Made by a program: the position numbers and the translations under genes. Positions 1-22,519 of a DNA stretch of 22,519 bases are shown here, piece after piece. The notes below the pieces were generated by a model that worked only from the letters and a program-made list of their open reading frames with translations, did not search any database and was not told the origin of the DNA. How positions within the stretch are numbered: position 1 is the stretch's first letter; each line of letters starts with the position of its first letter. This DNA comes from a virus: positions 1-22,519 of the IMG/VR virus record IMGVR_UViG_3300010885_068918, one strand, 5' to 3'.

Positions 1-1
1 A

Positions 2-118
2 CATAAAAGGCTTCACAATTGCCATATGACAGAAGGAAAGAAAGATCTATGGAACGTAAAGGATAAATCCATAATTTGTTACGGATCGAAATTAAAAGAA
101 AAAGAAACCCTAGAATAA
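2..118 (+). CDS. C-terminal end of an unknown protein (5' end outside window)
   Basis: An open frame enters from the left edge and gives 38 residues before a TAA stop at 116-118. The fragment is polar and Lys-rich, with DLWNVKDKS and IICYGSKLK in the middle, and I do not recognise the family. Support for coding is that the stop codon lies in the loop of a strong hairpin terminator, which is where the last gene of a transcription unit should end, and that the frame has no stops across the stretch. The true start is outside the window, so length and function cannot be judged. Confidence 0.6.
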   Translation, partial: HKRLHNCHMTEGKKDLWNVKDKSIICYGSKLKEKETLE

Positions 119-133
119 TATCTAGGGTTTTTT
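105..133 (+). terminator. Rho-independent terminator, possibly bidirectional
   Basis: A perfect 10-bp stem (AAACCCTAGA at 105-114 pairing with TCTAGGGTTT at 121-130) encloses a 6-base loop, and the 3' arm runs into six T residues at 128-133. The stop codon of the upstream gene sits in the loop. On the opposite strand the same hairpin is followed by a T-rich run (TTTCTTTTTCTTTT), so it could also stop transcripts arriving from the right. The next gene starts only about 15 bases beyond, so expression of that gene needs read-through, antitermination or a promoter overlapping the hairpin. Confidence 0.85.
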
Positions 134-148
134 GTGATATATAAAAGG

Positions 149-511
149 ATGAGAACATTCAGAGCAGGTAATTTAGAGGTAATGAGAGATGATTTGGATT
201 ATCCGGATTTTCCATTAACTATGGGGGATTCTGAGATTGAATCTTTAGATCTTGGGAATTACGGGGATGAAGGATGGAGAATACCAGGATTAGAAGAAAT
301 TAAATACTTATACAAATTGTCTAACTGTGCATCTTATAATAGAATGGAATGGAATAGCCAGAAATGGTCAATAGGTAATTTTAAAGATAATACATATTGG
401 GCTTATTGGGCAGTAAAAGATAATGGGGATTTTGTCATGATTGATTTTCTAGTAGGGTCAATTGATTTCGGATCAAAGGCAAGATTAAGATTAGTAAGAG
501 ATATAGAATAA
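149..511 (+). CDS. C-type-lectin-like (DUF1566/Lcl_C-like) protein, copy 1
   Basis: This 120-residue protein is the first of three tandem paralogues. It carries the family pattern: a Gly-Trp-Arg-Ile-Pro motif followed by a Glu-rich helix with Leu-Tyr (about residues 42-57), a Trp-rich strand, and a C-terminal LRLVRDIE. This resembles the DUF1566/Lcl_C pattern GWRLPT...EL...YW.S...LVRD, a C-type-lectin-like fold. I chose the ATG at 149 over the upstream GTG at 134 because it makes the N-terminus (MRTFRAGNLEVM) match copy 3 (MKNYYNIGNLNVM). No signal peptide or membrane segment is visible, so it is probably cytoplasmic or a virion component. The stop overlaps the next ATG by one base (TAATG). 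The ligand is unknown. The fold match is by motif only, so the family call is likely but not certain. Confidence 0.75.
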   Translation: MRTFRAGNLEVMRDDLDYPDFPLTMGDSEIESLDLGNYGDEGWRIPGLEEIKYLYKLSNCASYNRMEWNSQKWSIGNFKDNTYWAYWAVKDNGDFVMIDFLVGSIDFGSKARLRLVRDIE

Positions 512-867
512 TGAAAGAATTAGAATCCTTATATCCCCCTATAAAAATAGGAAAAATAGAAATAGCATCTAAGGATTGGCCGGAAATGCTAAATTGGGAA
601 GACACAAATGAATTGATATCGGAAATCGGAAAAGGGTGGAGATTACCTACAGAAGGGGAAGCTTTATATTTTATAGATCTTTCTACTAATCTAGAATTAG
701 GGGAATTCGATAGATACGGTAATAATGATAGAAGAGGGTATTGGACCCAATCCGAAGATTTTCAGGGTAGTACACAATTAAGAACAGGGGTTTATATAGA
801 TCATAAATACCTCTATGGGTATAATATAGTTAACCCGTGTTTGGTAAGGCTAGTTAGGGATATATGA
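511..867 (+). CDS. C-type-lectin-like (DUF1566/Lcl_C-like) protein, copy 2
   Basis: This 118-residue paralogue has the clearest family motif of the three: KGWRLPTEGEALYFIDL at about residues 40-56, then GYWTQSEDFQG near residue 76, and the C-terminal CLVRLVRDI. The GWRLPT...L...YWT...LVRLVRD spacing matches DUF1566/Lcl_C domains, but the protein is little more than the bare domain. It is tightly coupled to its neighbours: its ATG overlaps the previous stop by one base, and its stop overlaps the next ATG (ATGA). No export signal is seen. Sequence between the shared motifs is strongly diverged from copies 1 and 3, as expected for old duplicates with different ligands or partners. That functional reading is inference. 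Confidence 0.8.
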   Translation: MKELESLYPPIKIGKIEIASKDWPEMLNWEDTNELISEIGKGWRLPTEGEALYFIDLSTNLELGEFDRYGNNDRRGYWTQSEDFQGSTQLRTGVYIDHKYLYGYNIVNPCLVRLVRDI

Positions 868-1229
868 AGAATTATTATAATATTGGGAATTTAAATGTAA
901 TGGTAATTGATCCTTCCGATAAAAAAACATGGTGGGGAATTTACGATTACCTAAATAGATACCACAAGGATCTAAAAGAAGAAGGATGGAGACTTCCGAC
1001 ACCCCCTGAGTTATTCTATATTAATGATGTTTATAATCTAGAAATTTTAGAGATAGAGAAAGGAGAATATTGGACTTCTGAGCCATATCCAAAAAATGAC
1101 GAAAATCCTAGCTATTATTTAACATATATTTGGACTGTTCCAAAATTTATGTATAGAAATTATCTACCTCTAAAAGCTATGGGAACGATGTCAGTAAAAC
1201 TTCCTGTGATACTCGTAAAAGATATATAA
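864..1229 (+). CDS. C-type-lectin-like (DUF1566/Lcl_C-like) protein, copy 3
   Basis: This 121-residue third paralogue has EEGWRLPTPPELFYINDVYNL at about residues 39-59, EYWTSEPYP near residue 70 and a C-terminal LPVILVKDI in place of LVRLVRDI. The start overlaps the stop of copy 2 by four bases, so the three are probably translated as a coupled set. The middle region is rich in Tyr, Trp and Pro, consistent with loops of a lectin-like fold. No reverse transcriptase or template repeat of a diversity-generating retroelement accompanies the set in this window, although proteins of this fold are known as targets of such elements elsewhere. Confidence 0.78.
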   Translation: MKNYYNIGNLNVMVIDPSDKKTWWGIYDYLNRYHKDLKEEGWRLPTPPELFYINDVYNLEILEIEKGEYWTSEPYPKNDENPSYYLTYIWTVPKFMYRNYLPLKAMGTMSVKLPVILVKDI

Positions 1230-1296
1230 ACTAAGTTTATTTTACGTGTACTGAACTTTATTGATAAATAGATAGATAACCTAAGAAAGAATAAAA

Positions 1297-1500
1297 ATGA
1301 GCGTAGATCCAAATTATATGAAGATGATAGCCGATCGTTTAGATAAGATGAACGGGGGTTCTCCTGCTAGACCAGGTGAGATACAGGGAGAATATAAGCT
1401 TCCTAATATAATGGATCAGATGGGACAAACCGCAATGGCTTATTTGAATAAGAAGAAGGAAGAAGAGGCTAGAAATCTAAATAGCAGACTGGATAGTTAA
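1297..1500 (+). CDS. Small hypothetical protein, 67 residues
   Basis: I do not recognise this protein. It starts with MSVDPNYMKMIADRLDKM and ends in a Lys/Glu-rich helix (NKKKEEEARNLNSRL), so it is probably helical and soluble. The 67 bases before it have no strong ribosome-binding site but are A-rich close to the start, as elsewhere here, and contain GATAAATA at 1263-1270, one mismatch from the T4 late-promoter consensus. It is the last + strand gene, and its 3' end overlaps the 3' end of the convergent - strand gene by 32 bases. Internal stop-free coding with balanced composition suggests a real gene. Confidence 0.65.
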   Translation: MSVDPNYMKMIADRLDKMNGGSPARPGEIQGEYKLPNIMDQMGQTAMAYLNKKKEEEARNLNSRLDS

Positions 1501-1834
1501 GTCCAAATCCTGGATATATTTTCCCCTTATATTTATTTTCTAAAAATCTTATATCAGGACAAAGATCCCTTAGGTATAATAGAAGTTGATCTTCTCCTCT
1601 GTAAATTAAAACCCCATCAACCCCTTCGGTATTATATAAAGTCCTTATTTTTTCTACTATCTCTTCATCTTTTGATGAATCTTTAACTAATACCCAGAGA
1701 TTTTGGCATTTATTCTTACATTCTATAAAAACCTCTTCTTTTATCTCTTCGAATTCCCCACAAATAACTCCAATCCCGTATTTTTTAAAATCAGGGATAA
1801 AAAATTGATTTATGCTATCAAATAGGTTCTTCAT
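1469..1834 (-). CDS. Hypothetical protein, 121 residues
   Basis: No family is recognised. The protein has alternating hydrophobic strands and charged helices (for example GIGVICGEF, NLWVLVKDSS and VDGVLIYRG), which looks like a small alpha/beta domain without membrane segments. The frame can be extended to a TTG at 1840, but the ATG at 1834 is the more likely start; it lies inside the 3' end of the upstream phosphoesterase gene, overlapping it by 17 bases. Its own 3' end overlaps the convergent + strand gene. It is the last gene of the long leftward run, with no obvious terminator after it. Confidence 0.7.
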   Translation of the reverse strand: MKNLFDSINQFFIPDFKKYGIGVICGEFEEIKEEVFIECKNKCQNLWVLVKDSSKDEEIVEKIRTLYNTEGVDGVLIYRGEDQLLLYLRDLCPDIRFLENKYKGKIYPGFGLNYPVCYLDF

Positions 1835-2486
1835 TACCAATCTCTATTACAATTGGTTTATTCCAAGGCTTATATCTAAGAGTACAGGTAGAAGCATTTA
1901 TAAAAATAGGCCCATTTTCCTCCAATCTTTTCATTCCGTATTCTTCGTGAATGTGACCAAAAGCATGTATCTTTAGGTCTTGTAGTTTTAAAACTTCTTC
2001 CATTAGCTCAGGACATCCTACGTTCTTTTGATCATAAACAACTAAATCTAAAATTCCTTGTGGAGGTCCGTGAGTTATAAGAACGTTAGTGTCTCTAGGA
2101 ATCATTTCCCATTTCTCTTTTATCTCATCCGATTTAAGCATAAAAGCCCAATTATAAAAAGGTGGTGTCCAAGGACTTCCCCAGAATTTAATCCCATCTA
2201 TCTCTATCCCAGAATCCTGGAGATAGTGGATACCATCCTCTTTAATTGACTCTAAGGTGTTCTGTAAAGTGGTATTTCTGTATTCAAATCCAAAATCGTG
2301 ATTTCCTGCAATAAAAATTTTATTCTTATGCGGAAGAGAAGAAAACCAAAAAAGGAAATTATCTATTTCACTTCCTATCCCTCTTCCTGAAACGTCACCA
2401 CAATGAACTAAAACATCTCCTTCTGGAATTTCTTCCAGCATTTGACCGTGAAGAGTATGGGTATCTGATATAAAAATTATTTTCAT
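1818..2486 (-). CDS. Calcineurin-like metallophosphoesterase (MPPED-like)
   Basis: This 222-residue protein has the complete metal-binding signature of the family: D8-x-H10, G30-D31, G61-N62-H63-D64, H139 in THGPP, and G177-H178-I179-H180. The sequence GSPWTPPFYNWAF at about 103-115 is characteristic of the MPPED1/MPPED2 branch, which hydrolyses phosphodiesters with two metal ions. The length fits a single catalytic domain. The substrate cannot be deduced; phage members could act on nucleotides or cyclic nucleotides. It follows a HAD-type phosphatase gene by 13 bases and overlaps the next gene. It is one of three phosphoesterases of this fold here, each from a different subfamily. Confidence 0.92.
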   Translation of the reverse strand: MKIIFISDTHTLHGQMLEEIPEGDVLVHCGDVSGRGIGSEIDNFLFWFSSLPHKNKIFIAGNHDFGFEYRNTTLQNTLESIKEDGIHYLQDSGIEIDGIKFWGSPWTPPFYNWAFMLKSDEIKEKWEMIPRDTNVLITHGPPQGILDLVVYDQKNVGCPELMEEVLKLQDLKIHAFGHIHEEYGMKRLEENGPIFINASTCTLRYKPWNKPIVIEIGNEEPI

Positions 2487-2499
2487 GTCTTATATACTT

Positions 2500-2862
2500 C
2501 TATTTAAATAGCATTATTTCTACTTCTTTCCAATCTATAAATTTCCTATTTGAAAGAGAAAGATCCATTTTACAAGGGGATCCTAGAGCTGCATCGTCAA
2601 TGTATAATTGTGCATAAGCTTTAGGGGAATCAGTCCAAGATTTTTGGTTTGGGTTTTCCTGAATCCCATATAATTCTATCTCATTATCTTTAAACCATTC
2701 AATTGCATCATTTAATTCTTTACCGCTTCTCATGGTCCAGAGAATTAACTGATGCCCTTTACCTACTAGTCTTTTAAGAACAGGAACTGCTCCTATATCT
2801 TTTCCTATCCTAGGATAATCGTGGGTTACACACGTTCCGTCAAAATCTACTGCTATTTGCAT
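2500..2862 (-). CDS. Small HAD-superfamily hydrolase (BT0820-like)
   Basis: This 120-residue protein begins MQIAVDFDGT, giving the HAD nucleophile D6 and acid/base D8. A second motif follows at ILWTMRSG (about 40-47) and the metal-binding motif at YIDDAAL (about 87-93). The compact, nearly capless form matches the small HAD proteins of Bacteroides and phages such as BT0820. Members are phosphatases of small molecules; the substrate is not known. The gene lies between another phosphoesterase and a phage-type hypothetical gene, in the same direction with gaps of about 13 bases. Confidence 0.85.
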   Translation of the reverse strand: MQIAVDFDGTCVTHDYPRIGKDIGAVPVLKRLVGKGHQLILWTMRSGKELNDAIEWFKDNEIELYGIQENPNQKSWTDSPKAYAQLYIDDAALGSPCKMDLSLSNRKFIDWKEVEIMLFK

Positions 2863-2875
2863 TTATTTTTTTCTA

Positions 2876-3466
2876 TTAATCCCACCAACATCTCATTCTT
2901 TCTTTTAATACTCTATGCAAAAGATCATGAGCCTTTTCTTCATTATATTTTGCAACATAAAAACATAAATCTTTTTTATCAAGATCGGTTTTTTCCTTCA
3001 GAACTTTGCGAACACTTGATGGGTATTTTTTTATGTATTCATCGTATTTTTCTGAAATAACATCTTGTTCCATTGAGTAAAGTTCTCTTTCCCCTTCAAT
3101 TGGGTCAAATCTAAATTTTGTTTCGGAGTAGTCAAGGTATTCAATACTATAATAATCTTCCTTAACTCTTTCAATTAAATTAAGAGCAATTGTCATATCA
3201 CGATTATCACGATCGACCGCAGTGTGTCTATTGGCATAGATTATCTCTTGTCTTTGGAATTCAATTTTCTTTTGTAGAATAGTATAGATGTGCCAGTCAT
3301 CCCAATCTCTATCTTTAAAAATAGTTGGTGACCATCTTATAACATTTTTACAACCTGTTAGAAACGATCTTATCCTCCAATGTAAAAATCTCCATATTCT
3401 TGCTGATAAAGTTTTTCTACCCCATGCAGAATCTTCAGGAATTATTAATTTCTCGTAGTTTTTCAT
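2876..3466 (-). CDS. Conserved phage-type hypothetical protein
   Basis: This 196-residue protein has the pattern I associate with a family frequent in phages: a basic, aromatic N-terminal segment (RIWRFLHWRIRSFL, about residues 23-36), then IRWSPTIFKDRDWDDWHIYTIL, a helix with KIEFQRQEII, and IALNLIERVKEDYY. The C-terminus is rich in charged and Trp residues. No catalytic motif is evident and its role is unknown. The start overlaps the stop of the upstream gene by four bases (ATGA), indicating translational coupling. The family link is from memory of motif patterns, not a search. Confidence 0.75.
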   Translation of the reverse strand: MKNYEKLIIPEDSAWGRKTLSARIWRFLHWRIRSFLTGCKNVIRWSPTIFKDRDWDDWHIYTILQKKIEFQRQEIIYANRHTAVDRDNRDMTIALNLIERVKEDYYSIEYLDYSETKFRFDPIEGERELYSMEQDVISEKYDEYIKKYPSSVRKVLKEKTDLDKKDLCFYVAKYNEEKAHDLLHRVLKERMRCWWD

Positions 3467-3747
3467 CAGTTTTTATTTTCTTCTGTGATATTATCATTAA
3501 ACATATACTTAGATCTATAATATTCCTGAGCATCTTCTCTATCTCCTGGATTTACTTCAGATTTAATTCCTAGATATTCTTCCATGATAGTTATCATTTC
3601 TAGCTGTGCCTGTTGAAAAGAATCCTCTATCTGGGATCTTTCTAACCCTATCATAGACAATACTTTTTCTATTGCATCAGAATTTTCCTCCTGGTTTAAT
3701 CTTAACCAGTCTAGAAAATTCTGAAGAACAGTTTTTTTATCAGACAT
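3466..3747 (-). CDS. Hypothetical protein, 93 residues
   Basis: This is an acidic, probably all-helical small protein without a recognised family. Residues 1-50 form Leu/Ile-rich amphipathic helices (for example VLQNFLDWLRL and IEKVLSMIGL), and the tail is polar (FNDNITEENKN). It sits in a tightly coupled chain: one base separates its ATG from the stop of the upstream 48-residue gene (TAATATG), and its own stop overlaps the next start by four bases. Confidence 0.7.
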   Translation of the reverse strand: MSDKKTVLQNFLDWLRLNQEENSDAIEKVLSMIGLERSQIEDSFQQAQLEMITIMEEYLGIKSEVNPGDREDAQEYYRSKYMFNDNITEENKN

Positions 3748-3748
3748 A

Positions 3749-3895
3749 TTAATCTAAATAAATCCCTTTTTCTGTAGCATAGAAATCTAAATAAACTCCC
3801 ATTTTCATAAGAGATTCGAATGCTCTTTCATTTTTTTCATGTTCTAGAGATTTAATTATTAAATCTGCTAAAAATTGTAATACCTTTCTTTTCAT
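3749..3895 (-). CDS. Small protein, 48 residues
   Basis: A complete short frame runs from ATG at 3895 to TAA at 3749, beginning MKRKVLQFLADLIIKSLEHE and ending YATEKGIYLD. The ATG overlaps the TGA of the upstream lipoprotein frame (ATGA), and the stop is one base from the next ATG (TAATATG). These are the same junction types that link the larger genes here, so the frame is very probably real. The N-terminal half would form a basic amphipathic helix. No family is recognised. Confidence 0.7.
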   Translation of the reverse strand: MKRKVLQFLADLIIKSLEHEKNERAFESLMKMGVYLDFYATEKGIYLD

Positions 3896-4124
3896 TTTCT
3901 ATCGATTCTAACTTTAATTGTATTAACTATAATATATTTTTCTGATGGAAACCAAGAACATAATTCTTCTTTCTCTAGATGTATATGTTCTTCCTCTAGA
4001 TATAAAGTATCTATCGTCACGTAATCAAAATCTAAATTTCCATAAGCATCACAATTTGCATTTTTTGTGGATTTGCAAGACCCAAAAGCTAATAAAATAG
4101 CTAAACCTAAAATTATTTTTTCAT
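3892..4124 (-). pseudogene. Lipoprotein gene with an apparent one-base frameshift in an A6 tract
   Basis: The ATG at 4124 follows the upstream stop in the usual TAATATG junction, but the frame stops after ATG AAA AAA TAA. If the A6 tract had seven A residues, the frame would read MKKIILGLAILLAFGSCKS and continue for 77 residues to TGA at 3892. That is a textbook lipoprotein signal peptide: Lys-Lys, a hydrophobic core, and lipobox FGSC with Cys17. The rest is acidic, with Cys at 25 and 56. The long open tail, the perfect signal peptide and the correct junctions at both ends show that the gene was functional recently, or still is through slippage or sequence error. The mature protein would be anchored in the host envelope. 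Its function is unknown. Confidence 0.75.
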
Positions 4125-4125
4125 A

Positions 4126-4494
4126 TTACCATTTATCAATATTAGTTAAATCCAATTCGGCATTAGCAAGTTTGCTCCAAACCTTCTTAATTGTTCCTAT
4201 CCCTCCTCCGCTTTCGAATGTGTATATATAATCACCATACATTCCATATATAGCTTTTATGTGCTCCTGCCATTCTTTTAGTGTCTTAGTTTCCTCCGGA
4301 TCTAATTTATAGGTGATAGTATTTCTTTCTTCTTTCTCGGACTCTAAAAGCTTTCTCCCCAGATCCGAATTTTTTTTCCATGATTCAAACATCTTATCAA
4401 ACCATTCAGGTTCATCCCCATATGAAATACCCCCAATTTCTGCATGAGTATTATTAACTACAAATGCACTCCAATTTAATAACCATCCTTCCAT
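4126..4494 (-). CDS. Hypothetical protein, 122 residues
   Basis: No family is recognised. The protein is polar and Trp-rich at both ends, with an acidic Lys/Glu-rich helix in the middle (LLESEKEERNTITY, about residues 49-62) and a Gly-rich turn (FESGGGIGT) near residue 93. No membrane segment or signal peptide is seen. It lies four bases after the preceding gene and one base before the frameshifted lipoprotein gene, so it belongs to the same transcription unit. Confidence 0.7.
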   Translation of the reverse strand: MEGWLLNWSAFVVNNTHAEIGGISYGDEPEWFDKMFESWKKNSDLGRKLLESEKEERNTITYKLDPEETKTLKEWQEHIKAIYGMYGDYIYTFESGGGIGTIKKVWSKLANAELDLTNIDKW

Positions 4495-4498
4495 CTTT

Positions 4499-4891
4499 TT
4501 ATTTATTTAGTTTTTCTTCTGCGTGGAATTCACATAAAGTAAATATCCAACCGCCACTAATAGATTTACCAGGTTCTCCGCATTTTTCGCAGACCTCGTG
4601 GGATTTTCTTTCAGCTTCAATAATTCTTTTATGGATCTCATCACTTCCGGAATTTATATAAAATCTTAATCCCCCGAATTTTTCCTTTACCTGGCAAATC
4701 TGTTTATCCCATCCCAATTGGATTAGATCCTCTATTAGAGATTTAACTATACCTAACCATCCATTTCCAATAGAGAAAAATCCTGAATCTTTTATTGGTT
4801 CCCTATCTGTATAGAATCCATTTTCTAATCCTCCTATGGATTCTAGAAAAATATTAAATTCCACTTCTTCAAGATAATTATGATTTTTCAT
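4499..4891 (-). CDS. Conserved phage-type protein with a C-terminal zinc-ribbon-like motif
   Basis: This 130-residue protein contains VKEKFGGLRFYINSGSD (about residues 68-84), a motif I know from a family spread across many phages. It is followed by CEKCGEPGK and TLCEFH, a Cys-x2-Cys...Cys-x2-His arrangement (about residues 101-104 and 119-122) able to bind zinc. Such a site suggests nucleic-acid or protein binding, but no activity is established. The gene is 14 bases downstream of the AAA+ ATPase gene and four bases before the next gene. Confidence 0.78.
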   Translation of the reverse strand: MKNHNYLEEVEFNIFLESIGGLENGFYTDREPIKDSGFFSIGNGWLGIVKSLIEDLIQLGWDKQICQVKEKFGGLRFYINSGSDEIHKRIIEAERKSHEVCEKCGEPGKSISGGWIFTLCEFHAEEKLNK

Positions 4892-4905
4892 TTCAGCTAT
4901 TAATT

Positions 4906-5889
4906 TTAGTTACCAAATCCCATTTTTCCACCTCCTTTGACGGAGGGGGTTTTCTTAAGACCTTCCAAATTATTAATGGTTTCATTGAAATCTCTCCCCA
5001 TAATAATTACAGAAATAACTACTTCTTTTAAATGTGAAAGAGACATTCCTTCTGTTTTCTTTACCCATTCTTCTATATCTATTTTTTCGAGATCCTCTTT
5101 AGTTAGCTTATTTTGTATAAAACATCTTCTGATATCTTTATTAGGAAGTTCTACTTTATATCTTCTATCAAATCGGGAAGGTCTATTTGTTATTCTTTCC
5201 TGTAATTTTTCAGGATAATTTGTAGTTGCGATATAGACAACATTTTCTATTTGCTTTACCCCATCTAGTATATTTAATAGCTTACCTACTGAATAGCTGT
5301 GTTCTCCCGCTATAGAATCAATATCCTCTAATATAACAATTAAAGGTCTATCCGGCTCAATCTCTCTAAAAGAAGAAATAAAAGAAGAAAATCTCTCAAG
5401 ATCATCTTCGTCTTTGACGTTGATTACTATCCCCCCTTTTTCTATGATGTTTTTAGAGACCATTTGGATAATTCCAGATTTACCACATCCGGGTTCACCA
5501 AACATTAGAATACCTCTTTTATGTATAAACTTATATTTTTCATACTGATCTTTCATATTCCAAAAATTATCAATATCTTTAAGTATATCGATAATTTCAT
5601 CTGAAGGAAGAGGATAAAGCTCGTCGGTTTTAAATGGCTGTTTTTTTAAAGTCTCCATGGATAATTTAGGGTTATATGTTATTTCATAAACCCCTGGAGG
5701 TACACCTTCTATTGTATGGTAAGAAGGAATATATTCATCATTTTCTAAAACAGCCCAGCAAGAGAATTTTTTACCTTTTTTACCTTTTTTATCTTCCGGC
5801 TCTTCTCTTAACATAGATCCTACTCTTTCTGAATAGCTATTGATTAAAGATTCAACCTCTTTAATTCCGTAATCTTTTTTCTTTGCCAT
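4906..5889 (-). CDS. AAA+ ATPase
   Basis: This 327-residue protein has a polar N-terminal region of about 115 residues and one AAA+ module: Walker A GEPGCGKS (131-138), Walker B IVILEDID (184-191), sensor 1 in ATTNYPEKL (221-229) and arginine residues in RPSRFDRR (236-243). The short interval and the R-x3-FDR pattern are those of the classic AAA clade (FtsH/BCS1/proteasomal-ATPase-like), whose members unfold or remodel proteins as hexamers. There is no protease domain or membrane segment. The Lys-rich segment KKGKKGKK at 34-41 may bind nucleic acid or membrane. It lies upstream of the phage-type genes and follows the SPFH membrane cluster, so a membrane-linked role is possible but inferred. 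Confidence 0.92.
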   Translation of the reverse strand: MAKKKDYGIKEVESLINSYSERVGSMLREEPEDKKGKKGKKFSCWAVLENDEYIPSYHTIEGVPPGVYEITYNPKLSMETLKKQPFKTDELYPLPSDEIIDILKDIDNFWNMKDQYEKYKFIHKRGILMFGEPGCGKSGIIQMVSKNIIEKGGIVINVKDEDDLERFSSFISSFREIEPDRPLIVILEDIDSIAGEHSYSVGKLLNILDGVKQIENVVYIATTNYPEKLQERITNRPSRFDRRYKVELPNKDIRRCFIQNKLTKEDLEKIDIEEWVKKTEGMSLSHLKEVVISVIIMGRDFNETINNLEGLKKTPSVKGGGKMGFGN

Positions 5890-5930
5890 CTTATTTTATT
5901 GTTGTAGTTTTTAATTTTTATTAAGTTTCC

Positions 5931-6134
5931 TTAATCTATTAGATCATTTTTATCTTTTTCTTTCTTCTCCATATATTCTATTAGAAGATATACTCCTACG
6001 ATTACCATAAAAAGACTAAGCGAAACAGTGATAATAAAAGATATAGTAGGTAATGTTTCAAAAAATATAAAAATAAAACTAATAACCGCCAATGTTATGA
6101 CGGTTATTAGTGATTTTATTAAAAGATCTTTCAC
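5931..6134 (-). CDS. Small two-helix membrane protein
   Basis: This 67-residue protein has two hydrophobic segments (about residues 7-26 and 30-53) followed by a highly charged tail (EKKEKDKNDLID). The start is a GTG at 6134, supported by the one-base spacing from the stop of the upstream SPFH gene and by the natural membrane-protein N-terminus MKDLLIKSLI. Placement directly after the SPFH gene and before the AAA+ ATPase suggests that it belongs to the same membrane assembly, for example as an accessory subunit. A holin-like role is conceivable for any small two-helix phage protein, but nothing here supports it specifically. Confidence 0.7.
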   Translation of the reverse strand: MKDLLIKSLITVITLAVISFIFIFFETLPTISFIITVSLSLFMVIVGVYLLIEYMEKKEKDKNDLID

Positions 6135-6135
6135 C

Positions 6136-7083
6136 TTAATTTTTAATATTCAAGAATGTTCCAGATCCACCTGCAACAGTAGTTGGTAGTTTACCATCCC
6201 ATGCCTGAGCTTTCAAGTATTCAATATACAATGGTGTAATTTCTTTTTGCTTCAATTTCATTGCTAATGCAAGAGCCTGTGCATCGATAATCACTTTAGC
6301 ACTATCTCCTTTTGCAATAGCTATTTTTTCTAATGCCTCTGCCTGTGCCACCAATGTTCTTTGTTGTGCTGCTTGAGCTTCCTGTACTGCCTTTGTTTTA
6401 CCTTCGATGGCCTTTTGTAATGAAGCTGGTGGTACTATATTAGTTCGTAGCTGGGATACAGTAAACCATTTAGAAACTCTTTTATTACATTCTACGATAA
6501 TTGCAGCTTCAAATTCTTCTCTTTTATTAAATATTGCATCTACTTCCCATCGGTTAGCAACATCATTTACGGATGAAACGATAGCGTTTTTCAACCATCC
6601 CTGTTCAACTTCTCTAATATCTAGACGAAGATTAACAAACATTTCCCCGATTGCATCTTCACGTAATGAGTAATTAAATGATGGTTTAATTGTTGCTGCA
6701 AAACCTCCTTTAGTAATTACTTGCTGTGCATCATATTCAATGTGTTGCTGGAATAAAGGAAATTCCTTAACCTGTTCAGTCCATGAATTGTAAAATACCC
6801 AACCAGTTTTATATTGGTATGAACTAACTCCTCTATCGGCACCTGTTAAATTAACTTTTAGTCCTTTATTACCTGCATCAATTCTTTCTAAAGAAAATGG
6901 CTGGATAAAGGATAGGATTAAACCGATGATGATAGAAGCAATACCAGTAATTACTTTTTTACCTGCTGCATTCTTAGCTGCAGAATCATTGTAGGATGCG
7001 TTGGATCTCATAGATGATCCACGTAGAATTAAAATTACTCCGAAAATCAGAGCTGATACGAAAATTAAAATTGAAATAATCAT
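6136..7083 (-). CDS. SPFH/band-7 (prohibitin-like) membrane protein
   Basis: This 315-residue protein begins with a membrane segment (about residues 1-20), has a second at about 44-62, and then a band-7/SPFH domain: FSLERIDAGNKGLKVNLTG, a YKTGWVFYNSWTEQV strand region and a long middle domain. A coiled-coil helix rich in Ala, Gln and Glu follows (QEAQAAQQRTLVAQAEALEK and on, about 233-285), and then a short C-terminal tail. This is the order in prohibitins, HflK/HflC and QmcA, which form ring or cage assemblies on the membrane and often regulate FtsH-type AAA proteases. It overlaps the upstream membrane-protein gene by four bases and lies near an AAA+ ATPase gene. A membrane-shaping or host-protease-modulating role is inference. 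Confidence 0.9.
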   Translation of the reverse strand: MIISILIFVSALIFGVILILRGSSMRSNASYNDSAAKNAAGKKVITGIASIIIGLILSFIQPFSLERIDAGNKGLKVNLTGADRGVSSYQYKTGWVFYNSWTEQVKEFPLFQQHIEYDAQQVITKGGFAATIKPSFNYSLREDAIGEMFVNLRLDIREVEQGWLKNAIVSSVNDVANRWEVDAIFNKREEFEAAIIVECNKRVSKWFTVSQLRTNIVPPASLQKAIEGKTKAVQEAQAAQQRTLVAQAEALEKIAIAKGDSAKVIIDAQALALAMKLKQKEITPLYIEYLKAQAWDGKLPTTVAGGSGTFLNIKN

Positions 7084-7271
7084 TTTTCTTCTTTTTTATT
7101 ATTAATTACACTTACCGTCTCGTCTACTAAATAAATTACGAGTCCAACCAGTCCGACGAGACATAAAAGCTGGATATACCCGTTTACGGGTCTACTTATG
7201 GCGTATTCGCCACACAGGGATGCGATTACAATAAATCCTAGCCACATCAGGAACACCTTAAAATACTTCAT
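7080..7271 (-). CDS. Small two-helix membrane protein
   Basis: This 63-residue protein has two hydrophobic stretches (about residues 4-22 and 32-52), a short loop containing SRPVNGY, and a charged C-terminus (NNKKEEK). Its stop overlaps the start of the SPFH gene by four bases (ATGA), so it is coupled to SPFH synthesis. No family is recognised. It pairs with the similar-sized two-helix protein on the other side of SPFH, although the two sequences are not obviously related. Confidence 0.72.
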   Translation of the reverse strand: MKYFKVFLMWLGFIVIASLCGEYAISRPVNGYIQLLCLVGLVGLVIYLVDETVSVINNKKEEK

Positions 7272-7326
7272 TAATTATTTTTTAATTATTTAAAACAAAT
7301 ATGGGATTTAATCCGTGGGGAAAAAA

Positions 7327-7992
7327 TTATTTGCTAATTGCTATTATGTAGCTCGGGTATTTTTTATCTATGATTTCCCCTCCTTCATATTTGGCTCTTG
7401 GGAAAACTATTCCCCTATCAGATTTAATCTTATACATTCCTTCCTCCGTGAGCTCTATTATAATCCCAGGTTCTGGCTGGCCTAAAAATGTTACAACAAC
7501 CCTAGTTCCTACTTTTAACGTGTGTTTTTTATTTACAGGGGGAGCATTTTTATCAACTTTGGGATTTCTTTTAGGTTGTTTTATATAAGCTGGTTTCTTT
7601 TCTATAACCTCAGTTTCTTCCACTACTTCTTCTATTTCGATTTCTTTAGCTTTCGGAACCGTAATTTTTTTAACCGGTGGTTTTTGTGGTTTAGGTAAAA
7701 CTTTTTTATCCTCTTTTAATGTAGGTTTCTTTGCGGGTATCTCTTTCTTTATCTGATTTTTAATTACCCGTATTTTATTCTCTGTTTCTTTTTTCGGAGG
7801 GGTAACCCCACGGGGTAAGGGATTTTTTTCCTTGACGATCTGTTTAACCGGATCTACTTTTTTATTAACCTTAGCTTTTACTATGGTAACTTCTTTTTTA
7901 GGCGGGGAAACTTTAGCTACAGGAAGCTTTTTAGCCTCCGTTACATTTTTAACCGGTTCTTCAAATAGTGGTTCAATTTTTTTCCTTGCCAT
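7327..7992 (-). CDS. Lys/Pro-rich protein with a C-terminal SH3/KOW-like domain
   Basis: The first 150 or so of 221 residues are low-complexity Lys/Pro/Val/Glu sequence with irregular repeats such as KKEVTIVKAKVNKKVDP and KPPVKKITVPK, very likely disordered and strongly basic. The last 65 residues look folded: HTLKVGTRVVVTFLGQPEPG, then GMYKIKSDRGIVFPRAKYEGG, a pattern like small SH3/KOW-type beta barrels. The basic tail may bind DNA, RNA or an acidic partner, or act as a flexible linker; this is inference. TATAAATA lies on the coding strand at 8008-8001, just before the start, but overlaps the end of the upstream gene. Confidence 0.78.
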   Translation of the reverse strand: MARKKIEPLFEEPVKNVTEAKKLPVAKVSPPKKEVTIVKAKVNKKVDPVKQIVKEKNPLPRGVTPPKKETENKIRVIKNQIKKEIPAKKPTLKEDKKVLPKPQKPPVKKITVPKAKEIEIEEVVEETEVIEKKPAYIKQPKRNPKVDKNAPPVNKKHTLKVGTRVVVTFLGQPEPGIIIELTEEGMYKIKSDRGIVFPRAKYEGGEIIDKKYPSYIIAISK

Positions 7993-7999
7993 TTTTTAA

Positions 8000-8227
8000 T
8001 TATTTATAAAATTCTACTTCTTCTAATGGATAAGAGTTTCCTTTATCTGAAATTATAATAATCTCGGCAGGAGCAGGAACCCAATTTTTTTTCACCAATT
8101 TCATCGTTTCATAAATAACAACCCTATAACAAATTATACTTTCGGTAGAAGAACCATATTTAGAATTGTATCTAAATTTTTTCCCTTCGTACATTTCCCT
8201 TATACTTTCGTAATATTGATCTTTCAT
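8000..8227 (-). CDS. Hypothetical protein, 75 residues
   Basis: No family is recognised. The sequence reads like a small beta-rich domain: KFRYNSKYGS, IICYRVVIYETMKLV and AEIIIISDKGNSYPLEEVEFY. The ending resembles that of surface- or metal-binding phage accessory proteins, but the match is too weak to name. The start overlaps the stop of the upstream phosphoesterase gene by four bases (ATGA). Confidence 0.68.
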   Translation of the reverse strand: MKDQYYESIREMYEGKKFRYNSKYGSSTESIICYRVVIYETMKLVKKNWVPAPAEIIIISDKGNSYPLEEVEFYK

Positions 8228-8745
8228 CTTTCTATACCTAATTCATCTAAAGTTTTTGGCTTATAATCTACATGTTCACATGAAACGCAAATGTAACGTT
8301 CGTCTGGTATTGAATCTATTTTATATCCCCATTCGTAGACATCTTTCGTAACTAATTTCTCGTGAATGTGTCCGTGAATATTCTTATTTACCCGATATTC
8401 TAATTCCGATTCATGAACCGGACAATGGGTAAGCCAAACCCCTTTATATTTTATCATCCCGCATACTCTATCCACATACTTTAGAAGCTCAGGAACATCC
8501 TGAGGTCTATCGTGATTACCAAGTATAACTATCTTTCTACCATTTAGAGAATCTAATCTATAATAATTTTTGGAATTCTCCATCGTAATATCTCCTAGTA
8601 TATAGGTTAAATCTCTTTTACCCACTACCGAATTCCATTGATCCACTATATACTCATCATGAGAAAATTCATCTTGGAATTTTCTCATTTTGGCCATGTT
8701 GGTATGGCCCAAATGCAAATCTGCTATGAATCTTACTGTACACAT
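8224..8745 (-). CDS. Calcineurin-like metallophosphoesterase (phage/YfcE-like)
   Basis: This 173-residue protein carries all motifs of the fold: D9-x-H11, G51-D52, G76-N77-H78-D79, H107 in LTHCPVHE, and G125-H126-I127-H128. The C-terminal CEHVDYKPKTLDEL is typical of the short phosphoesterases common in phages and bacteria. It would hydrolyse a phosphomonoester or phosphodiester with two metals; the substrate is unknown. It is unlike the MPPED-like enzyme at 1818-2486 and the LpxH-like one at 18336-19028, so the three are not recent duplicates. TAATG and ATGA junctions link it to both neighbours. Confidence 0.9.
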   Translation of the reverse strand: MCTVRFIADLHLGHTNMAKMRKFQDEFSHDEYIVDQWNSVVGKRDLTYILGDITMENSKNYYRLDSLNGRKIVILGNHDRPQDVPELLKYVDRVCGMIKYKGVWLTHCPVHESELEYRVNKNIHGHIHEKLVTKDVYEWGYKIDSIPDERYICVSCEHVDYKPKTLDELGIER

Positions 8746-9236
8746 TATGAAAAATCTATTGCGGAAGAAACTCTAAGTCCATCTACTATTTTATCCCAAT
8801 GAGTTGGACCCCAAGTATGTCTTCCTTCTTTACTCTGTTCTTCTTCGTATTTTAAATCATGAACCAACCCATCCGGATGGCCCCATTCGAGAGCCATGGT
8901 TATAAATTCTTCAATCCCCTGTTCTTCCCCGTATTCATTAACTACTCTTCCACCTCTTATGAAATTTAAAAGCTCTTCTTTATTAGAATAAAATTTATCA
9001 TTGTGAAAATTCCAACAAAATTTCCATCCTCCCGATCTTTTACCTAAATGAATAGATGTTTCGTGAGTAAAATTATCCCAAGGAGAAAAATGATCCCAGG
9101 TATCATCTTGCGGAACCCTAAATTTATTTTCTACGGAAGAAGGGCTTAAATCCATTTTTCTTATTTCGGAAAGAAGTCTATTCTTTCTATCCTCTATTTC
9201 TTTAGCTGTTGGTATTCTATAATAGTTAGTTCCCAT
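8745..9236 (-). CDS. Conserved phage-type MGTNYY-family hypothetical protein
   Basis: This 163-residue protein starts MGTNYYRIP and has TSIHLGKRSGGWKFCWNFH near residues 60-78. This N-terminus plus the HLGK/HIGK...GW.F motif is the hallmark of a small family found in many phages, of unknown function. The C-terminal part (HTWGPTHWDKIVDGL) is less conserved. The start is well fixed by the family N-terminus. The 90 or so bases before it contain a 9-bp AT-rich tandem repeat and an unexplained open frame. Confidence 0.8.
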   Translation of the reverse strand: MGTNYYRIPTAKEIEDRKNRLLSEIRKMDLSPSSVENKFRVPQDDTWDHFSPWDNFTHETSIHLGKRSGGWKFCWNFHNDKFYSNKEELLNFIRGGRVVNEYGEEQGIEEFITMALEWGHPDGLVHDLKYEEEQSKEGRHTWGPTHWDKIVDGLRVSSAIDFS

Positions 9237-9327
9237 ATTTTATTATTTTTATTATTTTTATTATTTTAGCGAATTCAAGTTCTTTCAGATCTGTATACGA
9301 AACCCACCATTCTAAATCTTTATCTAG
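9226..9327 (-). other. In-frame open tail after the stop of the 92-residue gene
   Basis: Directly after the TAA stop at 9330-9328 the same frame stays open for 33 more codons, beginning LDKDLEWWVSYTDLKELEF and ending KIIKIIKIIKYGN, with a stop at 9226-9228. No normal start codon opens the segment. Its composition looks protein-like, and the joined frame would end by overlapping the next gene by 11 bases, the kind of junction seen throughout this region. It may be the former C-terminus of the upstream protein, cut off by a nonsense change, or a remnant of a separate small gene. Confidence 0.35.
9242..9267. repeat. 9-bp AT-rich tandem repeat, about 2.9 copies
   Basis: The unit ATTATTTTT occurs twice at 9242-9259, with an eight-base partial third copy at 9260-9267. 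It lies immediately upstream of the MGTNYY-family gene and, on the - strand, reads AAAAATAAT repeated. It could be an A-rich translation-initiation region of the Bacteroidota kind. Being a multiple of three, it also encodes a KII repeat in the open frame described at 9226-9327. Confidence 0.8.
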
Positions 9328-9606
9328 TTAAACCTTTCTTTTTTTGTCATTTTTTAAAAAATTAGGTAAACTGATTACTACCCATGATTTAATTACTAAT
9401 AAGTTTATCCCCAACAGATATTTGGATATTCCTCTTCCCGATTTGGATTTGTCAAATTTGCTAGATAGATTACTGACAAATAATCCTAAATGAAATTTTC
9501 TAAATTCGGTAGACCAAGGTCTTTCATTCATTTCTTCAGAATCCCAATAATGTCTAATAATAAAAACGTAGATATACTCACCAAAGGAAAATCTCTTTTT
9601 AATCAT
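9328..9606 (-). CDS. Hypothetical protein, 92 residues, possibly truncated
   Basis: No family is recognised. The protein is basic and aromatic, with a moderately hydrophobic stretch YLLGINLLVIKSWVVISL at about residues 63-80 and a very basic end (NDKKRKV). The start lies 8 bases inside the 3' end of the upstream gene. The frame remains open after the stop codon, so the protein may once have been about 126 residues. Confidence 0.62.
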   Translation of the reverse strand: MIKKRFSFGEYIYVFIIRHYWDSEEMNERPWSTEFRKFHLGLFVSNLSSKFDKSKSGRGISKYLLGINLLVIKSWVVISLPNFLKNDKKRKV

Positions 9607-9844
9607 TTTCGAAAAATTTCATCGTTACCACCATCTGGGTTGGGATTTGAAAAGTTTGTCCTACTGCAGTGTTATATTTAATCGGTCCATCTTCTTCTGC
9701 TTCTGTAACTTCAAATGTACTTAGCTCTCTATTAAAATGTATTAATCTAGCTCTTAGAGTAGAAGATACATTAGTAGAAACAATTTTTCCTATGCACTCT
9801 TTTAAATCATCTACTATTTGAATCCTTGGTGTTATTGGTCTCAT
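9599..9844 (-). CDS. Hypothetical protein, 81 residues
   Basis: This small, probably beta-rich protein (CIGKIVSTNVSSTLRARLIHF, then STFEVTEAEEDGPIKY and a C-terminal MVVTMKFFEND) has no recognised family. It overlaps its downstream neighbour by 8 bases and its upstream neighbour by four (ATGA). The internal pattern is consistent with a small barrel or accessory domain; nothing indicates catalysis. Confidence 0.7.
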   Translation of the reverse strand: MRPITPRIQIVDDLKECIGKIVSTNVSSTLRARLIHFNRELSTFEVTEAEEDGPIKYNTAVGQTFQIPTQMVVTMKFFEND

Positions 9845-10227
9845 TTTAGTTTATTATGTTTTTCTAAATATTCCCATGTCGATTCTATAGAATAGAATAT
9901 GGGATTTCCATTTTCATCTTTAGCCCCGTGGATATCTTCTTTCTCCCCATTTATAGATTTAAAGATATCTTCAGGGTTTTTATTTATTGTTTTGTATTTG
10001 GACCAATCTTTTTCCCCGAAATCATTTTCGAAAATAAACCAGCTAATCCAATCTACCCCCGCCTCATCATAGTGGGATTTCATTAAGCAACCAAATTGGG
10101 AATCAAAAATTTCAGAAATTTTATATTTTCCCTCCGTGAAATCAAATCCTATGGAATAAAGATCTGAGATCATATTAAGACCTTTACGGTATTCGGTAAT
10201 AGCTTCTAGAAAAATTTCGTATTTCAT
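9841..10227 (-). CDS. Conserved phage-type hypothetical protein
   Basis: This 128-residue protein has VDWISWFIFENDFGEKDW near residues 58-75, a motif I associate with small phage proteins of unknown role, and a C-terminal SIESTWEYLEKHNK. The N-terminal third is helical (IFLEAITEYRKGL). It is acidic, soluble and coupled to both neighbours through ATGA overlaps. No function is proposed. Confidence 0.72.
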   Translation of the reverse strand: MKYEIFLEAITEYRKGLNMISDLYSIGFDFTEGKYKISEIFDSQFGCLMKSHYDEAGVDWISWFIFENDFGEKDWSKYKTINKNPEDIFKSINGEKEDIHGAKDENGNPIFYSIESTWEYLEKHNKLK

Positions 10228-10769
10228 TGTAAGTATTTTATTATTCTTTCTTTAATGCCACTTTGTTTAATACCTTCTGTACTCTTAGGTGTTAACACAA
10301 AATTATCTAGTCCCCAATCTCTCCAATTCTCACCATTCTCACCCATATCCAAATCATCAACTGCAACCCAATGAGTTATTTCTGGATGATTATGTAGATA
10401 TTGTTTTATTTCAATTGATCTAGTTTGTTCCAAATCCCATTGTGGTGACCACATAAAATTGTTTCCATGAACGGTACATTCACTTAACATCGGTGTTAAG
10501 TCTATTGGTGGTTTAATACCTCTAGTTATATACATTTCTTTCATTTGTTCTAATGTACCCCATCTTTTCCAATCTGAAGAGATAACTAATTCACATCCTG
10601 TTTCCTCAATAATTTTTTTGAGTACTTTAATTGCCTTATCGTCAAAATCATCCATTCTTACATCTAAAGGGGTTTCGGGATTACTATTGTATCCTTTTTT
10701 CTTAAATCTACCTCCCCAGTTGTTCGCCAAACATATCACACCATCATGATCCAAAAATATTACTTTCAT
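10224..10769 (-). CDS. HAD-like phosphatase (HAD_18-like), copy A
   Basis: This 181-residue protein starts MKVIFLDHDGV, giving D7 and D9 of HAD motif I. ELVISSDWKRWG near residues 60-71 supplies the motif II Ser in a form typical of the HAD_18-like family, and HWVAVDDLDMGENG near residue 133 supplies the acidic motif IV. Related proteins are predicted phosphatases of small molecules or nucleic-acid ends; the substrate is unknown. It shares N-terminus, motif order and the HNHPE-like segment with the next gene upstream, so the two are paralogues. Junctions are ATGA on one side and TAATG on the other. Confidence 0.82.
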   Translation of the reverse strand: MKVIFLDHDGVICLANNWGGRFKKKGYNSNPETPLDVRMDDFDDKAIKVLKKIIEETGCELVISSDWKRWGTLEQMKEMYITRGIKPPIDLTPMLSECTVHGNNFMWSPQWDLEQTRSIEIKQYLHNHPEITHWVAVDDLDMGENGENWRDWGLDNFVLTPKSTEGIKQSGIKERIIKYLQ

Positions 10770-11401
10770 TATACAGTTTTTATTAGTTTTTCATAATTAC
10801 CTTTATGCTCAAATTGTCTATTAATTCTATATAAATGATTTGGATTCAAACCAAACCAACCATCACAATGGTGAAATTTACAAAATTGTTCAGGTAACAT
10901 ATCACTATCGTCATCTAATATCGCATAATCTTCAACCTCTGGGTGGTTATCCAACCATTCTTGTATTTCTTCACCTCTTAGTGTTTTTCTATCCCCAGTG
11001 ATACCAACATAAGTACCTGGTTTAAAACCCAATAATTGAAAAGCGTCTTCCCACCTTTCTGGTGTTGATTTATAACCCTTAACACCGAAATGATGTTTCC
11101 AAGTAGAAGATACACATATCTTAGTGTTAGTCTCATTGCACCACTCACTTAACCACTTCCATTTATCTGAACAAGTCTCTTCATTTAACCTATCCATTTG
11201 ATATTCAAAAGTATAATGTGAGTCTGGTATTTTATAATCTAATAAAGAAACCCCCTTAGTTTTGATTCTAAACAATTTTTTAAAAACACGTTTGGTTACC
11301 CACCAGTAAGTAATCGGTTTTAACCATCTTCGTTTATGTCTTTTGTGATAGAATTCTCTAGAATTCATTACACCATCAATATCTAAAAATATTACTTTCA
11401 T
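10769..11401 (-). CDS. HAD-like phosphatase (HAD_18-like), copy B
   Basis: This 210-residue protein is a paralogue of its downstream neighbour. It starts MKVIFLDIDGVMNSREFYH (D7, D9), has CVSSTWKHHFG in place of VISSDWK, and DNHPEVEDYAILDDDSDML as motif IV. It differs by a basic insert of about 35 residues after motif I (KRHKRRWLKPITYWW and VFKKLFRIKTK), which may be a cap or an interaction surface. It is predicted to be a phosphatase with unknown substrate. The start is coupled to the 35-residue membrane peptide gene upstream (TAATG). Confidence 0.82.
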   Translation of the reverse strand: MKVIFLDIDGVMNSREFYHKRHKRRWLKPITYWWVTKRVFKKLFRIKTKGVSLLDYKIPDSHYTFEYQMDRLNEETCSDKWKWLSEWCNETNTKICVSSTWKHHFGVKGYKSTPERWEDAFQLLGFKPGTYVGITGDRKTLRGEEIQEWLDNHPEVEDYAILDDDSDMLPEQFCKFHHCDGWFGLNPNHLYRINRQFEHKGNYEKLIKTV

Positions 11402-11508
11402 TAGTATTTATTTTTTCTATTTCTATTTCTATCTTTTATAGATTCGATCAATGAAAAACCAGAGATTAAAACCAAAATAAATAAAATAAAAATATTTAGA
11501 ATTTCCAT
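11401..11508 (-). CDS. Single-span membrane peptide, 35 residues
   Basis: A complete short frame runs from ATG at 11508 to a TAA whose last base pairs overlap the next ATG (TAATG at 11403-11399). It begins with the hydrophobic span MEILNIFILFILVLISGFSL and ends in a strongly basic tail (DRNRNRKNKY). One membrane helix with a positively charged tail predicts an inner-membrane peptide with the tail in the cytoplasm. The exact coupling to the HAD gene and the clean membrane profile favour a real gene despite its length. Confidence 0.65.
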   Translation of the reverse strand: MEILNIFILFILVLISGFSLIESIKDRNRNRKNKY

Positions 11509-11537
11509 AAATATAAGTTTTTTTCCGTATAAAAAAA

Positions 11538-14204
11538 TTAGTTGATATTGGGGGAAAGAGATTTTTTGCCTTCTTCTAATGTAATATTTTTTCGATTTGA
11601 ATAATCTATAACCTGATCCTCTAATATTTTGCCAAGACCAAAATATTTAGAATCCGGATGCCCAAAATACCATCCGCTAACGGAGGATGCCGGAAACATT
11701 GCTAGGTTTTCTGTTAATGAAATTCCTATTAACTCATTGACCTTAAGTATATTAAAAAGATCTATTTTTTCTAGATGGCTTGGACATGCAGGATATCCAG
11801 GAGCAGGACGAATTCCCCTGTATTTTTCTTTAATTAAATCCTCATTAGAAAGAATTTCATATTCCGAATATCCCCAATGCTTAGATCTTACCTCTCTGTG
11901 TAGGTATTCAGCAAGTCCTTCCGCAAGTCTATCTGCTATAGCTTTAAGCATTATAGAATTATAATCATCTTGATCATCTTCAAACTCTTTTATTTTTTCT
12001 TCGATATTAAATCCAGAGGAAACTGCAAAAGCACCAATATAATCAACTATACCCGATTCTTTAGGGGATATAAAATCAGAAAGAGATATATTAGGTTGTC
12101 CTTCTACCTTTTTAGTTTGTTGTCTTAGACAATGCTGGATTCCGATAATCTTATTAAAATCTTTTGGATCGTAAATTTCAATATCTTCACCTACCGAATT
12201 GCATGGGAATAACCCAAATATTGCTCTAGCTTCTATCCATTTCTCTTCTATTATCAGGGATAACATTTTTTGGGCGTCCTCAAATAATCTTTCTGCCGCT
12301 TCCCCTACTATTTCATCTGAGAGAATTCTTGGGTATTTTCCATGAAGATCCCAGGTTTGAAAGAATGGTGTCCAATCAATAAATTTACTAATTTCTCTTA
12401 TGTCTATGTCTTTCATAACTTTAACCCCTAAAAAATGAGGACGAAATATAGATTTCTGATTAAAGTCTAATTTTAATTTGTTTTTTCTAGCCTCTTCTAT
12501 AGACAATAATTCTTTATTTTCCCTGTGTTTTTTGTGGTGAGTTCTAATTCTTTCATACTCTAATTTTATCTCTTTTACGAAATTATCTTTTTTCTTTCCT
12601 AATAAACTCTCAACAACAGTTACTGATCTAGAAGCATCTAATACATGAACTACTTGGCCCTTAGTGTAGATTTCCTCTATCTTTACCGCAGTGTGGACCT
12701 TAGATGTTGTTGCTCCTCCTATTAGTAAAGGAATATCAAGACCCCTTCTTTCCATTTCTTTAGCTATATAGACCATTTCGTCTAGAGAAGGAGTTATCAA
12801 TCCACTAAGACCTATAGCATCCACATTTTCTTTAATTGCAGCTTCTATAATTTTTTCGGCAGGAACCATTACCCCTAGATCTATTACCTCGTAGTTATTA
12901 CACCCAAGAACAACACCAACGATATTTTTTCCAATATCATGGACATCACCTTTTACAGTAGCCATTAAGATTTTCCCGGAATAAGAAGATATACCTCCTT
13001 TTTCCTCTTCTATAAAAGGAAGAAGATACCCAACTGCTTTTTTCATAACCCGTGCAGATTTTACAACCTGGGGTAAAAACATCTTTCCGCTACCAAATAA
13101 ATCACCAACTACATTCATACCGTCCATCAAAGGTCCTTCTATTACTTGTATTGGTCTATCATATAACTTTCTACATTCTTCTACATCTTCTTCGATGTAA
13201 TCAACTATTCCTTTAACTAATGAATGTGAAAGCCGGTCTTGTACTGTATTATTTCTCCATGATAAATCTAATTCTTTTCTGTGAACCCCTCCTTTTACGG
13301 TTTCAGAAAGAATCAATAGTCTTTCTGTTGCATCTTCTCTCTTATTGAAAAGTACATCCTCCACGTGGTTTAGCAATACAGGATCGATTTCTGAATATAC
13401 ACCTAACATACTAGGATTGACTATACCCATACCCATACCATTTTGGATAGCATGGTAAAGAAAAGCTGAATGCATAGCTTCTCTAACTTTATCATTTCCA
13501 CGAAAGGAAAAAGAAACATTAGAAACACCTCCGCTAACATGTGCACCTGGAAGATTATCTTTGATCCATTTAGTTGCTCTGAAGAAATCTATTGCATTAT
13601 TATTATGCTCTTCCATTCCGGTTGCAACAGGAAAGATATTGGGATCAAAAATAATATCCTCTTTTGCAAAATAAACAACATCAACTAAAATATCATATGA
13701 TCTTTTACAAATTTCTATTCTTCTTTCGTAGCTATCTGCTTGACCGTCCTCATCAAAAGCCATTACTATAACAGCAGCACCGAATCTTTTAATTATTTTG
13801 GCTTGCTTTATAAAATTTTCTTCTCCTTCTTTAAGAGAGATTGAATTGACTACCCCTTTACCTTGTATACATTTTAGACCTGCTTCTATAATTTCCCATT
13901 TTGAGCTGTCAATCATAATAGGAACTCTAGAGATATCAGGTTCGGATGCTATTAGATTTAGAAATTTAATCATGGATTCTTTACCATCGATCATTCCTTC
14001 ATCCATATTAATATCAATAATCTGAGCTCCTCCCTCTACTTGTTCTTTTGCAACCGATAATGCAGCTTCAAAATCCCCTTCTTTTATAAGACGCAGAAAA
14101 GCTTTAGAGCCCGTAACATTGGTTCTTTCCCCTATGTTTATAAAATTAGATTCTTTTGTGGCAATAAGAGGTTCTAAACCTGATAGTTTTAAAGTTTCTT
14201 CCAT
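11538..14204 (-). CDS. metH: Cobalamin-dependent methionine synthase, folate/B12/activation subunit
   Basis: This 888-residue protein matches MetH without the N-terminal homocysteine domain. The pterin-binding domain is at about 18-290 ([30 protein letters not shown]). The cobalamin cap follows at about 320-400, then the B12-binding Rossmann domain (DVHDIG 420-425 with axial ligand H422, SGLITPS, GGATTS). The SAM-dependent activation domain is at about 580-888 ([19 protein letters not shown] at 799-808, [20 protein letters not shown]). All key motifs are intact, so it should transfer the methyl group from methyl-THF through cobalamin to homocysteine with its partner gene upstream, which it overlaps by 16 bases. 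The split is usual in Bacteroidota hosts. In phage surroundings it would be an auxiliary metabolic gene. No cobalamin riboswitch is apparent. Confidence 0.95.
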
Positions 14205-15187
14205 TTTCTAGGAGAATATTTTTTTGTTAAGTTTGATATTTCTCTGATGTGATCTGGGGTTGTTCCGCAACACCCTCCAATTATATTAATTAACCCTTCC
14301 TTTAAAAATTCTTCAATTTGAGAAGCCATCATTTCTGGGGTTTCGTCGTATTTCCCAAATTCGTTTGGTAATCCTGCATTAGGGTGTGCGCTTACACCAA
14401 ACTTAGCTTTTTGGCTAAGTATTTGAAGGTAAGGTCGCATTAAATTTGCTCCAAGAGCACAATTTAAACCAATGCTCATTATTGGAATATGGGATAATGA
14501 TATTAGAAATGCTTCTGTTGTTTGTCCGGTTAATGTTCTTCCACTCTGATCCGTAATTGTTCCAGAAATCATAATAGGTAGATGTATATTTTTTTCTTCT
14601 AACACTTCATCAATTGCATATAAAGCAGCTTTTGCATTTAATGTATCGAATATTGTTTCCACTAAAAGAATATCAACACCTCCTTCTATAAGAGCCGTAA
14701 TTTGTTCTCTATAAGATTCAACTAATTGGTCAAAAGATATTGATCTAAATCCAGGATCGTTTACGTCAGGTGAGATGGAAGTAGTTCTATTAGTAGGTCC
14801 AATTGATCCTGCTACAAATCTAGGTTTATCTGGGGTTTTCTTTGTGAACTCTTCTGCTGCTTCTTTAGCAATTATTGCAGATCTATAATTCAAATCATAT
14901 ACAATTTCTTCTAGCCCATAATCCGATTGGGATATGGATGTACTAGAAAAAGTATTAGTCTCTATTATATCTGCACCAGCTTCTAAATACTTACAATGTA
15001 TTTCTTTTATTATATCAGGACGGGTTAGGGATAATATATCATTATTACCTTTTAGCGAGCTTTCGTGGGATTCGAATCTTCCTTTTCTAAAATCTTCTTC
15101 TGTTAGATTATATCTTTGGAGCATGGTTCCCATAGCTCCGTCCAGTACAAGAATTCTTTCTTCTAGTATTTCTTCTATTAAATTCAT
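14189..15187 (-). CDS. metH: Methionine synthase homocysteine-binding subunit (MetH N-terminal domain)
   Basis: This 332-residue protein is the homocysteine S-methyltransferase barrel that forms the N-terminus of single-chain MetH. It shows [13 protein letters not shown] (12-24), [20 protein letters not shown] (71-90), [10 protein letters not shown] (126-135), GLNCALGA (240-247) and [13 protein letters not shown] (302-314). C243, C306 and C307 are the zinc ligands that activate homocysteine. It would work with the 888-residue protein encoded next, whose start it overlaps by 16 bases. It is complete, with no missing residue, and coupled by TAATG to the thioesterase gene upstream. A stand-alone betaine- or S-methylmethionine-type methyltransferase is less likely given the neighbouring rest of MetH. 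Confidence 0.94.
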
Positions 15188-15600
15188 TAAGAAATTTGAG
15201 ATTTTTCTTCTATCATATTAGTAACCCGGTTTTTCCCCTTTTCCCCTATAGGAATAGGATTTCCGTATTCGCTAATCTGAACAAATCTTATGTTGGTTTT
15301 TAGTACTATAACCTGATTCCCTGTGTAAACGTCATGAGCTCTTGCTTCCATGTAAAGAGTAACCGATGTATTACCGATTCTAGAAGGATACCCGTATATC
15401 TTTAGAAGCTGTCCTTCTTTTGCTGGTTTTTCGAAATTACATTTATCTATAGATACGGTAACCATTCTAGGAGAATCACAAAGCTGCATAGAATATCCTG
15501 CTGCTGCAGCATCGATCCACGCCAAAAGTTTACCCCCGAAAAGATTACCGTGAAACCCTAAATCTGATTTTTTAATTGGGTGGGTATTCAATAATTCCAT
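15187..15600 (-). CDS. Hotdog-fold acyl-CoA thioesterase (YciA-like)
   Basis: This 137-residue protein has the acyl-CoA thioesterase signature [19 protein letters not shown] (17-35), with D30 in the usual active-site position, then [20 protein letters not shown] and [12 protein letters not shown]. It fits cytosolic YciA/BACH-type enzymes, which hydrolyse acyl-CoA to free acid and CoA as hexamers. Length is normal. Its stop overlaps the start of the homocysteine-methyltransferase gene (TAATG), so it is translated with methionine synthase. In Bacteroidota chromosomes thioesterases are common, but one coupled to metH in a phage-like region is unusual. A biochemical link between them is not known to me; co-acquisition from a host is one explanation. 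Confidence 0.9.
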
Positions 15601-15601
15601 T

Positions 15602-15988
15602 TTACTTTTCTATATGTCTATCCCACTTACCTCTGCTGTCCAGCCTAAAAGCTCCTATAAAATTCATTTTCCATAGGGAAGGTTCTATTAGCGAAAGGAA
15701 AAATATTCCATTATCTCTTTGGTATAAATAATAGTCATATCCAATTACAGGTTCAAATGAAAATTCAGATTTATAAACTAAATCATTCCATTGGAAATCA
15801 CTTACGAGATTTTCATATTCTTTTTTAAGTTCTTCGAATTTTGTCATGAATCCTCTGTTAACTTTTTCAACTGAGGATCTTTTCCATGCAGCAATATCGT
15901 CTGGTTTTATCGAAGGAGCTCCGATATTAGTTCCGTAAGGCATTAACCCCGGAAAATCTACCATATTATCTGGTTTTTTTCCTTCCAT
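15602..15988 (-). CDS. DUF2452-like conserved protein
   Basis: This 128-residue protein contains TKFEELKKEYENLVSDFQWN, SEFSFEPVIGYDYYLYQRDNG and IGAFRLDSRGKWDRH, which I recognise as the DUF2452 pattern (FEELKKEY...W...V..S.F.FEPV.G..YHLY...G..FLSLI.P..W...IG.F.L.S..KW). The family occurs in bacteria, Bacteroidota included, and phages, and has no established function. The C-terminal half is likely a beta-rich fold. It is separated from the thioesterase gene by one base and from the upstream gene by one base, so it is part of the same unit. Confidence 0.8.
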   Translation of the reverse strand: MEGKKPDNMVDFPGLMPYGTNIGAPSIKPDDIAAWKRSSVEKVNRGFMTKFEELKKEYENLVSDFQWNDLVYKSEFSFEPVIGYDYYLYQRDNGIFFLSLIEPSLWKMNFIGAFRLDSRGKWDRHIEK

Positions 15989-15989
15989 T

Positions 15990-16175
15990 TTATTTGCTAT
16001 CTACTTTGTAATAAAAATAATCTCTATTAGGTTCGTCATCAGAACCCCCAAGAAGTTCACATATTAATTTTGCGTAAGATTCAGAAAGACTAAAAGCCAT
16101 TACCGTATCCCTATTTTCCCCTGTGTCTGGATTTGTGTATCTGGAAACTATATTCCAGTGGGTATTTATTTTCAT
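15990..16175 (-). CDS. Hypothetical protein, 61 residues
   Basis: The start is taken at the ATG at 16175 (MKINTHWNIVSRYTNPDTGE) rather than the in-frame ATG at 16187, because a 30-residue upstream frame stops two bases before it (TAAATATG), matching the junction style here. The protein looks like a small beta-alpha fold with YAKLICELLGG helix and DYFYYKVDSK strand. No family is recognised. Confidence 0.68.
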   Translation of the reverse strand: MKINTHWNIVSRYTNPDTGENRDTVMAFSLSESYAKLICELLGGSDDEPNRDYFYYKVDSK

Positions 16176-16177
16176 AT

Positions 16178-16270
16178 TTAGAACCATCCTCTATAAGAAT
16201 TTGACATTGCTTTTATTTTCTCTTCTTGTATAAAATTCAAAAACGAAAATAAAGATTTTATTTTTCTCAT
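16178..16270 (-). CDS. Possible micro-protein, 30 residues
   Basis: This frame begins MRKIKSLFSFLNFIQEEKIK and ends SNSYRGWF. Its ATG overlaps the TGA of the 22-residue frame upstream (ATGA), and its TAA is two bases from the next ATG. It could form a basic amphipathic helix. Coding is supported only by the junctions and the absence of any other explanation for this stretch; comparison with related phages is needed to settle it. Confidence 0.45.
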   Translation of the reverse strand: MRKIKSLFSFLNFIQEEKIKAMSNSYRGWF

Positions 16271-16335
16271 CTTAATTTATTTAGTATATCTCTTAACATG
16301 GAAAATCTCCATTTGTGCAGTATTCTTCTTATCAT
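16267..16335 (-). CDS. Possible micro-protein, 22 residues
   Basis: The frame from ATG at 16335 to TGA at 16267 encodes a very basic amphipathic peptide beginning MIRRILHKWRFSMLRDILNK. It starts four bases after the capsid-like gene's stop, in the common TAATATG context, and its stop overlaps the next ATG. It may be a genuine micro-protein or only a link in translational coupling. Confidence is limited by length. Confidence 0.4.
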   Translation of the reverse strand: MIRRILHKWRFSMLRDILNKLR

Positions 16336-16339
16336 ATTA

Positions 16340-17200
16340 CTATTTAATAAAAAGTAATTTTTTCCAGAAAGGTCTTTTGAAATCTCTAACCCTTATAACA
16401 TCTAATGAATCTTCAGCTCCGTCCATGTTAATAATAGCCTGACGATACATAAGAGTTATTTTTTTATCCCCTGATGTATCTGTAAATTCCTCCGTAGATT
16501 TATCTCCTTGTATAAAATAAACCCCAGGCTCAGTAGATTTAGTTCTTTTACCTATAATAATTCTATTCTCCGTATATTCGCTATTTCTATCGACAAATAC
16601 CTGAATTTTATCCGCTATAGTTCCTATAAAATCAATATGCCCTGGTTCAGAAACCTCTTTTGTTTGTCTATAAACAAAATTAGGGGATTCCATAATATAT
16701 GTTGAATATTTCGGAGGACAAACTATAAAATCTGCATTTCCTCTTCTTGTTTTATGCCCTATAAAATTCGATTTGAGTAATATTTTTTTAATCATATCGT
16801 TATAGTTTTCAAAATGGAAGGAAAAATAAGATTCCGATATAAATCTAAGTAGAAATCTATTCCATCTAGATTTTCTCAATTCATTATTTCTTGTAATTTC
16901 AGAAAGATTGTAATATCTAGAGAGTAGAAGTTTTTGGTTCTCTGATTTAGCCTCATTCTCTAAAGTGGATGCCATCATTTCATTTACGTCTATTCCATGA
17001 AGCGAATTTAAATCCGAAGATAATCCTCGGGATAATGTAGAAGAAACCCTATAGGATTCTAATTGGTAAATTTTCTGTTTGGTTTCCAATTCAAATGTTC
17101 CGTACCCGTCTTCATCTGCCCCCATTTTTCCATCGAGATAAAACAAAACCCCTGTAGAGTTTGTATTAGATATTTTAAAAGCTGTGTCTGTAAAATTCAT
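16340..17200 (-). CDS. Short T4 gp23-family-like capsid protein paralogue
   Basis: This 286-residue protein resembles the T4 gp23/gp24 capsid family in two places. Around residues 50-95, YRVSSTLSRGLSSDLNSLHG then IDVNEMMASTLENEAKSENQ parallels the ELAQDL..VHGLDA..EL..IL..EI..E.NR segment of gp23. Around 150-225, GNADFIVCPPK, IDFIGTIADKIQVFVD, ENRIIIGKRT and EPGVYF parallel GNW.IAS...V, FAG.L.GK..VYID, D.F.VGYKG and DAGIYYAPY. It is much shorter than T4 gp23 (521) or gp24 (427), so it could be a vertex or minor capsid protein, a decoy or a remnant. A TATAAATA-type sequence precedes it. Neighbours are metabolic rather than structural, which is odd. The assignment rests on motif memory. Confidence 0.58.
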   Translation of the reverse strand: MNFTDTAFKISNTNSTGVLFYLDGKMGADEDGYGTFELETKQKIYQLESYRVSSTLSRGLSSDLNSLHGIDVNEMMASTLENEAKSENQKLLLSRYYNLSEITRNNELRKSRWNRFLLRFISESYFSFHFENYNDMIKKILLKSNFIGHKTRRGNADFIVCPPKYSTYIMESPNFVYRQTKEVSEPGHIDFIGTIADKIQVFVDRNSEYTENRIIIGKRTKSTEPGVYFIQGDKSTEEFTDTSGDKKITLMYRQAIINMDGAEDSLDVIRVRDFKRPFWKKLLFIK

Positions 17201-17214
17201 TATTTATATTTATA
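17201..17214 (-). promoter_or_regulatory. Double TATAAATA box (possible T4-type late promoter)
   Basis: On the coding strand two overlapping TATAAATA octamers (17214-17207 and 17208-17201) directly precede the capsid-like start codon. TATAAATA is the late-promoter consensus of T4-like phages, and the downstream gene resembles a structural protein. Against this, the distal box would put the transcript start only about one base before the ATG, and AT-rich DNA makes such octamers likely by chance. It may simply be an A-rich translation-initiation region. Confidence 0.3.
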
Positions 17215-17236
17215 TTTTATATTCCCAAAACCTATT

Positions 17237-17758
17237 TTAGTTTCTGGTTTCAAAGAGATTTACTTTTAGCAGATCGGATGTGTTTTCTACAAGATCAATA
17301 TAAGTCAATTCATTTTCTAAATGGTCTAAAGTCATACAAATCCTAGTAAATCCTTCTTCTTTCTCTTCCTCTATCTTACCTATCCACGAATCCCAGTTTT
17401 CGCTAATTAGATTTACGAATCCTTCTGGACTTCCTCTTTGGATATATCTTTCTATGAATTCTTTTTTTCTTTTTTTCGCAGGGTAAATTAGATAATACTC
17501 AATCCCATTCTCTTTAAGTGCATTTCTAACTTCTTCATGAGATGATACGAAAACGTATTTGTATTTTCCTACATTCTCTTTTATGTGATTGATATAGTTA
17601 TTAGGAAATTCTGGGTTCCTTTCCTTTGTGTTGTTACCCTCCGAATCTTTGACCCAACTGAAGTGACTTGAATCACTATCTATAGAGATTCCTTTATTTC
17701 TTTCGTGGTAATAAGTTTTTCCTACCCCAGGAAATGCTGATATAATTCTAGTTTCCAT
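17237..17758 (-). CDS. P-loop NTPase/kinase-like protein
   Basis: The ATG at 17758 gives a 173-residue protein starting METRIISAFPGVGKTYY with a Walker A loop (8-15). The longer frame reaching 17884 runs into the upstream gene, has no family-like sequence and is rejected. DSDSSHFSWVKDSEG, NNYINHIKENVGKYKYVFVS and ISENWDSWIGKIE match a family seen in phages and bacteria that looks like a nucleotide or small-molecule kinase. The substrate is unknown. It lies 5 bases after the upstream gene and is followed by the AT-rich spacer before the capsid-like gene. Confidence 0.82.
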   Translation of the reverse strand: METRIISAFPGVGKTYYHERNKGISIDSDSSHFSWVKDSEGNNTKERNPEFPNNYINHIKENVGKYKYVFVSSHEEVRNALKENGIEYYLIYPAKKRKKEFIERYIQRGSPEGFVNLISENWDSWIGKIEEEKEEGFTRICMTLDHLENELTYIDLVENTSDLLKVNLFETRN

Positions 17759-17763
17759 ATTTT

Positions 17764-18330
17764 TTAACTTAAGTATTTTGACATATTTTTGGCTGCTTGA
17801 AAAGCATCTTCCATAGTTTCTATTATTCTTGCACCTCTTTTCTTGAATGGTATGACATAGGAAATCCCATCTTCCTCTATCCATTTCTTTTCCAATTCAT
17901 CTGATTCTTCATATGTTCTTTTAAAATCACTTTCAAAAATTTCCCATTCGTCTTTGGTATAGTCTTCTTTTTTAGGCTCGTGGCCCTCGTCAAAAAGTCT
18001 ATCCCCTATTTTAAATAACTGTCCACCCCTGTGGGTATATCCAAACATACCTTCTATTATTGGATTTTCTGTTCCGTAGGTATCTTCTTGTATCACAGCA
18101 GCAACCCCATTTGGGTATTCCTCATCGATCATTAATTTATTTTTAATATACCACTTACCGAGATTAAAATCCCCAATATAATCCCCATTAGGGGAAAGAA
18201 AAGAATTTTCTAATGTGTGTTCATCATTAGGTCCAAATGTATGAGTTCCTATTTTACCACCAGTTAATCTTTCAATCTCTTTTATATCTTCTATTGAGAT
18301 TTCTTTATCCTTAGATGTTTTACTTTCCAT
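17764..18330 (-). CDS. Hypothetical protein, 188 residues
   Basis: This acidic soluble protein has no recognised family. A Lys/Glu-rich N-terminal helix (SIEDIKEIERLTGGKIG) is followed by a Gly/aromatic beta region (YIGDFNLGKWYIKNK, GMFGYTHRGGQLFKIG) and an acidic helical part with ESDELEKKWIEEDG. It ends DAFQAAKNMSKYLS. No membrane segment or motif for catalysis is visible. It is five bases downstream of the LpxH-like gene's... stop side on the map (18336) and five bases before the P-loop gene, so it is in the same unit. Confidence 0.7.
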   Translation of the reverse strand: MESKTSKDKEISIEDIKEIERLTGGKIGTHTFGPNDEHTLENSFLSPNGDYIGDFNLGKWYIKNKLMIDEEYPNGVAAVIQEDTYGTENPIIEGMFGYTHRGGQLFKIGDRLFDEGHEPKKEDYTKDEWEIFESDFKRTYEESDELEKKWIEEDGISYVIPFKKRGARIIETMEDAFQAAKNMSKYLS

Positions 18331-18335
18331 TTTAT

Positions 18336-19028
18336 TTAATTTAATTGTTTCAATTCAAATTCATCATTATCATAGATTATGTAACTGTTATTTTCAATCC
18401 AGTCTCCACAATTTAAATAATGTATTCCTTTTATGATCTTATCTGCTGGGGTGTGTATATGTCCAGCGATTACACCTTTGCATCCTCTTTCTTTAGCTTG
18501 ATAAACTAATTGGTTTTCGAAATCTGTAATAAATTTAATTGCATTTTTAACTTTATTTTTTAAGTATTTGCTTAAAGATTTCTTGTGTCCTAGTTTCTTT
18601 AGAAAATGGTCTATGCCTATAGCCATTTCGTACCCCACTGACCCTAAAACCCCTAGCCATTTCATAGATACTATTCCGTCATATAAATCCCCGTGTGTTA
18701 TGTAGTACCCATTCCATACATATTCATCTAGTATTTTTATGTTTATCCCTAAATTCATAGGTGAATAATTCCTTAAAAAATCATCATGATTCCCAGTAAT
18801 ATAAATCACTTGGGTTCCTTTCTTAGAATAAGAAAGTATTTTACGAATTAAATTTGTAAAATCCTGGGTCCAATAGTGTCTTTTCTTCAGTAACCACCCA
18901 TCAATAAAATCCCCTACTATAAAAAGATATTTGGGTTCATATTGTTTTAACGTTTCCAATAATTCTGAAGCTTTGCTTCCTTTACTTCCTAAATGTACAT
19001 CCGAGATGAACAATGCTTCTATTTTCAT
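18336..19028 (-). CDS. LpxH-like metallophosphoesterase (UDP-2,3-diacylglucosamine diphosphatase-like)
   Basis: The ATG at 19028 (ATGA overlap with the glycosyltransferase gene) is preferred over an in-frame TTG at 19034, giving 230 residues. Motifs are D10-x-H12, G39-D40 (VGDFIDGW), G79-N80-H81-D82, T111-H112-G113-D114 and G189-H190-I191-H192. The SDVHLGSKGS start and the GDFIDGW segment are typical of the LpxH/LpxH-like branch, which removes UMP from UDP-2,3-diacylglucosamine in lipid A synthesis at the inner membrane. The basic helical insert (KKLGHKKSLSKYLKNKVKNA, 144-163) could contact membrane lipid. Whether this copy acts on lipid A precursor or another diphosphate is unknown. Confidence 0.85.
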   Translation of the reverse strand: MKIEALFISDVHLGSKGSKASELLETLKQYEPKYLFIVGDFIDGWLLKKRHYWTQDFTNLIRKILSYSKKGTQVIYITGNHDDFLRNYSPMNLGINIKILDEYVWNGYYITHGDLYDGIVSMKWLGVLGSVGYEMAIGIDHFLKKLGHKKSLSKYLKNKVKNAIKFITDFENQLVYQAKERGCKGVIAGHIHTPADKIIKGIHYLNCGDWIENNSYIIYDNDEFELKQLN

Positions 19029-19735
19029 TTCCAATAATTTTTATCTTCTGTAAACCATGCTTTATTTCTGTGATTGAAAAAAGATCCTATCATTAATTTT
19101 AGCATATAGGTTACCCCTTTATTTTCAAATCTACGTGGAGGGGTAAAAACCACATTATTAATTCTACCGAATTTATTTGGTCTAATTTTTTTGGATAGTT
19201 GATAATCCTCTGCTATTTTAATTTCCTCGTCAAATCCATTTAATTCTCTGAATGTGTCGCTTTTAATTAACATGTAACCTCCCAGACAGAAAGGGGTTGA
19301 CCATTTTGATAGTATTTGTATGAAATCAAAAAATTTATACACATAATTATACTTTCCATTATCACTTCTAAATTTAACTGTCGTCAGATCTAGATTTCTT
19401 TTTTTAGCTAATAATAATGATCTTTTTATTGTCTTAGGATCTAACAAAAACACATCAGAATCTAGGAATAACACGTAAGGTGTTTTAACAAGTTTAAATC
19501 CATTATTTCTCGCTCTTGCAGGAAGTCCTCCTTCCATCAAATACAAATCAAATAAATCCGAATTGTCTTCTAGTCTTTTAAGTAAATCTTGTTTTGTTAT
19601 ACCGTCATTTGATGCATCGCATACAATTACTTTTACCCTCCGAATACCTGATTGATAGTTTAAGAGATCGAGTGTTTTTAGTATAACGCTCTTCTCGTTT
19701 TTACAAGGTATTACGATTGTTAATAGATCTTTCAT
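19025..19735 (-). CDS. Family 2-like glycosyltransferase (GT-A fold)
   Basis: This 236-residue protein has the GT-A family 2 layout: an N-terminal nucleotide-binding strand (LTIVIPCKNE, 5-14), VIVCDASNDGIT (37-47), GLPARARNNG (70-79), the metal-binding DSD at 92-94 (LFLDSDVF), CLGGYMLIKSD (150-160) and the catalytic-region acidic pair E176-D177 in IAEDYQLSK. It would transfer a sugar from a nucleotide-sugar; donor and acceptor are not deducible. No transmembrane segment is clear, but the C-terminal MLKLMIGSFF may contact membrane. It overlaps the LpxH-like gene by four bases, suggesting a joint role, perhaps in altering the host envelope or in DNA or virion glycosylation. Confidence 0.9.
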   Translation of the reverse strand: MKDLLTIVIPCKNEKSVILKTLDLLNYQSGIRRVKVIVCDASNDGITKQDLLKRLEDNSDLFDLYLMEGGLPARARNNGFKLVKTPYVLFLDSDVFLLDPKTIKRSLLLAKKRNLDLTTVKFRSDNGKYNYVYKFFDFIQILSKWSTPFCLGGYMLIKSDTFRELNGFDEEIKIAEDYQLSKKIRPNKFGRINNVVFTPPRRFENKGVTYMLKLMIGSFFNHRNKAWFTEDKNYWK

Positions 19736-19772
19736 AATTTAATTAGAAATCGGTGCTTTAATATGTGGATGT

Positions 19773-20513
19773 TTAATTAACATAATTATAATCTTCGTAT
19801 TTCTTATTTTTTGAATTTATCCTCCATAAAATAGTTGGACATGGAATTCCTATTTGTCTAGATGCTTCTGCTAAACTTTCATATTTAATATCATCAATAA
19901 TTACTGATCTCATATTTGTTGGTTTTTTACCTTTTCTTTTATCGCTTAAGTTCTTTTTTGTTTCTTCCGAATGATTTTTCCCAAAGAATGAATTTTTTTC
20001 TCCAGATCTTTCGTATTCTAAGTGTTTAATGCATCTTTTAGCCCCTGTTGATATTCTAAGACTACAAATTTCACAAAATGAAATAGATTTTCCGTCTTTC
20101 CAGTTTGGATTTTTTTCCATTGGATAGGAATGCAATTTATCTATTTCTTCTTTGGACATTCTATCGTATCTTTCCCTTATACTTTTTGTCATTCTTTTTA
20201 TGATTTCCTCTCGATTGGGATTTTTTGATAAATTATCGCCACCATTGGATTTCATACCTATATTATATTTTGGGTTCATATCTAGATAATATTGTTCTCT
20301 TTCCAATAAAATATCTAAACTGCATTCTTCAATCACTTCAAAGATGAAATTATGGCTCCCGTATTTAATCCAAGCTCTTTGGAGATGGAAATTACCGTGT
20401 TTTCCTAGGTTTAATTGGTTTCTGTGGGTTTTCCATCTTTTTTGTATATTTTTAGAAGATCCATAATATAGATCCCCATTAATTAAGTTTTGAATTTTGT
20501 ATATCCCAATCAT
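19773..20513 (-). CDS. Freestanding GIY-YIG homing endonuclease with NUMOD modules
   Basis: This 246-residue protein has an N-terminal GIY-YIG nuclease domain: G3-I4-Y5, the YYG variant at 16-18, catalytic R26 and a Glu in LEREQYYLD (about 73). It then has a DNA-binding part: NPNWKDG (135-141) and GEKNSFFGKNHSEETKK (171-187) as NUMOD3-like repeats, and IIDDIKYESLAEASRQIGIP (205-224) as a NUMOD1/helix-turn-helix module. A putative zinc site lies between (C147-x2-C150-x10-C161-x2-H164). It makes a site-specific DNA cut that spreads its own gene. It lies directly downstream of the thymidylate synthase gene, where T4-like phages often carry GIY-YIG enzymes, but it is not in an intron: thymidylate synthase is uninterrupted. 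Confidence 0.93.
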   Translation of the reverse strand: MIGIYKIQNLINGDLYYGSSKNIQKRWKTHRNQLNLGKHGNFHLQRAWIKYGSHNFIFEVIEECSLDILLEREQYYLDMNPKYNIGMKSNGGDNLSKNPNREEIIKRMTKSIRERYDRMSKEEIDKLHSYPMEKNPNWKDGKSISFCEICSLRISTGAKRCIKHLEYERSGEKNSFFGKNHSEETKKNLSDKRKGKKPTNMRSVIIDDIKYESLAEASRQIGIPCPTILWRINSKNKKYEDYNYVN

Positions 20514-20572
20514 ATTATTTTTTATTTTATATATCTTCTAAATAAAAAATATTAAATGGTAGTCCTAGAAAA

Positions 20573-21658
20573 TCAATTGGATAGCGGCATTTTTATTGCT
20601 GGATGAGATTGATAGTTTTCAATAATAAAATCAGTGCTATCTAAATGTGTCAATAAACTCAAATCTTCAGATAGGGATTTATAAAAATCATCTGTCTTCA
20701 AATGTTTCAATGTTGCTAGAGGATATGGTTCTCTTGTCAATTGCTCCTTAATTCCGTCTATTTGATTAAGATATATGTGACAATCCCCCATATTCGCAAT
20801 TAATTCATCGGGAACCATATTAACCATTTTTCCTATAATTTCTAATAGTAGTGCGTATGAACTGATATTAAATGGCGTTCCAAGTGGAACATCTTGACTT
20901 CTGGCATTATACATTAGAGAAATTGCCCTACTAGGTACAGGATATAATTCATTAATCTCTTTATGAGTTACTTCAAAAAAATCTGTAGGTTCAAATAGAT
21001 TTTTATATGTTTTTGATGCTAAATCTAATCGTTCCTCTATACTCAACTCTCTCGTATAAACTTGAAATCCATAATGACAAGGTGGAAGAGTCATTTGGTC
21101 TAGTTCAGCAGGATTCCACGCAGTGACCATTAATCTTCTTGAATCTGGATTTGTTTTAAGGTCGCTGATTAGGCTTGCAATCTGGTCAAGTTTAGGTACT
21201 TCTTTGAAATGAGTTACTGAACCATGATTATATCCAGATGGAATCTTGTCATATCCTCCCCAAGCTCTCCACTGTGCCCCATAAATTGGACCTAATTCAC
21301 CCCACTTCTTAGCAAACTCATCATCTGTTTTGATTAACTCAACAAATCGTTCCATTGTGGTCTCTTCATCAGTATAATAGGTAAAACGCTTGTATGCGTC
21401 ACCGTCCCATATATGACAGTTGTTGTCAACAAGGAACTTGATGTTTGTATCCCCACGTAAAAACCACAACAATTCTGTTACAATTCCTTTGAAATACATC
21501 TTTTTTGATGTAATCAGTGGAAATCCCTCACTCATCTTGTGTCTGATTTGTCTTCCAAATAAAGATAGTGTTCCTGTACCTGTTCTGTCTTGTTTTGTAA
21601 CTCTATTATCTAGAATATCTTGGAGTAAGTCTGTGTATTGTTTATCTAGACTGTTCAT
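20573..21658 (-). CDS. thyA: Thymidylate synthase, phage type with insertion
   Basis: This 361-residue enzyme converts dUMP and methylene-THF to dTMP and DHF in the cytoplasm. Conserved features include RTGTGTLSLFG (25-35), the GELGPIYGAQWR segment (120-131), DSRRLMVTAWNP (172-183), catalytic C194 in LPPCHYGFQVY, ARSQDVPLGTPFN (252-264) and HPAIKMPLSN at the end. It is about 100 residues longer than E. coli ThyA (264), with much of the extra in an insertion at about 202-246 (TRELSIEERLDL...VPSRAISLMY). A gene one step upstream carries a similar insertion-like segment. The start overlaps a 49-residue frame by 17 bases. No intron or frame break is present. Confidence 0.95.
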   Translation of the reverse strand: MNSLDKQYTDLLQDILDNRVTKQDRTGTGTLSLFGRQIRHKMSEGFPLITSKKMYFKGIVTELLWFLRGDTNIKFLVDNNCHIWDGDAYKRFTYYTDEETTMERFVELIKTDDEFAKKWGELGPIYGAQWRAWGGYDKIPSGYNHGSVTHFKEVPKLDQIASLISDLKTNPDSRRLMVTAWNPAELDQMTLPPCHYGFQVYTRELSIEERLDLASKTYKNLFEPTDFFEVTHKEINELYPVPSRAISLMYNARSQDVPLGTPFNISSYALLLEIIGKMVNMVPDELIANMGDCHIYLNQIDGIKEQLTREPYPLATLKHLKTDDFYKSLSEDLSLLTHLDSTDFIIENYQSHPAIKMPLSN

Positions 21659-21791
21659 TGATGATTTGTTTTAATCGTTTAATCTCAGCAATCACATCAT
21701 CACCTAATTCAATCTTAGACATCATTGATAAGTCTACTACTTGAGAGTACAATACTTTGATTAACTCGTCTTTTGCTTCTTCTTTACTCAT
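21642..21791 (-). CDS. Small protein, 49 residues, overlapping thymidylate synthase start
   Basis: A short frame runs from ATG at 21791 (MSKEEAKDELIKVLYSQVVD) to TAA at 21642, overlapping the thymidylate synthase start by 17 bases. It is acidic and helical, ending EIKRLKQIINEQSR. Composition is normal for coding, and the overlap couples it to thymidylate synthase translation. No family is recognised. Confidence 0.68.
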   Translation of the reverse strand: MSKEEAKDELIKVLYSQVVDLSMMSKIELGDDVIAEIKRLKQIINEQSR

Positions 21792-21797
21792 AACTTT

Positions 21798-21974
21798 CTA
21801 TTTTTTTGGGTTTAGTTCGTTTTCAATAATCTTTACCATTTCATCAAATGATATGTTCTTTTCGTCAGCTTGTTTTTGTATAAAGTCTTCGGAAAGATGA
21901 ATATATTCAGCTTTAGGTGTTCTATCAATCTCTTGAGACGCCCTTAATAATTTAGATATTAATTCTTTATTCAT
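21798..21974 (-). CDS. Small protein, 58 residues
   Basis: The frame from ATG at 21974 to TAG at 21798 begins MNKELISKLLRASQEIDRTP and continues through SEDFIQKQADEKNISFDEM to ENELNPKK. It is charged and helical, and starts 8 bases inside the 3' end of the upstream gene. It ends 6 bases before the next small gene. No family is recognised, but the tight overlap and composition favour a real gene. Confidence 0.7.
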   Translation of the reverse strand: MNKELISKLLRASQEIDRTPKAEYIHLSEDFIQKQADEKNISFDEMVKIIENELNPKK

Positions 21975-22347
21975 AACTCGTTATTGTTTTGTTGTTGTAT
22001 GTTATTGTGATTAGTCGGGTTGGGATATTCCAATCGTTATTCATTCGATCCTCCATTTCTTCGACACTCCAATTTTGCCAACCGAAATATGAACGAAGGT
22101 GCATTTTATCGATTAAGTCCATTCTCTCTTCCAAACTCAATTCTCGTTCTTCAATCTTTAGTCCCCATGTTTCCGAGAAATCAGAATCGGTTTTGATTTT
22201 GTTGATAAACTCTTCTTGTGTAAATGATCGTTTTACCTCTTCATCTTCATAAAATTCATGTCCATCTTTGTAGGATATACAATAATTCTCATAAGCCTCG
22301 TCCAATAATTCTCGTTGTTCGTTATTGTAATTACTCGGGTTGTTCAT
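21967..22347 (-). CDS. Small phage-type protein sharing modules with thymidylate synthase
   Basis: The ATG at 22347 gives 126 residues (MNNPSNYNNEQRELLDEAYE...). A longer frame to 22473-22476 is rejected because that stretch is the 3' end of another gene in a different frame. Three segments resemble the neighbouring thymidylate synthase: IKTDSDFSETWG (51-62) against IKTDDEFAKKWG, RELSLEERMDL (68-78) against RELSIEERLDL (9 of 11 identical), and IPTRLITITYN (108-118) against VPSRAISLMYN. The catalytic Cys region of thymidylate synthase is absent, so it is not an active copy. I recall similar small proteins in Bacteroidota phages; their role is unknown. Confidence 0.78.
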   Translation of the reverse strand: MNNPSNYNNEQRELLDEAYENYCISYKDGHEFYEDEEVKRSFTQEEFINKIKTDSDFSETWGLKIEERELSLEERMDLIDKMHLRSYFGWQNWSVEEMEDRMNNDWNIPTRLITITYNNKTITSYE

Positions 22348-22519
22348 TATCTTCAAGTTTATCCCATTCATCATATTTAAGATTGATTGTAATTTCATGA
22401 GAATCCGAGTGTTCATCTGTAACGATTTCCAATCCTTTGAATCTACCAATCCCTTCAATTTCAATCCATTCATCACTTTTTTCGTTAAATGAATTTTCGT
22501 ATTTAGTCTGTGAGGTTCT
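22331..22519 (-). CDS. C-terminal end of a hypothetical protein (5' end outside window)
   Basis: An open frame entering from the right edge gives 62 residues, including KSDEWIEIEGIGRFKGLEIV and HEITINLKYDEWDKLEDNEQ, before TAA at 22331-22333. The strand-like pattern EIVTDEHSDSHEITINL looks like a folded beta-rich domain. Its stop lies 14 bases inside the start of the next gene, which explains why the overlapping frame on the same strand near 22348-22476 is not the real coding frame. Function is unknown. Confidence 0.75.
   Translation of the reverse strand, partial: RTSQTKYENSFNEKSDEWIEIEGIGRFKGLEIVTDEHSDSHEITINLKYDEWDKLEDNEQPE

Follow-up and report, generated by a model that had tools for sequence, protein, structure and literature searches.

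A prohibitin-like SPFH protein and a small membrane hairpin protein as a candidate two-gene unit of phages

In most of the phage SPFH loci that we examined, the SPFH gene forms a conserved unit with a gene for a small two-helix membrane protein, here called TM1. We propose, with a probability of roughly 0.6, that this pair is a functional unit of two genes in which an exoplasmic prohibitin-like SPFH ring acts with a dedicated hairpin partner, and not part of a cluster of five genes. The AAA+ ATPase, the second two-helix ORF (TM2) and the Lys/Pro-rich protein encoded next to the pair are separate neighbours.

Phage SPFH proteins as such are already known. Listings of them go back to 2006 and include T4-like phages (PMC1524935), and they have been speculatively linked to HflKC and lysogeny in the passages that deal with them in reports on prophage AH14b (PMC4936722) and on Bruynoghevirus relatives (PMC8540360). 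Phages are not mentioned in a survey of SPFH proteins from prokaryotes (PMC2636767). For the pairing with a membrane partner we found no description, as a search of open-licence papers returned none on a phage SPFH protein with such a partner. SPFH genes occur in hundreds of phage records, under names such as lipoprotein, transposase or serine protease. Recognition of the small partner, which is unannotated in several records, adds a further component to the phage SPFH protein, predicts on which side of the membrane it lies and makes an interaction directly testable.

Gene arrangement in the window

The window, i.e. the whole stretch of DNA that was analyzed, is a linear fragment of a virus record with a length of 22,519 bases. 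Five ORFs, all on the minus strand, were recovered at the positions and with the spacing given by the first-pass annotation; coordinates and hydropathy bore out its description of the two small two-helix ORFs, and the SPFH and AAA domains were confirmed by Pfam. The ORFs encode the Lys/Pro-rich protein (7327-7992, 221 aa), the two-helix hairpin protein TM1 as first gene of the pair (7080-7271, 63 aa), the SPFH/Band_7 protein as its second gene (6136-7083, 315 aa), TM2 (5931-6134, 67 aa, GTG start), which is a doubtful gene lying over a terminator, and a soluble AAA+ ATPase of the classic AAA type, which is YjoB/Bcs1/CDC48-like (4906-5889, 327 aa). TM1 and the SPFH gene overlap by four bases (7080-7083) and a single base separates the SPFH gene from TM2. 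Hydropathy analysis detected two helices each in TM1, TM2 and the N-terminus of the SPFH protein, and no transmembrane helix in the AAA+ ATPase.

Elsewhere in the window, a thymidylate synthase ORF of 361 aa (within 19773-21658) aligns to only about 279 profile positions, which suggests an insertion, and is adjoined by a homing-endonuclease-like gene in the same region. An ORF of 888 aa (11538-14204) had no PHROG match at E <= 0.01. Two different metallophosphoesterase-like genes (8224-8745 and 18336-19034) are present within this 22.5-kb fragment.

Pairing of SPFH genes with a small two-helix protein

In the clade of the window, TM1 was located between a 3-nt gap and an 8-nt overlap relative to the SPFH gene in 70 of 85 loci. 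Distant phage SPFH proteins, with approximately 25-32% identity to that of the window, are also directly preceded by a two-helix ORF of approximately 60-85 aa. This holds for the crAss-like phages cr85, cr128 and cr106, and for bajarodcaudo, Lak-B5, Pokken, ProddE, Mx1, Hali, OLIVR5, NV1 and ANB28; in cr128, cr106 and Pokken the upstream ORF is unannotated. The lineages with paired loci include crAss-like, N4-like, Lak and Pseudomonas phages, and partner and SPFH gene usually overlap by 4-20 bases.

An HMM of the upstream peptide was applied to the first set of SPFH loci together with loci from a second scan (185 in total, 76 non-redundant). Matches beside the SPFH gene were obtained in 174/185 loci and in 65/76 non-redundant loci, counts that include the sequences from which the HMM was built. 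Only five other matches were present in 20,579 frames, three of which likewise adjoined an SPFH gene, close to the end of a contig, and one of which overlapped the 3' end of an SPFH gene. With a plain ORF rule, which is independent of the HMM, an adjoining upstream two-helix small ORF was detected for 43 of 76 SPFH genes, compared with 9 of 363 control genes from the same loci (about 2.5%), demonstrating that the adjacency of TM1 is beyond chance.

The relationship among the partners was analyzed by cross-validation, in which the profile of the lipoprotein-type partners recovered the crAss-like partners (4/5 at E < 1e-3), and by profile comparison, which gave a 95.9% probability that these two types are homologous. 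The comparison of the window TM1 with the lipoprotein-type partner reached 25%, below the 54% of the unrelated TM2 control. Neither the HMM nor this comparison supported homology between the window TM1 and the lipoprotein-type partners; TM1 is the equivalent of the other partners by place and topology and not a proven homologue.

A tblastn search with the window TM1 gave no match in phage records. In the nearest relative with an annotation, Flavobacterium phage FL-1, the SPFH protein lacks such a partner, and the partner HMM matched nothing in those records of Staphylococcus, phiCbK, phiEa21-4 and archaeal phages that were examined. In Staphylococcus phage SA1 (L173, 1125-1385) the protein encoded upstream of the SPFH gene is not a hairpin but has one helix and a charged tail that is probably helical, and in L245 a partner-like peptide (2145-2324) overlaps the 3' end of the SPFH gene and is not located upstream. 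Chromosomal SPFH genes of Hymenobacter (L284-L297) have a two-helix ORF approximately 20-140 nt upstream, with a loop of the L[SN]xPS type. One such ORF with an LSRPS-type loop was considered as a bridge between the partner groups and rejected, as HMMs did not connect it significantly with the partners of phages.

Order of the five genes in relatives

In the first-pass annotation the SPFH protein, the AAA+ ATPase and the membrane proteins had been regarded as one cluster. Viral loci with relatives of the SPFH protein (80) or of the AAA+ ATPase (80) were fetched and each gene of the window was located in them. The AAA gene was present within 2 kb of the SPFH gene in 7 of the 62 SPFH contigs whose downstream sequence spans at least 1.3 kb, and the SPFH gene within 2 kb of the AAA gene in 7 of the 71 AAA contigs that extend at least 1.5 kb upstream; both sets consist of the same seven close relatives. 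All five genes were contiguous and in the order of the window exclusively in L001, which is 97-99% identical to the window in SPFH, TM1 and AAA. In L003, L069 and L015 approximately 2.7 kb separate the Lys/Pro gene from TM1, and in L003 this gap holds metK and two further genes. The close relative L081 harbors the Lys/Pro gene, metK, TM2 and AAA and lacks TM1 and SPFH, so that TM1-SPFH is gained or lost as one unit. Any Band_7 domain was detected in 3 of 20 AAA contigs of 69-296 kb, all of which are fragments, so that absence is not proof, and in two of these three contigs an SPFH gene of the window type is located tens of kilobases from the AAA gene.

Hence the order of the five genes breaks up in relatives and the genes occur independently, which is the result that the cluster proposal itself had named as speaking against it. 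With the poor conservation and with a terminator following the SPFH gene, the five-gene cluster was rejected. What remains of it is the SPFH gene with a small overlapping membrane protein in front, whereas AAA, TM2 and the Lys/Pro-rich protein drop out. The latter had no significant Pfam or PHROG match and is a fast-evolving protein that is a neighbour only. The metK-like ORF of 383 aa, which by eye resembles an S-adenosylmethionine synthetase (L003, 1862-3013; L081, 1992-3143), lies in the interval from the Lys/Pro gene to TM1 in L003 or to TM2 in L081 and is missing there in the window.

A terminator downstream of the SPFH gene

On the minus strand, 25 nt past the SPFH stop, a perfect hairpin of 14 pairs with a loop of 6 is followed by a T-rich tract (6111-6078), as is typical of a strong intrinsic terminator (-19.7 kcal/mol, z = -8.10). 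In the window it closes the TM1-SPFH unit before AAA. Essentially the same hairpin is present between SPFH and AAA in L001, L002, L003, L069, L007 and L015, and a different hairpin in L004. Around SPFH genes in general a hairpin scan was not discriminating (downstream 38/75, upstream 29/75); a search of Rfam returned nothing and a promoter scan gave fewer sites than in shuffled sequences.

TM2 lies over this hairpin, which L015 keeps without any TM2 ORF, and we therefore regard TM2 as an ORF drawn over the terminator. Between relatives its pN/pS is about 0.6 (0.57-0.68 where computable) compared with 0.08-0.33 for TM1. Two membrane peptides flanking SPFH had been described, and both ORFs exist, but the position of TM2 over the terminator and its almost free evolution cast doubt on its status as a gene. 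It may be non-functional, or it might be a weakly constrained gene, as its frame is kept in several relatives. As a partner of SPFH it was rejected, because it is missing in L004 and L015, is carried by L081, which lacks SPFH, and is weakly constrained.

The neighbouring AAA+ ATPase

The ATPase matched Pfam PF00004 (3.3e-16) above the curated cut-off. Its profile matches include CDC48, YjoB and Bcs1, YjoB (7w42) is the nearest solved chain to its model, and no protease domain was detected. It scored 48.9 bits against the curated NCBIfam cut-off of 600 for FtsH and 47.1 bits against that of 510 for IetAS/IteA; the match to PADLOC IetA (E 2.5e-15) probably reflects the shared AAA domain. The idea that the ATPase, too, is paired with a small membrane protein was rejected, since only 8 of 72 AAA loci have a two-helix ORF no more than 260 nt upstream. 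The ATPase is an independent neighbour, unlinked to SPFH in most contigs.

Family, fold and topology of the SPFH protein

The SPFH protein belongs to Pfam Band_7 (PF01145, 2.4e-19; 70.5 bits against a cut-off of 23.6) and matches phrog_200 (6.9e-49). It consists of two helices (residues 2-28 and 34-60), the SPFH domain (approximately 63-217) and a long helix (220-280). The structure model (pLDDT 82) has the SPFH fold (E63-E217) followed by the long helix or coiled coil (H220-280) that characterizes the superfamily. Human PHB1/2 (9o9z_A) was nearest to the model with a VIA-align Z of 18.1, followed by Erlin and HflC. Against the HflK family (TIGR01933) the protein reached 17.4 bits, compared with a curated cut-off of 159.4.

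In an alignment of 56 SPFH sequences a lipobox was found in 35 and two N-terminal helices in 20, including the clade of the window. As lipoproteins are exported, the SPFH domain of the lipobox relatives would therefore be outside. For the window clade, a loop between the helices that carries a slight positive charge on average and an N-terminus without charge weakly favour an outside position of the domain as well, although these charge differences are weak. In 36 of 42 partner hairpins both tails carry more positive charge than the loop, from which the loop is predicted to be outside. From sequence, TM1 is thus predicted to be N-in/C-in with a short outside loop, and the SPFH ring to be located outside the inner membrane.

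Possible functions of the pair

The SPFH protein may form a ring- or dome-shaped assembly on the outer, periplasmic side of the host's inner membrane, with TM1 as its dedicated small partner in the membrane beneath, in analogy to NfeD-type proteins of host SPFH proteins. Early in infection the pair could wall off a patch of membrane, and it could alter the activity of host FtsH-HflKC by imitating or displacing HflKC. Among the consequences considered, an altered activity of the FtsH-HflKC protease complex is ranked as most likely, with phage exclusion close behind; the FtsH effect is a tentative idea, plausible from the modelled fold and the predicted topology. Slightly less tentatively, we suggest that many lineages may carry an unrecognised two-component device, in which a prohibitin-like ring, located on the exoplasmic side of the host inner membrane, encloses a dedicated, co-translated hairpin and either reprograms membrane proteolysis of the host or walls off membrane sites during infection.

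Small membrane proteins and lipoproteins are known to act in superinfection exclusion and in blocking DNA entry. The pair could possibly do the same if its anchored periplasmic ring and hairpin closed the entry site in the inner membrane. The lipobox of most relatives is consistent with this, as is the genetic setting among replication and nucleotide genes and not lysis genes in the families listed. One partner peptide hit a superinfection-immunity PHROG weakly (E 0.12), a match at chance level, and among open-licence papers none linking phage SPFH to exclusion was found. Among the first 25 neighbour families per set, those of lipoprotein-type phages include replication and nucleotide genes, those of the window clade include genes for nicotinamide phosphoribosyltransferase and PRPP synthetase, and no lysis family is listed. 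NAD-salvage genes (nicotinamide phosphoribosyltransferase, NMN adenylyltransferase) and PRPP synthetase recur beside the pair in Myxococcus phage Mx1 (L174) and in loci of the window clade. The absence of lysis families among those listed makes a role of TM1 as holin or antiholin, with the pair controlling the timing of lysis, improbable, although TM1 is small, two-helix and N-in/C-in with a charged tail, and the SPFH gene of phage K adjoins a lysin. Its match to Phage_holin_2 (E 0.063) is weak and below the cut-off, and it scored 14 bits against a cut-off of 32 for the phage holin PF23778.

The SPFH gene could also have been captured from a host without a fixed partner, the upstream ORF then reflecting a gene neighbourhood rich in membrane proteins. 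Related SPFH genes are indeed present on chromosomes of host Bacteroidota, and homology of the partners across clades is not fully supported. However, the rarity of such a neighbour among the control genes of the same loci (9/363), the purifying selection on TM1 and the homology of lipoprotein-type and crAss-like partners (95.9% probability) render this unlikely. Least probable is that the five genes form one operon and one machine, in which the ATPase acts on clients gathered by the SPFH ring. Strand, close spacing and the vicinity of SPFH and AAA in the seven close relatives would fit such a machine, but it is at odds with the broken order in relatives, with TM2-AAA being kept without SPFH in L081, with the many large AAA contigs without Band_7, even though these are fragments, with the terminator between SPFH and AAA, and with the lack of a membrane anchor on the ATPase. 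Taken together, an SPFH ring with a dedicated hairpin partner is the reading that we prefer.

Comparison with known systems

The ATPase next to the pair has its nearest solved folds in Bacillus subtilis YjoB and mitochondrial Bcs1; unlike these, it has no transmembrane segment, and it does not belong to the pair. The fold of the SPFH protein resembles the subunits of PHB1/PHB2 and HflK/HflC rings (Z 18.1 to 9o9z_A and 14.8 to HflC, 7vhq_G). Unlike HflK/HflC, no second SPFH gene paired with the first was seen in the window. QmcA-YbbJ (8z5g; Z of QmcA to the window SPFH 13.5) and other SPFH-NfeD pairs likewise combine an SPFH protein with a small membrane protein. TM1 differs from NfeD in that it has no NfeD match in Pfam (E <= 1) and, with 63 aa, no room for a soluble domain besides its two helices. 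Among 13 upstream partner peptides, 8 matched phrog_1130, annotated as 'membrane protein', and 4 matched phrog_11742, while the window TM1 matched neither. Among the closest known proteins are the phage SPFH 'lipoproteins' of phrog_200, which belong to the same family as the window SPFH, and aligned relatives share length class and conserved columns. The passages that describe them present single genes and do not mention a small membrane partner. These lipoproteins carry a lipobox, where the clade of the window has two N-terminal helices instead.
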